From: Planosporangium thailandense
GTDB lineage: Bacteria > Actinomycetota > Actinomycetes > Mycobacteriales > Micromonosporaceae
DNA length: 64,000 nt
Assembly: GCF_011947195.1 (NCBI RefSeq)
Contig: NZ_JAATVY010000006.1
Span: forward strand, 62,001-126,000
Direction of reading: 5' to 3'
The notes beneath the pieces are model-generated. The model did not search any database and was not told the DNA's origin. It saw only the letters and a program-made list of their open reading frames with translations. This document shows positions 1 through 64,000 of this stretch, piece by piece. Position numbers and translations under genes: made by a program. The first letter of the stretch is position 1. Each line of letters begins with the position of its first letter.

Positions 1-2
1 GG

Positions 3-1514
3 CTGGTCGACAAGTACGCCAACAACATCCTCGGTGGCGACCCGCCCCCGCCCCCGCCGCCACCGCCGCCGCCGCAGAAGCCGCCGGTGGGCCCGCCCGG
101 CGCGCCCGTCAACGTGCGCGCGGCCGCGGGCAACGCGCAGGCCCGGGTGAGCTGGGGCGCGGCGCCGTCCAACGGCGCGCCGGTCATGAAGTACGTCGTC
201 GAGGGCGACGGCAAACCGCACGAGGTGGGCGCCGACCAGCGGTCGCTCGACGTCACCGGGCTGGCCAACGGCCAGACGTACACGTTCACGGTGTACGCGG
301 TCAACGCCAAGGGAAGCGGGCCGAAACGCGCCGCCAACCCGGTCGTGCCCACCGCCGAGGTGCCCGACGCCCCGACGAGCGTGGCTGCGACCGAGAACTC
401 CGCCGGCACCGTGGCGGTGACCTGGCCGGCCGCCAACGGGCAGGGCCGTGGCGTGGCGCGGTACGTCGTCTCGGCGATCGCGGCCGGCTCCGCACCGGTC
501 CAGGTCGGCGACACCGACAGGACGACCCTGACTGTCCCGGCCGGCACGCAGCTCACCTACGGCACGCAGTACGCCTTCACGGTGATCGCGGTCAACGACC
601 GGGGCGCCAACTCCAAGCCGTCGCCGCTGAGCAACACCGTCGTGCCGTACGCGGCACCGGGCCGGCCGGTCGGCCTCGACGCCCGGACCGCGACCGACCG
701 GGCCGGCACCGTCACGGTGACGTGGCGGTCCGCGCCGGAGAACGGCCGCCCGATCAGCAGGTACGTGGTGACCGCGAACGGCCGCGGCCAGGACGTCGTG
801 GGCGCCACCTCGACCACCCTCACCGGCTTCGGCAACGGCACGAGGGTCAACGTCGCCGTGCACGCGGTCAATGCCGCGGGCGCCGGGCCGGACGCGACCA
901 CGACCGCGACGACGATCACCGCGCCGAAGGTCACGGTCACCGGCTCGTCGGCGGCGAGCACCACGTCCATCGCGGTCACGTTCTCCGCCGACCTGGGCGG
1001 GGCGAGCGGCGCGACGTGCACCCTGGCGGTCAGCGGTGGGCCGTCGGCGAGCAACGCGTGCCGATCCAGCGCCCTGACCGTCGGCGGCCTCGCACCCAGC
1101 CGCAGCTACGGCTTCACGGTCACGGTGACGACACCGGCGGGGTCGGCCAGCGCCACCGGCAGCCAGGCCACGGCGGACGTCTACGGCCAGGCGTACTGCC
1201 AGAACTACGTCAGCACGAGCGATCCGGCCACCCAGACCTGGTGCAACGACCAGCGAAACGCGCTCGAGGTGCAGCCCAGCCCGGCGGTGCTGCACCAGAA
1301 CACCGTCGGCAAGACCACCCACCTGGCCAGCTACAAGGCGTACTGCTGGACCACCGGCGAGAGTGTCTACGCCTACAACTACAACCACGACAAGCGGACC
1401 AACCGGTGGATCAGGATCGAGTGGAACGGCGGCCAGTACTACACGCCGCTGGCGTGGATCAACTTCGACGGCAACACCAGCAGCGACTACGTGGGCGTGC
1501 TGCCGCACTGCTAG
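3..1514 (+). CDS. Fibronectin type III repeat protein, 5' truncated by window edge
   Basis: The reading frame is open from base 3, so the N-terminus lies outside the window; about 503 residues are visible. A run of prolines (about bases 39–85) leads into three clear fibronectin type III units (about bases 96–350, 360–650 and 655–930), each with the usual Trp, 'YVV' and 'AVNA.G' strand signatures. A fourth, more divergent beta-sandwich follows to about 1180. The last 110 residues hold five cysteines, including the final residue (LPHC), and many aromatic residues, suggesting a disulfide-bonded extracellular domain. The gene stops 31 bp before the MoxR gene and probably heads or belongs to the moxR–DUF58–transglutaminase operon. 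A role in an extracellular or envelope structure is inference. Whether the missing part has a signal peptide or kinase domain cannot be seen. Confidence 0.85.
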   Translation: MVDKYANNILGGDPPPPPPPPPPPQKPPVGPPGAPVNVRAAAGNAQARVSWGAAPSNGAPVMKYVVEGDGKPHEVGADQRSLDVTGLANGQTYTFTVYAVNAKGSGPKRAANPVVPTAEVPDAPTSVAATENSAGTVAVTWPAANGQGRGVARYVVSAIAAGSAPVQVGDTDRTTLTVPAGTQLTYGTQYAFTVIAVNDRGANSKPSPLSNTVVPYAAPGRPVGLDARTATDRAGTVTVTWRSAPENGRPISRYVVTANGRGQDVVGATSTTLTGFGNGTRVNVAVHAVNAAGAGPDATTTATTITAPKVTVTGSSAASTTSIAVTFSADLGGASGATCTLAVSGGPSASNACRSSALTVGGLAPSRSYGFTVTVTTPAGSASATGSQATADVYGQAYCQNYVSTSDPATQTWCNDQRNALEVQPSPAVLHQNTVGKTTHLASYKAYCWTTGESVYAYNYNHDKRTNRWIRIEWNGGQYYTPLAWINFDGNTSSDYVGVLPHC

Positions 1515-1545
1515 CCCGCCCGCACCCCACACAGAAGGCAGGTCA

Positions 1546-2541
1546 GTGACCCAAGCGCCCCTCGCCAACCCGGCCGCTCCCACCGCCGAGGACGTGCACG
1601 GCTTCGCCACCCTGTTCGCCAGGCTCGCGGCCGGCATCGAATCGGTGGTGCTCGGCAAACCCGAGGTCGTGAGGCTCGCGCTGACGGCGCTGCTCGCCGA
1701 GGGACACATCCTGCTCGAAGACGTCCCGGGCGTCGGCAAGACCACCCTCGCGCGGACCGTCGCCGCGTCCGTACAGGGCCAGTGGCGGCGCATCCAGTTC
1801 ACGCCCGACCTGCTGCCCTCCGACGTCACCGGTGTCACGATCTTCAACCAGGCCACCCGGGGCTTCGAGTTCCACCCCGGTCCGGTCTTCGCCAACATCG
1901 TCATCGCCGACGAGATCAACCGGGCGTCGCCGAAGACCCAGTCGGCGCTGCTGGAGGTCATGGAGGAGCGCACGGTCACCGTCGACGGGGTTCCGCACGC
2001 CGTACCACGCCCGTTCCTCGTGGTCGCCACCCAGAACCCGGTGGAGATGGACGGCACGTACCGGCTGCCGGAGGCCCAGCTCGACCGCTTCCTGATGAAG
2101 CTGTCGGTCGGCTACCCCACCGAGGCCGCGGAGATCGACGTGCTCCGCGGCGCCGCCGCCGGCCACAACCCCGACAGCCTCCCGCCGGTCACCGACACCG
2201 CGGTGGTCGGCCAGCTCGTCGCGCTCGCCCAGCGGGTACACGTCGCCGAGCCGCTGCTGGCGTACACGGTGCGACTGGCCGCCGCGACCCGCAACCACCC
2301 GCAGGTCCGGGTCGGCGTGAGTCCGCGCGGCGCCATCGCCATCACCCGGGCCGCCCGGGTGTACGCGCTCGCCGCCGGCCGGGCGTACGTGGTCCCCGAG
2401 GACCTGAAAGCGCTGGTCGAACCGGTCTTCGCGCACCGGCTGCTGCTGTCGGCCGACGCCCAGGTACGCGGCGTCACCGCCCTCGACGTGCTCCGCGAGG
2501 CGGTCGAGACGGTCGCCGTCCCGGCACCGGCGGCGGCCTGA
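1546..2541 (+). CDS. MoxR-family AAA+ ATPase
   Basis: A 331-residue MoxR ATPase of usual length. The Walker A is GVGKTTLA, Walker B IVIADEINRA, and the family signatures FTPDLLPSDVTG and ATQNPVEMDGTY are present, followed by the C-terminal helical lid. MoxR proteins act as chaperone-like ATPases that work with VWA or DUF58 partners, often in envelope maturation. The open frame extends upstream to 1363 over the previous gene; I chose the GTG at 1546 because AAGGCAGG lies just before it and homology begins after it. The DUF58 gene begins 14 bp downstream, so co-translation is likely. A second MoxR–DUF58 pair lies at 47940–50052. Confidence 0.93.
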   Translation: MTQAPLANPAAPTAEDVHGFATLFARLAAGIESVVLGKPEVVRLALTALLAEGHILLEDVPGVGKTTLARTVAASVQGQWRRIQFTPDLLPSDVTGVTIFNQATRGFEFHPGPVFANIVIADEINRASPKTQSALLEVMEERTVTVDGVPHAVPRPFLVVATQNPVEMDGTYRLPEAQLDRFLMKLSVGYPTEAAEIDVLRGAAAGHNPDSLPPVTDTAVVGQLVALAQRVHVAEPLLAYTVRLAAATRNHPQVRVGVSPRGAIAITRAARVYALAAGRAYVVPEDLKALVEPVFAHRLLLSADAQVRGVTALDVLREAVETVAVPAPAAA

Positions 2542-2555
2542 CCGGTACGGCCGCG

Positions 2556-3725
2556 ATGAGGCTCACCAGGCGTGGCGCGGGGCTGCTGGCCACCGGCCCG
2601 ACGCTGCTCGCGGCGGGCTTCGGCTTCGGGTACCCGGAGCTGGCCGTCCTCGGCTGCGCGGCGCTGGTCGCCGTGGTGCTCGCCGTGCTCCACGCCCTGT
2701 GGCGTCCGGTCCTCGCGGTGACCCGGCGCGCCGACCCCGACCGGGTCATGCGCGGCGACGACAGCCGGATGACACTGACCGTCCACAACAACAGCCGGCT
2801 GCTGGCGGCGACGCTCGTGGCGTACGACCGGTGCGGGGCGGCCGTCGTGCCCGTACCGGTGCTGCGGCTGCGGCCCGGCCACGACACCGTCGCCGAGTAC
2901 CCGGTACCCACCGACCGGCGGGGCGTCGTCGCGATCGGACCGCTGCGGGTGGTCCGCCGTGACCCGCTCGGCCTGGCCACCGCCGCCCGGGCCAGCGGTG
3001 ACGTGGCCCAGGTGTGGGTCTATCCGACGGTCCACCGACTGTCGGCCGTACCCGTCGGGGTCGTACGCAGCCTCGACGGACGGGTCGACCGGGTGCCGCA
3101 CGGCACGATCACCTTCGACACGCTGCGGGAGTACGTGGTCGGCGACGAGCTGCGCCACGTGCACTGGCGTACCTCGGCCCGCATCGGCGAGCTGATGGTC
3201 CGCGAGCACCTCGACACCAGCCTGCCGCGGCTGGTGGTGCTGCTCGACGACCGCCTGTGCGCGCACCCCGGCGGCCGGGACGGCACCGCCGACAGCTTCG
3301 AAGCGGCCTGCGAGGCGGCCGCCTCGCTCGTGGTGGCGGCCCACCGGGAGGAGCTTCCGCTCGTCCTGCAGGCGGTGAGCGGCGACGTGGTCGCGCGCGA
3401 CGGGCGCCGCTCGGACACCCGCGCCTACCTGGATCTGCTCGCCGAGGCGCGGCTGCGCGGCACGGGTGACGGCGATGATCTCGACCGGGCGGTGGCCCGG
3501 CTGCGGCACCGGCGCGCCGGGGACACGCTGATCTACCTGACCGGGCCCGGTGACGCCGCCGACCTGGGAACGGTCGGGTCGCTGCGGGGGCTCTACCCGA
3601 CGATCGTCGTCGGTACGCTCGGCAACACGACCGGTGCGCCGTCCACGATGGACGGCATCACGGTCCTGTCCGCCGGCGACGGGGCAGGCTTCGCGGCCGA
3701 GTGGGACGGGGTACGCGCATGGTGA
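2556..3725 (+). CDS. DUF58 domain membrane protein
   Basis: A 389-residue protein with two N-terminal hydrophobic segments (about residues 8–50) and a cytosolic DUF58 domain. The family hallmark is clear near residue 190: LREYVVGDELRHVHWRTSAR, followed by a VWA-like fold with 'VLLDDR'. DUF58 proteins are standard partners of MoxR ATPases and are thought to present a VWA-like adaptor surface. The ATG at 2556 was chosen because it directly follows the moxR stop and precedes the first membrane segment. The 3' end overlaps the next start by 7 bp, so translation is probably coupled. Confidence 0.9.
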   Translation: MRLTRRGAGLLATGPTLLAAGFGFGYPELAVLGCAALVAVVLAVLHALWRPVLAVTRRADPDRVMRGDDSRMTLTVHNNSRLLAATLVAYDRCGAAVVPVPVLRLRPGHDTVAEYPVPTDRRGVVAIGPLRVVRRDPLGLATAARASGDVAQVWVYPTVHRLSAVPVGVVRSLDGRVDRVPHGTITFDTLREYVVGDELRHVHWRTSARIGELMVREHLDTSLPRLVVLLDDRLCAHPGGRDGTADSFEAACEAAASLVVAAHREELPLVLQAVSGDVVARDGRRSDTRAYLDLLAEARLRGTGDGDDLDRAVARLRHRRAGDTLIYLTGPGDAADLGTVGSLRGLYPTIVVGTLGNTTGAPSTMDGITVLSAGDGAGFAAEWDGVRAW

Positions 3726-6034
3726 CCCGCTGGCTGCGCGGGCTCGCCGTACCCGCGGCGCTCGTCGGCATGCTCGGCGTCGCCGGGCTGGCGTTCGGCC
3801 GCCTGTACTCCGACCCGCTCGCCGCGCGGCTGTTCGTCGGCGCCGCCGCCGGCGCGGTGACCGTGAGCGTCGCCGCCCGACGGCTGCCGTCGGCGACGGT
3901 GGCCCCGCTGTCCGTGCTCGGCCTCGCCGGCTACACCCTCCTGGCGGTACGGCTGACCGCCGCCGCCAGCCACCTCGGCGGCCCGCTGTCCCGGCTGACC
4001 GTCGACGCGCTGGCCAACGGCGTTCCCCGCGTACTGACGGCCATGATCCCGATCGAGCCGCAGCCGGACACGGTCGGCGTGCCCGTCGTCGCGACCTGGC
4101 TGGCCGGCCTCGCCGGCGGGGAGCTGGCGCTGCGCGGCCGGCGCACGCTGCTGGCCTGCCTACCGCCCGGCCTGCTGTACGCGAGTGTGCTGTACGTGGT
4201 GGGTCCCAACGCCGAGCGGGTGCTGTGGCAGCCGCTGTGCTTCGCCGGCTTCGCGGCGGTCGCGCTCGCCGTCAGCGCCCGGAACGGCAACGACGACGCC
4301 GTCCCCGAACTGACCGGGGCGCAGCGGGCAGCGCTGCGGGTACGGGTCGCCGCGGGCACCGCCGCCGGCCTCGCCGGTACGCTCGCGCTCGTCGCCGTCG
4401 TGGCGCCGCCGGTCGCCCACGGGGTCGGCCGCCACCCCGCCGATCCGCGCCGGTACGTCACGCCACCCCAGCAGGACATCCTCGACGAGAGCCCGCTGGT
4501 CCGGCTGTCCGGTTGGGCGCTCGGCCCCGACCAGCGCCTGTTCGACGTACGGCTGTCCGGCGGGGCGGGCGGCGAGACGCGCATCCGGCTGGCGGTCCTG
4601 AGCGACTACGACGGCGTGACCTGGCGCGTCGGCGCGACGTACCGGCCGGCCGGGCGGGTACTCGCCGGCCCGCGGGCCACCGGCGACCGGACGGCCCCGG
4701 TGACCCAGCGGATAACGATCGACGAGCTCGACGGCCGGCTCGTCCCGGCCGCCGCCGTACCGGAGCGGATCGACGGCGCCCGGGTATCGTTCGACCAGGC
4801 CAGCGGCACCATCGCCATCCCGGAGGGGCTACGCCCGGGTCTCGGGTACACCGTCGTGTCCCGGGCGCCGAAGATCGACGTCAACCTGCTGCCGTCGGCC
4901 GGCGCGCCGTCCGGGCCGACGGTGGCCAGGTTCATGCGGGTGGGCAGTGACGCGCCGAAGGAGATGCAGCAGCTCGGTCAGAAGCTCGCCGAGGGCAATC
5001 CGACGCCGTACGCCCGCGCACAGGCCATCGAACAGTTCCTCGCCGAACACTACCGGCTCGTCTCCGACGCGCCGAGCGGCCACGCGTACCCGAACCTCAC
5101 CTTCTTCCTGTTCGGCCCGCCCGGCGGCGGTGGGCAGCGGGGCACCTCCGAACAGTTCGCTGCGGCGTTCGCGGTCCTCGGCCGGCTCGTCGGGTTACCG
5201 ACCCGCGTCGTCGTGGGATTCCGCGTACGGCCGGGCAGCCCGACCGTACGCGGCGCGGATGCCCTGGCCTGGCCGGAGGTGCTGTTCGACGGCGTCGGCT
5301 GGGTGGCGTTCAACCCGTTGCCGCAGCCCGACACCCGTCCCCGGCCGGTCGAAGACGACTTCAAGCCCAGGCCGGAGCAGTCCACGCCACCCCCGTCGAC
5401 GGCGCCGCCCCCATCCGTCGCGCCGTCCTCGGCAGCGCCCAGCCGCTCGGCGTCGGCGGCTGCGGTGGCGGCGGGGCCCCCAGTCGGCACGCTCGTCGCG
5501 GTCACAGGGATTTTCGGCGTCCCGGTGCTGTGCGTGGCGCTCATCGTGCTGCTGCGCCGGTCACAGCGGCGGCGCCGGCTGTACGAGGGCGACCCGCCGG
5601 GCCGCGTCCTCGGGGCCTGGCGGGAGGTGCTCGACGCCCTGCGGCTGGCCGGCCGTCCCCCGCCGCCCCACCTCGCCCCCACCGAGGTCGCAGATCATGC
5701 GGCGCGCGTCGTCGCCGCGCCGCCCGGGCTGCGGCCTGCCGCACCGGATCTGGCCGAGCTGGCCGGGCTGGTCAACGCGGTGGCGTTCGCCCCCTGCAGT
5801 GTTCCTCCCGGCGGCTCGTTCCCCGGCGGCTCGTCTCCCGGCGGCTCGTTCCCTGGCGGCTCGTCTCCCGGCGGTGTTCCTCCCGGCGGCGTGGAGCCCG
5901 CGCAGGCCGAACTGGCCGCCGCTCAGGCCACCGCGTACATCGCGGACCTGCGGGCGCGGCGGCCGTGGTGGCGCTGGCTGCTGTGGTCGGCCGATCCGCG
6001 CCCGGTCTGGTGGGCCCGCAGGAATCACCGGTAG
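3719..6034 (+). CDS. TgpA-like membrane transglutaminase-fold protein, triad apparently lost
   Basis: A 771-residue protein. An N-terminal block of about six membrane segments (residues 1–240) is followed by an extracellular domain, a transglutaminase core (about 430–540), a Pro/Ser-rich stretch, one more membrane helix (about 590–615) and a cytoplasmic DUF4129-like tail. This is the TgpA layout found beside MoxR and DUF58. In the core, the usual catalytic Cys is Ser477 (RGTSEQFAAAF), the His expected before 'AW' is Leu516 (DALAWPEV), and the Asp expected in 'DP' is Asn532 (AFNPLPQ). By my alignment all three catalytic positions are changed, so it may be a non-enzymatic scaffold. ATG 3719 overlaps the DUF58 stop. 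The tail carries a Gly/Ser/Pro repeat. Confidence 0.9.
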   Translation: MVTRWLRGLAVPAALVGMLGVAGLAFGRLYSDPLAARLFVGAAAGAVTVSVAARRLPSATVAPLSVLGLAGYTLLAVRLTAAASHLGGPLSRLTVDALANGVPRVLTAMIPIEPQPDTVGVPVVATWLAGLAGGELALRGRRTLLACLPPGLLYASVLYVVGPNAERVLWQPLCFAGFAAVALAVSARNGNDDAVPELTGAQRAALRVRVAAGTAAGLAGTLALVAVVAPPVAHGVGRHPADPRRYVTPPQQDILDESPLVRLSGWALGPDQRLFDVRLSGGAGGETRIRLAVLSDYDGVTWRVGATYRPAGRVLAGPRATGDRTAPVTQRITIDELDGRLVPAAAVPERIDGARVSFDQASGTIAIPEGLRPGLGYTVVSRAPKIDVNLLPSAGAPSGPTVARFMRVGSDAPKEMQQLGQKLAEGNPTPYARAQAIEQFLAEHYRLVSDAPSGHAYPNLTFFLFGPPGGGGQRGTSEQFAAAFAVLGRLVGLPTRVVVGFRVRPGSPTVRGADALAWPEVLFDGVGWVAFNPLPQPDTRPRPVEDDFKPRPEQSTPPPSTAPPPSVAPSSAAPSRSASAAAVAAGPPVGTLVAVTGIFGVPVLCVALIVLLRRSQRRRRLYEGDPPGRVLGAWREVLDALRLAGRPPPPHLAPTEVADHAARVVAAPPGLRPAAPDLAELAGLVNAVAFAPCSVPPGGSFPGGSSPGGSFPGGSSPGGVPPGGVEPAQAELAAAQATAYIADLRARRPWWRWLLWSADPRPVWWARRNHR
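5804..5891 (+). repeat. 15/30-bp in-frame tandem repeat
   Basis: Alternating units of the type CCCGGCGGCTCGTT and CCCGGCGGCTCGTCT encode SFPGG/SSPGG repeats in the cytoplasmic tail of the transglutaminase-fold protein. Copy number probably varies between strains. Confidence 0.8.
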
Positions 6035-6037
6035 ACA

Positions 6038-6085
6038 GATCTTGGGGATTTTGACATCGGATACGGTGTCAAAATCCCCAAGATC
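6038..6085. terminator. Perfect 19-bp palindrome, probable bidirectional terminator
   Basis: The left arm 6038–6056 (GATCTTGGGGATTTTGACA) is the exact reverse complement of 6067–6085, with a 10-base loop. It lies between two convergent genes (ends 6034 and 6092), where a two-way terminator is expected. There is no T-tract, which is common for actinomycete hairpin terminators. It also resembles the other GATC-ended intergenic palindromes in the window. Confidence 0.75.
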
Positions 6086-6091
6086 CGATCC

Positions 6092-6883
6092 CTATTCGGT
6101 GAAGCCGGCGGCCATCCGTCGCATGCCCGCCAGCCACCGGTCCGGGTCCTGCGTCTTGTGCGCCAGGTAGGTGCCGACCTCCGCGTGCGGCAGGATCAGG
6201 AACCGCTCCTCGGCGAGCCCCGCCACCACCGCGTCGGCGACGTCGTCCGGCGACAGGACCGCGCCCGATGCGGCGGTCACCTTCGCTCCGACGTGCCCGG
6301 CGTCGAGACCGTCGCGCAGCATCGGCGTGTCGACGCCCTGCGGGCAGAGCGCGCTGACCCGGATCCCACGGTTGCCGTACGTGATGGACAGCCACTCGGC
6401 GAAACCGACCGCCGCGTGCTTGGTGACGCTGTACGGCGCGTCGCCCACGGCGGTGAGCAGACCCGCCGCTGAGCAGGTCTGCAGCAGGTACCCCTCGCCG
6501 CGCTCCAGCATCGACGGCAACACCGCGCGGGCCGCGTACAGGTGCGCGCGTACGTTGACCTCCCACGAACGCTGCCAGACCGCGTCGTCGCCCTCGATCC
6601 CGGCGCCCGACGTGATGCCGGCGTTCGAGCAGAACACGTCCACCCGGCCGTACCGTTCCAGCGCAGTCTCCACGAGCGCGCGGACGTCGTCCTCCACGGT
6701 GACGTCGGTGCGGACCCCGACCGCGTCGACGGCCAGGTCGGCGGCGAGCGCGCGCACCGCGTCCAGATCAAGATCTGACAGTACGATCCCCGCGGCGCCC
6801 TCGGCCGCGAACCGCCGCGCGAGGGCGGTTCCGATCCCGCCCGCCGCGCCGGTGATGACGACCACGCGTCCGTCAAGCTTCAT
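6092..6883 (-). CDS. Short-chain dehydrogenase/reductase
   Basis: A 263-residue classical SDR. The cofactor motif TGAAGGIG is at residues 11–18, NAG near 87–89, catalytic Ser138, and Tyr151/Lys155 in YSVTK. An Asp at the end of the second strand (LSDLDLD) suggests NAD(H) preference. Substrate cannot be read from sequence. The start lies 3 bp after the stop of the luciferase-like oxidoreductase gene, so the two are probably co-transcribed and translationally coupled, pointing to a shared redox pathway. The 3' end abuts the palindrome at 6038. Confidence 0.9.
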
Positions 6884-6886
6884 CGC

Positions 6887-7903
6887 TCATGCCTCCGTCA
6901 CTGTCGGCGCCAGATCGAACAGCGTCGTCCGCAGGACACCGACGCCTCCCGTACTCAGCTCCGGGGTGGGAAGCAGCGCGATCACCGGCGTCTGTACGCC
7001 GTGCCGCACGTACTCCTGCACCTGATCGCGGCACGCCTGCGGGGTGCCGTGCAAGATCAGCGCGTCGACCACCTCGTCCGGGATCGCGGCCGTGGCCGCC
7101 CGCCGGTCCCCCGCCGCCCAAGCGCGCCACATCGGTTCCAGCGCCTCGCCACGGCCGAGCCAGCGGTGGAACGCCGCGTAGGCCGGCACCGTGAGATAAC
7201 CGGCGATCATGCGACGGCCCAGCTCACGCGCGTACCCGGCGTCAGCGGTCGGGCACACGAAGATGCGGGCGACGGTCTCGAAGCCGTCCTTGGCGCCCTC
7301 CAGCTCCGCGCGTACCCGCGGCACGTCGCCGGCGGCGAGCCAGTTGAGGATCACGCCATCCGCCTCCGCGGCAGCCAGCCGCAGCATCCCCGAACGGAGC
7401 GCGGCCAGCAGGATCGGCGGCGGGCTCGCCGGTGGGCGCTCCAGCTTGAACCGGCGGACCGCGAAGGTCGGGAACTCCTCGTCGACCATCTCGCCGGCGA
7501 GCGCCCTGCGGAGAAACCGCAGCGTGTCACGGGTACGCGCGAAAGGCTCCTCGAAGGGCCGGGCGTTCCAGTCCTGGACGACCACCGGCGACGACGCGCC
7601 GATCCCGAGTCGGAACCGGTTCGGCGCCACCTCGGCGAGGGTCACCGCCGTCATCGCCAGCAGGCCCGGCCCGCGGGTGAACACGGGAGCGATCGCGGTG
7701 CCGAGGTGCAGTCTCGGCGCCCAGGCGGAGGCGAGCGCCAGCGGCGTGAACGCGTCCGTGCCGGCCACCTCCGACGACCACACGTCGGTGTAGCCGGCGT
7801 CGGCGAGCTCGGCCAGTAGCGGTGCGTGTGCGCCGAGCGGCACACCTGTCAGCGGTATGGTCAGTCCCCATCGCGCGTGCATGGGCCGAATCATCCCATG
7901 CAC
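6887..7903 (-). CDS. LLM-class (luciferase-like) flavin/F420 oxidoreductase
   Basis: A 338-residue luciferase-like TIM-barrel protein. N-terminal 'GYTDVWSSE', the 'HLGTAIAPVFTRGP' strand and 'RFRLGIGASSP' are hallmarks of the F420-dependent branch, which suits an actinomycete that makes F420. The substrate is unknown. The ATG at 7903 follows a GGTGGA sequence; ATG 7882 (MHARWGLTIP) is an equally good alternative and would remove seven residues. It is the first gene of a two-gene unit with the SDR and is divergent from the ESX-like cluster, sharing a 92-bp promoter region. Confidence 0.88.
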   Translation of the reverse strand: MHGMIRPMHARWGLTIPLTGVPLGAHAPLLAELADAGYTDVWSSEVAGTDAFTPLALASAWAPRLHLGTAIAPVFTRGPGLLAMTAVTLAEVAPNRFRLGIGASSPVVVQDWNARPFEEPFARTRDTLRFLRRALAGEMVDEEFPTFAVRRFKLERPPASPPPILLAALRSGMLRLAAAEADGVILNWLAAGDVPRVRAELEGAKDGFETVARIFVCPTADAGYARELGRRMIAGYLTVPAYAAFHRWLGRGEALEPMWRAWAAGDRRAATAAIPDEVVDALILHGTPQACRDQVQEYVRHGVQTPVIALLPTPELSTGGVGVLRTTLFDLAPTVTEA

Positions 7904-7995
7904 GATTCCACCTACCCGCGCCCGGCGGGGGTCCCCGGAAGTCGACCGGGTTCGATAACCTTACGCGGACATCCGGACGCGACGGGGGAGTTCTC

Positions 7996-8463
7996 ATGTT
8001 GCCCGAGGACGATCGGCCGCCCGCCTGGCTGCGGGACACCGTATCGATCGACGTGCAGGTCGAAGGGCTCAGGAGCTTCGCGACGGCGCTGCTGGAAGAC
8101 CTCGAGAAGAACTTCGGGACCCACCTGCCCCAGGTCTACGACGTCATGACCAAGCACGCGTGCGTAGGCCAGGACATGGTTTTCGCCGAGATGAACGCCG
8201 TCGTCCAGAAGCACTACGACTGCCTCACCGCCATCGTCAACCTGCTGCGCGACTACGCGTCGGGCACGTACGCGATGGGCAAGGGCGCGGAGGTCGTCGC
8301 GACCAACTACGAAACCGCCGACGGTACGGTCCGGGCGACCGCGACCCAGGTGGAACAGGTGATGAAGCCCAACACCTCCGGTCCGACCGTCGAGGCGATG
8401 GAGAGCAACGTGAGCTCGGTCAGTTTGTCCGACGGCGGCCTGGTCGACAGGGGTGTCTCATGA
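7996..8463 (+). CDS. Helical ESX-associated-like small protein, function unknown
   Basis: A 155-residue, almost entirely helical soluble protein with no signal peptide. The frame is open from 7822, but GGGGGAG just upstream fixes ATG 7996. Predicted long helices (residues 20–115) with heptad-like spacing resemble WXG100/ESAT-6-like helical hairpins, although there is no WxG turn. Its stop overlaps the start of the next gene by 4 bp (ATGA), and a mycosin follows, so a type VII secretion substrate or chaperone role is inferred from context. I do not recognise a named family. Confidence 0.72.
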   Translation: MLPEDDRPPAWLRDTVSIDVQVEGLRSFATALLEDLEKNFGTHLPQVYDVMTKHACVGQDMVFAEMNAVVQKHYDCLTAIVNLLRDYASGTYAMGKGAEVVATNYETADGTVRATATQVEQVMKPNTSGPTVEAMESNVSSVSLSDGGLVDRGVS

Positions 8464-9881
8464 TTCCCAGCGACGTCAGCGGCGGCACCGCCTGGGAGAT
8501 GTACGACATTCACACGATCCACAGCATGGTCGACGGCGTCACCGACGACCAGATCCAGACGAGCTGGGACCAGGTCATGGCCTGGCGCAAGACCCAGCAG
8601 TTGCTCGACGAGCACGCGGCGACACTGACCAGGTACCGGCAGGATCTCGTCGGCAGCTGGTCACCGGAGAAAAACGCCGCCTCCGCCGCGTTCGTGCAGT
8701 ACGTGGACGACCTGATCCAGTCGCTGCAGCAGTCGTCCAAGGCCGCCGACGACAACGTCCGGGCACTCTCGGAACTGACGAGCGCGGTCGAGACCGCACG
8801 TACCGAGGTCAAGAAGGCGTACCAGGAGTACTCGGCGAACCAGTCGAAGCTCCAGGCGGCGTCGGCGAAGCCCGCGCCGAGCGGTACGCCGACCCCGTCG
8901 CCGAGTCCGAGCCCGAGCCCCGCTCCCCCGCCGGTGGCGCCGGGCCGGCAGGAGCAGTTGACGCAGCAGGCGCGTAGCGCGATGGCGACGTTGGCGGGGA
9001 CGGCGAGCTACTCGGCGTGGAGGATGACCGTTCCGCCCCCGTACACGCCGCCGAACTTCGTCAAACGTGAAGAATCGCAGCATCTGGCCGACCCCTCGGT
9101 CGTGACGGCGCAGCCCCCGGTTGTTCCTGCACCGCGTAGCTCCACATCGCAGTTCGATGCCACCACGCCATACGTACCCGGTGGAGCGGTCGACCAAAAT
9201 CCTCCCGCCAACTCGAACGTCAGTTTGATCCCCAGCGGTGGCTCCCCAGTGCTGGCTGGCAATGTCATCACGCCTCCTACGCCCGGGCTTACACCGCATA
9301 GCCCGGGATTCACCCCGATTCCGAGCCCACCGGGTGGCGTCCTGCCTCCGGACGGCCCAATGGCGTTCACACCGGGCTTGAGAGTCATCGGCAGCAGGAT
9401 TACACCCGGTGATTCGGTCACCCCGAGAGGTGGTTCGTTCGAAGCCTTCCCGGGCCGCGGACCGCGCGGAGCCGTGCCAGCGGAGGAAGTGCCCCCTCGG
9501 ACTCTCGGCGGCGGGCGCGCGCTTCCTCCGGGCGGTGTTATCGGGAAGCCACCGGCCGTAGGTGCAGTCGAACCTTTTGTCGGCGGCGGCCGTCCGAGCG
9601 CAGGAGTAGAGCCGCGGGTCAACCCAGTCGGCGGTGTACTCGGACAGACCGGTGCACCGGCAGGCCGAACGAGCGGGTCAGTCGGCAATCGCGGCACCAC
9701 AACGGGTCAGTCGTTCCTATCGGGACGGCGCGCAGGTAAGTCTGTTCGAGGCCACGACTCAGGCGGCTGGGATCCGGATGATCCTTGGGCAGTGGAGCAG
9801 GGTGTCACACCGGTGCTGGAACCGGGCCGAGAGCAGTCGTTCCACGATCCAGGTCCAGGTGTCATCGGGATCGATCGGTGA
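8460..9881 (+). CDS. Putative type VII secretion substrate with Pro/Gly-rich tail
   Basis: A 473-residue protein. The first 140 residues are helical with a WXG-like turn (GSWSPEKNAA, about residues 64–73) between two helices, as in ESX substrates. A PSPSPSP hinge (about 145–160) leads to a roughly 300-residue low-complexity Pro/Gly/Ser region with no membrane segment. It overlaps genes on both sides by 4 bp (ATGA and GTGA), so all three are one translational unit. From about base 9060 to the end, codons end in A or T far more often than in the first third, suggesting that the tail has a different history. A secreted wall-associated role is inference. Confidence 0.75.
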   Translation: MIPSDVSGGTAWEMYDIHTIHSMVDGVTDDQIQTSWDQVMAWRKTQQLLDEHAATLTRYRQDLVGSWSPEKNAASAAFVQYVDDLIQSLQQSSKAADDNVRALSELTSAVETARTEVKKAYQEYSANQSKLQAASAKPAPSGTPTPSPSPSPSPAPPPVAPGRQEQLTQQARSAMATLAGTASYSAWRMTVPPPYTPPNFVKREESQHLADPSVVTAQPPVVPAPRSSTSQFDATTPYVPGGAVDQNPPANSNVSLIPSGGSPVLAGNVITPPTPGLTPHSPGFTPIPSPPGGVLPPDGPMAFTPGLRVIGSRITPGDSVTPRGGSFEAFPGRGPRGAVPAEEVPPRTLGGGRALPPGGVIGKPPAVGAVEPFVGGGRPSAGVEPRVNPVGGVLGQTGAPAGRTSGSVGNRGTTTGQSFLSGRRAGKSVRGHDSGGWDPDDPWAVEQGVTPVLEPGREQSFHDPGPGVIGIDR

Positions 9882-11029
9882 GGCAGGCGGCAATCCGAAT
9901 TCTCGCCGTGGTGCTGTGTGGCCTCGGGACGTCGATTTTCGCGGTTCCGGCCGCCAACGCCGATGCCATTCGCGACAAACAGTGGCACCTCAACTACCTG
10001 AACGTTACGGCTGCGCACGCACAGAGCCAGGGTGAAGGCGTGACCGTCGCTGTGGTTGACTCGGGCGTTAACGGAAGTCACCCGGACTTGGCGGGCAACG
10101 TTCTCGCTGGAATTGACGTATCAGGGGCCGGGGCACCTAACGGGCTAGAGGACCTCGACGGGCACGGGACTGCAATGGCCAGTCTTATTGCGGGGCATGG
10201 CCACGGCAACAGCGACGGTGTCCTGGGGATCGCGCCGCACGTCAAGATCTTTCCGGTCAGGGACGATCGGGGTACGGGCCCCACGCCAGAGTCGATAGTG
10301 GCAGGCGTCAACGCCGCTGTACGGTCCGGAGCCAAAGTGATTTCGATTTCGCAAGGCGGCTCAGATGTGCCCGCCCTGCGCGCAGCGATCGAGTCAGGTC
10401 TTGCAGCCGATGCCGTCGTTGTAGCGGCCATGGGGAACAAACCTAAACAAACGCTGGCTGATTTCCCGGCCAGCTATGACGGAGTCGTTGCCGTCGGTGC
10501 CATCGATCAGAACGGTAACGTCGCCAGTGTCAGCGTCACCGGCAACGCGATGGTCCTGAGTGCTCCCGGCATGCGCATCGTCTCCGCCGACAAGACCGGT
10601 TACTCGATTGGTGATGGCACGAGTGCGTCCACCGCGATCGTCGCTGGTGCGGCTGCGCTCGTCCGATCCAAGTACCCCAACCTCTCCGCGAAAGAAGTCG
10701 TGCACCGGCTGACCGCGACCGCCACGGACAAGGGCGCGCCGGGCCGCGACCCGCAGTACGGCTACGGCATCGTCAACCTTGTCGCCGCGTTGACGGCCAA
10801 CGTGCCACCGCTGACCCCGAGCGCCGGCCCGAGCCAGACCAAGGAATCGACCCCTGGTCAGACCAAGAAGACGATGCCGCCGGCGAACGCCGCCGGGCAG
10901 GGAAACCGCAAGACCGCGGGCTCCAACTCCGGCTTGATCGTCGCCGTTTCGATCGCCGTCGTGCTCGTCGCGGCCGGGGTCGTGAGCTGGTTCCTGCTAC
11001 GCCGCCGACCACAGACCCCCGCCACCTGA
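9878..11029 (+). CDS. mycP: Mycosin-type S8 serine protease (MycP-like)
   Basis: A 383-residue subtilase with a mycosin layout: a signal peptide (to about residue 29, ANADA), a protease domain and a C-terminal membrane anchor (about 355–378) followed by RRR. The triad is Asp61 (AVVDSGV), His96 (DGHGTAMAS) and Ser249 (GTSASTA), with oxyanion Asn in AAMGN. Mycosins are membrane-anchored parts of ESX/type VII systems that process substrates and stabilise the complex. No EccB, EccC, EccD or EccE gene is nearby, so the core machine must be elsewhere. The start is GTG 9878, overlapping the previous stop. Codon use changes near base 10640: AT-rich third positions before, typical GC-rich after. Confidence 0.88.
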   Translation: MRQAAIRILAVVLCGLGTSIFAVPAANADAIRDKQWHLNYLNVTAAHAQSQGEGVTVAVVDSGVNGSHPDLAGNVLAGIDVSGAGAPNGLEDLDGHGTAMASLIAGHGHGNSDGVLGIAPHVKIFPVRDDRGTGPTPESIVAGVNAAVRSGAKVISISQGGSDVPALRAAIESGLAADAVVVAAMGNKPKQTLADFPASYDGVVAVGAIDQNGNVASVSVTGNAMVLSAPGMRIVSADKTGYSIGDGTSASTAIVAGAAALVRSKYPNLSAKEVVHRLTATATDKGAPGRDPQYGYGIVNLVAALTANVPPLTPSAGPSQTKESTPGQTKKTMPPANAAGQGNRKTAGSNSGLIVAVSIAVVLVAAGVVSWFLLRRRPQTPAT

Positions 11030-11043
11030 CGAGGCAACCCGGC

Positions 11044-11709
11044 TCAGCCCATCCAGCCGGGCCGCACCAGGCCGGCCTCGTACGCGTACACGACAAGCTG
11101 CGCGCGGTCGCGCGCCCCGAGCTTGCTCATCGCCCGACTCACGTGGGTCTTCGCGGTCGCGGGACTCACGACCAGCTTCGTCGCGATCTCGTCGTTGGAC
11201 AGTCCGGCGCCGACGAGCGTGAGTACCTCCCGCTCCCGCTCGGTCAGGGCATCGAGGGTGCGCGGCGGTGGTGGCGCGGCGGCGCGGGTGGCGAACTGTT
11301 CGATCAGGCGCCGGGTGACTCCGGGTGACAGCAGGGCGTCGCCTGCCGCCACCGCCCGTACTCCGCGCAGCAGGTCCGCCGGCTCGGTGTCTTTGACCAG
11401 GAACCCGCTGGCGCCTACGCGGAGCGCCTCGAACACGTACTCGTCGAGGTCGAACGTCGTCAGGATCACGACGCGGACTTCGGCGCAGCGCGGTTCGGCG
11501 ACGATGCGGCGCGTCGCTTCGAGCCCGTCCAGCAACGGCATCCTGATGTCCATCAGCACGACGTCCGGGACGGTCTCGGTGGCCAGGCGTACGGCCTCGG
11601 CGCCGTCGGGGGCCTCCCCCACCACGTCGATGTCGTCCTGGGCGTCCAGGAGGGCCCGGAACCCGGCCCGTACGAGCGCCTGATCGTCGGCGAGCAGCAC
11701 CCGGATCAC
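11044..11709 (-). CDS. LuxR-type (NarL/FixJ) response regulator
   Basis: A 221-residue two-domain regulator. The receiver domain has the acidic pair at residues 8–9, phospho-acceptor Asp54 (VVLMDIRMP) and a Lys in FLVKDTEP. The C-terminal LuxR helix-turn-helix contains LTEREREVLTLV and NDEIATKLVVSPATAKTHV. Its start overlaps the stop of the histidine kinase gene by 4 bp, so the pair forms a standard two-component system. Target genes cannot be deduced; the DUF1707 protein encoded divergently from the kinase is the nearest candidate. The 3' end is only 14 bp from the convergent mycosin gene, with no visible terminator. Confidence 0.95.
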   Translation of the reverse strand: MIRVLLADDQALVRAGFRALLDAQDDIDVVGEAPDGAEAVRLATETVPDVVLMDIRMPLLDGLEATRRIVAEPRCAEVRVVILTTFDLDEYVFEALRVGASGFLVKDTEPADLLRGVRAVAAGDALLSPGVTRRLIEQFATRAAAPPPPRTLDALTEREREVLTLVGAGLSNDEIATKLVVSPATAKTHVSRAMSKLGARDRAQLVVYAYEAGLVRPGWMG

Positions 11710-12971
11710 ACCGTACCTCCCAGCGGGAACCGTGCGTACACCTCGAAGCCACCACCGGGGCGCGGCCCGGCGCGGAACTCACCGCCGAGCGCCTCGACCC
11801 GTTGCCGCATCCCGACGATGCCGGTGCCGTCCTTGAACGCGGGCGCACGATCCAGCAGGATCGGGTCGCCGTCGTTGGTGACGGTGACGACGGCCGCGCC
11901 ATCACCGTACGAGAGCCGTACCGTCGCGGCAGCCCCGGCACCGGCGTGCCGACGTACGTTGGTCAGCGCCTCCTGGACGACCCGGTACGCGGCCCGGTCC
12001 ACCTCGGCCGGCAGCGCGGTCCCGGCGCCGTCGACCTCCAGGGTCACCGCCAGCCCGGCGGCGGTGACGTCCGAGATCAGGGTGCGCAGGCCGGCCGCCT
12101 GATTGGGGCCTCCCGCGCCCGACACGCCAGGCGCCGGCGACCTGGGCGCCGCCTCGTCCTCGGGGCGCAGCGCGCCGAGCACCGCCCGCACCTCGCGCAG
12201 CGCCTCGGCGCTCGCCTGTTTGATCGCGGTCAGCGCGGCGCGCGCCTGCTCGGGGCGCTCCTCCATCAGATGCAGCCCGACCCCGGCCTGCACGTTTATC
12301 AGCGACAGGTGGTGGCCGAGGACGTCGTGGAGTTCCCGGGCGATCCGCAGCCGCTCTTCGCTGGCCTGCCGGCGACGCTGCTCCGCGCGCGCCTGTTCCT
12401 GGTCGGCGAGGGCGCGCTGCCGTTCGATGCGCGCGCGTACCAACTCCTGGAGATGGGTGGTGCGGGCGCGCGCCGCCTCGCCGATGGCGAAGACGACGAG
12501 CAGCCAGGTGGCGACGGTGACGAGCCGGCCGGCGGACGGATGGGCGGCGGCCGGCCAGATCAGCCCGGCGAGCGCGTACGTGAGGAAGCCGGCCGCCACG
12601 ACCACCCAGGTGAGCAGTCGGTGGCCGGCGCGCAGCGCGCCGAGGACAGCGACGATCCCCGCGAGGAACGCGGGTCCCACGGGATACCCGAGCGTCCCGT
12701 AGAGCGCCGTCGCCGCCACCGCGACGATCAGCGCGAGCGGGCGCAGGCGCCGCCGCACCAGGAGGGCCACCGGGCCGGCGACGAGCAGGACGTAGGCGAA
12801 GGGCGGCAGGTCGGCGTCGTGCCGGTGGGCGGCACCGGTGCTGCCCAGCACCTGAACGAACGCCAGGGCCACCGGCAGCACGAACCCGCCGGGCCGCCCA
12901 CCAGGCCAGTGCCAGGGGCCACGCCCCCACGGGCCGCGGTGCGGCCAGTACGGCGGGTCCGGTGTCTCCAC
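11706..12971 (-). CDS. Sensor histidine kinase (HisKA_3, DesK/NarX type)
   Basis: A 421-residue membrane kinase. Several hydrophobic segments (about residues 28–165) form a membrane sensor without a large extracellular domain. The HisKA_3 dimerisation helix carries His215 in RIARELHDVLGHHLS. The ATPase domain has an N-box (VVQEALTNVRRHAG) and G-box (DGTGIVGMRQRV). It phosphorylates the overlapping LuxR-type regulator. The membrane-embedded sensor suggests detection of envelope or membrane-active stress, as in LiaS/DesK-like kinases; this is inference. The start faces the DUF1707 gene across a 235-bp divergent region. Confidence 0.94.
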   Translation of the reverse strand: METPDPPYWPHRGPWGRGPWHWPGGRPGGFVLPVALAFVQVLGSTGAAHRHDADLPPFAYVLLVAGPVALLVRRRLRPLALIVAVAATALYGTLGYPVGPAFLAGIVAVLGALRAGHRLLTWVVVAAGFLTYALAGLIWPAAAHPSAGRLVTVATWLLVVFAIGEAARARTTHLQELVRARIERQRALADQEQARAEQRRRQASEERLRIARELHDVLGHHLSLINVQAGVGLHLMEERPEQARAALTAIKQASAEALREVRAVLGALRPEDEAAPRSPAPGVSGAGGPNQAAGLRTLISDVTAAGLAVTLEVDGAGTALPAEVDRAAYRVVQEALTNVRRHAGAGAAATVRLSYGDGAAVVTVTNDGDPILLDRAPAFKDGTGIVGMRQRVEALGGEFRAGPRPGGGFEVYARFPLGGTV

Positions 12972-13206
12972 GTCAGGAACGGTAGATGGGACGCGCCCGG
13001 ACCGTCATCGGGTGGCCGGTGTGGCGCGCGGTACGACGCCGGGTGTAGCGGACCGGCGCGGCTACGCCGACCGGTGTAGTCCGGCCGTTGCCGGTTGCGG
13101 TGACGGCCGTACCCCGGGTGCCGTCTGCGGGCTGACGACGGTGGACGGTGCTGCGGCGCAGGCTGGGGCCGCATGGAAAACCGGCAAGCCCCGTCAGGAG
13201 GTACCG

Positions 13207-13800
13207 ATGTCCACTGATCCGCGCGGTCCGCACCGGGTACGCGCATCCGACGCCGAACGCGAGCGGTACGCGCAGATCGTGCGCGCGGCGATGAGCGAGG
13301 GGCGGCTCACGTTGGAGGAGGGCGAGGAGCGGCTGGCCCAGGTGTACGCGGCGAAGTACCGCGACGAACTGGACCCGCTGACCGCGGACCTGCCCGACGG
13401 CGGCCGGCAGGCGCTGTTCGACCCGGCGGCGGCCGCCGGCGCCTTCCGCCGCATGGTGACCCGGTACATCGGCGTCGCGGCGCTGATCTCCGGCGTCCTC
13501 GTCGCGCTGTGGGCGCTGTCGGGGGCGCACTTCTTCTGGCCGTTCCTGCCGCTGCTGTTCCTGTGGTTCGGGGTGCTGCGCCACCTGCGGTGGCGGCGCT
13601 GGCAGGCGTGGGCCGGGCCCGGCGGTTGGCACAGCTGGGGTGCGCCGGGCGACTGGGGCGCACCGGGACGCTGGGGCGCACCGGGCGGCTGGGGCGCACC
13701 GGGCGGCTGGGGCGCACCGGGCGGCTGGGGTGCGCCGGGCGGATGGGGTGCGCCGGGCAGATGGTCCCCTGGCGGGCCTCCGTGGGAGCGCCGATCCTGA
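13207..13800 (+). CDS. DUF1707 membrane protein with Gly/Trp repeat tail
   Basis: A 197-residue protein. The N-terminal DUF1707 domain (residues 1–65: RVRASDAERERYAQIVRAA, then RLTLEEGEERLAQVYAA) is an actinobacterial SHOCT-like helical module. Two membrane segments follow (about 80–120), then about seven copies of a GGWGAP hexapeptide. The frame is open from 13012, but a strong AGGAGGT (13196–13202) fixes ATG 13207. It is divergent from a two-component kinase, which often controls such envelope-stress proteins. The repeats suggest a flexible cytoplasmic tail. Confidence 0.85.
   Translation: MSTDPRGPHRVRASDAERERYAQIVRAAMSEGRLTLEEGEERLAQVYAAKYRDELDPLTADLPDGGRQALFDPAAAAGAFRRMVTRYIGVAALISGVLVALWALSGAHFFWPFLPLLFLWFGVLRHLRWRRWQAWAGPGGWHSWGAPGDWGAPGRWGAPGGWGAPGGWGAPGGWGAPGGWGAPGRWSPGGPPWERRS
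13635..13763 (+). repeat. 18-bp tandem repeat in DUF1707 gene
   Basis: About seven units of CTGGGGCGCACCGGGCGG with minor variants. In frame, they encode the GGWGAP hexapeptide repeats. An expandable array. Confidence 0.85.
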
Positions 13801-13816
13801 GCAAGATCCCGACGGC

Positions 13817-13865
13817 GTCTGCGTTACCGAGGTCTCATCGCCCGGGTGACCTCGGTAACGCAGAC
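13817..13865. terminator. Perfect 18-bp stem hairpin downstream of DUF1707 gene
   Basis: Arms 13817–13834 (GTCTGCGTTACCGAGGTC) and 13848–13865 are exact reverse complements, with a 13-base loop. It starts 17 bp after the stop of the DUF1707 gene and 130 bp before the next gene. A terminator is most likely; there is no T-tract. Confidence 0.7.
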
Positions 13866-13947
13866 CCGGCGTCGATCATGGCGGTCCTTGGAACACCCGA
13901 CAGAACGGTACGACACACCCATAGCCACATGTTCGCGATGATCGACT

Positions 13948-13984
13948 CTCCCCTGGGATACTTCGCCCACGTTTCCCAGGGGAG
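13948..13984 (+). promoter_or_regulatory. Hairpin that would mask the ribosome-binding site of the gene at 13996
   Basis: The arm CTCCCCTGGGA (13948–13958) pairs perfectly with TCCCAGGGGAG (13974–13984) across 15 bases. The right arm covers most of the Shine-Dalgarno GGGGAGG that precedes ATG 13996. In an mRNA that includes both arms the start would be occluded, so translation could be conditional. An imperfect outer match (GATC on both sides) extends the stem. Confidence 0.5.
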
Positions 13985-13995
13985 GATGATCACGG

Positions 13996-14808
13996 ATGCT
14001 GGGCCCCTCACACGCCCTGTCCGGCGCGGCCGGGTGGCTGATCGGCTCGCTCGCGCTCGAGCAGTACGCGCACATTCACCAGACCCCGGTGCAGCTCGCG
14101 GTCGGCACCGCGATGTGCGCCGGCGGGGCGCTGCTGCCGGACATGGACCTGTCCGGGCGAGTGACGACCAACCAGGGCGGTGCGACGGTCGCGCACACCT
14201 TCGGGGTGCTGTCGCTGTTCGTGGCCGAGTGCGTCGAGAAGCTGTCGTTGGGAATCTACGATCTCACCAAGGGCCGGCGGGATCCGCACCGTGAGAACGG
14301 GCACCGCACGTTCACCCACACGCTGCCGTTCAACATCGGCGTCGGGTACGGCGTCTTCGAGCTGTGCCTGCACTTCGGCAAGCCCGCCGTCCTGGCTGTG
14401 CTGTTCTTCACGTTCGCGATGGCGCTGCGCGGCCTGTTCGAGAAGTGGGCGGCGCGCGCCGGCTGGCTGATCGTCACGCTCGTCGCGGCCGCCGGCACCG
14501 CGGGCGCGTACGCGGAACTGCCGGCCGGCCGCGGGTACCCGATCCTGGGCGTCGCCCTCGGCCTGGGCGGGCTCATCCACCTCCTTGGCGACATGCTGAC
14601 CCGCCACGGCTGCCCGGTGCTCTGGCCGATCCCGACCGCACGGGGACGGATGTGGCGCTGCGTCGGGCTGCCCGACTCGTTCTCGGTGAAGGTCGGCGGC
14701 AAGGTGGAGGTGTACTTCCTGCGCCCCGTGTTCTGGCTGGTGTCGCTCGCCACTGCGGCCTGGATGCTCTACCACCCGATGCTGCAACGGTTCAACATCA
14801 AGGCGTGA
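13996..14808 (+). CDS. Membrane-bound metal-dependent hydrolase (DUF457/YdjM-like)
   Basis: A 270-residue integral membrane protein. The N-terminal MLGPSHALSGAAGW and ALLPDMDL, the central HRENGHRTFTHTLPF and later LIHLLGDMLTRHGCPVLWP carry the His/Asp ligands typical of the YdjM (DUF457) family, a membrane relative of phospholipase C-like zinc enzymes. Membrane segments lie at about 35–55, 110–135, 140–160, 165–200 and 240–260. The biological substrate is not known. A stem-loop overlaps its ribosome-binding site. Its TGA overlaps the ATG of the amidohydrolase gene by one base (TGATG), so the two are translationally coupled. Confidence 0.88.
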   Translation: MLGPSHALSGAAGWLIGSLALEQYAHIHQTPVQLAVGTAMCAGGALLPDMDLSGRVTTNQGGATVAHTFGVLSLFVAECVEKLSLGIYDLTKGRRDPHRENGHRTFTHTLPFNIGVGYGVFELCLHFGKPAVLAVLFFTFAMALRGLFEKWAARAGWLIVTLVAAAGTAGAYAELPAGRGYPILGVALGLGGLIHLLGDMLTRHGCPVLWPIPTARGRMWRCVGLPDSFSVKVGGKVEVYFLRPVFWLVSLATAAWMLYHPMLQRFNIKA

Positions 14809-15686
14809 TGCACGACGACTCCACGGTGCCCGCCTTCTGGCGGGCGCTCGACCTTCCGGGCCTGGCCGACGTCCACACCCACTTCCTGCCGGAGCGGATG
14901 CTGCGCCGGGTCTGGGCGCACTTCGACGCCGGCGGGCCGCTGATCGGCCGGGAGTGGCCGATCCGGTACAAGTGGAGCGACGCCGAGCGGGTCGGCCACC
15001 TCGACAAGCTCGGGGTACGAGTGTTCAGCGCGCTCGCCTACGCGCACCGGCCCGCCATGGCGGCCGACCTCAACGACTGGACCCTCGGGTTCGCGGCGGC
15101 CACCCCCGGCTGCCTGCCGAGCGCGACGTTCTTCCCGGAGCCGGGAGTCGAAGGGTACGTGCGGGACGCCCTCGATCGCGGCGCGCGGGTGTTCAAGGTG
15201 CATCTGCAGGTCGGCGGGTACGACCCGCGCGACGAACTGCTCGACCCGGTGTGGGGGCTGCTGGCCGAGGCGGGCACCCCGGTCGTCGTACACGCCGGCG
15301 CGGCCCCGGTCGCGTACGGCTTCACCGGTCCCGGCCCGATCGGCGGTGTCCTCGCCCGGCATCCCCGGCTGTGTGCGCTGATCGCGCACCTGGGCTCCCC
15401 CGACTACGCCGACTTCCTGGCCCTGGCCGAGCGGTACGAGCGGGTCGGGCTGGACACCACGATGGCGTTCACCGACTTCTTCGAGCTCATGGCGCCCTTC
15501 CCGAAGGAGCTGTCGGGCCGTCTGAAGGACCTGGGGCTGGCCGGCAAGGTGCTGCTGGGCAGCGACTTCCCGAACATCCCGTACCCGTACGCCCATCAGC
15601 TGGAGGCGCTGGCCCGCCTGGACCTGGGCGACGACTGGCTACGGGCGGTGTGCTGGCAGAACGCCGCTAACCTCTTCTGCCTTTAG
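14808..15686 (+). CDS. Amidohydrolase (ACMSD-like, TIM-barrel)
   Basis: A 292-residue metal-dependent amidohydrolase. The N-terminal HxH motif is [12 protein letters not shown]; a buried Lys-x-His strand (FKVHLQVG), [16 protein letters not shown] and the C-terminal metal-binding Asp in [12 protein letters not shown] follow in the expected order. This pattern fits the amidohydrolase-2 branch, which includes ACMSD-type decarboxylases; the substrate is unknown. Start ATG 14808 shares a base with the upstream stop. The last 20 bp overlap the end of the convergent LuxR regulator gene. Confidence 0.88.
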
Positions 15687-18414
15687 CCAGCCATCCGGCG
15701 ACCTGGGTACGTGACGACAGCCCGAGCTTGGCCAGGATGTTGGACACGTGCACCGCGGCGGTCTTCTTCGAGATGTACAGCCGTCGCGCGAGCTCGGCGT
15801 TGGTCAGGCCTTCGGCGATGAGGGCGGCGACCTCGCGCTCGCGCGGGGTCAGGACGGTCTCGCCGGCTCCCTCGGCGGCGGTGGCCGCCAGGCCGACCCG
15901 GCCGCGGAGGGTGTCGACCTCGGCGACGCGCCAGCCGGCCCACCGCGCGAGCAGCGCGTCGGCGGCGCGGACGTGGTCGCGGGCCCGGTCGGTCTGTCCA
16001 AGGTGGACCAAGCAGCGGGCGGCGCCGGTGTGCGCGCTGGCCCGTACGGGTGCGCGCAGTTCGGCCGAGCCGGTCGCCGCCTCATACCCCTCGATCGCCT
16101 CGACGCTCCGCCCGTCCGCCTCGTCGAGCTGGGCGAACACCAGCGCCTCCCACCCGTCGACCGCCGTGGACCAGGAGGCGCGCTCGGCGAGCGGGCGTAG
16201 CCGGTCGCCGGCCAGGCCGGCCGCCAGCCCCGCCGCCACCACGTCGTGGACCTGCTCGCCGTACGGCGGCCCGATCCGGTCGATCCCCGCGTAGAGGTCG
16301 TCGAGGGCCGCCTCGGCGGCGGGTACGTCCCCGCGCCGGCAGGCGAGGTGGAAGGTCAGCCCCAGCACCGCCAGGGAGGGCTTGCCGCCGGGCTCGGTCA
16401 GGGTCGGCAGGATCGCGTCGACCCGGTCGAGTTCGCCGGCCTCGAGGGCGAGGCCGGCCAGGAACACGCCGTGGAAGTTCGCGCGGCGACCGGCCCGCAC
16501 GTAGCCGCGCTCGCGGCGGTGCCCTTCCTCCAGCGCCTCGACCGCGGCCCGCAGATCCCCGTCCTCCACGGCGAAGCGGGCGCGCCCCTCGAAGTACGCG
16601 GCGACCGCGAGCGCCTCGAAGCCGGCGCGCTCGGCGTCGGCGCGCATCCGTTCGAGCAGCTCGTGGCCCTCGGTCGGCGGGAACGGCGGACCGTTGTTGA
16701 TGAGGTTGTGCAGACCCCGCGCGGCGACCAGCCACTCGCCGGCTGTCTCGGCGTCCTCGATGACCTCCAGCAGCAGCTTGCGCCCCTCGTTCACCCCGCC
16801 GGGCACGTTGAGCAGCGCGGAGCCCTTCTCGACCGCACCGGCGAGCCGTACGTGCGGCAGGCCGAGCTCGTCGGCGAGGGCGATCGTGCGGTCGGCCCAG
16901 GTGATGGCCTCCTCGAGCCGCTCGGTGAGCATGTACGACTGGGCCACCGTGGCGACCGCCTCCGCCTGTTCGGCGCCGGGCGGCAGCTGCCCGATGATGT
17001 CGCGGATCTCGTCGATGAGGACCTGCATCTCCTCGCGCCGCTCGTTCTCCCACGCCAGGCGTACGAGCAGGCGCAGCGCGGCGGAGCGGTCCTGCGCGGC
17101 GGTGGCGTCGCGGGCCCAGCGCCGGGCGTGCTGGCCGGCGTCGGGCAGCAGGTTGGCCAGCCAGGCCGCGCGGGCCGCCCGGCTGCGCAGCTCCAGGTCT
17201 TCGGGGGCCTCTTCGAGCCCCATCTCGGCCAGCGCCAGCGCCTGGTGCGCCGCGCCGATGGCCAGGTAACGCGCGCTCCCCTCCCGGGCGGCGCGGACGA
17301 GGTCGTCGTAGCGGCCGGCACCGTGCGCGTGGCGGGCGACCAGGGCCGGGTCGGCGTCGCCGGCGGCCAGGAGCGCTTCCAGCGCCAGCTCGTGCAGGCG
17401 CCGCCGCTCGCGGCCGAGCAGCTGCTCGGCGACGGCCTCGCGGGCGAGCGCGTGCCGGAAGCCGAACTCGTCGTCACCCGTCTCGACCATCAGTCCGCGC
17501 CGGACGAGGTCGCGGAGCACCTCGATGAGGTCGGCTTCGGGCAGCTGGGTCACCGCCGCCAACACGTCGAAGGGGATCCGGTGGCCGAGCACGGCCGCCG
17601 CCTCCACCACCCGCTGCTGGCGCGGATCGACGTCGTCGAGCTGGCGACGCAGCGCCTCGGCGAGGTTCCACGGCAGCGGCTGGTCACACAGCTGTTCGAG
17701 ATCCACGCCGCCGTCGCCGCCCGCGCGGAGCAGCTCTTCCAGGAAGTACGGGCTGCCGCCGGTCCGGTTGTGCAGCGAGGCCGCCGCCCGGTACGACGGG
17801 GGCCGGCCGGACACCGCCTCGAGCAGCACCGACGTATCGGTCAGCGAGAACCGCTCCAGCCGCAGGTGCGTGACGGTGTGCCGGCGTTCGAGGCGGGTGA
17901 GCAGGTCCGCGACCGGGCTGCGGCGGGTCACCTCGTCGGGCCGGTAGGTGCCGACGAGCAGCCGGCGGCCCGGCAGGTCGGGGATGCGCTCGAACACGGC
18001 GGTGCTCTCCGGGTCGGCCCAGTGCAGGTCTTCGAAGACCACGACCGCCGGCGCCGTCGCGAGCGCCGCGACGATGTCCGTGGCCGCCCGCAACCGCTCC
18101 ACGCTGCTGTGCGCGGGGTCGGCGACCACGTCGAGGGCGGCGCGGTCGACGGCCGCCAGCCACTCCGGCTGACCGCCGCGACCGACGGCGAGCCCGTCGA
18201 CGGCGTCGAGCAGCAGCCCGAACGGCCGCCCGAGGGCGCCCGGGTCGGCCTGCGTCACGAGTACGCGCGTCTCGGCCGGGACGCCGGCCGTCAGCTCCTG
18301 GACCAGCCTGCTCTTGCCGATGCCGGCCTCACCGGCGACCAGCGCGACCTGCGGGTCGGGCCCGGCCGCGAGGGCAGCGAGCCGACGCAGCTCGGTATCG
18401 CGCCCCACCATCAC
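15667..18414 (-). CDS. Large LuxR-family ATP-binding regulator (LAL/MalT type)
   Basis: A 915-residue STAND-type regulator. It has a P-loop near residue 35 ([15 protein letters not shown]), Walker [15 protein letters not shown], a long middle built of TPR-like helical pairs, and a C-terminal LuxR helix-turn-helix ([15 protein letters not shown], then [19 protein letters not shown]). LAL proteins bind ATP and a ligand to switch transcription, often of secondary metabolism or sugar genes; the target here is unknown. The frame is open to 18504, but GGAGGG nine bases before GTG 18414, and the conserved start of the domain there, favour this start; ATG 18411 is the alternative. The 3' end overlaps the amidohydrolase gene by 20 bp. 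Confidence 0.9.
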
Positions 18415-18523
18415 GGGGCTGAGCCCTCCACGTCCGACACGCACGCCGACAGAGTACCGGCGCGACGGCCGTACGCTGGGCAGATCCGCGCCGCGCCGGC
18501 CCACATCCGGGGCGTGCCGCCCA

Positions 18524-18640
18524 TCACGCGTGCCGGCGGCGCCGGTCGCGGCCGAAGCGCCGCCGCTCGGCGGCCTCCTCGATCAGTTCCCGCTGCCGCT
18601 GCTTGACGATGATCCGTACGGCGTCCGAGTCGTACATCAT
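18524..18640 (-). CDS. Small basic protein of 38 residues
   Basis: A short frame missed by ordinary length cut-offs. ATG 18640 (followed by a second ATG) sits 7–8 bases after GGAGGAG, one of the strongest ribosome-binding sites in the window. The product, [19 protein letters not shown] followed by [19 protein letters not shown], is one amphipathic helix with a strongly basic end. Third codon positions are almost all G/C as in real genes here. It lies 109 bp upstream of the LAL regulator on the same strand and is divergent from ktrB. Function unknown; RNA, DNA or membrane binding are possible. Confidence 0.65.
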
Positions 18641-18801
18641 GGTGATCTCCTCCGCTCGATGATGGGACAAGCATCGCCCGGTAAGGACCGCTCAAGCATC
18701 GGCACCTGTTACCTATCTTCGGCCGGTCAGGGGTACCTAGACGGCACCGGGCCGACCTACGTACCCCTACGCACCGCGACAGCCTCCGATGATCCGCCAC
18801 A

Positions 18802-20142
18802 ATGATCGCCATGCGTCGGACGCTGCGACACCCGGCCCGGATCGTGCCCATCGCGTTCCTGGTCGCCATCGCCGTCGGTACCGGGCTGCTGATGCTGCCG
18901 GCCGCGCGCGCCGGCGGCGGTGGACCGCCGCCGCTCACCGCGCTGTTCACCGCGACCTCGGCGGTGTGCGTGACCGGCCTGACGGTGGTCGACACGGCGA
19001 CCTACTGGACCCCCTTCGGACAGGGCGTGATCATGGCGCTGATCCAGATCGGCGGGTACGGGATCATGACCTTGGCGACGCTGCTCGGGCTGCTCGTGTC
19101 GCGGCGGCTCGGGCTGCGGACCCGCCTGGTGGCGCAGGCCGAGAGCCGGGTCGACGACCTCAGTCAGCTCCGTGGCGTGCTCATCCGGGTGGCCCTGCTC
19201 ATGTTCTGGTTCGAGGTCGCGATCGCCGCCATCCTGGCGCTGCGCTTCGCGATCGGGTACGGACAGCGGCCGGCGACCGCGATCTGGCAGGGCGCCTTCC
19301 ACTCGGTCTCGTCGTTCAACAACGCCGGCTTCGCGCTGTACTCCGACAGCGTGATGGGATTCGCCACGGACCCGTGGGTCTGCCTGCCGATCGCCCTGGC
19401 CGTGGCCGTCGGCGCGGTGGGCTTTCCGGTCCTGTTCGAGCTGGTACGGGAGTTCCGCCGGCCGGCCTGCTGGTCGGTGCACACCCGGATCACGGTGTTC
19501 GGCACCGGCGTACTGCTGGCGATCGGCGCGCTGGGCGTACTGCTGTTCGAGTGGACGAACCCGGGCACCCTGGGCCGGTTGGGCGTTCCGGACAAGGTTC
19601 TCGCGGCGGTGTTCCAGGGTGTGATGCCGCGCTCGGGGGGCTTGAGTACGGTCGACTACGGGCAGATGCGGCCGGAGACGCTCGTGCTGACCGACGCCCT
19701 GATGTTCATCGGGGGCGGGAGCGCGAGCACCGCCGGCGGCATCAAGCTGACCACGTTCTTCGTGCTGGCATTCGTGATCTGGGCGGAGATACACGGCGAG
19801 CCGGACGTCGTCATCAGCCGCCGCCGGATCTCGTCGGCGACGCAGCGGCAGGCGCTGTCCGTCGCGCTGCTCGGCGTGGCCTTCGTCTTCGCCGGCACGC
19901 TGACCCTCCTGACGCTCACCTCGTACCCACCGGGCCCGCTGCTGTTCGAGACCATCTCGGCGTTCGCGACCGTCGGTCTGTCCACCGGCCTGACGCCCGC
20001 GCTCCCCCCGGCGGCCAAACTCGTGCTGGTCCTGCTCATGTTCCTCGGCCGGGTCGGTACGATCACGGTCGCCACCGGAATGGCGCTGCGCAGCCGCCGC
20101 CGGCTCTACCGACTTCCAGAGGAGCGACCGATCGTTGGCTGA
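18802..20142 (+). CDS. ktrB: Potassium uptake protein, TrkH/KtrB family
   Basis: A 446-residue channel-like transporter of usual KtrB length. The four pore-loop repeats are visible: TSAVCVTGLTVVD, SVSSFNNAGFALY, MPRSGGLSTVDYG and ISAFATVGLSTGLTP, each with the selectivity-filter glycine. Membrane helices alternate with these loops. It forms the membrane part of a K+ (possibly Na+-coupled) uptake system with the RCK subunit encoded next, whose start overlaps the end of this gene by 8 bp. ATG 18802 is used; ATG 18811 is possible. Confidence 0.93.
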   Translation: MIAMRRTLRHPARIVPIAFLVAIAVGTGLLMLPAARAGGGGPPPLTALFTATSAVCVTGLTVVDTATYWTPFGQGVIMALIQIGGYGIMTLATLLGLLVSRRLGLRTRLVAQAESRVDDLSQLRGVLIRVALLMFWFEVAIAAILALRFAIGYGQRPATAIWQGAFHSVSSFNNAGFALYSDSVMGFATDPWVCLPIALAVAVGAVGFPVLFELVREFRRPACWSVHTRITVFGTGVLLAIGALGVLLFEWTNPGTLGRLGVPDKVLAAVFQGVMPRSGGLSTVDYGQMRPETLVLTDALMFIGGGSASTAGGIKLTTFFVLAFVIWAEIHGEPDVVISRRRISSATQRQALSVALLGVAFVFAGTLTLLTLTSYPPGPLLFETISAFATVGLSTGLTPALPPAAKLVLVLLMFLGRVGTITVATGMALRSRRRLYRLPEERPIVG

Positions 20143-20800
20143 ACCCGGATACAACCAAACCGTCGCGGTCATCGGGCTGGGACGCTTCGGCAGCCAGGTG
20201 GCCGAGTCGCTGGTCCGGTTGGGCCACGAGGTGCTGGCCATCGACGAGAACCCGGAGACCGTGCAGCGGATGGCCGACCGGTTCACCCACGTGGTCCAGG
20301 TCGACTCCACCGACGAGGACGCGCTGCGCCAGCTCGGCGTAGGCGAGTTCGACTGCGCCGTGGTGGGGATCGGCACCGACATCGAGGCCAGCGTGCTGAG
20401 CGTGCTGGCCCTCACCGAGATGAAGGTGCCGCAGATCTGGGCGAAGGCGGTGAGCGCCAAGCACGGCCGGATCCTGGAGCGGGTCGGCGCGCACCACGTC
20501 GTCTACCCGGAAGCGGCGATGGGTGAACGGGTCGCGCACCTGGTCACCGGCAAGATGATCGACTTCATCGAGTTCGACGACGACTACGCCATCGCCAAGA
20601 CCCGCGCGCCGCGCGAGACGCACGACCGTGCCCTCGCCGAGGCCGCGCCGCGGTCCCGGCACGGCGTGACGGTCGTCGGGGTGAAGCGGGCGGGGACCGA
20701 TTTCATCCACGCCCGACCGGAGACTGTCGTCCACCCGGGTGACCTGCTGATCGTGTCCGGCCCCACCCGCCAGGTCGAGCGGTTCGCGGCGCTGCCGTAA
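20135..20800 (+). CDS. ktrA: RCK regulatory subunit of K+ uptake, TrkA/KtrA family
   Basis: A 221-residue cytosolic protein with an N-terminal Rossmann RCK_N domain (AVIGLGRFGSQVAESL; acidic strand end AIDENPE, binding NAD(H) or ATP/ADP) and a C-terminal TrkA_C domain (about residues 140–218). It gates the channel encoded just upstream. The start is TTG 20135, chosen because AGAGGAGCG lies 9–17 bases before it and the coding frame begins there; it overlaps ktrB by 8 bp. The final codons and stop are included in a 37-bp tandem duplication that runs into the intergenic region. Confidence 0.93.
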   Translation: MAEPGYNQTVAVIGLGRFGSQVAESLVRLGHEVLAIDENPETVQRMADRFTHVVQVDSTDEDALRQLGVGEFDCAVVGIGTDIEASVLSVLALTEMKVPQIWAKAVSAKHGRILERVGAHHVVYPEAAMGERVAHLVTGKMIDFIEFDDDYAIAKTRAPRETHDRALAEAAPRSRHGVTVVGVKRAGTDFIHARPETVVHPGDLLIVSGPTRQVERFAALP

Positions 20801-20867
20801 CCCTCGCCGTAGGTCTCAGGATGCGGCGCTGCCGTAACCCCCGCCGTAGGTCTCAGGATGCGGCGCT
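20786..20867 (+). repeat. 37-bp tandem duplication across the ktrA stop codon
   Basis: Unit 20786–20822 is repeated at 20823–20859 with one change (CCCTCGCC versus CCCCCGCC), followed by an 8-base third partial copy. The first copy contains the last five codons and stop of ktrA, so the duplication copies the gene end into the spacer. Confidence 0.9.
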
Positions 20868-20930
20868 CCCCGCGCCACGCCCGGACGCGCCGCGGCCGGC
20901 GGCACGCCCGGTCAACTAGGGTCAATCCTT

Positions 20931-21440
20931 ATGCAGCACTCACACTGCTCGTACTGCGGCAGCCCCTACCAGGCGGAGGCGTCCTGGCCCCGGATCTGCG
21001 CCGAATGCGGCGAGACGACCTGGCGCAACCCGCTGCCGGTGGCGGTGGCGCTGCTGCCGGTCGACGACGTGGACCAGCGCGGCCTCGTCGTCGTCCGCCG
21101 CGACATCGAACCGGCCCGCGGTCAGCTCGCGCTGCCCGGCGGCTACATCGAGGTCGGCGAGTCGTGGCAGGAGGCGGCGGTACGCGAGCTGCGCGAGGAG
21201 ACCGGCCTCGTGGCGGACGCCGCGGAGGTGGCGCTGTTCGCGGTGCACAGCGCGCCGATCGGGACGGTCAACATCTTCGGGCTGCTGCCCGCTCGCCGCG
21301 TCGACGACCTGCCGCCGTCGGCGCCGACCGAGGAGGCGACCGAGTGGCTGGTCCTCACCGAGGCCCACACGCTCGCGTTCTCCACCCACACCCAGGCGAT
21401 GGCGGAGTACTTCACCTCGGCTCACTTCGCGTCCGCGTAG
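20931..21440 (+). CDS. Nudix hydrolase with N-terminal zinc ribbon
   Basis: A 169-residue protein. A zinc ribbon (CSYCG near residue 6 and CAECG near residue 23) precedes a Nudix domain whose box reads GGYIEVGESWQEAAVRELRE then ETGL, with all catalytic Glu residues. Zinc-ribbon Nudix enzymes resemble NudC/NADH pyrophosphatase relatives and ADP-ribose-type hydrolases; the exact nucleotide cannot be told. The 3' end overlaps the convergent polymerase gene by 19 bp. Confidence 0.9.
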   Translation: MQHSHCSYCGSPYQAEASWPRICAECGETTWRNPLPVAVALLPVDDVDQRGLVVVRRDIEPARGQLALPGGYIEVGESWQEAAVRELREETGLVADAAEVALFAVHSAPIGTVNIFGLLPARRVDDLPPSAPTEEATEWLVLTEAHTLAFSTHTQAMAEYFTSAHFASA

Positions 21441-23113
21441 CACTCCACAACGGACACTCCGAGCGGGAACCGCACGGGGGTGGCACCGAACAGCAGCCGG
21501 CGCGCGTCGTCGGCGGCCGCCTCCACCGCGCCGACCACCGCGTCCGCCCGCTCCCGCGGACAGTGCACCACCACCTCGTCGTGCTGGAAGAACACCAGCT
21601 CGGCCGGGGTGCCGGCGAGCGCGGTGCGCAGCCTGGCCAGCAGCGCCAGCGCCCACTCGGCAGCGGTGGCCTGGATGACGAAGTTGCGGGTGAACCGGCC
21701 CCGGGCCCGGGCCGCCGCGCCGTCGCCGGGCGTACCCGCCTCGTCGCCGCCGACCGGTTCGAAGCCGTCGTCGGCCGGCGCGTCCCGCCACGTCATCGAC
21801 GCCGGCGGGCAGGTACGGCCGAGCCACGACCGCACCAGCCCACCGCCCTGGCCGGTGCGGGCGGCGCGCTCCACGTACTCCCAGGCTGTCGGGTAGAACC
21901 GGCGCAGCGCGGCGAGGGCCGGCGCGGCCTGTCCGCCGGTCTGCCCGTACATCGCGCCGAGCAGCGCCACCTTCGCGCGGGAACGGTCGCCGCCGAAGGC
22001 GTCGGCCGCGAGGGCCGCGTACAGGTCCCCGCCGCGCGCCGCCTCGGCCAGCCGCGCGTCACCGGAGACCGCCGCGAGGATGCGGGGCTCCAACTGACCT
22101 GCGTCGGCCACGACGAACGTCCAGCCCGGGTCGGCCACCACCGCGCGCCGGACCACCTTCGGGATCTGCAGGGCCCCGCCGCCGCGGGTGGCCCACCGGC
22201 CGGAGACCACCCCGCCGGGCACGTACTCGGCGTGGAACCGCCCGTCGCGCACCCACTGGTCGAGCCAGGACCAACCGTGCGCGACCCAGATGCGGTACAG
22301 CTCCTTGTACTCCAGCAGCAGCCGCGCCGCCGGGTGCTCCACCCGTTGGAGCACCCAGGCGCGGGTGTTGGGCAGTTGGACGCCGGCCCGGGCGAACGCG
22401 CGCAGCACCTCGGCCGGTGAATCGGGGTGGATCCGCTGCCCGAACGCCTCGCCGATCGCCTCGGTCAGCTCGGCCAGCCGCTTCGGCGGGCCACCCATCG
22501 GCGACGGCGGCCCCAGCAGGTCGGTCAGCAGCCGGTCGTGGAGGTCGGCCCGCCAGGGCAGCCCGTACCGGCCCATCTCGGCGGCGACGAGGCCGCCGGC
22601 CGACTCGGCGGCGACGAGCAGCCGCATCCGGCGTGGCTCGTCGGTGGCCGCGATCCGGGCCCACTGTGCCCGATAGACGCGGGCGACCGCATCGAGCGGA
22701 TCGACGCCGAGGTCGGGCAGGGCCGGACCGGTCTCGAACAGCGCCTCCTGCGCCTCCCCGGGTGGCGCGACGGCGCGGACGGGCGGGTCGGGCGGCACGG
22801 GGGCGCCGGTGAGTCGGGCCCACGCCGCCGGCAGCGCCCGCGGCTCACCCCACCGCCCCTCGTAGCCCAGCAGCAGGGCCTCGGTCAGCTCCAGGTCGTG
22901 GCAGCGCTCGACGCGCGCCCCCGCGTCCAGCAGCCGTGGGTAGGCCTCGGCCGTGGAGGTCCACAGCCACCGTGGCGCGTCGACCGCCTCCCGCGCGGCG
23001 ACGGCGACGCCGAGGTCGGCGACCTCGACGGCGGGGCCGAGCGGCTGCCCGTCGTCGGCGAGGTCGCGCAGGTGGCCGCCGCCCTCGGCGCGGGGATGGA
23101 CGGCGACCAGCAT
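21422..23113 (-). CDS. DNA polymerase I-like protein (family A) with short exonuclease-like N-terminus
   Basis: A 563-residue, actinobacteria-type 'bifunctional 3'-5' exonuclease/DNA polymerase'. The C-terminal half is a family A polymerase: motif A DAGQLEPRILAAVSG (catalytic Asp and the sugar-gate Glu kept), O-helix motif B RSRAKVALLGAMYGQ, and motif C FFQHDEVVVHC. The N-terminal 200 residues resemble a reduced 3'-5' exonuclease fold, but I do not see a full DEDD set. In motif B the position equal to Phe762 of E. coli Pol I is Leu, while the Tyr equal to Tyr766 is kept. It is separate from the main PolA; a repair role is inference. Confidence 0.88.
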   Translation of the reverse strand: MLVAVHPRAEGGGHLRDLADDGQPLGPAVEVADLGVAVAAREAVDAPRWLWTSTAEAYPRLLDAGARVERCHDLELTEALLLGYEGRWGEPRALPAAWARLTGAPVPPDPPVRAVAPPGEAQEALFETGPALPDLGVDPLDAVARVYRAQWARIAATDEPRRMRLLVAAESAGGLVAAEMGRYGLPWRADLHDRLLTDLLGPPSPMGGPPKRLAELTEAIGEAFGQRIHPDSPAEVLRAFARAGVQLPNTRAWVLQRVEHPAARLLLEYKELYRIWVAHGWSWLDQWVRDGRFHAEYVPGGVVSGRWATRGGGALQIPKVVRRAVVADPGWTFVVADAGQLEPRILAAVSGDARLAEAARGGDLYAALAADAFGGDRSRAKVALLGAMYGQTGGQAAPALAALRRFYPTAWEYVERAARTGQGGGLVRSWLGRTCPPASMTWRDAPADDGFEPVGGDEAGTPGDGAAARARGRFTRNFVIQATAAEWALALLARLRTALAGTPAELVFFQHDEVVVHCPRERADAVVGAVEAAADDARRLLFGATPVRFPLGVSVVECYADAK

Positions 23114-23160
23114 GATCCGATTACACCGCAGGCATCCGACACTTCCCGCACATCCCCACC

Positions 23161-23214
23161 CGTGATCACGGAAACTTTTCCGTCCCCGAACACGGAAATG
23201 TTTCCGCGATCACG
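23161..23214. repeat. GATC-ended 23-bp palindrome, copy 1
   Basis: Arms 23161–23183 and 23192–23214 pair with two mismatches around an 8-base loop. The core GGAAACTTTTCCGT is shared with the palindromes at 48888 and 58971. It lies 10 bp beyond the end of the sugar ABC operon on the minus strand, so it could act as its terminator. Confidence 0.8.
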
Positions 23215-23223
23215 GAGGATGGG

Positions 23224-24150
23224 CTACTTGACCGCGCCCGCGGTCAGGCCGGCCTGGATCTGCCGCTGGAAGATCGCGTACACGATGATCATGGGCAGAA
23301 TCGCCAGGCTGATCGCCGCGAACAGCCCCGCCCAGTCGGCGGCGTACCCCGCGTTGGTGTTGATCGAAGCGATGCCCTGGGTGAGCACCCACTTGTCCGG
23401 CGCGCCGGCGATCAGCACCACCGGCAGCAGGTACTGCGCCCACTGGCCGATGATGTTGAAGATCGCCACGCTGACCATGCCGGGCCGGGCCATCGGCAGC
23501 ATGATCCGGAAGAACAGGCGGGTGTGCGAGCAGCCGTCGATCATCGCCGCCTCCGCGACCGACGATGGCAGCGTCTTGAAGAACGCGGCCAGGAAGAACA
23601 CGGTGAACGGCAGCGAGTAGGCGATGTAGACCAGGATCAGCCCGGTGTACGAGTTGAGCAGGCCGAGGTTCTTGACCACGAAGAACAGCGGCACCAGCGC
23701 GAGGAACACCGGGAAGGCCAGGCCGGACACGAACAGGTAGTAGATGATCCGATTGCCCCAGAACCGGTACCGCGCCAGCACGTACGCCGCCATCGAGCCC
23801 AGCAGCATCGTGCCCGCCGTGCCGAGCCCCACCACCAGCACGCTGTTGAGGAAGTACCGGCCCACGTGTGCCGTGGTCCAGGCCCTCCCCCAGTTCGCCC
23901 ACCTCAGGTGAGCGGGCAGCGTCCACGGGCTGCTGAAGATCTCGGTGGTGTTCTTGAACGAGGCCAGGAACGTCCAGACGATCGGAACGATCACCACCAC
24001 CGCCCACACCAGGAGCGCGACCTGGCCGAGGCGGGAGAACAGCCGCAGGTCGCGGGTACCGGTACGGTCGGCCGGACGCCGATGGGCCGGTGGCGGGATG
24101 TCACGAAGCCGTGGCCGCGTCGACGTGCCGGGTTCGGTGTTGGTCGTCAT
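23224..24150 (-). CDS. Sugar ABC transporter permease 2 (MalG/NgcG-like)
   Basis: A 308-residue inner-membrane permease with six predicted helices and the cytoplasmic EAA loop (AEAAMIDGCSHTRLFFRIML) that contacts the ATPase. The frame runs to 24213, but AGGAGG nine to ten bases before ATG 24150 (MTTNTEPG) fixes the start, 13 bp after the stop of permease 1. The closest family match by eye is the NgcG permease for N-acetylglucosamine/chitobiose. It pairs with the upstream permease and the lipoprotein; no ATPase gene is present, so a shared MsiK-type ATPase is presumably used. Confidence 0.9.
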   Translation of the reverse strand: MTTNTEPGTSTRPRLRDIPPPAHRRPADRTGTRDLRLFSRLGQVALLVWAVVVIVPIVWTFLASFKNTTEIFSSPWTLPAHLRWANWGRAWTTAHVGRYFLNSVLVVGLGTAGTMLLGSMAAYVLARYRFWGNRIIYYLFVSGLAFPVFLALVPLFFVVKNLGLLNSYTGLILVYIAYSLPFTVFFLAAFFKTLPSSVAEAAMIDGCSHTRLFFRIMLPMARPGMVSVAIFNIIGQWAQYLLPVVLIAGAPDKWVLTQGIASINTNAGYAADWAGLFAAISLAILPMIIVYAIFQRQIQAGLTAGAVK

Positions 24151-24163
24151 CTCCGGCGTCCTC

Positions 24164-25072
24164 CTACAGCTCGATGGTTTCCCGGCGGGTGACCCGGAGG
24201 GTGAGCGCCGCAAAGGTGATCGTCAGGAAGAACAGCGCCACGCCCATCGCCGAGGCGTAACCGAACTTTCCGAACTTGAACGCGTTCTGGTAGATCTGCT
24301 CCGCCAGGACGGTCGTGTTGTTGTCCGGACCGCCCTGGTCGACGGTGAGCACGTCCACGATCGCGAACCCGTCGAACGCGGCGATGCCCAGGTAGACCCA
24401 GGCGACCTGGAGGGTGTCCCACAGCAGCGGCAGGGTCACCCGGAAGAACAGCGTCGACTGCGGCGCCCCGTCCAGCTCGGCCGCCTCGAAGATGTCCTTG
24501 GGGATGGACGCCATACCCGCGGAGAACAGCACCACGTAGAACCCGACCGCCTGCCAGACGAGCACAGCGATCACCGCCCACAGGGCGAGCTTCGGGTTGA
24601 TCAGCCAGCCGACCGGGGCCAGGCCCAGCTTGATGAGGACGCCGTCGATGAGCCCGGAGGAGTTCGGCCGGTAGACCATGCCGAACAGCACGGCGATGAT
24701 GGGCAGCGCCAGGAGCTGGGGGAAGAAGAACACCACCCGGTAGAACTTCGACCCCCAGACTCCCGACATGGTCGAGCCCCTGCTTCGCCCACCCAGGTTG
24801 AGCAGGAACGCGAAGAACAGCGCGATCGCGATGGTGACCAGCGGCAGGGTGATCAGCATGACCAGGTGATGCTCGATCGCCTTCCAGAAGGCGCCGTCGC
24901 CGGCCATCCTCTTGTAGTTGTCGAATCCGGCCCAGGTCGGCGGTGCGAAGCCCCGCCAGTTGGTCATCGAGATGTAGAACGCCTGCGCGTACGGCGCGAT
25001 CACGAAGACCACGTACAGGGTCACGGGTGCGACCAGAAAGCCGACGATGAACGGGTACCTACCGTGCCGCAT
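24164..25072 (-). CDS. Sugar ABC transporter permease 1 (MalF/NgcF-like)
   Basis: A 302-residue permease with six helices and an EAA loop (FEAAELDGAPQSTLFFRVTL). GGGAGG lies eight bases before ATG 25072; the GTG two codons upstream (25078) is too close to it. It forms the heterodimeric channel with the next gene and follows the binding-protein gene by 15 bp. The operon order binding protein–permease–permease is standard for CUT1 importers. Confidence 0.92.
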   Translation of the reverse strand: MRHGRYPFIVGFLVAPVTLYVVFVIAPYAQAFYISMTNWRGFAPPTWAGFDNYKRMAGDGAFWKAIEHHLVMLITLPLVTIAIALFFAFLLNLGGRSRGSTMSGVWGSKFYRVVFFFPQLLALPIIAVLFGMVYRPNSSGLIDGVLIKLGLAPVGWLINPKLALWAVIAVLVWQAVGFYVVLFSAGMASIPKDIFEAAELDGAPQSTLFFRVTLPLLWDTLQVAWVYLGIAAFDGFAIVDVLTVDQGGPDNNTTVLAEQIYQNAFKFGKFGYASAMGVALFFLTITFAALTLRVTRRETIEL

Positions 25073-25087
25073 GGTCACCGCCTCCCG

Positions 25088-26542
25088 TCAGCGGTGGAAC
25101 TTGGTCACCGACGAGTCGGCCTTGATCGCGTCGGCCTTCTTCTGCATCCGCGTACAGAAGGCGTCGGCGGTGCCGCCGTTGAAGAACAGCTCGTTCGTCG
25201 CGGTGCGGCACTCCTTGTCCAGCTCGGCGTACCAGCCGTCGAAGAAGATGTTGAACACGTTGCTGCCGGCCGCCTTCAGCGCCGCCTGGGAGCTGTTGAC
25301 GCCGGGGCCCAGGTCGACCCCCTCGGCGGACCCGACGGTCACCGCCGGCGACTTGGTCAGCTTCGTGAACTCGTTGGCGCCCTTCTTGGACAGCATCTGG
25401 CGCAGGTACTCCAGCCCGCCCGCCTTGTTGGGCGCGTGGGCCGGGACGAAGAAGCCCTCCCCGGCTGTCGCCCGGACCGCGTTCGCCGGCAGCTTGTCCG
25501 AGCTGGTGACGCTCGGCGTCGGCATCATCTGGTACTGGAAGTCCGACGGCGTGTCCTTGGACTGCTCGTTGGGCAGCCAGTCACCGCTGGGGTACAGCGC
25601 CACCTTGTACTGGTTCTGCTGCAGCTGCACGTCGGTGTGCTTGAGGCCCAGAAACGCCTTGTCGGTGTACTTGGCGCCCACCTCGGCCCAGGCCGTGGCG
25701 GCCTGCTTGACCGCGGGGGCGGTCCAGGCGCCGTCTTCGAGGTTGTCGATGGCTTTGAGGACGTCAGGGCCGCCGATCTTCGCCGCGCTGGTGAGGATGA
25801 CGTTCCACATGTAGTAGGCCGCGTTGGCGCCGGCGTAACCGAACGGCGTGAGGCCGGCCTTCTTGATGTCGTCGAGCAGCTTGAGGAAGTCGTCCCACGT
25901 GGTCGGGACGGTCCAACCCTTGTCCTTGAACAGCTTGCCGGAGTACCAGAGACCGAAAACCGTGGACACGTAGTAGAGCACGAACGGCTTGCCGTTGAAC
26001 GAGCCCGTATCGACCGTGCCCGGAACGACGATGTCGCGGACCTTCTTATTCGGGTCGTCGACCGACGGCGCGTCCCACAGCGGGGTCAGGTCGGCCATCT
26101 GACCGTCGGCGACGAGGGCGCCGAAGTCCATCAGGCCGGAGCCGGAGTTGTCCACGACGTCCGGGACGCTGGTGCCGCTGCTGAAGCGGGGCTGCAGCGT
26201 CTTGCCGACGTCGGTGACCGCCTCGTGCTTGACGGTGGCCTTCGGGAACTCCTTCTTGTACAGCGGCTCGTGCGCCTCGGTGGCGTACTTGTCGCCGTAC
26301 CCGCCGTTGAAGATGACCACGTCGAGCGGTGCGTCCTCCTTGACGCCCAACGGGTTGGTGGCGGTCTTCTTGCCGCCGCCGCTGGTGCCGCTGTCCCCGC
26401 TGCCGCTGGTGGCGCAGGCGCTCAGCAGGCCGGCGCCGGGCAGCGCGACTAAGCCGACCGCGGCCGCGTTGCGTAGGAGGGACCGACGGTCGAGGTTGGG
26501 GGTGGGGTCCGCAGGCGTTCCCGCCACGCGAGCTTCGGACAT
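25088..26542 (-). CDS. ngcE: Sugar-binding lipoprotein, NgcE-like (GlcNAc/chitobiose)
   Basis: A 484-residue extracellular solute-binding lipoprotein. The N-terminus has a twin-arginine-like RRSLLRN, a hydrophobic core and a lipobox LSAC (Cys at about residue 46). A Gly/Ser/Thr linker precedes the binding domain, which opens with PLDVVIFNGGYGDKY, a stretch characteristic of the NgcE family for N-acetylglucosamine and diacetylchitobiose. It captures ligand and delivers it to the two permeases. CTCAGGAG before ATG 26542 sets the start; the longer open frame upstream is not coding. The RpiR/MurR regulator next door supports an amino-sugar substrate. Confidence 0.85.
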   Translation of the reverse strand: MSEARVAGTPADPTPNLDRRSLLRNAAAVGLVALPGAGLLSACATSGSGDSGTSGGGKKTATNPLGVKEDAPLDVVIFNGGYGDKYATEAHEPLYKKEFPKATVKHEAVTDVGKTLQPRFSSGTSVPDVVDNSGSGLMDFGALVADGQMADLTPLWDAPSVDDPNKKVRDIVVPGTVDTGSFNGKPFVLYYVSTVFGLWYSGKLFKDKGWTVPTTWDDFLKLLDDIKKAGLTPFGYAGANAAYYMWNVILTSAAKIGGPDVLKAIDNLEDGAWTAPAVKQAATAWAEVGAKYTDKAFLGLKHTDVQLQQNQYKVALYPSGDWLPNEQSKDTPSDFQYQMMPTPSVTSSDKLPANAVRATAGEGFFVPAHAPNKAGGLEYLRQMLSKKGANEFTKLTKSPAVTVGSAEGVDLGPGVNSSQAALKAAGSNVFNIFFDGWYAELDKECRTATNELFFNGGTADAFCTRMQKKADAIKADSSVTKFHR

Positions 26543-26892
26543 GGTTGACTCCTGAGTTTCGAGGTCAGACGGCACACCGGAGCCGGCCGGTATGCCCGGG
26601 ATTCGGGGGTGGCGATGTGGTGCTCGTCCCCGCCGGGGACGACGGCGGGCAGGTGAACCGGGGACACCTGGCCCGCATCCTCGATACGTCGCGCGTCCCG
26701 GACGACCGCCCGGCGCGCCCGCGGCGCGTCGGAGGCCGGCCGGCCCGCGCAGACCGGACCACCGCCGGGACGCGGTGGCGGTACGGCACCGCGCGACGCG
26801 CCGTTGTGCGGCGCCTCGGCGGCGAAGGGCGTGGCGGGTCGGGGGGTGTCCCCGACCGGAGGTCGTGTCGGCTGCGGCGTGGTGGCGGACAC
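26543..26892 (-). other. 350-bp spacer between the regulator and the sugar operon
   Basis: It lies between the end of the rpiR-like gene and ngcE on the same strand and is very GC-rich. No convincing promoter hexamers or perfect hairpins were found. A proline-rich frame begins with GTG at 26892 immediately after the regulator's stop and runs into ngcE; I do not regard it as a gene. The spacer probably carries the operon promoter and leader. Confidence 0.4.
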
Positions 26893-27834
26893 CTACTCCA
26901 CCTCCCTGGACGCCCGGTGGCCGGCGACCGCCCGCGCGGTCACCTGGAACGAGGCGTGCGCCCGCTCGTGGGTGCGCTGCGCGACCGCGATGTAGAGCAG
27001 GTCGAGCACGACGAGCTGAGGGTGGCGGGCCGACAGCGCGTCGGGGCGGAAGGTCGTCGCCTGCGTGGCGGTCAGCAGCACGATGTCGGCCACGTCGGCC
27101 AGCGGCGAGCGGGGGAAGCTGGTGAGCGCGATCGTGGTGGCGCCCTTGCTGCTCGCCTCGGCGAGCACCTCGATCACCTCGCGGGTCTGGCCGCTGTGCG
27201 AGACGCCGAGCGCGACGTCGCCGGGCCCGAGTAGCGCGCCGCTCGCGAGGCCGTTGTGCACGTCGTTCCACACCCACGCCGCGATACCGATGCGGTGCAG
27301 GCACAGCTGCAGCTCCCCGCCGACGAGGGCGCTGCCGCTGGCGCCGTAGATGTCCACCCGGGAGGCGGCCGCGACGGCGTCGGCCGCCCGCTCGACCTCG
27401 CGCAGGTCGAGCAGGGCCGCCGTGTCGTGCATGGCGCGGGTGTCCGTCGCCATGATCTGGCCGAGCACCCGGTCGAGCGGATCGGTCGGCTGGATCTCCC
27501 GTCCAATGTCGACGGACCAGCCGCCGGTACGCGCGGCCCGGCCGGTCTCCCCCGCGATCCCGATGCGGAGGTCGGAGTAGCCCTCGAAGCCGAGGGCCCG
27601 GCAGAACCGCGTGACCGTCGCCGGTGACGTGCCGCTGCGTTCGGCGAGCTCGACGATGGTCGACCGGGCCGCGCTCGCCGGGTCCGTGAGCACGAGCTCG
27701 GCGACGCGCTGCAGGGCGCCGGTGAACTCCGGCAGCTGCGTACGGACCCGGGCGAGCACGCCGTCGTGTACGGGCACCGGCGCGCCGGCTGGCGCGGTCT
27801 GCACCGCGGGAACCTCCGCGTCGTACCCGGCCAT
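26893..27834 (-). CDS. RpiR/MurR-family transcriptional regulator
   Basis: A 313-residue regulator with an N-terminal RpiR helix-turn-helix (AERSGTSPATVTRFCRALGF) and a C-terminal SIS sugar-phosphate-binding domain (about residues 130–270: IYGASGSALVGGELQ, GVSHSGQTREVIEVL). Members sense phosphorylated amino sugars such as N-acetylmuramic or N-acetylglucosamine 6-phosphate. It sits upstream of the NgcE-type operon on the same strand and most likely controls it and itself. ATG 27834 is preceded by GGAAGG. An AT-rich block with inverted repeats just upstream is a likely operator. Confidence 0.93.
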   Translation of the reverse strand: MAGYDAEVPAVQTAPAGAPVPVHDGVLARVRTQLPEFTGALQRVAELVLTDPASAARSTIVELAERSGTSPATVTRFCRALGFEGYSDLRIGIAGETGRAARTGGWSVDIGREIQPTDPLDRVLGQIMATDTRAMHDTAALLDLREVERAADAVAAASRVDIYGASGSALVGGELQLCLHRIGIAAWVWNDVHNGLASGALLGPGDVALGVSHSGQTREVIEVLAEASSKGATTIALTSFPRSPLADVADIVLLTATQATTFRPDALSARHPQLVVLDLLYIAVAQRTHERAHASFQVTARAVAGHRASREVE

Positions 27835-27858
27835 GCGCCCGCCTTCCGCAAAGACTGT

Positions 27859-27884
27859 TTACTGTTAGTGGTAAAAGTTCTTAC
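27859..27884. promoter_or_regulatory. AT-rich inverted repeats upstream of the RpiR gene, candidate operator
   Basis: TTTAC (27859–27863) and GTAAA (27871–27875) form one inverted repeat, and GTAAAAGTTCTTAC (27871–27884) is an imperfect 14-base palindrome (10 of 14 positions symmetric). The block is unusually AT-rich here and lies 25–50 bp before the regulator's start, as expected for an autoregulatory site. Confidence 0.4.
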
Positions 27885-27908
27885 TAAAGGCCCTCCGATG
27901 TCAAGACT

Positions 27909-27936
27909 TTGGGCGATGTTTTCAAACCGTTATATA
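27909..27936 (+). promoter_or_regulatory. Candidate sigma-70 promoter for the gene at 28115
   Basis: TTGGGC (27909–27914) and TATATA (27931–27936) are separated by 16 bases in an AT-rich patch. They point toward the coiled-coil gene, leaving a leader of roughly 170 bases. Confidence 0.4.
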
Positions 27937-28114
27937 CATCGATCCCGTCCGGCCGGTCTTGACCAGGGCATTCACAAGATCTGCCCGTCCGCGCCGGCAA
28001 CGGGACCGGACCTGATCCGGCCCGCGACCCGGCTCGGTGGGGGATCGTCGCCGCCGCGGCCGTCGGGTAAGCTCCCCGCGGTCAATGCTCGCGAGTGGCG
28101 TCAGGAACGAGCCG

Positions 28115-29131
28115 GTGAAGCGCAAGGTGATCCCGCAACGGCAGCTGTCGGCGACCGTCGCACTGCTGATGTCCATGCTGCTCGTCCTGCTCGGCACCGG
28201 CGCTACCGCCGGAGCCGATCCGACCGACCCGGACGGCCCCGGCAACCAGTCCCTGCGCGCCAAGCTCGACGCGGCCGCCAGGGCGTACAACGACGCGAAA
28301 GGAAGGCTCGACGCCTCCCACGCCCGCCAGGGCGAGCTGCAACAGAAGATCGAGACTACCGGCCAGCGCCTCACGCAGCTCGACGCGGAGGTCGGCCCCA
28401 TCGCCGCCGCGGCCTACCGGGGCAGCCGGCTACGCGTCTCCACGGTGCTGCTCGGCGGCGCCTCCGGAACGATGCTGCACGACGCCGCCACCGTCAGCTA
28501 CCTCGCCGAGCGCGACGACCGCGAGATCCGCGCGCTCGTCGCGGCACGGAAGGACTACACCGACCAGAAGACCGCGCTCGACAACGAGGTGAAGCTCCAG
28601 GAGCAGCAGCTCGCCGAGATGGAGAAGCGCACGCAGGATGCCCAGCGGGCGCTGGGCAACCCGGGCGCCGGCGCGGGCGTCGGAGGCGCGCAGCGGGCGA
28701 GCGCGGCGCCGGCGCCACGCAACGCCGACGGCAGCTGGCCGGCGGAGTCCTGCTCGGTGAAGGACCCGACCACCTCGGGCTGCCTGACCCCGCGGACCCT
28801 GCACGCCCTGCAGGAGGCCCGGGCGGCCGGGTTCACGCACTACACCGCGTGCTTCCGCTCCGGCGGCGGCGGCGAGCACCCCAAGGGCCGGGCCTGCGAC
28901 TTCTCGGCCAACGCCACCACCTTCGTCAACGCCCGGGCGGCCGGCGCCGACAAGACCTACGGTGACCAGTTGGCCGCCTGGTTCATCGCCAACAGCGACC
29001 GGCTCGGCGTGCTGTACGTGATCTGGTACAAGCAGATCTGGTTCCCCGGCCTGGGCTGGCGCGCCTACACCTCCGGCGACGGCACACCGGCCGGCGACCA
29101 CTACAACCACGTGCACCTGTCGGTGCACTGA
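28115..29131 (+). CDS. Secreted coiled-coil protein with ARB-07466-like C-terminal domain
   Basis: A 338-residue exported protein. A signal anchor (about residues 10–35) is followed by a coiled coil (about 50–195, rich in Lys/Glu/Gln/Ala), an Ala/Gly linker and a globular domain (about 205–338). The last domain has conserved Cys residues, HPKGRACDFS and the final DHYNHVHLSVH, matching the ARB-07466-like C-terminal domain, a relative of D,D-peptidase-like folds with His/Asp metal-type residues. The RipA/NlpC-like coiled-coil arrangement suggests work on peptidoglycan. GTG 28115 with AGGAA seven bases before it is preferred over ATG 28085. Confidence 0.85.
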   Translation: MKRKVIPQRQLSATVALLMSMLLVLLGTGATAGADPTDPDGPGNQSLRAKLDAAARAYNDAKGRLDASHARQGELQQKIETTGQRLTQLDAEVGPIAAAAYRGSRLRVSTVLLGGASGTMLHDAATVSYLAERDDREIRALVAARKDYTDQKTALDNEVKLQEQQLAEMEKRTQDAQRALGNPGAGAGVGGAQRASAAPAPRNADGSWPAESCSVKDPTTSGCLTPRTLHALQEARAAGFTHYTACFRSGGGGEHPKGRACDFSANATTFVNARAAGADKTYGDQLAAWFIANSDRLGVLYVIWYKQIWFPGLGWRAYTSGDGTPAGDHYNHVHLSVH

Positions 29132-29138
29132 CGCCCCG

Positions 29139-30803
29139 TCACCCGTCGCGGACGGCGTCGAGCGCGAGCAGCGCGACGTGCAGCGACAGGCACACGTCGA
29201 CGGTGTCCAGGTCGGCACCGACGATGCGGGAGATCCGGGCGAGCCGCTCGTAGAACGCCGGCCGGGACAGGTGCGCCGCCTCGGCCCCCGCGGACTTGTT
29301 GCGCCCGCACTCCAGGTACGTCCGCAGCGTGCCGAGCAGCTGCTCGCGGGGGTGCTGAGCGTCGTAGACCAGCAGCGCGCCCAGCTCACGCTCCACGAAC
29401 GTCTGCAGCCGCGGCTCGTCGCGCAGCAGGTGCAGCAGCCCGGCCAGGCCGACGTCGGGCAGGCGGTACACCGTCCCGCCGGCACCCGCCAGCCGCCGGT
29501 CGCGGCGCGCGGCGTGCGCCACCTGGCGGGCCTCCAGCAGCGAGCGGCGGGCCTCCCGCAGCGAATCCACCCCGGAACCCGCCGCCACCACGACCTCCGT
29601 ACGGGCCAGCGTGCGCACCGCCGTGGCGAACCGGAACAGCGCCACCTCGGCCTCGTCCGGGCTCTTGAACGCCAGCAGCGCTCCCACGGCGTGGTCGTCG
29701 AGCACGCTGGCGAGGCCGGCCAGGCGCGTGTCGCGTACCGCCTGCCCGACGGCCTCCGCCAGGTCGCGCAGTCGGGCCTGGGCCGAGGTCGGCGCCTCCG
29801 GCGGGTCGGCGCGGTGCCGTACGACCACGCCGACCAGGTGGCGGCGCTCCAGCGGTACGCCCAGCGCCCGCGCCCGCAGCGCCACCTCGTCGACCGGCCT
29901 GGTGTGGTCGAGCAGCGCGGTCAGCAGCGTGCGATGGATCTGGCTGTCGAGCTGCTCGGCGTCGCGGCGGATCAGCCGGCCCAGGGCCAGCGCCGACGCG
30001 GCCCGCTCCAGCAGGATCGACAGGCGGGTCGGCGGCGCGGCGATGCCCGCGCCGCCCGCGGCGGTCCGAGATTGCGAGCCCGGCGCGGGCCAGCGCAGCA
30101 GCAGCCGGCCCCAGTCCTGACCGCGGGCGCCGACGACGGTGACCAGCCAACCGGCGTCCGCGTCGTACCCGGTGCGCCCGGCCGGCTGGATGCGACGCGA
30201 GTACGACTCCCAGCCGTCGAGCAGCAGTTCGGCCCGCTCCCCCGCGGCGTCGTACGCGAGGACCTGGCGGGCGAGGTTCTCCAGCACCACCGGGGCGCCG
30301 GCCAGCGCGGCGGCCTGCGCCACCACCTCGGCCGGCTCGGCGCCCTCGACCGACAGCTCGGTGAACCGCTGGTGGATCTCCTCGGTGGCGCGCAGCTCCG
30401 CCAGCTGCGCGTCGATGATGAGGCCGTGCACGGCCTCGGTCACCGGCACGAACGGCGTGGCGCGGTGCAGCTCGACCAGGGGAAGACCACGCCGTTCCGC
30501 GGCCGCCACCATCGCCCTCGGCACCGCCGTGGCGTACCGGCGGCCCAGCTCGAGTACCAGGCCGCAGGCGCCGACCTCAGCCAGGTCGCTGACGAACCGG
30601 CGCAGCCCGTCGTCGTCGGCGGGCAGCCCGATGCCGGTGCTGAGCACCAGTTCGCCGCCGCGCAGCAGGTGCGCGATGTCGGGCACCTCAGCGCTGTGCA
30701 CCCACCGCACGGGCCGGTCGAGCCCGGCGGCGCCGGCCACCACGCGCGGCGAACCGCGCCGGACGGGGTCGAGCGCGAGTACCTCACGGAGCGTCGGAAA
30801 CAC
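29139..30803 (-). CDS. PucR-family transcriptional regulator
   Basis: A 554-residue regulator. It has the N-terminal PucR domain (VRWVHSAEVPDIAHLLRGGE, LVLSTGIGL), a GGDEF-like middle region and the C-terminal HTH_30 domain (LLGTLRTYLECGRNKSAGAE, HLSRPAFYERLARI). PucR proteins commonly control purine or amine catabolism genes. No such operon is adjacent, so its target is unclear. Its start is 3 bp from the stop of the SpoU methyltransferase gene on the same strand, suggesting co-transcription. The 3' end is 7 bp from the convergent coiled-coil gene. Confidence 0.92.
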   Translation of the reverse strand: MFPTLREVLALDPVRRGSPRVVAGAAGLDRPVRWVHSAEVPDIAHLLRGGELVLSTGIGLPADDDGLRRFVSDLAEVGACGLVLELGRRYATAVPRAMVAAAERRGLPLVELHRATPFVPVTEAVHGLIIDAQLAELRATEEIHQRFTELSVEGAEPAEVVAQAAALAGAPVVLENLARQVLAYDAAGERAELLLDGWESYSRRIQPAGRTGYDADAGWLVTVVGARGQDWGRLLLRWPAPGSQSRTAAGGAGIAAPPTRLSILLERAASALALGRLIRRDAEQLDSQIHRTLLTALLDHTRPVDEVALRARALGVPLERRHLVGVVVRHRADPPEAPTSAQARLRDLAEAVGQAVRDTRLAGLASVLDDHAVGALLAFKSPDEAEVALFRFATAVRTLARTEVVVAAGSGVDSLREARRSLLEARQVAHAARRDRRLAGAGGTVYRLPDVGLAGLLHLLRDEPRLQTFVERELGALLVYDAQHPREQLLGTLRTYLECGRNKSAGAEAAHLSRPAFYERLARISRIVGADLDTVDVCLSLHVALLALDAVRDG

Positions 30804-30806
30804 GGC

Positions 30807-31628
30807 TCAAGCCTCCCGGCACAGTTCCCAGAAGGCCACCGCCGCCGCGGCCGCCACGTTGAGCGAGTCCACGCCCGCCTGCATCGGGATCACGACCGCC
30901 TGGTCGCTGGCGGCGATGGCCGCGGCCGTGAGCCCCGCGCCCTCGGCGCCGAGCAGCAGCGCGGGCCGGGCCCGCTGCTCGGCAGTGAGCAGCTGGATCG
31001 GCAGCGCGTCGGGCGCGGGGGTCATCGCGAGCAGCGTGAAGCCGGCGCGCCGGACCTCGTCGAGGGCGGCGGGCCAGGGCTCCAGCCGGGCGTACGGCAC
31101 GGCGAACACCTCACCCATGCTCACCCGGACACTGCGCCGGTACAGCGGGTCGGCGCAGGTGGGTGACAGCAGCACCCCGTCCATGCCGAGGGCCGCCGCC
31201 CCGCGGAACACCGCGCCGATGTTGGTGTGGTTGTTGACGTCTTCGAGGATCGCGAGGCGGCGGGCGCCGACCAGGATCTCGGCGGCCGTCGGCAACGGGC
31301 GACGGTGGAACGACGCGAGCACCCCCCGGTGTACGTGGAACCCCGTGATCGCGTCGAGGACGGCCTGGCTGGCGGCGTACACGGGCGCGTCGTCGCCCAG
31401 GTCGTTCACCTGCCGCAGGCGCTTTTCGTCCACCAGCACCGACCGCACCCGGTACCCCGCCCGCAGCGCCCGGCGCAGCACCAGTTCGCCCTCCGCGATG
31501 AACAGCCCGTTCGGCGGCTCCCAGCGGGTGCGCAGCTCGAGATCGGTCAGGGCGCGGTAGTCGGCGATCCGCTCGTCGTCGGGGTCGGTGATCGGTATGG
31601 GGCTCGGCACGGAGCAATAATGACGCAC
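30807..31628 (-). CDS. TrmH/SpoU-family RNA methyltransferase
   Basis: A 273-residue SPOUT methyltransferase. An N-terminal substrate-binding part (IAEGELVLRRALRAG) precedes the knotted domain with motif 1 EDVNNHTNIGAVFRGAAALG, motif 2 LLLGAEGAGL and motif 3 VVIPMQAGVDSLNVAAAAAV. It transfers a methyl group from S-adenosylmethionine to ribose 2'-OH of tRNA or rRNA; the target site is unknown. GTG 31628 has no clear ribosome-binding site; GTG 31610 is an alternative with no better one, so the exact start is uncertain. Confidence 0.92.
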   Translation of the reverse strand: MRHYCSVPSPIPITDPDDERIADYRALTDLELRTRWEPPNGLFIAEGELVLRRALRAGYRVRSVLVDEKRLRQVNDLGDDAPVYAASQAVLDAITGFHVHRGVLASFHRRPLPTAAEILVGARRLAILEDVNNHTNIGAVFRGAAALGMDGVLLSPTCADPLYRRSVRVSMGEVFAVPYARLEPWPAALDEVRRAGFTLLAMTPAPDALPIQLLTAEQRARPALLLGAEGAGLTAAAIAASDQAVVIPMQAGVDSLNVAAAAAVAFWELCREA

Positions 31629-31704
31629 GGTGTGGTCGAAGCGGATCTTCCACGCCCGAGTCGGGCGACTCCGGCTACGGATCGTCCGCTCCGACCACCG
31701 GCCG

Positions 31705-32862
31705 TCACGCGCGCGGGATCCGCCGGGTCTCCTCGTCGAGCAGCGAGCTCGCGGGTGCGTGCGGCGAGGCCGCGATCTGCGGGGCCTCGTCGCCGGCGCC
31801 GCCCGCGGGTGCGGGGCCGTCCGCGCGGTCCGGAGCGCTCACCTCGGCGCTGGCCTCCTTGGCGGCGTCGGCCGCCGACGACGCGGCCGCCCGGGCCTCC
31901 TCGGCTGCCTCCTCGGCGGCCCGCGTCACCTCGCGCCGCGCCGCGCTGTCGACCTCGGGGCGCTCGACGCCGGGCGCGACGCCCAGGCCGCCGAGACCGC
32001 CCAGCGCGCCGCCGATGCCTTCGAGGGCCCTGGTCAGTTCGGCCGGCACGATCCAGACCTTGTTGGACTGGCCGGCCGCGATCTGCGGCAGGGCCTGCAT
32101 GTACTGGTACGCAAGGACCTGCGGGTTGGGGTCGGCGGTGTGGATGGCGTCGAAGACGGTCTGGATCGCCTTCGCCTGGCCCTCGGCCTGCAGGATCCGC
32201 GACGCGCGGTCACCCTCGGCGCGCAGCACCGCGGCCTGCTTCTCGCCTTCCGCGGTGAGGATCTGCGCCTGCTTGTGGCCCTCGGCGTTGAGGATCGCGG
32301 CCCGCCGGTCCCGCTCGGCGCGCATCTGCTTCTCCATGGAGTCGCGGATGCTCGGCGGCGGCTCGATCGCCTTGATCTCCACCCGCGTCACCTTGATGCC
32401 CCACCGGCCGGTCGTCTCGTCCAGCACGCCCGACAGGTGCCGGTTGATCTCGTCACGGCTGGTGAGCGCCTTCTCCAGGTCCATCGAGCCGATGACGTTA
32501 CGCAGGGTCGTCACCGTCAACTGCTCGATCGCCTGCAGGAAGTTGGCGATCTCGTAGGTGGCCCGGACGGGATCGACGACCTTGAAGTACAGCACGGTGT
32601 CGATCGACACGACCAGGTTGTCCGAGGTGATGACGGGCTGCGGTGGGAAGCTGACCACCTGCTCGCGCATGTCCACCTTGGTGCGGACCGTGTCGATGAA
32701 CGGCATCAGCAGGTTGAGGCCGGGTGACAGCGACCGGTGGTACCGGCCCAGCCGCTCGACCACGTCCATGCGCTGCTGCGGCACGACCCGCACCGAACGC
32801 AGCAATGTGATCACCACGAACAGCGCGATCAGCGCCACGATCCCCAGAAGTACGGCTTCCAC
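31705..32862 (-). CDS. SPFH/band 7 membrane protein (paraslipin/QmcA-like)
   Basis: A 385-residue protein: an N-terminal membrane helix (residues 3–22), a band 7 domain (about 23–190, with RLGRYHRSLSPGLNLLMPF) and a long Ala/Glu-rich coiled coil (about 190–250, RAERDRRAAILNAEGHKQAQ), followed by a variable Ala-rich tail. Such proteins form oligomeric membrane scaffolds. It is encoded 7 bp after an NfeD gene; the stomatin–NfeD pairing is conserved across bacteria, and the same pair occurs near the inhA–ferrochelatase locus of mycobacteria. Confidence 0.94.
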   Translation of the reverse strand: MEAVLLGIVALIALFVVITLLRSVRVVPQQRMDVVERLGRYHRSLSPGLNLLMPFIDTVRTKVDMREQVVSFPPQPVITSDNLVVSIDTVLYFKVVDPVRATYEIANFLQAIEQLTVTTLRNVIGSMDLEKALTSRDEINRHLSGVLDETTGRWGIKVTRVEIKAIEPPPSIRDSMEKQMRAERDRRAAILNAEGHKQAQILTAEGEKQAAVLRAEGDRASRILQAEGQAKAIQTVFDAIHTADPNPQVLAYQYMQALPQIAAGQSNKVWIVPAELTRALEGIGGALGGLGGLGVAPGVERPEVDSAARREVTRAAEEAAEEARAAASSAADAAKEASAEVSAPDRADGPAPAGGAGDEAPQIAASPHAPASSLLDEETRRIPRA

Positions 32863-32869
32863 GTGATCC

Positions 32870-33298
32870 TCAGTCCTTCCACACCATCACTGTCGCGCCC
32901 TTGACCTCGATCACCCGGACCCGCTCCCCGGGCTCGTACGCCTCGGTCCCGTCGAACGACCGGGCCCGCCACAACTCACCTTCGATCTTGATCAGACCGT
33001 GATCGGCATCGACGCGCTCGAGCACGATACCTGTCGACCCTTCGATGGCTGCCAGCCCGATCTGGGCCTCGGTGCCGCCGCCGGTGTCGAGGTGTCGCTT
33101 GATGGCCGGCCGTACGACGACCAGGGCGAGCGCGGACACCAGGGCGAACACCAGCCCCTGCGCCCAGAGCTCGCCGTCGGCGGCGGCGGTCACGGCGGCC
33201 GCCAGCGCACCGGCGGCCAGCATGAGCAGCACGAAAGTGCCGGTGAAGACCTCCGCGATCCCGAAGACCACCGCTACGACAAGCCACAACACGCCCAC
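32870..33298 (-). CDS. NfeD-family membrane protein
   Basis: A 142-residue short NfeD protein: membrane helices at about 1–65, then a C-terminal OB-fold (about 80–142, GLAAIEGSTGIVLERVD to GATVMVWKD). The short form lacks the N-terminal ClpP-like protease of long NfeD. It acts with the SPFH protein encoded immediately downstream. GTG 33298 is the predicted start; no strong ribosome-binding site is visible. Confidence 0.92.
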   Translation of the reverse strand: MGVLWLVVAVVFGIAEVFTGTFVLLMLAAGALAAAVTAAADGELWAQGLVFALVSALALVVVRPAIKRHLDTGGGTEAQIGLAAIEGSTGIVLERVDADHGLIKIEGELWRARSFDGTEAYEPGERVRVIEVKGATVMVWKD

Positions 33299-33346
33299 AA
33301 CCCGATCGTGACACGTACGCGCACGTCTCCGTGAGGGGTTATCGGC

Positions 33347-34183
33347 CTACAGTTCGCCCGGCTCGGTCACGAAGTCGATCAACCGCTCCATCGCCCCGAT
33401 CAGCGGCGTCTCGACGTCACGGAAGCTCGATACCGAGGCCAGGATGCGCCGCCACAGGTCGGCCGGCTCGGCGACGCCGAGCGCCGCGCAGACGCCTTCC
33501 TTCCACGGCCGGCCGCGCGGCACCTGCGGCCAGGCCCGGATGCCGATCCGCTCGGGTTTGACCGCCTGCCAGATGTCGACGTACGGATGGCCGGTCACCA
33601 GGACGTCCGATGACGTGATCGACGCGACGATGCGGCTCTCCTTGGAGCCGGCGACGAGGTGGTCGACGAGCACCCCGAGGCGCCGGCCCGGCCCGGGACC
33701 GAACCCGCGGACCGCCTCCGGCAGCTCGTCGATGCCGTCGAGCGGCTCCACCACCACGCCCTCGATACGCAGATCGTCGCCCCAGATGCGCTCCACGAGC
33801 GCGGCGTCGTGGATACCCTCGACCCAGATGCGGCTGGCCCGCGCGACCCGCGCCTCGACCTTGTCCAGGGCGACCGAACCGGACGCGGTGCGCCGCGGCC
33901 TGGCGGGCGCGGCCTCGGCCGCCGGCCGGCGTAACGTCACGACCTGCCCGTCGAGCAGGAAGGCCGCCGGCTCCAGCGGGAAGTTGCGCCGCCGGCCGTG
34001 CCGGTCCTCCAGCACCACCGCGCCGAACTCGAAGCCGACCACCGCGCCGCAGAACCCGGAGTCGGCGTCCTCCACGACGAGATCGAGCTCGGCCTCGACC
34101 TCCGGTACCACCTTGCGCCGCCGCCAGTTGCCCGCCAGCACGTCCCCGTCGTACCTGCCCATGAGCGGCGAGCCTATCGGCAT
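33347..34183 (-). CDS. DUF3097 family protein
   Basis: A 278-residue cytosolic protein that I recognise as the actinobacterial DUF3097 family. Hallmarks include MGRYDGDVL at the N-terminus, SRIWVEGIHDAALVERIWGD (a Toprim-like stretch) near the middle, LVDHLVAGSKESRI, and VLVTGHPYVDIWQAVKP near residue 215. Function is unknown; the Toprim-like motifs suggest nucleic-acid or nucleotide chemistry. Start 34183 gives a seven-residue extension before MGRYDG; ATG 34162 is the alternative. A DUF3097-like gene also neighbours nfeD and ferrochelatase in mycobacteria, so the block is syntenic. Confidence 0.88.
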   Translation of the reverse strand: MPIGSPLMGRYDGDVLAGNWRRRKVVPEVEAELDLVVEDADSGFCGAVVGFEFGAVVLEDRHGRRRNFPLEPAAFLLDGQVVTLRRPAAEAAPARPRRTASGSVALDKVEARVARASRIWVEGIHDAALVERIWGDDLRIEGVVVEPLDGIDELPEAVRGFGPGPGRRLGVLVDHLVAGSKESRIVASITSSDVLVTGHPYVDIWQAVKPERIGIRAWPQVPRGRPWKEGVCAALGVAEPADLWRRILASVSSFRDVETPLIGAMERLIDFVTEPGEL

Positions 34184-34274
34184 CGATCCGGCTCTTCACG
34201 GCGACGCGCCCGGACCGGCACCGAGCACCGGCAGCTGCGAGACAGTCGCGCACGCAGCACGTACAGTTGCGGGC

Positions 34275-35060
34275 ATGTCCCCCGCAGCGCACGCGGCGAC
34301 CATGACCGTGCGCCGATCGACCCGGTTCGTTACCTGGGTACGTGCTTGGCGCGCCGGTCTGGTCCCGTACGACGACGTCGCCGACGAGATCGCCGGCGAC
34401 GAGGAGCACCTGGTCGCCGACGCCCCCGGCAGCTGGACCGATCTCCCACTCGCCGAAGGGCTCACCGCCCTGTCCAAGTGCCACCCCGACGAGATCCGGC
34501 TGGTACTGCCGGCGCCCGGCGACCCACGCGGCCTGCCCGGTCCCGGCCCGTTCAGCGGCGCGGCGCTCATCGCGGGCGAGGGCGTGGTGACGCCGGGTCT
34601 CGGGTTCGTCCCGGAGGTGCGCACCCACACCTCCGGCTCCGGGATGACCTTCGAGACGGTGCTGTGGCGCTGCTACCCGCTGGCCGCGCCGACGCGGCCT
34701 CCGGTCGACGAGCCCACCGCCGCCGAGGCCGAGGCCGAGCTCTCGCAGGCGCTCACCGAGTCGACCCGGGCGCTGGCCAGGCTCGACATCGCGCAGTGGC
34801 GCCCGGAGCTGGCCGGTGCTCTCGCCGCGCTCCGCCGCCCCGACAACGGCACGGACCTGCCGCCCGGCTACGACCAGCGGGCGCGCCGGCTGTACGCCCG
34901 GGCGAGCGTCCTGGACCGGGTGCTGGCGCTCGCCGACCAGTCCGCCCCCGGCGGCGCGGTGAACGGGTACGAGGCGCAGCAGCGCGACGCGGCGCTCCGC
35001 CCGCTGGTGACGTCGTGCCGCCGGGCGCTCGTGGCCGCCTGCAACGCCCCGATGATCTAG
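34275..35060 (+). CDS. Conserved actinobacterial hypothetical protein
   Basis: A 261-residue soluble acidic protein without signal or membrane segments. The frame is open far upstream, but ATG 34275 (MSPAAHAATM) or ATG 34302 (MTVRRSTRF) fits the intergenic region; the first is used. Visible features: VTWVRAWRAGLVPYDDVADE, an LPAPGDPRGLPGPGPF stretch and a helical C-terminal half. I do not recognise a named family. It is divergent from DUF3097 and its last 4 bp overlap the end of the convergent HAD gene. Codon use is normal for the genome, so it is a real gene. Confidence 0.78.
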   Translation: MSPAAHAATMTVRRSTRFVTWVRAWRAGLVPYDDVADEIAGDEEHLVADAPGSWTDLPLAEGLTALSKCHPDEIRLVLPAPGDPRGLPGPGPFSGAALIAGEGVVTPGLGFVPEVRTHTSGSGMTFETVLWRCYPLAAPTRPPVDEPTAAEAEAELSQALTESTRALARLDIAQWRPELAGALAALRRPDNGTDLPPGYDQRARRLYARASVLDRVLALADQSAPGGAVNGYEAQQRDAALRPLVTSCRRALVAACNAPMI

Positions 35061-35845
35061 CCCACTTCGTCGATCAGGTCCGCGACGGAATTCACCACCC
35101 GGGACGGGCGGTACGGGTACCGGTCGACGTCGTCGCGCGTGCTGATCCCGGTCAGCACCAGGATCGTCTCCATGCCGGCCTCCAGCCCGCAGAGCACGTC
35201 GGTGTCCATCCGGTCGCCGATCATCGCGGTGGTCTCCGAGTGCGCGTCGATCGTGTTGAGCGCGGCGCGCATCATCATCGGGTTGGGCTTGCCGATGAAG
35301 TACGGCTCGACTCCCGTCGCCTTCGAGATCAGCGCGGCGACCGACCCGCACGCCGGCAGCAGCCCCTCGGTCGACGGCCCGGTGGCGTCCGGGTTGGTCG
35401 CGATGAAGCGGGCGCCGTCGGCGATGAGCCGGATCGCCGTCGTGATCGCCGAGAAGCTGTACGTGCGGGTCTCGCCCAGCACCACGTAGTCGGGCTCCTG
35501 GTTGCTCAGGATGTACCCGACGTCGTGCAGCGCGGTGGTCAGACCGGCCTCGCCGATCACGTACGCGGTGCCGCCCGGACGCTGGTCGTCGAGGAACTGC
35601 GCGGTCGCGAGCGCGGAGGTCCAGATGGACTCCTCCGGCACGTCGATGCCCATGCGGGCGAGCCGGGCGCACAGGTCGCGCGCGGTGTAGATGGAGTTGT
35701 TCGTCAGCACCAGGAACGGCCGGCCCGAGTCGCGCAGCTTGCGGATGAACTCCGGCGCGCCGGGTACCGGCTGTCCTTCGTGGACGAGCACGCCGTCCAT
35801 GTCGGTGAGCCAGGACACGACCGGTTTTCGTGGTCGCACACTCAT
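35057..35845 (-). CDS. HAD-IIA phosphatase (NagD-like)
   Basis: A 262-residue HAD-superfamily hydrolase with a class IIA cap. Motif I is LTDMDGVLV (nucleophile and acid/base Asp), motif II LTNNS, motif III Lys in YFIGKPNP, motif [10 protein letters not shown]. NagD-like enzymes dephosphorylate small phosphates such as sugar phosphates or nucleotides. Its start overlaps the ferrochelatase stop by 4 bp, so it is translated with that gene. Confidence 0.93.
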
Positions 35846-36870
35846 GAAGCGGCCCTCCGGGGAGCCGGGCAGCAGCCGCGCGGGCAGACGTCCCAGGTCG
35901 GCACGCAGCCGAGGGCCTGGCGCTGCGCGGTGGGGTCAAGCCGCTCCAGGACCAGGTCACGGATCATCCCGATGAAGCGCGGGTCGGTGCCGGGCGTGGC
36001 CGCGCGGGCGAAGTTCAGGCCGAGCTTGCGGGCCGTCTCGGCGGCCTCGTTGTCGAGGTCCCACACCACCTCGAGGTGGTCGGAGATGAAACCGACGGGC
36101 GAGACGACCACGTTGCGCACGCCGTCGGCGGCGAGCGCTTCGAGATGGTCGTTGACGTCGGGCTCGAGCCAGGGCACCTGCGGCGGGCCCGATCGGCTCT
36201 GCCACACCACGTCCCACGACAGCTCGGGTGCGGCGGCCGCGGCCACCAGCCGCGCGGCCTCGTGGACCTGTGCGGAGTACCGGCCGCCGTCCGGACCGCT
36301 GGTGGCGTCCATCGAGGTCGGTATGGAGTGCGCGGTGAACACCAGCCGGGTCCGCGCCGGATCCCGGTCCGGCAGCGTGGCCAGGGCGGCCCGTACGGCG
36401 TCGGCGTGCGGCTCGATGAAGCCGGGGTGGTCGTGGAAGTGCCGGAGCTTGTCGATGCGCGGAGCGTCGGGCCCGGCCGCGGCGCGCGCCCGCGCGATGT
36501 CCTCAAGGTACTGCCCGCACGCCGAGTACGACCCGTACGCGCTCGTCACGAACGCGATGGCCCGGCGCACCCCGTCGTCGCGCATTTGTGCAACGGTTTC
36601 GGTGAGATACGGCGCCCAGTTGCGGTTGCCCCAGTAGAGAGGAAGGTCGATGCCGGCTCGGGGCAGCTCGTCGGCGAGCGCGGCCAGCAGCGCGCGGCAC
36701 TGGGCATTGATCGGCGACACACCTCCGAAATGCCGGTAATGCTCGGCTACTTCGGCCAGCCGCTCGGCGGGCACGCCCCGACCACGGGTGACGTTCTCCA
36801 GAAACGGGATCACGTCCTCAGGCCCTTCCGGGCCCCCGAAGGACACCAGCAGGATCGCGTCGTACTCCAT
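35842..36870 (-). CDS. cpfC: Coproporphyrin III ferrochelatase
   Basis: A 342-residue class of ferrochelatase used in the coproporphyrin-dependent haem pathway of actinobacteria. The N-terminal [19 protein letters not shown], '[11 protein letters not shown]', [12 protein letters not shown] (active-site His) and [18 protein letters not shown] are diagnostic. A Cys in SACGQYLED and the C-terminal [13 protein letters not shown] (Cys-x6-Cys-x3-Cys) match the [2Fe-2S] ligands of actinobacterial enzymes. The open frame extends to 36975, but homology begins at ATG 36870. It overlaps the HAD gene, and a divergent promoter region separates it from the EACC1 gene. Confidence 0.95.
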
Positions 36871-36932
36871 GCCGCTATCTTGCTCGGTGCGGACCAGGGC
36901 ACCTCGACCCACCCCTCCACGCACTTCACACA

Positions 36933-36962
36933 GTGACATCATCTCGGCACATTCGGTATTGT
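36933..36962 (+). promoter_or_regulatory. Candidate promoter of the conflict operon
   Basis: GTGACA (36933–36938) and TATTGT (36957–36962) are spaced by 18 bases and lie about 47 bp before the EACC1 GTG. The match to sigma-70 consensus is fair, and the region is less GC-rich than its surroundings. Confidence 0.4.
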
Positions 36963-37008
36963 CGGGAGCTTCCAACCAGCCGCATGGATCGATGCGAGGT
37001 GACGGGGC

Positions 37009-37347
37009 GTGCGGGTCTGCGTGCGGGTGGAGGACGACTCGGGCGACGACTCCCGGTCGCTACTCGCCTGGCTGCGGGAAGAGCCACGGGTACGGCGCTA
37101 CGGCGAGCCCGCCGTGGCCGACGGCGACGGCGACCCCGTACACATGGGCGGTGGCGTCGAGGTGCTCAACGTGGTCCTCGGCGCCGGACTGTCGGCCGCG
37201 CAGCTCGCACTGTCGATCATCATGTGGCGCGCGTCCCGGGGCCGCCCGGTGCGGGTGATCATCGAACATGACGACGGGCAGGTGCCGGTCGATACCGACG
37301 ACCCGGACGACGCCGAGACGATCGCGGCCAAAATCGAATCGAGCTGA
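37009..37347 (+). CDS. EACC1 (effector-associated constant component 1) protein
   Basis: A 112-residue protein with the EACC1 pattern: an N-terminal strand plus [11 protein letters not shown], a Gly-rich hydrophobic middle ([20 protein letters not shown]), then [16 protein letters not shown]1 is a small component encoded in multi-gene actinobacterial conflict systems, usually beside caspase, trypsin or other effectors and thought to link sensing to the effector. GTG 37009 follows GAGGTGA by about six bases. The caspase gene begins 2 bp after its stop, so the two are translated together. Confidence 0.82.
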
Positions 37348-37349
37348 CG

Positions 37350-38609
37350 TTGCCGCAACTGTCCGATCCGCACCGCTCTCGGGTCGTCCTCGTCGGCGTT
37401 GGCTCCTACACCCAGCTGCACCCACTGCCCACGGTCGCCAACAACCTCACCGGCATCAGCGAGATCCTGGCCGACGACCGGTTCTGGGGGCTGCCGCCGG
37501 CCCGCTACCAACTGGTGGCCGACCCCACGACGCCACAGGAGGTGGGGCGGGCGGTGCGCGCCGCGGCCGCCGGCACCGGCGTCGGCGGGCTGCTGCTGGT
37601 GTACTTCGCCGGCCACGGCGTCGTCGACGACCGCACCGGCGAGCTCCACCTCGCCGTGGGCCACACCGACCGGGCGGCGGTGTACGCCACCGCCGTACCG
37701 TACGAGTGGATCCGCCGCGCCGTCCTCGACAGCCCGGCCAGCAGGAGGATCGTCATCCTGGACTGCTGCTACGCCGGTCGGGCGATCAGCGGCATGCGCG
37801 ACGACCTGTCCGCCGTCGCCGACGAGGTCGAGATCGACCGTACCTGCGTCCTGGTCGCCACCTCCCCCAACCGCGCCGCCCTCGCCCCGCCCGACGAGAA
37901 GTACACCGCGTTCACCGGGACGCTGGTCACCGTGCTGCGCCGGGGCGTACCGGGCGGGCCCGACCCACTCGACGTGGCCACGGTGTACGACGCGGTGCTG
38001 CACGCCCACCGCCGGCAGGCCCGCCCACTGCCGGAACTGCGCGCCCGCAACGGCGGCGAGCGCGTGCCGCTGGTGCGCAACCGGGCCCGGACGGCCCACC
38101 GTGCGCCGCCCGCCCCACCGCCTGACCCGCCTGGACAGCTGTCGTACACCGGCTGCGTGGTGGTCGCCGGCACGTCGGTGACCGACGACGAGCTGCGGGG
38201 CGCCACCGTGGCGGTGCTCGCGCACAGCACGGGCGCCGGCGCCCTCGGTGTCCGGCTGGACCGCCGGACACCGCGCGCCGCGCGCGACGTCGTGACCAAT
38301 CCGCTGCCGCCGCCGCTGGACACCGCGCCGGTTTTCGACGGCGGCCCGGTACGCGACGTGGTCATCCTGCTCGCCGCGGCACGCCCGGACGCCGCCCGGC
38401 TCGCCGGGTTCCAGCCGGTGACCGGCGGTCTGGGCACGGTCACGGTACCCCTCGACCGGGCCACCGGGTCCGCGCTCGCGGCGGCCTGCCTGTTCGTCGG
38501 CTACCTGGGCTGGCGGCCGGGCCAACTCGAGGCCGAGCTGGCCGCCGGTGACCTGGTCGTGTCGGGCGAGCGGCTGGATGCCTGGTTCTGGTTGCAGCAC
38601 GGACGGTAG
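37350..38609 (+). CDS. Caspase-like protease fused to an AlgH/YqgE (UPF0301) domain
   Basis: A 419-residue fusion. Residues 10–225 form a peptidase C14 (caspase/p20) domain with catalytic His89 (LLVYFAGHGVVDD) and Cys140 (VILDCCYAGRA). A Pro-rich linker (about 240–258) leads to a C-terminal AlgH/YqgE domain (about 260–415): opening strand SYTGCVVVAG, VAVLAHSTGAGALGVRLDR, PVFDGGPVRD and the hallmark FVGYLGWRPGQLEAELAAG. Both domains look complete. The start is TTG 37350, two bases after the EACC1 stop. Caspases in EACC1 systems act as proteolytic effectors, possibly causing cell death; the AlgH part could sense or localise. The fusion is unusual. Confidence 0.88.
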   Translation: MPQLSDPHRSRVVLVGVGSYTQLHPLPTVANNLTGISEILADDRFWGLPPARYQLVADPTTPQEVGRAVRAAAAGTGVGGLLLVYFAGHGVVDDRTGELHLAVGHTDRAAVYATAVPYEWIRRAVLDSPASRRIVILDCCYAGRAISGMRDDLSAVADEVEIDRTCVLVATSPNRAALAPPDEKYTAFTGTLVTVLRRGVPGGPDPLDVATVYDAVLHAHRRQARPLPELRARNGGERVPLVRNRARTAHRAPPAPPPDPPGQLSYTGCVVVAGTSVTDDELRGATVAVLAHSTGAGALGVRLDRRTPRAARDVVTNPLPPPLDTAPVFDGGPVRDVVILLAAARPDAARLAGFQPVTGGLGTVTVPLDRATGSALAAACLFVGYLGWRPGQLEAELAAGDLVVSGERLDAWFWLQHGR

Positions 38610-38626
38610 TCGAGGAGGAGGGGTTC

Positions 38627-40762
38627 GTGGCCACCGAGGCCGGACTGGTCAATCGCCTGGCCACCGAGGTACGGCGAGGAAGACGGGTGTCGCTGGTGCT
38701 CGGCTCCGGCGTCACCGCGCCGGCCGTACCCGGCGTGGCCGCCATGGTGGACCTGGCCGACCGGTTCGTGGCCGAAGGCGTCGGCAACCCCGACCTCGCG
38801 TCCGCGCTGGCCGGCATCCGTGCCGCCCATCCCGACCGGCCGGTCGAGACCTACCTGGCCTACCGGCGCGCGTTCACCGAGTGGGTGTCGCCGATCGAGT
38901 TCGACATCGTGGTCCAGCAGGCGGTGCTGCAGGCCCAGGCGTCCCAGGGGGACGCGGCCGGCCGGTGGGAGCGCATCGGCTTCCAGCGCGGCGCCCAGCT
39001 CGAGGCGGACCTCGCCGACTGGCTGCTCCCTGACGGCGTGCGGGCGCTCGGCGCCCTGCTCGCCGCCCGGCCGGCCAGCTTCGGCCACCGGGCCCTCACG
39101 ACCAACTTCGACCCGTTGATCGAGATCGCGATCCGGCGCGCCGGCGGGCAGGCGCGGTCGGTGTCGTTACGGCGCGACGGCCCGGTGGACGTCCCGGCCA
39201 ACGGCGCGGCCGGCGTCGACGTCGTGCACCTGCACGGGTACTGGCGCGCCGTCGACGAATCCGACGACCGCTCGGTGCTGCACGATCCGGAGCAGCTACG
39301 GGCCAACCCGGCCACGCTCACCGGTGACCTTTCCGACCTGCTCGGCGACGGGACCATCTGCGTCGTCGGCTACAGCGGCTGGGACGACACGTTCACCGCG
39401 GCGCTCCACCAGCTGTCGGTCGTCGCGGACGTCGACGTGCTGTGGGCGGTACATGACGACGCCGCCCCACCACCGGTCACCGATTCCTCCCTGTCGGTGA
39501 CGTTCTACCGGGGCGTCGACAGCGACCGGCTCTTCACCGCGCTGGAGCGGGCGCTGCGGGTGGGACCGTCCACAGCGCACCCGTCCGGTCCTCCCCCGGC
39601 CGCGCCTCCTCCCGCGGCCGCGCCTCCTCCCGCGGCCGCGCCTCCTCCCGCGGCCACACCGCCGGTGCTCGGCCCGCCGGCGATCGAGGCACCGACGACC
39701 GGGGCGCCGCCCGGCGTCGGCAGCGGCCACCGGATCCGGCACAGCGGCCTCGAACGCCTGCTGGGCGCCCGGGCGTCAGCCGATGAGCTGCTGCGCCAGC
39801 TCGACCGCGAGTTCGGCTGGCGGCTCGAGGGCGGCAGCGCGGAGACCGCGCCGGCGGTGCTCTACTGGCCGGTCCAGCTGCGCCAGCCGACGCTCATCCA
39901 CGCCGTACAGGCGCTCGTGGCGGCGGCGCTGTCGGCGCGCGGGATGACCGTCCTGCTGTGCTTCGACGACCTGTCCGCCGACGTACACCCCGATGAGCTG
40001 CGCCGTGTGATGCGCGCCGACGTGCAGCGCTGGTTCCGCCTGGTGGAGGGGGCCCGGCCGCCGTTGGTGGAGTCGCTGGAGTCGTTCTGCGAACCGGGGC
40101 GTGTCGCCGAGCGGCTGCTCGACCCGGACCTGCTCGTACGCCCCACCCACCCGTGGGCGGTCGAACGCGACTACTACCGCCACAGCACCCTCTACGACCT
40201 GGCCCGGACCGTCAAGGCCATCCCGGACGCGGACGCCGACGACGCGGACGCGGTGTCGGTCAAGACCGGCCTGACCACCACCCGCTCGGAGCGCCTGTGG
40301 AGCCCGCTCGCGATCTGGGCGTACCTGCACTATCTCCTGCTCGAAAACCGGGTGGAGGCGGTCGTGACGCTCGGCGGCGACGACGAGGCGACGATGTGGC
40401 GGCTCTGGCACGAGGTCTTCGCCGACCCGGTACGCCATCTGTACAACCCGCGGATCGTCAACCTGCGCCAGGACGCCGGCATGCTGCGCTGCGCCAGCTT
40501 CCAGGAGCTCAAGGCGCACCTCGAGCGCAGCTGCGAGCTGCCGACCTGGCGGGCCGAAGGGCACTATCTGCACTGGATCGTGCAGAACGCGCTGCTGCTG
40601 TCGCAGTACCTGCGCAACCGGCCGGCGCTGTCGGTCGGCGGCCGTCCGCTGGACTCCTGGCCGGCGGTGGTGCGGGCCCTCGACGAACCGGCCGAGCGCC
40701 CGCGCGTCATCCAGGCGATCGCCCGGGAGGTCTCGGCGCTGTTCCTCGGCGAATCCGGCTGA
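38627..40762 (+). CDS. SIR2-domain effector with unrecognised C-terminal domain
   Basis: A 711-residue protein. The N-terminal half is a SIR2-like domain: SLVLGSGVT (residues 22–30), TTNFDPL with Asn160 and Asp162, catalytic-position His203 (VVHLHGYW) and VVGYSGWDD. SIR2 proteins in defence loci usually hydrolyse NAD+. A Pro/Ala repeat linker (about 323–345) separates a roughly 350-residue C-terminal domain that opens with VLYWPVQLRQPTLIHAVQAL and VLLCFDDLSADVHPDE; this looks faintly like a class I aminoacyl-tRNA-synthetase (HUP) fold, but I cannot assign it. GTG 38627 follows GGAGGAGGGG, 17 bp after the caspase stop. Third gene of the putative conflict operon. Confidence 0.82.
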   Translation: MATEAGLVNRLATEVRRGRRVSLVLGSGVTAPAVPGVAAMVDLADRFVAEGVGNPDLASALAGIRAAHPDRPVETYLAYRRAFTEWVSPIEFDIVVQQAVLQAQASQGDAAGRWERIGFQRGAQLEADLADWLLPDGVRALGALLAARPASFGHRALTTNFDPLIEIAIRRAGGQARSVSLRRDGPVDVPANGAAGVDVVHLHGYWRAVDESDDRSVLHDPEQLRANPATLTGDLSDLLGDGTICVVGYSGWDDTFTAALHQLSVVADVDVLWAVHDDAAPPPVTDSSLSVTFYRGVDSDRLFTALERALRVGPSTAHPSGPPPAAPPPAAAPPPAAAPPPAATPPVLGPPAIEAPTTGAPPGVGSGHRIRHSGLERLLGARASADELLRQLDREFGWRLEGGSAETAPAVLYWPVQLRQPTLIHAVQALVAAALSARGMTVLLCFDDLSADVHPDELRRVMRADVQRWFRLVEGARPPLVESLESFCEPGRVAERLLDPDLLVRPTHPWAVERDYYRHSTLYDLARTVKAIPDADADDADAVSVKTGLTTTRSERLWSPLAIWAYLHYLLLENRVEAVVTLGGDDEATMWRLWHEVFADPVRHLYNPRIVNLRQDAGMLRCASFQELKAHLERSCELPTWRAEGHYLHWIVQNALLLSQYLRNRPALSVGGRPLDSWPAVVRALDEPAERPRVIQAIAREVSALFLGESG
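39596..39658 (+). repeat. 18-bp in-frame repeat in the SIR2 linker
   Basis: Just over three copies of GCGCCTCCTCCCGCGGCC encode APPPAA repeats in the linker between the SIR2 and C-terminal domains. Confidence 0.85.
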
Positions 40763-40813
40763 CGGCCGGGACGGGGCCGGCTGACGCCCGGGACGGGGCC
40801 GGCTGACGCCCGA
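40755..40813 (+). repeat. 22-bp tandem repeat spanning the SIR2 gene stop
   Basis: CCGGCTGACGCCCGGGACGGGG at 40755–40776 (one variant base), 40777–40798 and a partial copy at 40799–40813. The first copy includes the TGA stop of the SIR2 gene. Confidence 0.88.
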
Positions 40814-40860
40814 CAATTCAGCCGGCCCTCGGGGCAGCATCCCGGGCGTACCGTCAATAC

Positions 40861-41268
40861 ATGGAACGTAACGCTGTGTATCGACCTGTGACGGTGCCGG
40901 ACAGTGGACTGACCGAGCCGGTCGGGCTGGAGGAGTGCGCCCTGGCGTACGGCCGCGACCTGCTCGCCTACCTGCTCGCGGCCGGCGTGGACGGGCCACT
41001 GACGCGGTGGCGGCTGGATCCGGACACCGTCGAGTACGGGTGGGACCGGCTCCGGGTCTGCCACCGGGTGCTCGAACTGCTCGCCGAGCCCCGGTTGGCG
41101 AGGGCCTGGCTGCGGCGGCCCAGTCCGCGGCTGTCCGGGCACACCCCGGCCTGGGCGGTGCGCACCGGTGATCCCGTCCTCCTCTCCGTCGTCGAGCGGG
41201 AAGCCGAACGGCTACGACCCGAGCAGACGGTCGAGGAAGTCGCGGTAGCGGTGCACCGCCGCCCGTAG
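40861..41268 (+). CDS. Small DUF2384-like (MbcA/ParS/Xre toxin-binding) protein
   Basis: A 135-residue protein. The C-terminal half (about residues 75–120, PRLARAWLRRPSPRL, HTPAWAVRTGDP) follows the consensus of the DUF2384 domain found in Xre/ParS/MbcA-type antitoxins, which bind their toxin through this region. The N-terminal half is helical and could be a degenerate helix-turn-helix. No RES or similar toxin gene is adjacent. It is 98 bp downstream of the SIR2 gene on the same strand and may be the fourth component of that system. The last 57 bp overlap the convergent membrane-protein gene. Confidence 0.6.
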   Translation: MERNAVYRPVTVPDSGLTEPVGLEECALAYGRDLLAYLLAAGVDGPLTRWRLDPDTVEYGWDRLRVCHRVLELLAEPRLARAWLRRPSPRLSGHTPAWAVRTGDPVLLSVVEREAERLRPEQTVEEVAVAVHRRP

Positions 41269-41787
41269 CTGCTCGGTGTCTCCCGGCCCGTGCCGCCAGG
41301 CGTCGAGGTCGCTTTTGAAGGCGTTGAGCGAGGTGGTGAGGGCCTCGACGGTCTCCTCCACGACGCGCTCGGCTTCGTTGGCGACCTCGTTCGGGTTGTC
41401 GATGAAGCGCAGTTGCAGGTCGCGCCATCGCTCCCGCACGGACTGGGCGTAACCGTCGCTCCACATCCCCAGCGGGGGCATCGGTGGCATGTCGCCGAAC
41501 GACTGTCCGCCGTAGGGGCGGACGTTGGGTGGCTCGCTGCCCAACCTGTTGCTGGTCAGATCGTCGGGCGGCCGCTGCGTGGTGACCGCGTGCAGCGGCG
41601 TGGTTCTCGGCGGTGCCGACATCTGCTGCGGTGGGAGCGGTTGCTCGGGCGGCGGCGGCGTGGGTGGAGTCGGCTCCGCGCCACCGGATGCTTTCGACCG
41701 GGCACCTCCACCGGGGCGGAGGAGGACCCACGCACCGGCGCCCAGCGCGATGAGCACGAGAATCCAGGTGACGTATGTCGATAACAA
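41212..41787 (-). CDS. Single-pass membrane protein, paralogous family member A
   Basis: A 191-residue protein: one membrane helix (residues 5–22), a Pro-rich linker (about 30–100) and a soluble helical domain (about 105–190) beginning RWRDLQLRFIDNPNEV and ending AAVHRYRDFLDRLLGS. The same domain is encoded at 54960 and 55478, so it is a three-member family in this window. The frame is open to 42072, but TTG 41787 preceded by GGGAGGAACGCC marks the start right before the helix. Function is unknown; the domain looks like a helical bundle. It overlaps the DUF2384-like gene by 57 bp at the 3' end. Confidence 0.78.
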   Translation of the reverse strand: MLSTYVTWILVLIALGAGAWVLLRPGGGARSKASGGAEPTPPTPPPPEQPLPPQQMSAPPRTTPLHAVTTQRPPDDLTSNRLGSEPPNVRPYGGQSFGDMPPMPPLGMWSDGYAQSVRERWRDLQLRFIDNPNEVANEAERVVEETVEALTTSLNAFKSDLDAWRHGPGDTEQLRAAVHRYRDFLDRLLGS

Positions 41788-42014
41788 GGCGTTCCTCCCT
41801 AACTGGAGGTATCCGCACGAATTACACCGCCAAAAACCGACCCCGAACCCCTCAAATGTAGCGCGGGGAGGGGTACCCCACAGTTCACGGCGACCCGGAT
41901 CGTCGGCCTGGCGTAGGCCGCTGACAGACCCGTTGAACGCCGGTGGGTCCGCTTCGTCGAGCCTACCGCCGACAGCGGCGCACCCGCCCGGATCACCGCC
42001 GCCCGAGGGGAGTC

Positions 42015-42620
42015 CTACCCCGCGGTCCCGAACGTCAGCGCCGTCGTCGTGCGGCCCTGCTCCCCCAGCCACCGCAGCGCCAGGTCGCGGTAGCTCAGCG
42101 GTTCAGCCGGGCCGATGGTCGCCCCGAGGGACCGCCTGACCTCGGCGATGTCGTCGCTTTCGCCCTCGAGCTCGACGAAGTGGCCGAGGCGGGGCAGCTC
42201 GTCGAGGCAGACCACGATGGACAGCCCGGGTCGGTGGTACTCGCGCCGCCGCTTCTGCAACCGCCAGACACACACCAGGCCCTGCTCGGCCAGCGCCGCG
42301 CGCACGTCCTCGGCGTCCGCGGCCGGCAGCTCCACCTCGATCCGGGCGTGCGAGCCGTCCGGCAGGAACGACCGCGGTCCCTTGAACCCGGCCGTCACCT
42401 GCCCGTCGACCACGCGCAGCCGCAGCACCAGGTTGGCCGCGCCGAGCAGCCCGACCGGCGTGTCGTAGTACTCGTCGGCCTGCAGCGACACCGGGTCGGC
42501 GCGGAACCCGAGCCGGTCGAGCACGGCGAGGACCGCAGCACCGTCCCGGATACGGTGCTTGCTCTCGGTCTCCAATGCCCCGGCCGCCACGCCCATCCCG
42601 CCGACTCTGGTCGACGCCAC
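42015..42620 (-). CDS. CYTH-domain protein (class IV adenylate cyclase-like)
   Basis: A 201-residue CYTH (CyaB/thiamine triphosphatase) fold. The diagnostic ExExK is Glu17-Thr-Glu19-Ser-Lys21, followed by strands with charged pore residues (YYDTPVGLL, LVLRLRVVDG, ARIEVELP, REYHRPGLSIVVCLDELP, FVELEGES). These enzymes bind triphosphates with divalent metal in a beta-tunnel; products may be cAMP or hydrolysed polyphosphates. GTG 42620 lies one base after the radical SAM stop, so they are coupled. ATG 42596 is a shorter alternative. The link to a radical SAM enzyme is unusual. Confidence 0.85.
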   Translation of the reverse strand: MASTRVGGMGVAAGALETESKHRIRDGAAVLAVLDRLGFRADPVSLQADEYYDTPVGLLGAANLVLRLRVVDGQVTAGFKGPRSFLPDGSHARIEVELPAADAEDVRAALAEQGLVCVWRLQKRRREYHRPGLSIVVCLDELPRLGHFVELEGESDDIAEVRRSLGATIGPAEPLSYRDLALRWLGEQGRTTTALTFGTAG

Positions 42621-42621
42621 C

Positions 42622-43842
42622 TCACCGCTCCGGCGGGAACGGCTGGATGCTCCCGTTGAGGTACCGACTCACGTGCTCTACCAGGTTGACATGGCGGCGG
42701 AAGGCCGCCACCACGTCTGTCCGGGAAGAGACAGGGCCGGCGATCCGCAGCTTGCCCCCGAACTCGCGCTCGACGTACAGGTCGCCGCGGCTGCCGATCA
42801 GCAGCACCGAGTTGGGCGCCCGGTGGGTGCCGGTGACCCTGATGTTGAGCGGGAGCCCCTCCCGCGCGGAACGCGCCACGAGCCGGGCGAGGGTGGGCAG
42901 CACGTACGGGCCTGGACGCAGGTCGCGGTTGCGGGGCAGGGCCGCCTTACCGGCCGGCACGACCACGTGCAGGACCCAGTTGCGCACGCCCAGCGCGATG
43001 AGGCCGTCGCGCATCCCGCACAGGGTGTCGAGATCCTCGTTGCCCGCGGTCACCACGGTCTGCACGGTCGTGGCCAGTCCCGCCGCGGCGGCCTCGGCCA
43101 GGGTGCGCCGGGCGCACGCGCCCGCGCTGCCGCCCGCCGGCAGGTACCGCCGGTTGATCGGCCGCAGCCGGTCGTTGCGGTTGGTGTCGAGACTGTCCAG
43201 CGAGACCCGTACGTGCACCCCGTACTCGCACAGCACCGGCAGCACGGCGTCCAGGTCACCCACCCCGGAGCTGTCCAGGACGACGGCCTTGCCCGAGCGC
43301 GCCAACTCCCGTACCAGCACCGCGGTGCGCGCCGGCCGGATCAACGGCTCGCCGCCGGTGACCACCGCGACGAGGGCCGGCACGCGCGCCGCCATCTGCG
43401 CCACCCGCCACGGCTCGTCGTCGCTCTCGGTGTCCCGGTACGCCTGCATCAGGTCGTCGGCGTGGCAGTACCGGCACCGGAGTGGACAGTGCGCGGTGGC
43501 GAAGCAGTTGACCACGAGCGGCTGACGCACGACCGGCGGCCCGTCGAAGGTACCGAGAAGCGACGTGCCGAAGTGCGGGCGCTGCGGCGTGGCCGGCTCC
43601 GTGGCGACGATGCCGAACTCCGCCAGCAGGCGCACGACGCCGGGCTCGGCGGCCGGGACCGGATCGCCGCGCGCGACCGCCGCCACGATGCGCGCCGGGG
43701 CACCGCCGAGAGCGAAGAAGTGATCGCGGTCGGGGACGTACGCGACGACGCCGAACGGCTCCTCACGGGTCACGACGCGGTGCGCCGGCGCCACGGTCGG
43801 CGCCGGCGGCGTCAGGCCAGCCGTGGCCGGCGGGCGCGACAC
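42622..43842 (-). CDS. Radical SAM protein with PqqD/RRE-like N-terminus
   Basis: A 406-residue protein. The N-terminal 85 residues (FGVVAYVPDRDHFFALGG, ARIVAAVARG) resemble a PqqD-like peptide-recognition element. The radical SAM core has Cys-x3-Cys-x2-Cys in HCPLRCRYCHAD, a GGE motif (VTGGEPLIRP) and SLDSLD. I do not see an obvious SPASM cysteine cluster; the C-terminus is short. It resembles peptide-modifying (RiPP) enzymes, but no precursor peptide was recognised nearby. GTG 43842 follows GGAGGGG; the open frame from 43857 begins inside that site. It is translationally coupled to the CYTH gene. Confidence 0.85.
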   Translation of the reverse strand: MSRPPATAGLTPPAPTVAPAHRVVTREEPFGVVAYVPDRDHFFALGGAPARIVAAVARGDPVPAAEPGVVRLLAEFGIVATEPATPQRPHFGTSLLGTFDGPPVVRQPLVVNCFATAHCPLRCRYCHADDLMQAYRDTESDDEPWRVAQMAARVPALVAVVTGGEPLIRPARTAVLVRELARSGKAVVLDSSGVGDLDAVLPVLCEYGVHVRVSLDSLDTNRNDRLRPINRRYLPAGGSAGACARRTLAEAAAAGLATTVQTVVTAGNEDLDTLCGMRDGLIALGVRNWVLHVVVPAGKAALPRNRDLRPGPYVLPTLARLVARSAREGLPLNIRVTGTHRAPNSVLLIGSRGDLYVEREFGGKLRIAGPVSSRTDVVAAFRRHVNLVEHVSRYLNGSIQPFPPER

Positions 43843-43920
43843 ACCACTCCCCTCCACGCCGAGGGTCAGCTCAGGGTGACGTGTACGAACTCGCCGGATG
43901 CGGCCGGACTAAACGTCGGC

Positions 43921-44688
43921 TCACGCGCCGATCGCGTGGTAGCCCCCGTCGACGTGGACGATCTCCCCGGTGGTGGCCGGGAACCAGTCCGACAGCAGCG
44001 CCAGGCAGGCGCGGGCGGCCGGCTCCTGGTCGGTGAGGCTCCACCCGATGGGCGCCCGGGTGGTCCAGGCGTCCTCGAACTGCTCGAAGCCCGGGATGGA
44101 CTTGGCCGCCATGGTCCGCAGCGGCCCGGCCGACACCAGGTTGGCCCGGATCCCCTTCGGACCCAGGTGCAGGGCCAGGTACCGGTTGGCCGACTCGAGG
44201 CCGGCCTTGGCCACGCCCATCCAGTCGTACACCGGCCAGGCCTGGGTGGCGTCGAAGGTCAGGCCGACGACCGCGCCGCCCGGGCTCATCAGCGGCAGGC
44301 ACGCCGTGGCGAGGGACTTGTACGAGTACGTGGAGACCTGCAGCGCCGTGGCCACGTCCGCCCAGGGCGCGTCGAGGAAGCCGCCGCCGAGGCAGCTCTG
44401 CGGCGCGTACCCGATGGAGTGCACGACGCCGTCGAGCCCGTCGACGTGCTCGCGTACCTTGTCGGCCAGCCCCTCGAGGTGCTCGGTGTTGGTCACGTCG
44501 AGCTCGATGACCGGCGCCGGCTTCGGCAGCCGCTTGGCGATGCGCTCCACGAGCGACAGCCGGCCGAACCCGGTGAGCACCACCTCGGCGCCCTCGTCCT
44601 GGGCAATCTTGGCGACGGAGAACGCGATCGACTGGTCGGTGATGACCCCGGTGACCAGCAGGCGTTTTCCGGCGAGCAGTCCTGACAT
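43921..44688 (-). CDS. inhA: Enoyl-[acyl-carrier-protein] reductase, InhA type
   Basis: A 255-residue FabI/InhA enzyme of fatty acid synthesis that reduces trans-2-enoyl-ACP with NADH. Visible features: the divergent cofactor motif GVITDQSIAFSVAKIAQ, VVHSIGYAP, and the Tyr-x6-Lys pair YDWMGVAKAG, which marks FabI rather than classical SDRs. It lies 30 bp downstream of fabG on the same strand; fabG–inhA is the standard actinobacterial operon. The downstream neighbour expected in mycobacteria, ferrochelatase, is here about 7 kb away. Confidence 0.96.
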   Translation of the reverse strand: MSGLLAGKRLLVTGVITDQSIAFSVAKIAQDEGAEVVLTGFGRLSLVERIAKRLPKPAPVIELDVTNTEHLEGLADKVREHVDGLDGVVHSIGYAPQSCLGGGFLDAPWADVATALQVSTYSYKSLATACLPLMSPGGAVVGLTFDATQAWPVYDWMGVAKAGLESANRYLALHLGPKGIRANLVSAGPLRTMAAKSIPGFEQFEDAWTTRAPIGWSLTDQEPAARACLALLSDWFPATTGEIVHVDGGYHAIGA

Positions 44689-44718
44689 TCCAACCCCCTA
44701 CGTGAGTACGGCGAAGCC

Positions 44719-45438
<720 letters not shown>

Positions 45439-45618
45439 TCAGTTGCCGATCGTGTGCCCCTGGCACCGGAGACTATGTGCTACCGGTGGGTATACAGAAG
45501 TCGGGCGTCATACCCGTGTCACGCGGCGCGCCACCCCCGGGTGTACGATGATGCCCGCCTGTGGCGCGCTTGTGCGTGCCCACTTTCCGACCGGCCCGAC
45601 CTTGTGGAGGTGATCGCT

Positions 45619-45669
45619 GTGCGAGATAGCGATCCTCCGAGTCGTGGCCGGATCCGCGTCACCATCTGA
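45619..45669 (+). CDS. Candidate 16-residue leader peptide
   Basis: GTG 45619 lies five bases after a perfect GGAGGTGA (45606–45613) and encodes MRDSDPPSRGRIRVTI before TGA. No function is known to me. The strong ribosome-binding site, short length and GC-rich hairpin 22 bases beyond the stop resemble an attenuator leader. It is divergent from fabG. Confidence 0.4.
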   Translation: MRDSDPPSRGRIRVTI

Positions 45670-45691
45670 CGCATCTCCGTCGCGCCCTCCT

Positions 45692-45715
45692 ACGCCCCTC
45701 CACCCGGTGGGGCGT
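45692..45715 (+). terminator. GC-rich hairpin after the leader ORF
   Basis: ACGCCCC and GGGGCGT pair across TCCACCCGGT. It could be an attenuator or terminator between the leader ORF and the small membrane-protein gene at 45827. There is no T-tract. Confidence 0.4.
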
Positions 45716-45826
45716 GCCGGCACGTGGACCGGATGTCCACCGTGTCCGGCGAGGCCTGACGCGACGCCGGCCACGGCTCGAAGACCCCATCCGGTCGCAC
45801 CCGCTGCCTGAACTTCGGAGCCGTCG

Positions 45827-45910
45827 ATGAGCCGTTACCTCGCCCCGCTGGGCTTCACGCTCGCCACCCTCTGGGTCGCCGTCATCTTCGTGTTGCTGAG
45901 CGCCCGCTGA
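45827..45910 (+). CDS. Small single-pass membrane protein of 27 residues
   Basis: ATG 45827 follows GGAG by six bases and encodes MSRYLAPLGFTLATLWVAVI then FVLLSAR, essentially one membrane helix with a short basic start. Codon use is GC-rich like the rest. The stop is included in a 20-bp tandem repeat that continues into the spacer. It lies 119 bp before the DUF5996 gene. Function unknown; such tiny proteins often modulate larger membrane complexes. Confidence 0.5.
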   Translation: MSRYLAPLGFTLATLWVAVIFVLLSAR

Positions 45911-45955
45911 GTTCTGTGCGCGCCCGCTGAGCTCTGGGCGCGCCCGCTGAGCGCC
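45901..45955 (+). repeat. 20-bp tandem repeat across the stop of the 27-residue gene
   Basis: CGCCCGCTGAGTTCTGTGCG, CGCCCGCTGAGCTCTGGGCG and a partial third copy CGCCCGCTGAGCGCC. Each copy carries the TGA. Confidence 0.88.
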
Positions 45956-46029
45956 TCGGGCGCCGTTCGACGTACGCTTGAACTGCTCGGATTACCGCTC
46001 GTACCACCGCGATCGGTGTGGAGGGCGTC

Positions 46030-46953
46030 ATGAGCGGAGCGACCTCCGCCGGGGTATGGCCCCGGCTCCCGCTGTCGGAGTGGGCGGACACCCGCGACAC
46101 CCTCCACCTGTGGACGCAGATCGTCGGCAAGGTGCGGCTGGCGCTCGAACCGATGGTCAACCACTGGTGGCAGGTCCCGCTCTACGTGAACGCGGTCGGT
46201 CTGACGACCGCCCTCATGCCGTACGGCAATCGCGGGCTCGAAGCGATCTTCGACTTCCACCGCCACGTCCTCGACCTGCGGACCACCGACGGCCTCCGCC
46301 GGACGGTCGCGCTCGCGCCGCGGCCGGTCGCGGACTTCTACGCCGAGGTGATGGGGCGGCTGGCCGAGCTCGGCGCCCCGGTCCGGATCTACCCACGGCC
46401 GGTGGAGGTGCCGGTCGAGATCCCGTTCCCCGACGACCACGAGCACGCCAGCTACGACCCGGAGTACGCCCACCGGTTCTGGCTCTCCCTGGTCCACACG
46501 CACCGCGTCTTCACCGAGTTCCGGGGCCGGTTCAGCGGAAAAGTCAGCCCGGTGCACTTCTTCTGGGGGGCGTTCGACCTCGCCGTCACCCGGTTCTCGG
46601 GGCGGGTCGCGCCGCCGCACCCCAGCGTTCCCTACACCGCCGACCGGGTCACGCGGGAGGCGTACAGCCACGAGGTGAGCAGTTGCGGGTACTGGCCGGG
46701 CGGCGCGGACGAGGGCAGCTTCTACGCGTACGCGTACCCGGAGCCGCCCGGGTTCCGGCGCCGGCTCGTCGAGCCCGCCGCCGCCCGCTACGACACCGAC
46801 CTGGGCGAGTTCGTCCTGCCGTACCGCGCCGTACGCACATCGGCGGACCCGGACGCGACGCTGCTCGCCTTCGCGCAGTCCACCTACGACGCGGCCGCGG
46901 ACCTCGCCGCCTGGAACCGGGCCGCCCTGGAGCGGGCCGCGGTCCCCGCCTAG
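46030..46953 (+). CDS. DUF5996 family protein
   Basis: A 307-residue soluble protein of the actinobacterial DUF5996 family: WPRLPLSEWADTRDTLHLWT at the start, NHWWQVPLYV, TRFSGRVAPPHP and a Trp/Tyr-rich end. Function is unknown. GGAGGGCGTC before ATG 46030 fixes the start, although the frame is open from 46018. The last codons and stop are duplicated in the spacer, and the duplicate forms a terminator hairpin with the following bases. Confidence 0.85.
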   Translation: MSGATSAGVWPRLPLSEWADTRDTLHLWTQIVGKVRLALEPMVNHWWQVPLYVNAVGLTTALMPYGNRGLEAIFDFHRHVLDLRTTDGLRRTVALAPRPVADFYAEVMGRLAELGAPVRIYPRPVEVPVEIPFPDDHEHASYDPEYAHRFWLSLVHTHRVFTEFRGRFSGKVSPVHFFWGAFDLAVTRFSGRVAPPHPSVPYTADRVTREAYSHEVSSCGYWPGGADEGSFYAYAYPEPPGFRRRLVEPAAARYDTDLGEFVLPYRAVRTSADPDATLLAFAQSTYDAAADLAAWNRAALERAAVPA

Positions 46954-46973
46954 CGGGCCGCGGGTCCCCGCCT
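46931..46973 (+). repeat. 21/22-bp tandem duplication at the DUF5996 stop
   Basis: AGCGGGCCGCGGTCCCCGCCT (46931–46951) is repeated as AGCGGGCCGCGGGTCCCCGC then CT (46952–46973), with one added base. The TAG stop forms at the junction. Confidence 0.88.
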
Positions 46974-46984
46974 GAAGCGGGGAC
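46964..46984. terminator. 8-bp stem hairpin between convergent genes
   Basis: GTCCCCGC (46964–46971) pairs with GCGGGGAC (46977–46984) across five bases, lying between the stop at 46953 and the VWA gene end at 46993. Its left arm is made by the duplicated unit. Confidence 0.65.
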
Positions 46985-46992
46985 GGGGCGAG

Positions 46993-47943
46993 TCAGGGCA
47001 GCCGGGACGTCCACAGCAGACTCATGGCCGCCGCGGCCAGCGCGAACAGCAGCGCCGTCCCGACGTACCACTGGGTGACCTCGCGCGGCTTGGTCCGGTA
47101 GCCGATCGAGCTGCCCATGTCCTGGTAGACCTGCTTGAGCTCGGCCGCTGACGCCGCCTCGTAGAAGTGGCCCTTGGTGGACTCCGCCAGCTTCTGCAGC
47201 GACGGCCGGTCCACCGGTACCCGCTGCGCCTGGCCGTCGATCTCGATCATCCCGGTGTCGGTGCCGAACGCGATGGTCGAGACCGGTACGTTCGCGGCCG
47301 ACGCCGCCGCGGCGGCCTCCTCGATGGACCGGCCGAACGTGCGGTACCCGTCGGACAGCAGCACGATCCGTGCCGGCGGCAGCCCCTGCGCGCCGTCGGC
47401 CGGCACGCTGCGCAGCGCCTCCAGACAGGAGAAGACCGCCTCGCCGGTCGCGGTGGACTGGGCCAGCTGCAGCCCCTGGAGGCCCTGCTCGATCGCCGCC
47501 CGGTCCTTCGTCGGCGAGACCAGCACGTTCGCGGCCTTGGCGAACGCGACGAGGCCGACGTTGAAGCTCGGCGGCAGGTTCTTGACGAACTCGTTGGCGG
47601 CCTGCTTGGCGGCGCCGATACGGGTGGGTGTGACGTCGGTGGCCTCCATCGACAGCGACACGTCGATGGCGAGCATGATGGTCGCCCGTTCCAGCGGCTG
47701 CCGGGTGTCGACCGACGGACGGGCCATCCCGGTGGCCATCACCAGCAGGGCGACCAGGAACGCGCCCGCGGCAAGGTGCCGGCGCACCCCGATCCCCCGC
47801 GGCGCGAGCACGCGCAGCAGGTCGACATTGGTGAAGCGCACCGCGTACGCCTTGCGCCGCCACTGGCGCCACACGTACGCGCCGGCCACGGCCAGGACCG
47901 GAAGGACGGCCAGCAGCCACCACGGCTCGAGGAAACGGATCAT
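46993..47943 (-). CDS. BatA-like VWA-domain membrane protein
   Basis: A 316-residue protein with two N-terminal membrane helices (about 5–22 and 58–78), a periplasm-facing VWA domain and a C-terminal helix (about 290–310). The MIDAS metal site is visible: AIDVSLSMEA, a Thr in QSTATGEAV and LLSDGYRTFG. VWA proteins of this type are partners of MoxR ATPases in Bat-like systems, linked to envelope integrity or stress tolerance. Its start overlaps the DUF58 stop by 4 bp. Confidence 0.93.
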   Translation of the reverse strand: MIRFLEPWWLLAVLPVLAVAGAYVWRQWRRKAYAVRFTNVDLLRVLAPRGIGVRRHLAAGAFLVALLVMATGMARPSVDTRQPLERATIMLAIDVSLSMEATDVTPTRIGAAKQAANEFVKNLPPSFNVGLVAFAKAANVLVSPTKDRAAIEQGLQGLQLAQSTATGEAVFSCLEALRSVPADGAQGLPPARIVLLSDGYRTFGRSIEEAAAAASAANVPVSTIAFGTDTGMIEIDGQAQRVPVDRPSLQKLAESTKGHFYEAASAAELKQVYQDMGSSIGYRTKPREVTQWYVGTALLFALAAAAMSLLWTSRLP

Positions 47944-48872
47944 CGGGTGGTCCCCCTGGTGCGGGCATGGCGTTGAGCGGCGACGAATCGCACGATGTCG
48001 AGCATCCAGTCGGAGTCGGTACGCAGCCGCAGGTGCGCCGCGCCCGCGCCGCGGATCGCGCCCGCGATGGCGGCGCGCTGCGTGGCTGCCGCCGCCGCGT
48101 AGCGTTCCCGCAGCCGCCGGTCGGCGGTCTGTACCTCGTGCATCTGTCCGGTCTCCGGTTCGACGAACGCGATCACCCCGACGTCGGGCAGGTCCAGTTC
48201 ACGCGGGTCGAGCACCTCCACAGCGAGGACGTCGTGGCGTACGGCGAGCTTGCGCATCGGCCGGGCCCACGACTCGACCGGCGCGAGGAAGTCGGAGATG
48301 ACCACGGCCATGCCGCGCCGGCGCGGTGGCCTGTTCAGCAGGTCGACGAGCGCGCCGAGATCGTCACGGCCGGCCTTCGCCGGGGTACCCGCGATCTGGC
48401 GCAGCAGGCCGTTTGCCTCCTTGCGACCGGTGCGGGCGGGCAGCCGTACCCGGGTGTCGCCGGTGCCAACCACGGCGCCGATGCGGTTGCCGCCCCGTAC
48501 GGTCAGGTGCGTGATCGCCGCCGCCGCGGCGACGGCCAGGTCCCGCTTGAGGCAGCAGGCGGTGCCGAAGTCGAGGCTCGCCGACAGGTCCACCGCCAGC
48601 CACGTCTCGAGTTCCCGGTCGGCGACGGTCCGGCGCACGTGCGGCACGAGCGTCCGGGCGGTCACCGGCCAGTCCATGCGGCGCACGTCGTCGCCCGGCC
48701 GGTACTCGCGGGACTCCCCCGCCTCGGTGCCCGGCCCCGGCAGCAGGCCCAGGTAGTCGCCCTGCAGCAGCCCGTCGAGCTTGCGGGTGATCAGCAACTG
48801 AAGGCGGCGCAGGACCAGCTCGGCGCGGGCATCGTCGAACGCCGAGCCGGCCGGAGGGAAGCCGGGACTCAT
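47940..48872 (-). CDS. DUF58 domain protein
   Basis: A 310-residue soluble DUF58 protein without membrane segments, unlike the copy at 2556. Hallmarks: ESREYRPGDDVRRMDWPVTA, RELETWLAVDLSASLDFG and MAVVISDFL. The frame is open to 49232, but that part crosses the palindrome at 48888 and the moxR gene. ATG 48872, five bases after AGGAG, is the start; the GTG two codons upstream is less likely. Translation is coupled with the VWA gene. Confidence 0.93.
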   Translation of the reverse strand: MSPGFPPAGSAFDDARAELVLRRLQLLITRKLDGLLQGDYLGLLPGPGTEAGESREYRPGDDVRRMDWPVTARTLVPHVRRTVADRELETWLAVDLSASLDFGTACCLKRDLAVAAAAAITHLTVRGGNRIGAVVGTGDTRVRLPARTGRKEANGLLRQIAGTPAKAGRDDLGALVDLLNRPPRRRGMAVVISDFLAPVESWARPMRKLAVRHDVLAVEVLDPRELDLPDVGVIAFVEPETGQMHEVQTADRRLRERYAAAAATQRAAIAGAIRGAGAAHLRLRTDSDWMLDIVRFVAAQRHARTRGTTR

Positions 48873-48887
48873 CCACACTCCTCTTGC

Positions 48888-48941
48888 CATGATCCTGAAG
48901 GATTTTCCGTGTCCGGGCACGGAAAATCCTTCAGGATCATG
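48888..48941. repeat. Perfect 24-bp GATC-ended palindrome inside an operon, copy 2
   Basis: Arms 48888–48911 and 48918–48941 are exact reverse complements with a six-base loop TCCGGG. It sits in the 85-bp gap between moxR and the DUF58 gene on the same strand. The stable hairpin could reduce read-through or protect the upstream mRNA. Related to 23161 and 58971. Confidence 0.88.
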
Positions 48942-48957
48942 AGAGCGGCGGGGTCGG

Positions 48958-50052
48958 TCACGCCGGCCTCCCCGGCCACGTCGCCGGCGGCTGCGGGGCG
49001 GCGTTCTGTCGCGGCGCGACCGTCGGCAGTGGAACGGCGGCGAGGACCCGGTCGACGATGCGGTCGGCCGGGATGTCGTCGGCGAGGGCGTCGTACGACA
49101 GGACGAGGCGGTGGCGCAGGATGTCGGGGGCGACGTCCTGGACGTCCTGGGGCAACGCGTAGTCCCGCCCGCGCAGCAGCGCGAGGGCCCGGGTGGCGCG
49201 CACGATGCCCAGCGACGCCCGCGGGCTGGCACCGTACTGGATGAGCTGCGCGACGTCCGGCACGCCGTACTCGACGGGCGAGCGGGTGGCCAGCACGAGC
49301 CGCACGGCGTAGTCGACCAGCGCGTTGTGCACGAAGACCTCGTCGGCCTTGCGCTGAAGGCCGACGAGGTCCGCGGGGCTGAAGATGACCGAGGGCTCCG
49401 GCGGGGCCACCCCCATCCGGTACACGATCTCGCGCTCCTCGGCGTCCGTGGGGTACCCGACCTGGATCTTCATCAGGAACCGGTCGCGCTGCGCCTCCGG
49501 CAGCGGGTACACGCCCTCCTGCTCGATGGGGTTCTGGGTCGCCATCACCAGAAAGGGCTGCGGCACCGGGTATGTTTCGCCGCCGATCGACACCTTCTGC
49601 TCGGCCATGACCTCCAGCAGCGCCGACTGCACCTTGGCCGGGGCCCGGTTGATCTCGTCGGCGAGCAGGAAATTGACGAACACCGGCCCCAGCTCCACGT
49701 CGAACTTCTCGCTCGAGGCCCGGTACACGCGGGTGCCGACGATGTCGGCGGGCACCAGGTCGGGCGTGAACTGGATGCGTGCGAAGGTGCCCCCCACGAC
49801 CCGCGCAATGGTCTCGACGGCGAGCGTCTTGGCCACCCCGGGCACGCCTTCGAGCAGGCAGTGGCCGCGGGCCAGCAGCGCCACGAACATGCGCTCGATC
49901 ATCCGGTCCTGGCCGACGATGACCCGCTTGACCTCGAACAGAGCCCGCTCGAGCAGCGTCGCGTCCTGCGCCGGCGTGGTTGGCGTACCCGTAACGGAGG
50001 GCGGTTCGCCACTCGACTCGGACGGGATCGCGGGCATGGTCGATTCGGCCAC
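48958..50052 (-). CDS. MoxR-family AAA+ ATPase (second copy)
   Basis: A 364-residue MoxR ATPase: Walker A EGVPGVAKTLA, Walker B FLLADEINRA, FTPDLVPADIVG, sensor stretch ATQNPIEQEGVYPLPEAQRD and the C-terminal lid. It heads a MoxR–DUF58–VWA operon and probably acts on the two downstream partners. Start GTG 50052 follows GGAGGA closely; ATG 50037 is an alternative. It differs clearly from the copy at 1546 (EQEGVYPLP versus EMDGTYRLP), so the two are distinct subfamilies rather than a recent duplication. Confidence 0.94.
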   Translation of the reverse strand: MAESTMPAIPSESSGEPPSVTGTPTTPAQDATLLERALFEVKRVIVGQDRMIERMFVALLARGHCLLEGVPGVAKTLAVETIARVVGGTFARIQFTPDLVPADIVGTRVYRASSEKFDVELGPVFVNFLLADEINRAPAKVQSALLEVMAEQKVSIGGETYPVPQPFLVMATQNPIEQEGVYPLPEAQRDRFLMKIQVGYPTDAEEREIVYRMGVAPPEPSVIFSPADLVGLQRKADEVFVHNALVDYAVRLVLATRSPVEYGVPDVAQLIQYGASPRASLGIVRATRALALLRGRDYALPQDVQDVAPDILRHRLVLSYDALADDIPADRIVDRVLAAVPLPTVAPRQNAAPQPPATWPGRPA

Positions 50053-50226
50053 CGGTCCTCCACAACTGCCAGACAAGCTAACGATCGCATCCAAGCCTCG
50101 CATGAACGCACACGTGATCGCGCCGGGGCACCCGGACGTGCCCGCTGACCGGCCCGCCGAGAGGGTCTACCGAACAGCGGAGACGGGTAGACATTCCCGG
50201 GGGACCCGAGGGTACGATTCACCCGT

Positions 50227-50258
50227 CGCCGGGCGGCTTCCCCCGTGGTCGCCCGGCG
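50227..50258. promoter_or_regulatory. 9-bp stem hairpin in the divergent moxR leader region
   Basis: CGCCGGGCG and CGCCCGGCG pair across a 14-base loop between the divergent moxR and small zinc-protein genes. It could end antisense transcription or act in a leader. Weak evidence. Confidence 0.35.
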
Positions 50259-50294
50259 CTTTACGTCTTCGAGGCCGCTGGCAGACTGCACATC

Positions 50295-50498
50295 GTGCCG
50301 CCAGACAGCCCGCAATCCCTGATCTGCTCCGCGAGGGGCTGCAAGGAAGCCGCCCGATGGGCGCTGCGCTGGAACAATCCCCGTATCCACGCCGAGACAC
50401 GCCGTAAGACCTGGCTGGCGTGTGACGATCACAAAGCAGGACTTGCGGAATTCTTAAGGATCCGCGGGTTCCTACGCGAGGTCGAACCCCTGTCCTGA
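50295..50498 (+). CDS. Small conserved actinobacterial protein with Cys/His metal-site pattern
   Basis: A 67-residue protein: ICSARGCKEAARWALRWNNP, then TWLACDDHKAGLAEFL. Two Cys near residue 10–16 and Cys-x2-His near residue 43 suggest a small zinc-binding fold. The family is widespread in actinobacteria and is sometimes labelled acetone carboxylase, which I believe is a misannotation. GTG 50295 is the predicted start with a weak ribosome-binding site. It is 17 bp before the bPH2 gene pair and may be co-transcribed with it. Confidence 0.75.
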   Translation: MPPDSPQSLICSARGCKEAARWALRWNNPRIHAETRRKTWLACDDHKAGLAEFLRIRGFLREVEPLS

Positions 50499-50515
50499 GC
50501 AATAGGCTCAGGCCT

Positions 50516-51013
50516 GTGACGCAGGCCATCGCCCTCGAGCCGGCGCCGGACACGATCGCCTGGCGGCGGGTGTCCGGGCGCCTGATCGTGATCGAAGAGC
50601 TTCAGGTGCTCGCCAGCACGGTCGTCGTCGTGGCCGCCAACCTCGCCGCGCGGCTGTTCGTCCACAACCGCGTCCCGCTGCTCGTCGCCGGGCTCGCCGC
50701 CGCGATCGGCCTGGTGAGCGCGGTGGTCGTGCTGCGGTCGGTGCGCACCTGGCGGTACGCCGAACGCGACGACGACCTGCTCGTTCGCCACGGGCTCTTC
50801 CTGCGCAAGCTGTCCATCGTCCCGTACGCCCGGATGCAGTTCGTGGACGTCACCGCCGGCCCGTTGGAGCGCGCGTTCGGGCTGGCCACGGTCACGATGC
50901 ACACCGCCGCCGCGGCGAGCGACGCCCGCGTGCCCGGCCTGCGGGCGGCGGAGGCGGCGCGGCTGAGAGACCGGCTCTCGTCGCTCGGCGACACCCGCTC
51001 GGAGGGCCTGTGA
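50516..51013 (+). CDS. bPH2 (YdbS-like) membrane protein, pair 1 small subunit
   Basis: A 165-residue protein with two membrane helices (about 28–72) and one bacterial PH domain, type 2 (DLLVRHGLFLRKLSIVPYAR, GPLERAFGLATVTMHT). YdbS/YdbT-type proteins sit in the membrane; in Bacillus they are implicated in tolerance to certain antimicrobial compounds. GTG 50516 is the start. The end overlaps the larger partner by 4 bp (GTGA). Confidence 0.9.
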   Translation: MTQAIALEPAPDTIAWRRVSGRLIVIEELQVLASTVVVVAANLAARLFVHNRVPLLVAGLAAAIGLVSAVVVLRSVRTWRYAERDDDLLVRHGLFLRKLSIVPYARMQFVDVTAGPLERAFGLATVTMHTAAAASDARVPGLRAAEAARLRDRLSSLGDTRSEGL

Positions 51014-52488
51014 ACGCCGCGCCGACGACGAACGCCACGACGGCGGACACCGCCAGGACGGCGGACGTCTCCACGACGAGCGCGGACGTCTCCACGACGA
51101 GCGCGACCGTCGCCGCGCCGAGCACGGCCGTCGCCGCGACGGCCGGCGACGCGCCGATCACCGAGATCGCGGTCGCGCCGGTCGAGCCACGCCATCGCCT
51201 GCACCCGTTGACCCCGCTGCTGCGCGGCGTACACGTGCTGGCGATCGTCATCGGCATCTTCTCGTGGCAGGGCTACCAGCAGCTCGGTCCGCTGCGCTGG
51301 GCGCTCGGCTCGGCCGGGGTACTGGTCGTGGCGTCCGTGCTCGCGGCGGTCAGCTGGTACACGACGGGCTACCAGGTCCACGGGCGGGAGCTGCGGATCT
51401 CCGAAGGTCTGCTGTGGCGGCGGACCCGGGCGATCCCGCTGGAGCGGCTCCAGACCGTCGACGTGGTCCGTCCCCTGCTCGCCCGCCTGACCGGGGTGGC
51501 CGAGCTTCGCCTGGAGGTCATCGGCTCGTACCGGGCGGAGGCCCCGCTGGCCTACCTCAGCCTGCCGGTCGCGTCCCGGCTGCGCGAGCACCTGCTGTCG
51601 CTGGCCGGCGGGCGCGACGGCGCCACCGCGGGGCCGCCGGCCGAGCGGATCGTGCACCGGGTCCGCAACGGCCGGGTGCTGCTGGCGCAGCTGCTCACGC
51701 CGCACACCTGGTTCGTGCCGCTGGGACTCGTGGTGGCCGTGCTGCCCTACCGGAGCCAGCAGGGCTGGAACCTGGTCGCCGTCGGCAGCCTGCTCACCGC
51801 GGTCCTCGGCGTGGTGCAGGTGCCGCTACGCCGCATCGTCGACGACTGGCACTTCCACATCCGCGAGGACGAGGCGGGCCTGCGGTTGTACCACGGGCTG
51901 CTGAGCACCCGCAGCCAGACCGTGCCCCGCCCGCGCATCCAGGCGATCGGGGTGACCTGGCCGCTGATGTGGCGGCCGCTGGGCTGGCTACAGGCCCGGA
52001 TGGACGTCGCCGGATACGGCGCCTACGACCGGGAGGCCGGCAAGCACGCGAGCCTGCTGCTGCCGGTGGCCGACCTCCGGACCGCCCACCCGGTCCTCGG
52101 CGCGGTGCTCGGCGCCGAGCTGCTGGCCCCGCCGCTGGTTCCGGCGCCGCGCCGCGCCCGGTGGCTCGCCCCGTTGCGGTACCGGCTGCTGGCCGTGGGC
52201 CACGACCGCGAGCTGGTGTACGCCCGGGACGGCTGGCTGGTCCGCCGCCTCGTCATCGCCCCGCTGGCCCGGGCGCAGAGCGTACGGGTGGTGCAGGGGC
52301 CGATCCAACGGCTGCTCGGGCTCGCCGACGTCCACGTGGACACCGCCGGCCGGCTGCACGTCGTCGGCGAGCACCGGGACGTGGACGAGGCCTACGCGTT
52401 GGCGGCGACGCTCGCATCGGTGGCGCGCGCCGCCCGGGCCCGGGAGATGGGTGCCCACCACCGCTCCGCCAGCGCGGCGACGCCGTAG
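51010..52488 (+). CDS. bPH2 (YdbT-like) membrane protein, pair 1 large subunit
   Basis: A 492-residue protein. After a low-complexity Ala/Thr start (about 1–60, with a VSTTSAD repeat), there are pairs of membrane helices and three bPH2 domains: LLWRRTRAIPLERLQTVDVV, LLSTRSQTVPRPRIQAIGV and WLVRRLVIAPLARAQSVRVV. Each contains the characteristic 'PL.R.Q.V' turn. It probably forms a complex with the 165-residue partner. GTG 51010 overlaps that gene. The last 97 bp are antisense to the end of the PAP2 phosphatase gene. Confidence 0.9.
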   Translation: MNAAPTTNATTADTARTADVSTTSADVSTTSATVAAPSTAVAATAGDAPITEIAVAPVEPRHRLHPLTPLLRGVHVLAIVIGIFSWQGYQQLGPLRWALGSAGVLVVASVLAAVSWYTTGYQVHGRELRISEGLLWRRTRAIPLERLQTVDVVRPLLARLTGVAELRLEVIGSYRAEAPLAYLSLPVASRLREHLLSLAGGRDGATAGPPAERIVHRVRNGRVLLAQLLTPHTWFVPLGLVVAVLPYRSQQGWNLVAVGSLLTAVLGVVQVPLRRIVDDWHFHIREDEAGLRLYHGLLSTRSQTVPRPRIQAIGVTWPLMWRPLGWLQARMDVAGYGAYDREAGKHASLLLPVADLRTAHPVLGAVLGAELLAPPLVPAPRRARWLAPLRYRLLAVGHDRELVYARDGWLVRRLVIAPLARAQSVRVVQGPIQRLLGLADVHVDTAGRLHVVGEHRDVDEAYALAATLASVARAARAREMGAHHRSASAATP

Positions 52489-53399
52489 ACCACGCCGACG
52501 TAGGTCCAGCCCATGAGCACGTCAATCATGTAGTGCTCGCCGCTGTACACCAGCGTGAAGGTCATCGCGAGCGGGTACGCCAGCAGCAGCGGCCACCACC
52601 GGCGGCGCACCCGCGGCATGAAGAACACCACGACGAACAGCGCGAACGCCGTGTGCAGGGACGGCATCGCGGCGACGGGGTTGGACGAGTACTGGCCGGC
52701 GTTGATGACGTTGCCCGCGCCGTGCAGCCCGATGGCGTCCCAGGCGCGGGTGGAGCCCCTCGACACCGGGGCGATCAGCCCGTACCGCCCGGCCCACCAC
52801 GGTGGCGCGGCCGGGTACAGGAAGTAGGTCGCCAGGCCGGCGGCGGACAACAGGATCCAGCGGATCACGAACGCCGCCCACCGTGTCCGGTCACGCAGCC
52901 ACAGCACGACCGCGACGACCGGGGTGACCACGAAGTGCGAGAAGTACACCCAACTGGCCGCCACGTCCCACCAGTGGATTCGGTCGGGGTCGAAAAGGTG
53001 GTGCTGCAGCCACAGCGTCGGCACCACCCCGCCGGTCAGCCAGCCGAACATGCCGCGGTCCGCGGCGACCATCTCCATCGCGTGCGGCGTCACGCCCTGG
53101 TCGGCGAAGCCGCGCGACAGGTTGTAAATCTGTAACAGCAGGACGACTCCGACCCAGTCCCGACCGAACCGCACGTGGTCGCGCCAGGGCCGGTTGATGC
53201 CCCAGGCGACCGCGGCCAGCCACAGCCAGCCGAACGTCAGGATCGGATCGGTCATGGGCAGGCCGAGCAGGAGCCACCAGGCGGTGAAGCCGGCGGCCCA
53301 CAGCAGCATCGCCACGAGGCGGCGGCGTTTGTGCTGGGTGGAGGACCCGGATGCCCGGTCGTCGGGGGTGCGAGCCTCGGGACGGAACGTGAGCGTCAT
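52392..53399 (-). CDS. PAP2-family membrane phosphatase (AUR1-like)
   Basis: A 335-residue integral membrane protein with several helices and the PAP2 active site: RYGLIAPVSRG region, AMPSLHTAF (first His) and YSGEHYMIDVL (second His, Asp). The pattern resembles inositol-phosphorylceramide synthase/AUR1-type PAP2 proteins, which transfer or hydrolyse phospholipid head groups. The exact lipid is unknown. The 3' end overlaps the convergent bPH2 gene by 97 bp, a long overlap for this genome. Confidence 0.9.
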   Translation of the reverse strand: MTLTFRPEARTPDDRASGSSTQHKRRRLVAMLLWAAGFTAWWLLLGLPMTDPILTFGWLWLAAVAWGINRPWRDHVRFGRDWVGVVLLLQIYNLSRGFADQGVTPHAMEMVAADRGMFGWLTGGVVPTLWLQHHLFDPDRIHWWDVAASWVYFSHFVVTPVVAVVLWLRDRTRWAAFVIRWILLSAAGLATYFLYPAAPPWWAGRYGLIAPVSRGSTRAWDAIGLHGAGNVINAGQYSSNPVAAMPSLHTAFALFVVVFFMPRVRRRWWPLLLAYPLAMTFTLVYSGEHYMIDVLMGWTYVGVVYGVAALAERWWAPISRARAARATDASVAANA

Positions 53400-53602
53400 C
53401 GCCCACCAGGCTAATGGCGTCCTCCCGGGCGGTCACAGCAACTCCCGGTCTGGACCACCATGAGCCGGACAAATACCCTATGACTGAGATCCGAACATCC
53501 CACCCATCCTCAACCGATCGGGCCAGCTTTCGGCCCGGCGAGGGGTCGCCAAAGGTGGCGAACTCGTGGCATCGACCTGAGGCGACGGCTTACGCTGCCG
53601 GT

Positions 53603-54121
53603 ATGCGCCCGGATGACCAGACACCCGAGACCCTGTCGCCAGCCGGGGGCGCGGCAGCCCCCATCGACGGCCAGCCGGATCCCGCGGTCGGCCAGCGGCA
53701 CCTCAGCGGCGGATCCAACCGCGCGCTGGAGGCCACCGGAGGCTGGGTCGGCGCGGCCAGCCGGGTGCAGTTGACCGTCACGGACGCCGACACCGCACAG
53801 GCGGTGGGCTCCGGGGACGTTCCCGTGCTGGGCACCCCGCGCGTCCTCGCGCTGGTCGAAGCCGCGACCGTCGGCGCGACGGCCAACCGGCTGCCGCCCG
53901 GCGCGACGACCGTCGGCATCCGCGTCGAGCTGGACCACCGGGCGCCCACTCCGGTCGGGCGCACCGTCGTCGCCGAGGCCCGGTTGGCCAAGGCCGACGG
54001 CCGACGGCTGACGTTCGAGGTCATCGTGCGCGACGGCGACGCCGTGGTGGCCGACGGCCGGGTCGAGCGGATCCTCGTCGACCGGCACCGCTTCGTCGAG
54101 CGGGCCTTCGGCGAGGGATGA
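53603..54121 (+). CDS. Hotdog-fold thioesterase (FlK-like)
   Basis: A 172-residue protein. After a roughly 45-residue Pro/Gly-rich start, it shows a hotdog fold of the fluoroacetyl-CoA thioesterase-like family: VPVLGTPRVLALVEAATVGA, GIRVELDHRAPTPVGRTVVA and LTFEVIVRDGD. Such enzymes hydrolyse acyl-CoA esters. ATG 53603 is chosen, as the open frame upstream (from 53414) lies in the divergent promoter region. Its stop overlaps the next ATG by 4 bp, linking it to the metallo-hydrolase. Confidence 0.85.
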   Translation: MRPDDQTPETLSPAGGAAAPIDGQPDPAVGQRHLSGGSNRALEATGGWVGAASRVQLTVTDADTAQAVGSGDVPVLGTPRVLALVEAATVGATANRLPPGATTVGIRVELDHRAPTPVGRTVVAEARLAKADGRRLTFEVIVRDGDAVVADGRVERILVDRHRFVERAFGEG

Positions 54122-54945
54122 CCGCGTTCACCGAGGTGGCACGGGACGTGTACGTCCTGCGCTACCCCGTCCTCGACGTCAACGCCAGCCTCGTCGTCGG
54201 CGCCGACGCCGCGCTGCTGGTCGACACGCTGTCCACCGACGCGCAGGCGCGGGAGCTGCGGGAAGCGGTCCGGGCGGTGACGTCGTACCCGCTGACCGTG
54301 GTCAACACCCATCACCACTTCGACCACTGCTTCGGCAACGCCGTGCTCGCCGCCCCCGACCGACCGATCTGGGCGCATGAGGAGGCCGCCCGCCTGCTGG
54401 GCGAGGAGGCGGCACGGCTGCAACGGCAGTGGTACGCCGAATGGGTGACCGCCGACCCCGACCTCGCCGCCGGGCTCGCGGCGGTGACGGTTCGGCCGCC
54501 GGACCACCCGGTGCACCTCGAGGCGACCCTCGATCTCGGTGACCGGCAGGTGGTGCTGCGTCACCTCGGTCGCGGGCACAGCGCGGGTGACCTGGTCGTC
54601 CACGTCCCCGACGCCGACGTCATCATCGCCGGCGACCTGGTCGAGGAGGGCGCGCCGCCGAGCTTCGACGACGGGTTCCCGCTGGAGTGGCCGGAGACGC
54701 TCGTCAGGCTCCTGGAGCTCACGACCTCGGCGACCGTGGTCGTGCCCGGGCACGGCGCGACGGTCGGTCCCGCGTTCGTCCGGACCCAGCACGCCGACCT
54801 CACCACCCTCGAGTGGCTCATCCGCGACGGGCACACCGACGGCGCCACCGTCGACGAGGTGGTGACGCGCGCGCCGTTCGACCCGGACGCTACGCGCGTG
54901 GCCGTCCGCCGCGGCTACGCCGAGCTGTCGGGCCGGGTCACCTGA
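54118..54945 (+). CDS. Metallo-beta-lactamase-fold hydrolase
   Basis: A 275-residue MBL-fold enzyme. The zinc motif is HHHFDH (VNTHHHFDHCFGN), further ligands are in HLGRGHSAGDL and IIAGDLVEEG, and VVPGHGATVG supplies the last His. The substrate is not evident; glyoxalase II-like thioester hydrolysis would match the thioesterase gene it overlaps. ATG 54118 is coupled to the previous stop. Confidence 0.92.
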   Translation: MTAFTEVARDVYVLRYPVLDVNASLVVGADAALLVDTLSTDAQARELREAVRAVTSYPLTVVNTHHHFDHCFGNAVLAAPDRPIWAHEEAARLLGEEAARLQRQWYAEWVTADPDLAAGLAAVTVRPPDHPVHLEATLDLGDRQVVLRHLGRGHSAGDLVVHVPDADVIIAGDLVEEGAPPSFDDGFPLEWPETLVRLLELTTSATVVVPGHGATVGPAFVRTQHADLTTLEWLIRDGHTDGATVDEVVTRAPFDPDATRVAVRRGYAELSGRVT

Positions 54946-54959
54946 GTACGGGGTGACCG

Positions 54960-55466
54960 TCAGAGCTCCAGAACCCGGTCCAGGAACGCCCGGTACCGGC
55001 GGACCGCGACCCGCAACCGCTCGGTGTCGGCGTCGCCGGGCGCCCCGAGCTCGTCGCGCCGGGCGGCGACGATCGCCGCCAGTTGCTCGGTCGCTTCGGT
55101 GACGAGCGCCTCGGCGTCGCGTACGGCGGCGTTGGGATCGTCGACGAACCGTAGCTGCACCTGCCGCCACCTGCCCCGGAAGTCCTGCGCCGCGTCGTCC
55201 GACCACAGCCGCGCCGACCCGGCCGGCACGGCCGGCCGCTCAACAGGCGAGGTCGGCGCGGCCGGCGAGACCGGTGCGGCCGGCGAGACCGGTACGGCCG
55301 GCGAGGTCGGCGCGGCCGGCGAGGCTGGTGCGACCGGCACGACCGGTTCGGTGTCCTCGGCGTCGGCGGGGTCGCGCTCCCACCGGATCGACGCGTCGTC
55401 GTCTCCGGCGGTCCGCTGCGCGAGCGCCGTGTCAGCGCCAGCCGCGGGGTCAGACGTGCTCGACAT
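54960..55466 (-). CDS. Soluble member B of the paralogous helical family
   Basis: A 168-residue protein without a membrane segment. A Pro/Ala/Thr repeat (about 30–75) precedes the helical domain that begins RWRQVQLRFVDDPNAAV and ends VAVRRYRAFLDRVLEL, matching members at 41212 and 55478. The start is ATG 55466 with GAGGAG upstream; the longer frame to 55481 overlaps the previous gene. It is 11 bp downstream of member C, so the two are co-transcribed. Function unknown. Confidence 0.8.
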   Translation of the reverse strand: MSSTSDPAAGADTALAQRTAGDDDASIRWERDPADAEDTEPVVPVAPASPAAPTSPAVPVSPAAPVSPAAPTSPVERPAVPAGSARLWSDDAAQDFRGRWRQVQLRFVDDPNAAVRDAEALVTEATEQLAAIVAARRDELGAPGDADTERLRVAVRRYRAFLDRVLEL

Positions 55467-55477
55467 CGCTGCTCCTC

Positions 55478-56056
55478 TCACCGGACGGTCGGCGCGGCGG
55501 GACGACGCTCGGACGCCTGACCGGCCGAGGACCCGCCGAGCAGGTCGGCGAACAGTGCCCTGAAGTGCACCAGCGCCTGGCGCAGCCGCTCGGTGTCGAC
55601 CTCGCCGTCAGCGGTGCGCCGACCGACCTCACGGGCGTCCCGGTAGCGCTGAAGCGTCCGCGCGTGCTCGACCGACAGGTGGGCCGTCAGCTCGTCGAAA
55701 TCCCCGGTCGGGTAGCCGCGCTCGGCGATCAACCGGCTCAACAGCTTGTCGGCGGCGTCGACGGCCTCGACCGGCGTGTCCACGAACCGGGCCTGGATCT
55801 CCTCCCAGTCGGCCTCGTACCGGGCCCGGGACTCCTCCGACAGCGGACGCAGGTCGAGCTGGGCGTGCCGACGCACACGCTCCCGCAGCTCACGTTCGGC
55901 GGCCCGCCGGTCGTCGCGCTCGGCCACGAGGCGGTCGTACTCGGGCCCGAATTGGCTGCGCAGGGACCGGCGCCGCGCCGCCATCACCACACCGGCGGCG
56001 ACCAGCGCCACCGCTATCACCACAACGACGATCACGACTATCTGGACGGGTGACAT
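55478..56056 (-). CDS. Membrane-anchored member C of the paralogous helical family
   Basis: A 192-residue protein: one N-terminal membrane helix (residues 4–25), a basic coiled segment (about 28–60) and the shared helical domain (DWEEIQARFVDTPVEAV to RQALVHFRALFADLLGG). Family member A (41212) has the same membrane-anchored arrangement; member B next door has no anchor. ATG 56056 is nine bases after GAGGAGG. The open frame to 56707 is a shadow of the bPH2 gene. Function unknown, perhaps an envelope adaptor. Confidence 0.82.
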   Translation of the reverse strand: MSPVQIVVIVVVVIAVALVAAGVVMAARRRSLRSQFGPEYDRLVAERDDRRAAERELRERVRRHAQLDLRPLSEESRARYEADWEEIQARFVDTPVEAVDAADKLLSRLIAERGYPTGDFDELTAHLSVEHARTLQRYRDAREVGRRTADGEVDTERLRQALVHFRALFADLLGGSSAGQASERRPAAPTVR

Positions 56057-56191
56057 CCCCACTCGCCTCCTCTCACCCGTGGTATTCCCGCCGCCGCGAA
56101 ACCGCGAACATGCTAATCGATATCCATTGATCAACAGGGCATTCCGGGTGTCGCCCTGCCAGCCGTTGCCCGGACGTGCCATGGTCAGAAT

Positions 56192-56704
56192 GTGCAGCAC
56201 ACTTCGACGGATCGCACCGAGCCGGTCACCCTGCGGCCACCGCGCAACAGGGTCAGCCGCAAGGCCATCTGGTACTGGACGGTGCGGGCCCTCGGCGGCT
56301 GGCTGATCCTGGCGGTGATCGAAGTGATCTGGCTGGTCCGCAGCCGGGCCTCCGGCGCTCCGCTGGCCGCCCTGCTCGTGACCGCCGCCCTCGCCGTGAT
56401 CCACCTGGTCGTGATGCCGCGGTGGCGCTACCGGGTCCATCTCTGGGAGGCCACGCCGGAGGCCGTGTACACCCAGGCGGGCTGGTTCAACCAGGAGCGG
56501 CGGATCGCTCCCGTCTCCCGCATCCAGACCGTCGACAGCGAACGGGGCCCGTTGGAGCAGCTGTTCGGGCTGGCCAACGTCACGGTAACCACCGCGTCGG
56601 CGGCCGGCCCACTCAAAATCGACGGGCTCGACCACGCCACCGCGCAGCGACTCGTCGACGAGCTGACCACCAACACGCAGGCGACCAGGGGTGACGCGAC
56701 GTGA
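56192..56704 (+). CDS. bPH2 (YdbS-like) membrane protein, pair 2 small subunit
   Basis: A 170-residue protein with two membrane helices (about 30–75) and one bPH2 domain (AVYTQAGWFNQERRIAPVSR, GPLEQLFGLANVTVTT). It is paralogous to the protein at 50516 and has the same 4-bp overlap with a larger bPH2 gene. GTG 56192 is the predicted start; the ribosome-binding site is weak. Confidence 0.88.
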   Translation: MQHTSTDRTEPVTLRPPRNRVSRKAIWYWTVRALGGWLILAVIEVIWLVRSRASGAPLAALLVTAALAVIHLVVMPRWRYRVHLWEATPEAVYTQAGWFNQERRIAPVSRIQTVDSERGPLEQLFGLANVTVTTASAAGPLKIDGLDHATAQRLVDELTTNTQATRGDAT

Positions 56705-58338
56705 CATGGCACGGCGCGGGCGAGGATGCCGGCGGGACGTTGGCCGGGCCGCCGGTCCGGCCCGCCATCGACGTCGACCCGTCGTGGCGCCGGCTCAGCC
56801 GGCGGATGCTGCTGGTGCACCCGCTGCTGGAGCTGCCCCGTGCGCTGCCGGCGATCCTCGGCGTCTTCGTGGCCGGCAGTACCAGCGGGCACGACTGGTG
56901 GGGCCTGGTCAGCCTCGGCGCGGTCGTGGTCGGCGCCATGCTGCGCTGGTTCACCACCACCTACCGCATCACCCCCGACTACGTGCAGGTACGCCGTGGC
57001 CTGCTGCGGCGCCGGGAGCTGTCGGTCCCCCGCGACCGGGTCCGCACCGTCGACGTCACCGCGCACGCGGTGCACCGGGTCGTCGGGCTGACCCGGGTGA
57101 CCGTCGGCACCGGCCGTTCCGACCGCACGGACGAAGGGGTACACCTCGACGGGCTGACCGCTACGGAGGCGGCGCGGCTGCGCGAGGAGCTGCTGCACCG
57201 CCGGCCCCGGCCGGCGAGCGGACCGGTGCCGGGGGCGGCCGGCGCGGAAGCCGTCGCCGCCGCGGAGGCCGGCGGCGGAACGGAGGTCGGCGCCGCAGCG
57301 GAAGCCGTCGCACAGGCGCCGCCGGACACGGAGGTCGCGCTGGCGACCCTGCGGCCGGGCTGGATCCGCTACGGCCCGTTCACGCTGTCGGGCTTCGTCG
57401 CGATCGGCGTGGTCGCGGCGTTCGTGTCCCGCGCGATCAACGAGACGCACGTCGACCCCACCCGGTACGGGCCGCTGCGCACGCTCGCCGGCCACCTGTC
57501 GCGCGTGCCGCTCGGCCTCGCGGTCACCGAGGTGCTCGGCGCCTGCCTGCTGGTGGTGGCCGCGGCGTCGACGGCCGGGTACGTACTCGCGTTCTGGGGT
57601 TTTCGATTGACCCGGCACAGCGCCGGCACGCTGCACATCACGCGGGGGCTCGTCACCGCGCGGGCCACGACGATCGAGGAGCGGCGGCTGCGAGGCGTGG
57701 AGGTCAGCGAGCCGCTGTTGCTGCGGGCGGCGGGCGGTGCCCGCTGTATCGCCATCGCCACCGGCCTGCGGGTCGGCCGCGGGGCGGAGCGGGGCGGAAC
57801 CCTGCTGCTGCCGCCCGCCCCGCGTGCCGAGGCCGAGCGGGTGGCCGGCGAGGTCCTGCACGCCGCGGAGCCGGTGACCGCGCCGCTGACCGGGCACGGC
57901 CCGCGCGCCGGGCGCCGCCGGTACACTCGCGCGCTCGGCGCGGCGGCGCTCGCCGTGGCGGTGCCGGTCGCCGGGTCGTGGTGGGCCGCGTGGCCGGCGT
58001 GGACCTGGCAGGTCGCGCTGCTCGCGCTGCCGGTGGCCGGGCTCGTGGCGTACGACCGGACCGGCAGCCTCGGTCACGCGCTGGTCGGTGGCCGGCTGGT
58101 CACCCGGCAGGGTTCGCTGGTACGGCGCCGCTGCGCACTGGACTGCGACGGGATCATCGGCTGGAACGTCAGGCAGTCGTTCTTCCAGCGCCGGGCGGGC
58201 CTGGCGACGCTCACGGCGACCACCGCCGCCGGGCACCAGCGCTACGAGGTGCCCGATGTGGACGTACACGAGGCGCTGCGGCTGGCCGATCGGGCCACCC
58301 CCGGCCTGCTGACGCCCTTCCTGACGACCTCAGCATGA
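56701..58338 (+). CDS. bPH2 (YdbT-like) membrane protein, pair 2 large subunit
   Basis: A 545-residue protein with three bPH2 units and intervening membrane pairs: LLRRRELSVPRDRVRTVDVT, LVTARATTIEERRLRGVEVS and RRCALDCDGIIGWNVRQSFF. An Ala/Glu-rich insert (about 178–210) separates the first two. GTG 56701 overlaps the small-subunit stop. The arrangement matches the pair at 50516–52488, so the pair was duplicated long ago or acquired twice. Confidence 0.88.
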   Translation: MTWHGAGEDAGGTLAGPPVRPAIDVDPSWRRLSRRMLLVHPLLELPRALPAILGVFVAGSTSGHDWWGLVSLGAVVVGAMLRWFTTTYRITPDYVQVRRGLLRRRELSVPRDRVRTVDVTAHAVHRVVGLTRVTVGTGRSDRTDEGVHLDGLTATEAARLREELLHRRPRPASGPVPGAAGAEAVAAAEAGGGTEVGAAAEAVAQAPPDTEVALATLRPGWIRYGPFTLSGFVAIGVVAAFVSRAINETHVDPTRYGPLRTLAGHLSRVPLGLAVTEVLGACLLVVAAASTAGYVLAFWGFRLTRHSAGTLHITRGLVTARATTIEERRLRGVEVSEPLLLRAAGGARCIAIATGLRVGRGAERGGTLLLPPAPRAEAERVAGEVLHAAEPVTAPLTGHGPRAGRRRYTRALGAAALAVAVPVAGSWWAAWPAWTWQVALLALPVAGLVAYDRTGSLGHALVGGRLVTRQGSLVRRRCALDCDGIIGWNVRQSFFQRRAGLATLTATTAAGHQRYEVPDVDVHEALRLADRATPGLLTPFLTTSA

Positions 58339-58356
58339 TCGCGGGGCGCGTCGCCG

Positions 58357-58950
58357 TCAGCGGACCTGCACGCCGAGCGCCTGGGCGAGCACCACGGCCT
58401 GGGCCGCATCGATGATCGCGCCGGCCAGGCCGACCTCGCCGGGCTCGAACGCGGACAGGTCACTGCCCCGCAGGTCGCAGCGCCGGAAAGTGGCGCCGCG
58501 AAGCTGCGCGCCGGAGAGGTCCACGTTGGTGAAGGCGGCGTCCTCGCAGTTGGCGCCGGTGAGGTCGATCTCCCGCATGCGCGTCCCCTCAACCGTGGCA
58601 TCGCGCAGGTCGGCGCCGGACAGCCCGACGAACGACCAGTCGCCGCCGATCACCCGCAGGGGGCGCAGCGCCGATTTGTGGAAGGTGCTGCCGGTCAGCT
58701 TGCAGCCGACGAACTCGGCGTCGAAGAGATTGCAGCGTTCGAAGGTGCAGCCGACGAACGCCGAGGAGGCGTGCCGGGAGGTGTTGAACCGCACGTCGAC
58801 GAAGGCGCAGTCGGTGAAGACGACGCCCTGGGTCTGCGCTTCGGTCAGGTCAACCTGGGAGAACGTGCACCTGGTATAGGCGCGGTCGGCGAGCTCTTCG
58901 CCGTACCAGTCCTCGTCGTCGAACGACGCGTCCTCGATCAGTTCGGCCAC
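58357..58950 (-). CDS. Pentapeptide repeat protein
   Basis: A 197-residue protein made mostly of A(D/N)LXX-type pentapeptides (FEPGEV, DLSGAQLRGATFRRCDLRGS, NCEDAAFTNVDL), which fold into a right-handed quadrilateral beta-helix. Some members mimic DNA and protect gyrase; that is not shown here. The open frame runs to 59034 through the palindrome at 58971, so that start is unlikely. GTG 58950 after AAGGGGCGGG is preferred; ATG 58971 is the alternative. Confidence 0.88.
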   Translation of the reverse strand: MAELIEDASFDDEDWYGEELADRAYTRCTFSQVDLTEAQTQGVVFTDCAFVDVRFNTSRHASSAFVGCTFERCNLFDAEFVGCKLTGSTFHKSALRPLRVIGGDWSFVGLSGADLRDATVEGTRMREIDLTGANCEDAAFTNVDLSGAQLRGATFRRCDLRGSDLSAFEPGEVGLAGAIIDAAQAVVLAQALGVQVR

Positions 58951-58970
58951 GCCACCCCGCCCCTTCCCCA

Positions 58971-59020
58971 TGATCGCGGAAACTTTTCCGTGTCCCGGCA
59001 CAGAAGAGTTTCCGCGATCA
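58971..59020. repeat. GATC-ended 22-bp palindrome, copy 3
   Basis: Arms 58971–58992 and 58999–59020 pair with two mismatches around TCCCGG. It lies between asnB and the pentapeptide gene on the minus strand, 13 bp after the asnB stop, so it is well placed as a terminator. Confidence 0.82.
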
Positions 59021-59033
59021 CGAGGGGAGACCA

Positions 59034-60998
59034 CTAGCCGACGACCGAGCCGATCGCCGGCTTGGTCAGCAGCGCCGACTGGTTACGCGTGATGCCGGGG
59101 TCGAGCGAGCGCTCCACGAAGATCGCGTGCCAGATGCAGAACACCAGCACCGTCCAGACCTTGCGCGAGTTGTCCGCCTTGCCCTGCTGGTGGTCGTCGA
59201 GCAGCTGCACCGCGTACTTGAGGTCCAGCAGGTGGTCCGCGCCCGAGCGGAGGAAGATCTCGCGCGCCCACTCGTACATCTCGCCGCGCAGCCACACCCG
59301 GGTCGGCGTGGGGAAGCCGAGTTTCTTGCGGTTGACGATGGCCGGCGGCACCACCCCTTCGAGGGCCCGGCGCATGGCGTACTTGGTCTCGTTGGTCTTC
59401 GGCGGCAGCTTCAGGTCGACCGGTACGGTCGCCGCGACGTCGAAGACCTCCTTGTCCAGGAACGGCACCCGCAGCTCCAGCGAGTGGGCCATCGACATCC
59501 GGTCGGCCTTGACCAGGATGTCGCCGCGCAGCCAGGTGTACAGGTCGACGTACTGCATCGTGGTGACCTCGTCGAGGCCCATGGCGGCGGCCTCGGCGTA
59601 GATCGGCGCGGTGACGTCGGTGTACCGCACGCTCCCGTCGTACCGGCGCATCAGGCGCGCCTTCTCCTCCTCGGTGAACATCCGCGCGTTGCCGTAGTAG
59701 CGCTCCTCGATCGGCGTGGTGCCGCGCTCCAGGAAGCTCTTGCCCTTCACGCCCTCCGGGATCACCTTCGACACCGCCCGCAGCCCCTTCTGGAGCGGGT
59801 CGGGCAGCCCGTTGATCGCGGCGAGCGACAGCGGTTCCCGGTAGATCGTGTACCCGCCGAAGAACTCGTCGGCGCCCTCGCCGGAGAGCACGACCGTGAC
59901 GTGCTCGGCGGCCTTCTTGGCCACGAAGTACAGCGGGACGAGCGCCGGGTCGGCCACCGGGTCGTCCAGGTGCCAGATGATCTTCGGCAGGGCGTCCATC
60001 ATGTCCTGCGGGCCCATGAGCGTCGGAATCGTGGTGACCCCGAGGTGGCGTGCGGAGTCCTGCGCGACGTCGATCTCGGAGTAGCCGTTGACGTCGGTGC
60101 CGACGGTGAAGGTCAGGATGTTCGGGTTGAACTCACGGGCCAACGCCACCACCGCGGTGGAGTCGATGCCGCTGGACAGGAACGCGCCGACCGGCACGTC
60201 GGAGCGCATGTGTACCCGCACGCTCTCGCGCAGCGTCTCCCGGATCCGGTCGTAGAGCGCCTGCGGGCTGCTGGTCGGGGTCGGGCGGAACGTGGGCTGG
60301 TAGTAGCGGTGCGTGGTGAGCTTCTCACCCGGGGCGTAGACGAACGACTCGCCCGAGCCGATCCGGCCGATCCCCTTGTGCAGGCTGCCCGGCTCGGGCA
60401 CGTACTGCAGCGTCAGGTAGTGCGACAGGTTGGCTGCGTCGACGCCGGCGTCGCCGGCCGAGGCGGCCTCCGCGAACGGCAGCAGCGACTTCTTCTCGCT
60501 GGCGAAGTAGATGCCCTCGGACGTGGCCAGGTGGAAGAAGGGCTTGATACCGAACGGGTCACGGGCGCCGAACGCCCGGCGCGCGGCCCGGTCCCAGATC
60601 ACGAACGCGAACATGCCGCGCAGCCGGCTCACCGCCGCCGGGCCCCAGTGGTGGTACGCCGCGACGATCACCTCGGTGTCCCCGGTGGTGGCGAACTCGG
60701 CGCCGTGCTCGCGGATGAGCTCCTCGCGCAGCTCCAGGTAGTTGTAGATCTCGCCGTTGAACGTGATGACGTACCGGTTGGCCTCCGGTCCGGTCGGCGG
60801 GTACGCCAGGGGCTGGTGACTGTGTTCCACGTCGATGATCGACAGCCGCTTGAAGCCGAACACCACGTCGTCGTCGACGACGTTGACGCCGGTCTCGTCC
60901 GGACCTCGATGGTGGATGCTCTCGAGCGCCTCCGCGACGCCATCCTGACAGGTCGACGCGCGACCGTGAGCGCTGACAAAGGTGAGCAGACCGCACAT
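59034..60998 (-). CDS. asnB: Asparagine synthetase (glutamine-hydrolysing)
   Basis: A 654-residue class B asparagine synthetase. The N-terminal glutaminase nucleophile is Cys2 (MCGLLTFVS), with the substrate loop FNGEIYNYLELREEL. The synthetase domain has the PPi-loop FLSSGIDSTAVVAL and VLSGEGADEFFGGY. It makes asparagine from aspartate, glutamine and ATP. The frame is open to 62870 on the same strand, but Cys2 must be exposed, so ATG 60998 is the start. Two near-identical 22–24-bp direct repeats lie directly upstream. Confidence 0.95.
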   Translation of the reverse strand: MCGLLTFVSAHGRASTCQDGVAEALESIHHRGPDETGVNVVDDDVVFGFKRLSIIDVEHSHQPLAYPPTGPEANRYVITFNGEIYNYLELREELIREHGAEFATTGDTEVIVAAYHHWGPAAVSRLRGMFAFVIWDRAARRAFGARDPFGIKPFFHLATSEGIYFASEKKSLLPFAEAASAGDAGVDAANLSHYLTLQYVPEPGSLHKGIGRIGSGESFVYAPGEKLTTHRYYQPTFRPTPTSSPQALYDRIRETLRESVRVHMRSDVPVGAFLSSGIDSTAVVALAREFNPNILTFTVGTDVNGYSEIDVAQDSARHLGVTTIPTLMGPQDMMDALPKIIWHLDDPVADPALVPLYFVAKKAAEHVTVVLSGEGADEFFGGYTIYREPLSLAAINGLPDPLQKGLRAVSKVIPEGVKGKSFLERGTTPIEERYYGNARMFTEEEKARLMRRYDGSVRYTDVTAPIYAEAAAMGLDEVTTMQYVDLYTWLRGDILVKADRMSMAHSLELRVPFLDKEVFDVAATVPVDLKLPPKTNETKYAMRRALEGVVPPAIVNRKKLGFPTPTRVWLRGEMYEWAREIFLRSGADHLLDLKYAVQLLDDHQQGKADNSRKVWTVLVFCIWHAIFVERSLDPGITRNQSALLTKPAIGSVVG

Positions 60999-61006
60999 GG
61001 CCGTTA

Positions 61007-61054
61007 TCTTGTCACGCCTGCGCACCGTCTTCTTGTCACGCCTACGCGTACCGT
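61007..61054. promoter_or_regulatory. Direct repeats in the asnB/pepP divergent region
   Basis: TCTTGTCACGCCTGCGCACC (61007–) and TCTTGTCACGCCTACGCGTA (61031–) recur at 24-base spacing, a little over two helical turns, 10–55 bp before the asnB start. They could be operator half-sites for a dimeric regulator or a small duplication. Confidence 0.45.
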
Positions 61055-61091
61055 CCCACGGGACGGACCCGGGCGGAGGTACCGTCAGAGC

Positions 61092-62543
61092 ATGAACGAG
61101 CAGGCCGAACAGCGCCCCGAGGGCACGCAGTCGCACGATCCGGAGTTCCCCCAGCGTTTCGTGGAGTTCATGCGGACCGGCTGGCGCGACACCGCCCTCG
61201 ACGTGTCGGCACGCCCCCAGGCGCCGCAGCACGCCAAGCGCCGGGCGGCGCTGGCCGCGGCGTTCCCGGGTGAGACGCTGGTCATCCCGTCCGGCCGGGC
61301 CAAGACACGCGCCAACGACACCGAGCACCCGTTCCGCCCCGGCAGCGACCACGTCTGGCTGACCGGTGAGCACGACCCGGACGCGGTGCTCATCATCCGC
61401 CCGGGCGGCGACGAGACGCTGTACATCCGGCCCCGTTCGCCCCGCGACACCGACGAGTTCTTCCGCGACCGCATGTACGGCGAGCTGTGGATCGGTCGCC
61501 GGCACACGCTCGCGGAGAAGTCGGCCGAGCTGGGCGTCGACACCGCGCACCTGGCGACGCTGCCGGCCGCGCTCGACGAGCTGGCGCCGGGCCGCACCCG
61601 GGTGCTGCGCGGCTACGACCCGGTGGTGGACGCCGCCGTCCGGGTCACCGACGACGGCTCCCGTGACGCCGAGCTGGCCCGCGTCCTCTCCGAGCTGCGG
61701 CTGGTCAAGGACGAGTGGGAGATCGCCCAGCTGCAGGACGCGATCGACGCGACCGTGCGCGGGTTCGAGGACGTCGCGCGGATCCTGCCGGCCGACCGGC
61801 CGGTCAGCGAGCGGCTGCTCGAGGGCGTGTTCGGGCTGCGCGCCCGCCACGACGGCAACGACGTCGGGTACGGCTCGATCGTCGGCAACGGCCCGCACGG
61901 GGCGATCCTGCACTGGACCCGCAACGACGGCCGCACCGCGCCCGGCGACCTGCTGCTGATGGACATGGGCGTGGAGAACGTCAACCTGTACACCGCCGAC
62001 GTGACCCGTACGCTGCCTGTGAACGGCCGGTTCACGCCGCTGCAGCGGCAGGTCTACGACATCGTGTACCGCTCGCAGCAGGCCGGCATCGATTTCATCA
62101 GGCCCGGCGTGAAGTACGACGACATCCACCAGACCTGCATGCGGGCGCTCGCCGAGGGCCTCGCCGACCTCGGGGTGCTGCCGGTGAGTGTGGACGAGGC
62201 GATGAGCCCGGACTCGACGCTGTACCGGCGCTGGACGCTGCACGGCTTCGGCCACATGCTGGGCCTCGACGTGCACGACTGCGCCCACGCCCGCAGCGAG
62301 CGCTACCGCAAGGGCAGCCTGGAAGAGGGGCACGTGCTGACCGTCGAGCCGGGCCTGTACTTCCAGCCCGAGGACGAGCTCGTCCCGGCGGAGCTGCGCG
62401 GCATCGGCATCCGGATCGAGGACGACGTGCTGGTGACGGCGGCGGGCGCGCGCAACCTGTCGGCCGGCCTGCCGCGTACGTCCGACGAGGTGGAGGCGTG
62501 GCTGGCGGCTCAGCGCGAAGCGGGCCCACGGCTGCCCGGCTGA
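61092..62543 (+). CDS. pepP: Aminopeptidase P (Xaa-Pro aminopeptidase)
   Basis: A 483-residue M24 metallopeptidase. An N-terminal creatinase-like domain (residues 1–200) precedes the pita-bread fold with all metal ligands: Asp in LLLMDMGVE, Asp in YTADVTRTLPV, His in HGFGHMLGLDVHD, Glu in TVEPGLYFQ and Glu in IRIEDDVLV. It removes N-terminal residues preceding proline. GGAGG lies 12 bases before ATG 61092. It is divergent from asnB. Confidence 0.95.
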   Translation: MNEQAEQRPEGTQSHDPEFPQRFVEFMRTGWRDTALDVSARPQAPQHAKRRAALAAAFPGETLVIPSGRAKTRANDTEHPFRPGSDHVWLTGEHDPDAVLIIRPGGDETLYIRPRSPRDTDEFFRDRMYGELWIGRRHTLAEKSAELGVDTAHLATLPAALDELAPGRTRVLRGYDPVVDAAVRVTDDGSRDAELARVLSELRLVKDEWEIAQLQDAIDATVRGFEDVARILPADRPVSERLLEGVFGLRARHDGNDVGYGSIVGNGPHGAILHWTRNDGRTAPGDLLLMDMGVENVNLYTADVTRTLPVNGRFTPLQRQVYDIVYRSQQAGIDFIRPGVKYDDIHQTCMRALAEGLADLGVLPVSVDEAMSPDSTLYRRWTLHGFGHMLGLDVHDCAHARSERYRKGSLEEGHVLTVEPGLYFQPEDELVPAELRGIGIRIEDDVLVTAAGARNLSAGLPRTSDEVEAWLAAQREAGPRLPG

Positions 62544-62673
62544 CCTGCTGATCGACGAAGGCGTCGGCGGACCCGCCGGCGCCTCCGTCGGATCTTGGAC
62601 AAAGTGCTGCCGATCGATGCGTCCCAGGGGACCATCGGGCGCGGGAATCGCCGTCGCGTCGAAAGGTCCCGCC

Positions 62674-63249
62674 ATGGGCTCCCGTCCCCCGCTGGTCGTC
62701 GTGTTCGGCGTCCTCGTCGTCGGACTGCTCCTCCTGGTGATCGGCTGGTCGATCGCCGCGTACAACCGGCTCGTGCGGCTGCGCACCCGGGCGACGGCGT
62801 CGTGGGCGCAGATCGACGTGCAGCTCAAGCGCCGCCACTCGCTGATCCCCAACCTCGTGGAGACCGTCAAGGGCTACGCCGCGCACGAGCGCGGCACCCT
62901 CGAAGCCGTCGTGACCGCACGCGGCGCGGCGGCCTCCGCGCACGGCCCGGCCCCGCAGGCGGCCGCCGAGGGCGCGCTGACGCAGGCGCTCGGCCGGCTG
63001 TTCGCCCTGGCCGAGGCGTACCCGGAGCTCAAAGCCGACGAGAACTTCCGCGCGCTGCAGGCCACGCTGGGCGACACCGAGGACAAGATCGCGTACGCCC
63101 GGCAGTTCTACAACAACGCGGTCCAGATCTACAACGGGGCTGTCTGGTCCATCCCGACGAACCTCGTCGCCGGCGTCGCCGGGTTCCGGCCGGAGCCGTA
63201 CTTCGAGGCGGCCGGTGAAGAGCGCCAGGACGTCCAGGTCCGGTTCTGA
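62674..63249 (+). CDS. LemA-family membrane protein
   Basis: A 191-residue LemA protein: one N-terminal membrane helix (about 6–28) with the NRLVRLRTRATASWAQIDVQ turn, LKRRHSLIPNLVETVKGYA and the family end YNNAVQIYNGAVWSIPTNLV. LemA proteins have an outward N-terminus and a soluble helical bundle. ATG 62674 has GAAAGG eight bases before it. The DUF2207-like gene starts 5 bp after its stop; LemA and DUF2207 proteins are frequent neighbours. Confidence 0.94.
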   Translation: MGSRPPLVVVFGVLVVGLLLLVIGWSIAAYNRLVRLRTRATASWAQIDVQLKRRHSLIPNLVETVKGYAAHERGTLEAVVTARGAAASAHGPAPQAAAEGALTQALGRLFALAEAYPELKADENFRALQATLGDTEDKIAYARQFYNNAVQIYNGAVWSIPTNLVAGVAGFRPEPYFEAAGEERQDVQVRF

Positions 63250-63254
63250 ACGGG

Positions 63255-64000
63255 ATGGTCGTCGCGCTGATCGTCGGGGGCGGCGCGCTCGCCGGCTGGT
63301 TCGCCGTCTTCGCCAGCTGCCTCGTCCTGACCCGGCCGCGCCCGGTCCCGGCGGCCCCGCCGACGCAGGAGTTCGGTGGCGCCGAGCCGCCCGCCGTGGT
63401 GAGCCTGCTCGCCAACCGGTGGGAGGTCACCGCCGACGCGGCCGAGTCGACCCTGCTCGACCTGGCCGCGCGCCGGCTCGTCGAACTGCGCCAGCCGGTC
63501 GACGACCCGGCGCAGACCACGGTCCACGTCCGGAACACCGGAGACGACGACCTGACCGCGTACGAGCGGCGGGTGCTCGACCGGGTGCGTGGCCTCGCCG
63601 TCGACGGCGTGGTGCCGCTGACGGCGCTGACCTTCCGCGCTGAGGCCGAGGCGAAGAGCTGGGCGAAGCGGCTGCGCGCCGACGTGGTCGCGGACGCCCG
63701 GGCGCGCGGGCTGTCCCGGCGGCGGTTCTCCCCCGCGATCCTGGCACTGCTCCTGGCCGGCGCCGCCGTCACGGCCGTCGCCGTCTTCGTGGCGGCGCTG
63801 ATCGGCGCACGTCACACCGGCCCGCACACCACCCGGAACGAGGCGTTCGACGCCGCGCTGGGCACGTTCTTCGGGCTGTGCGTGCTCGCGGGAACCGTCC
63901 GCGGCGAGCGCGACACGGCGGCCGGCCACGCGGCCGCCACCCGCTGGCTGGGCCTTCGCGCCTACCTGCGCGGAGACGAGGCCTTCGCCAACCTGCCACC
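63255..64000 (+). CDS. DUF2207/YciQ-like membrane protein, 3' truncated by window edge
   Basis: Starts at ATG 63255 and remains open to the window end; 248 complete codons are visible. It has an N-terminal membrane helix (about 3–25), a cytosolic winged-helix-like stretch (STLLDLAARRLVELRQP, YERRVLDRVRGLA), two more helices (about 162–185 and 205–220) and the start of the family signature WLGLRAYLRGDEAFANLPP. That signature is typical of DUF2207 C-terminal regions. It is directly coupled to the LemA gene. The rest lies outside. Confidence 0.8.
   Translation, partial: MVVALIVGGGALAGWFAVFASCLVLTRPRPVPAAPPTQEFGGAEPPAVVSLLANRWEVTADAAESTLLDLAARRLVELRQPVDDPAQTTVHVRNTGDDDLTAYERRVLDRVRGLAVDGVVPLTALTFRAEAEAKSWAKRLRADVVADARARGLSRRRFSPAILALLLAGAAVTAVAVFVAALIGARHTGPHTTRNEAFDAALGTFFGLCVLAGTVRGERDTAAGHAAATRWLGLRAYLRGDEAFANLP

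Follow-up and report, generated by a model that had tools for sequence, protein, structure and literature searches.

A radical SAM enzyme and a CYTH protein as possible accessory members of an EACC1-caspase conflict cassette in Micromonosporaceae

What does a radical SAM enzyme do beside a CYTH/triphosphate-tunnel protein, when the two are encoded next to each other on the reverse strand of the window (the whole 64,000-nucleotide stretch of Planosporangium thailandense DNA analysed here)? The initial annotation described the two genes as coupled by a one-base gap and suggested that they may form a new small pathway. The pair exists as described, since both ORFs were called as genes by a coding-bias model and matched Pfam above the cut-offs (Radical_SAM, 51.7 bits, cut-off 29.5; CYTH, 61.4 bits, cut-off 23.2), and the features are listed in Table 1. 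The short spacing recurs in relatives. The exact gap of 1 nt belongs to one possible start only and is probably not real, because the GTG at 42590 gives a gap of 31 nt and corresponds to the starts in loci L067 and L069, where the gaps are 30 nt. At the five other two-gene loci the CYTH match starts 15 to 46 nt past the radical SAM stop or overlaps the radical SAM gene. The pair is also not confined to one strain, being found in four genomes of its own genus (the window's included) and in two of another genus.

Table 1. Features of the locus, with positions in the window, strand and supporting evidence.
Feature	Position	Strand	Evidence
EACC1 (Effector Associated Constant Component 1), one glycine-containing hydrophobic segment	37009..37347	(+)	Pfam PF19953, 82 bits (cut-off 23.6)
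Caspase domain + AlgH/DUF179 domain fusion	37350..38609	(+)	NCBIfam NF047832 caspase_w_EACC1, 230 bits (cut-off 140)
SIR2-like domain + TyrRS-like C-half fusion	38627..40762	(+)	Pfam SIR2_2, 33.1 bits (cut-off 24.5)
Probable TyrRS-like region of SIR2 protein	39749..40759	(+)	Model, mean pLDDT 71; best VIA Z 16.9; motif scan of 40 loci
MbcA/Xre antitoxin-like small protein	40861..41268	(+)	Family profile against MbcA Rv1990c (6fkg_C), E 4.3e-5
CYTH/triphosphate-tunnel protein	42015..42620	(-)	Starts: GTG 42590 probable; ATG 42596 and GTG 42620 possible
Radical SAM enzyme, 406-411 aa	42622..43857 (alternative start 43842)	(-)	Pfam Radical_SAM, 8-sequence alignment, AlphaFold2 model, fold matches
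CxxxCxxC motif of radical SAM enzyme, residues 119-126	43465..43488	(-)	Sole invariant cysteines, 8-sequence alignment
Probable RRE/PqqD-like N-terminal domain of radical SAM enzyme, model residues 16-82	43597..43797	(-)	Model secondary structure; weak MftB matches in relatives

Four genes on the opposite strand precede the pair in the window. EACC1 is encoded directly upstream of the caspase gene, and its glycine-containing segment had a best 19-residue hydropathy of 1.84. In the caspase-AlgH protein, DUF179 (46 bits, cut-off 27) is C-terminal to the caspase, which also matched Peptidase_C14 above its cut-off (41.3 bits); among the 38 cassette loci with the caspase, the His pattern and the Cys pattern were each kept in 36. 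For the SIR2 fusion, the coding model favours a start at 38687. The Asn motif (TTN.D) was recovered in 38 of 40 SIR2 proteins (32 by pattern and 6 by reading) and is lost in L066 and L126; with the SIR2_2 domain and this Asn motif of SIR2 NADases, the protein is predicted to have NADase activity. The fourth gene encodes a small protein with a profile relation to MbcA, the antitoxin of the MbcT NAD phosphorylase pair. Nine of 22 members matched Xre_MbcA_ParS_C at E up to 1 (best 6.8e-9), and the window copy scored 22.9 bits, just below the cut-off of 24.5. In contrast to MbcA, the gene lies here beside a SIR2 protein, and no RES-type toxin was found among the seven neighbouring genes scanned. 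This block of four genes (37009-41268, +), which went unmentioned in the first reading, is the radical SAM gene's constant neighbour. PADLOC gave weak matches only, to SIR2 Argonaute-type, caspase and viperin models. A plasmid search with the whole SIR2 protein returned 11 records, and the 10 listed align to the SIR2 part only. Of 123 candidates in a scan of viral contigs, none was confirmed.

The C-terminal half of the window's SIR2 protein matched no Pfam family. Its AlphaFold2 model was built from 8 sequences; 2 of the 5 models exceeded a pLDDT of 60, and residues 118-187 form a poor stretch. The best VIA row was a tyrosyl-tRNA synthetase (TyrRS; rmsd 5.0, 276 aligned), and Foldseek matched TyrRS at E 1.6e-6 with query-normalised TM of 0.41 to 0.59. 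The best 50 rows each of Foldseek and VIA-align were all tyrosyl-tRNA synthetases or engineered TyrRS variants, although many rows are one enzyme and thus do not count as 50 independent matches. HIGH and KMSKS are the names of the TyrRS motifs. No KMSKS-like motif and no exact HIGH occurred in any of the 40 loci; at the HIGH position, placed by pattern and not by structure, 39 loci carry HMVQ, HAVQ and similar, and L124 carries HGVH, with two histidines. Profile comparison by hhalign gave probabilities of 0.4 for TrpRS and 0.3 for TyrRS (related genomes) against 2.1 for an unrelated radical SAM control, the C-half profile matched nothing among PDB sequences, and a phage search with the TyrRS-like half gave no match. 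An active TyrRS was rejected, given the lack of KMSKS and exact HIGH and of a profile relation. Judged from the model, the C-half is probably a degenerate TyrRS-like fold and a putative binding module, which resembles the class I catalytic fold of TyrRS in the alignment and differs from it in the fusion to SIR2, the missing KMSKS and the lack of profile support. No publication combining SIR2, tyrosyl-tRNA synthetase and phage defense was found.

Each protein was searched for in 300 genomes of the family, and the three protein searches are taken to cover the same 300. The radical SAM enzyme was found in 21 genomes (E 1e-30), the SIR2 protein, queried with its C-terminal part, in 40 (E 1e-8) and CYTH in 8 (E 1e-12). 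All 21 radical SAM genomes and all 8 CYTH genomes fall within the 40 SIR2 genomes (hypergeometric 1.3e-21 for radical SAM and SIR2, with genome relatedness ignored), and at E 1e-30 the radical SAM enzyme was found in 0 of the 260 genomes without the SIR2 protein. The 40 SIR2 loci were fetched and scanned with family HMMs: caspase-AlgH was present in 38, MbcA-like in 37, EACC1 in 33, the RRE-type radical SAM enzyme in 20, a SPASM-type radical SAM enzyme in 3 and CYTH in 8. The cassette adjoins the radical SAM gene in 20 of the 21 radical SAM genomes; in the exception, G169, the two lie on separate contigs. The radical SAM enzyme is not essential to the cassette, because 17 of the 40 loci had none in the fetched stretch. 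CYTH accompanied one of the two radical SAM types in 8/8 loci, and a CYTH gene is present in G115. At 14 of the 20 radical SAM-cassette loci CYTH is missing, and the two genes were rejected as a stand-alone pathway for this reason: their link itself holds within one clade, with modest support, at the edge of a larger cassette, and the constant partner is the caspase/SIR2 cassette.

The gene order is EACC1, caspase-AlgH, SIR2 fusion and MbcA-like, followed on the opposite strand and facing them by CYTH, if present, and the radical SAM gene. A divergent arrangement was rejected, as the coordinates show facing genes, and this orientation does not imply co-transcription. The ends of the MbcA-like and radical SAM genes overlap or abut (-35 to +10 nt) in 10 of the 11 CYTH-free loci measured, the exception being L040 with 665 nt; L058, L061 and L062 were left out of these stop-to-stop distances. 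L034, L036 and L037 were omitted as copies of L059, L066 and L065, respectively, and L031, L032, L033 and L035 are copies of L069, L068, L067 and L042. The genes missing in L042 and L069 are not losses, since contig ends cut both loci. Adjacency of the radical SAM gene and the cassette held across six genera with varied outer neighbours. The SPASM-type genes, at 3 of the 20 loci without the RRE type, lie on the cassette strand.

On the tree of the 40 SIR2 proteins, the distribution of the RRE-type radical SAM enzyme needs 10 changes, 9 of them forced by well-supported branches, a number matched or undercut in 23 of 500 label shuffles. The enzyme is on most deep branches and yet is wholly missing from one branch of six rows, so that the pattern is read most simply, though not solely, as ancestral presence with repeated later losses. 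CYTH is restricted to a single clade of nine rows and present in eight of these, the ninth (L110) having neither CYTH nor the radical SAM enzyme. In G046 and G121 of this clade a SPASM-type enzyme replaces the RRE type and CYTH stays. This gives modest support to the link between the two genes that the initial annotation had noted, a link with a single origin. Outside the family, the C-half profile found 1 further genome of 394 (class sample, own included) and the radical SAM profile found the own genome only of 388, and distant copies may be missed in these samples, since scoring was limited to 4 or 5 candidates in each genome.

The genes and their domains, the intact caspase, SIR2, radical SAM and CYTH motifs, the modelled folds and the conserved neighbourhood are what the analysis shows, and they point most likely to a membrane-linked caspase/NADase cell-death cassette with a radical SAM accessory, whose role as a cell-death or antiphage system we infer. 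We favour, tentatively and with a little less than even confidence, the view that the radical SAM enzyme and CYTH are accessory members of this EACC1-caspase conflict cassette of Micromonosporaceae and that it works as follows. EACC1 would sense membrane disturbance and activate caspase-AlgH, which would cleave itself or its partners. The effector would be the NAD-consuming SIR2 protein. The MbcA-like protein would keep it silent, and its own degenerate TyrRS-like half, the ligand of which may be tRNA, an aminoacyl compound or a nucleotide compound, would tune it. The radical SAM enzyme would license this half or make its signal, either by modifying a protein bound via the RRE-like domain or by making a small molecule for the TyrRS-like domain, and CYTH may handle a triphosphate tied to the radical SAM chemistry.

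To our knowledge, the only treatments of EACC1-caspase systems come from the authors who first put them forward. System 4 of Kaur et al. 2020 (PMC7159879) is an actinobacterial two-gene EACC1-caspase conflict system, for which the available part of that paper proposes membrane sensing. The locus is like System 4 in that, as far as that part of the paper describes it, an EACC1 gene stands ahead of a gene whose product has the caspase at its N-terminus and a variable domain at its C-terminus; it differs in that the core is extended by the SIR2-TyrRS-like fusion, the MbcA-like protein and, optionally, the radical SAM enzyme and CYTH. In the available main text of PMC7159879, AlgH, SIR2 and CYTH do not occur and radical SAM enzymes appear with VMAP and FtsH ternary systems; in the available part of the follow-up (PMC8195603), radical SAM, AlgH and CYTH do not occur and SIR2 is named once, in another system. 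No publication on this gene set was found by title or abstract opening, a search outside which the supplements of the EACC1 papers fall. The EACC1-caspase core is known and the extended form with the SIR2 fusion, the MbcA-like protein, the radical SAM enzyme and CYTH is probably new. EACC1-caspase systems had been proposed from sequence. The extended form gives them concrete partners: an effector that would consume NAD, a silencer resembling an antitoxin and, as a possible sensor, a degenerate synthetase. If true, radical SAM chemistry and a dead synthetase in a cell-death cassette would be a new signalling route in bacterial immunity, and the conserved gene set makes the hypothesis testable in non-pathogenic soil actinobacteria.

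RRE domains have a role in RiPP maturases, and PqqE, MftC and SuiB install a cross-link or other modification. We consider it unlikely, though deserving of real weight, that the enzyme is a protein or peptide maturase whose RRE-like domain would recruit one of the cassette proteins, or a precursor encoded elsewhere, for such a modification by the radical SAM core. Its AlphaFold2 model (mean pLDDT 85) has N-terminal strands at 16-19, 24-28, 31-36 and 41-45, helices at 47-58 and 67-75, and a strand at 79-82. By VIA fold alignment it matched the peptide maturases SuiB (Z 21.1, 326 aligned, residues 17-388) and SkfB (Z 20.6, 309 aligned, residues 23-386), which share the RRE-like N-terminus followed by a radical SAM core, and these alignments are longer than those for radical SAM enzymes without an RRE domain. 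Rows of SuiB and SkfB start at residues 16 to 23, and viperin and MoaA rows near 105. Weak matches to mycofactocin MftB occurred in 9 of 10 N-terminal stretches, hand-picked from the 21 radical SAM sequences (E from 2.9e-4 to 0.16, with no score reaching the cut-off of 33 bits), mostly over 18 to 25 residues and at the same N-terminal motif; the one stretch of the ten without an MftB match was the window's own. One stretch matched actinodefensin-associated protein B (6.9e-5).

From these alignments and matches the N-terminus is probably RRE-like, in agreement with the initial annotation; none of 8 members matched the PqqD family. The domain is probable and not proven, because NifB, PFL-activase and LIAS rows also start at 21-42, with fewer aligned residues than SuiB and SkfB, because the sactipeptide maturase rows 5wgg and 5why start only at 108 and 105, and because of the blank MftB and PqqD results. 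Six of the 21 radical SAM enzymes lack the loop at the conserved E.FG of the RRE-like part, and in L065 this part is shortened.

Against a maturase, no substrate was found nearby. As in the initial annotation, no precursor peptide was recognised, with no small ORF in the intergenic space of 36.8-45.4 kb (ORFs overlapping genes by less than 35%); the 10 small ORFs of the intergenic space of 36.8-47.1 kb are all at 45.47-45.91 kb. There was likewise no transporter among the seven neighbouring genes scanned, as the initial annotation had noted. Within the four cassette proteins, residues did not vary consistently with the presence of the radical SAM enzyme, the best column differing in 4 of 7 sister contrasts, in a test which is blind to a substrate residue retained after radical SAM loss and which for SIR2 left out L124, where the protein matched in two pieces. 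By eye, the tails of EACC1 and the MbcA-like protein showed no consistent difference with and without the radical SAM enzyme. Unlike SuiB and SkfB, the enzyme has no SPASM or twitch auxiliary-cluster cysteines in the 8-sequence alignment, C119, C123 and C126 alone being invariant, and a SPASM maturase was rejected on this ground. The CxxxCxxC motif was kept in all 24 matched radical SAM enzymes, 3 of which are SPASM-type.

A little more doubtful is the reading in which the enzyme would be a viperin-like catalyst acting on a nucleotide or amino-acid derivative, with CYTH or a HAD hydrolase processing phosphates. Viperin (SAND), an antiviral radical SAM nucleotide dehydratase (PMC9642334, as far as the available part describes it), is the nearest fold of the catalytic core (Z 22.5, rmsd 3.0, 270 aligned, 14% identity), CYTH is with a radical SAM enzyme in all eight cases, a HAD hydrolase follows the SPASM-type gene in L124 and L131, and ligands of the adenylate type would be in keeping with a TyrRS-like fold. 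The viperin model NF038283, however, scored 28.6 bits against a cut-off of 180, below MoaA (42.2 bits) and PqqE (38.4 bits), so that the fold match may be generic to non-SPASM radical SAM enzymes. Viperin identity was rejected on this cut-off, and the enzyme further differs from viperin in its extra N-terminal domain. Among the 25 of 48 matched NCBIfam families listed, it came near no cut-off; the absence of a family from the VIA list does not exclude that family. A plasmid search with the enzyme gave no match.

The CYTH protein keeps the ExExK that had been noted for it, and the patterns ExExK, FKGPR, KRRR, DE and ExEG are intact in 8/8 proteins. Its nearest solved structure is the triphosphate tunnel enzyme Saci_0718 (E 8.8e-10). 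A class IV adenylate cyclase CyaB was rejected, the score against the equivalog TIGR00318 being 47.2 bits, below the cut-off of 57.95. A literature search found no publication joining CYTH, radical SAM and gene cluster.

Improbable is a chance landing of the radical SAM and CYTH genes beside the cassette with later co-inheritance, for which the patchy presence of the former, the confinement of CYTH to one nine-row clade, the facing orientation and the one radical SAM gene on another contig would speak, and against which stand the 0 of 260 genomes without the SIR2 protein, the adjacency kept in six genera despite differing outer neighbours, and the pairing of a second radical SAM type with a homologous TyrRS-like half in another family.

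This last pairing, which also speaks for the accessory reading, is found in G504, a genome of another family. One protein there carries a weak HTH (17.6 bits for the best Pfam HTH model, cut-off 22) followed by the C-half, a SPASM-type radical SAM gene starts about at the end of the C-half gene, and a HAD hydrolase follows (59.5 bits, cut-off 26.4). The three genes form an operon, and mis-binning of G504 is possible given its listed contamination of 8%. In G225 (L124) genes for a SPASM-type radical SAM enzyme and a HAD hydrolase come after that of the SIR2-TyrRS-like protein. The search for further members covered 11 more genomes from the family of G504 and another 117 from the phylum sample, and found none. 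The tie of radical SAM enzymes to the TyrRS-like fold, which recurs across genomic contexts and involves both radical SAM types, is, as a hypothesis, the most surprising part. It raises the speculative idea, which we think probably wrong, that there is a two-part module, made of a radical SAM enzyme and a protein with a degenerate TyrRS fold, which has been joined to varied effectors or regulators (an HTH-like part, or SIR2 either with or without EACC1-caspase) and is often accompanied by a phosphohydrolase (CYTH or HAD). The radical SAM product, which would be a modified amino acid, nucleotide or tRNA-derived compound, would be read as a signal by the dead synthetase, linking radical SAM chemistry to NAD-dependent cell death.

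A plasmid search with the TyrRS-like core of L131 gave no match. The SPASM-type enzymes of L124, L108 and L109 share 44 to 46% identity with the G504 copy, and a plasmid search with that of L124 returned 15 records, all below 60% identity, several of them named mycofactocin maturases.

Only one of the 21 copies of the radical SAM enzyme, located in the related genome represented by locus L063, was found without an adjoining cassette; this genome also carried the cassette, on a different contig from the enzyme. The Asn motif of the SIR2 domain was gone in two cassettes (loci L066 and L126), with the remainder of the SIR2 protein retained.

At five cassette loci of one genus (L113, L116, L119, L121 and L123), a gene with a CYTH-CHAD-like beginning was present near EACC1, and this assignment was confirmed by Pfam in L113. 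The position of such a gene near EACC1 may be a coincidence. A trypsin-NACHT protein was encoded at locus L109, and proteins of this type are typical of conflict systems.

Positions of additional features in the window and in related loci (L numbers)
Feature	Position	Strand	Remark
Trypsin-NACHT protein	L109:11433-13955	-	adjoins CYTH gene
Radical SAM copy	L063:9733-10878	+	apart from cassette
27-aa ORF	45827-45910	+	between fabG and DUF5996 gene
Protein, shared C-terminal region	41212-42072	-	
Protein, shared C-terminal region	54960-55466	-	

The 27-aa ORF contained a single hydrophobic stretch and was 89 to 96% identical to copies in the three other Planosporangium genomes, while a pattern search of the remaining fetched loci, outside these four genomes, revealed no copy. 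The two window proteins with a common C-terminal region were related, and in each of the four Planosporangium genomes a relative of the 41212-42072 product was encoded between the gene for the MbcA-like protein and the CYTH gene.
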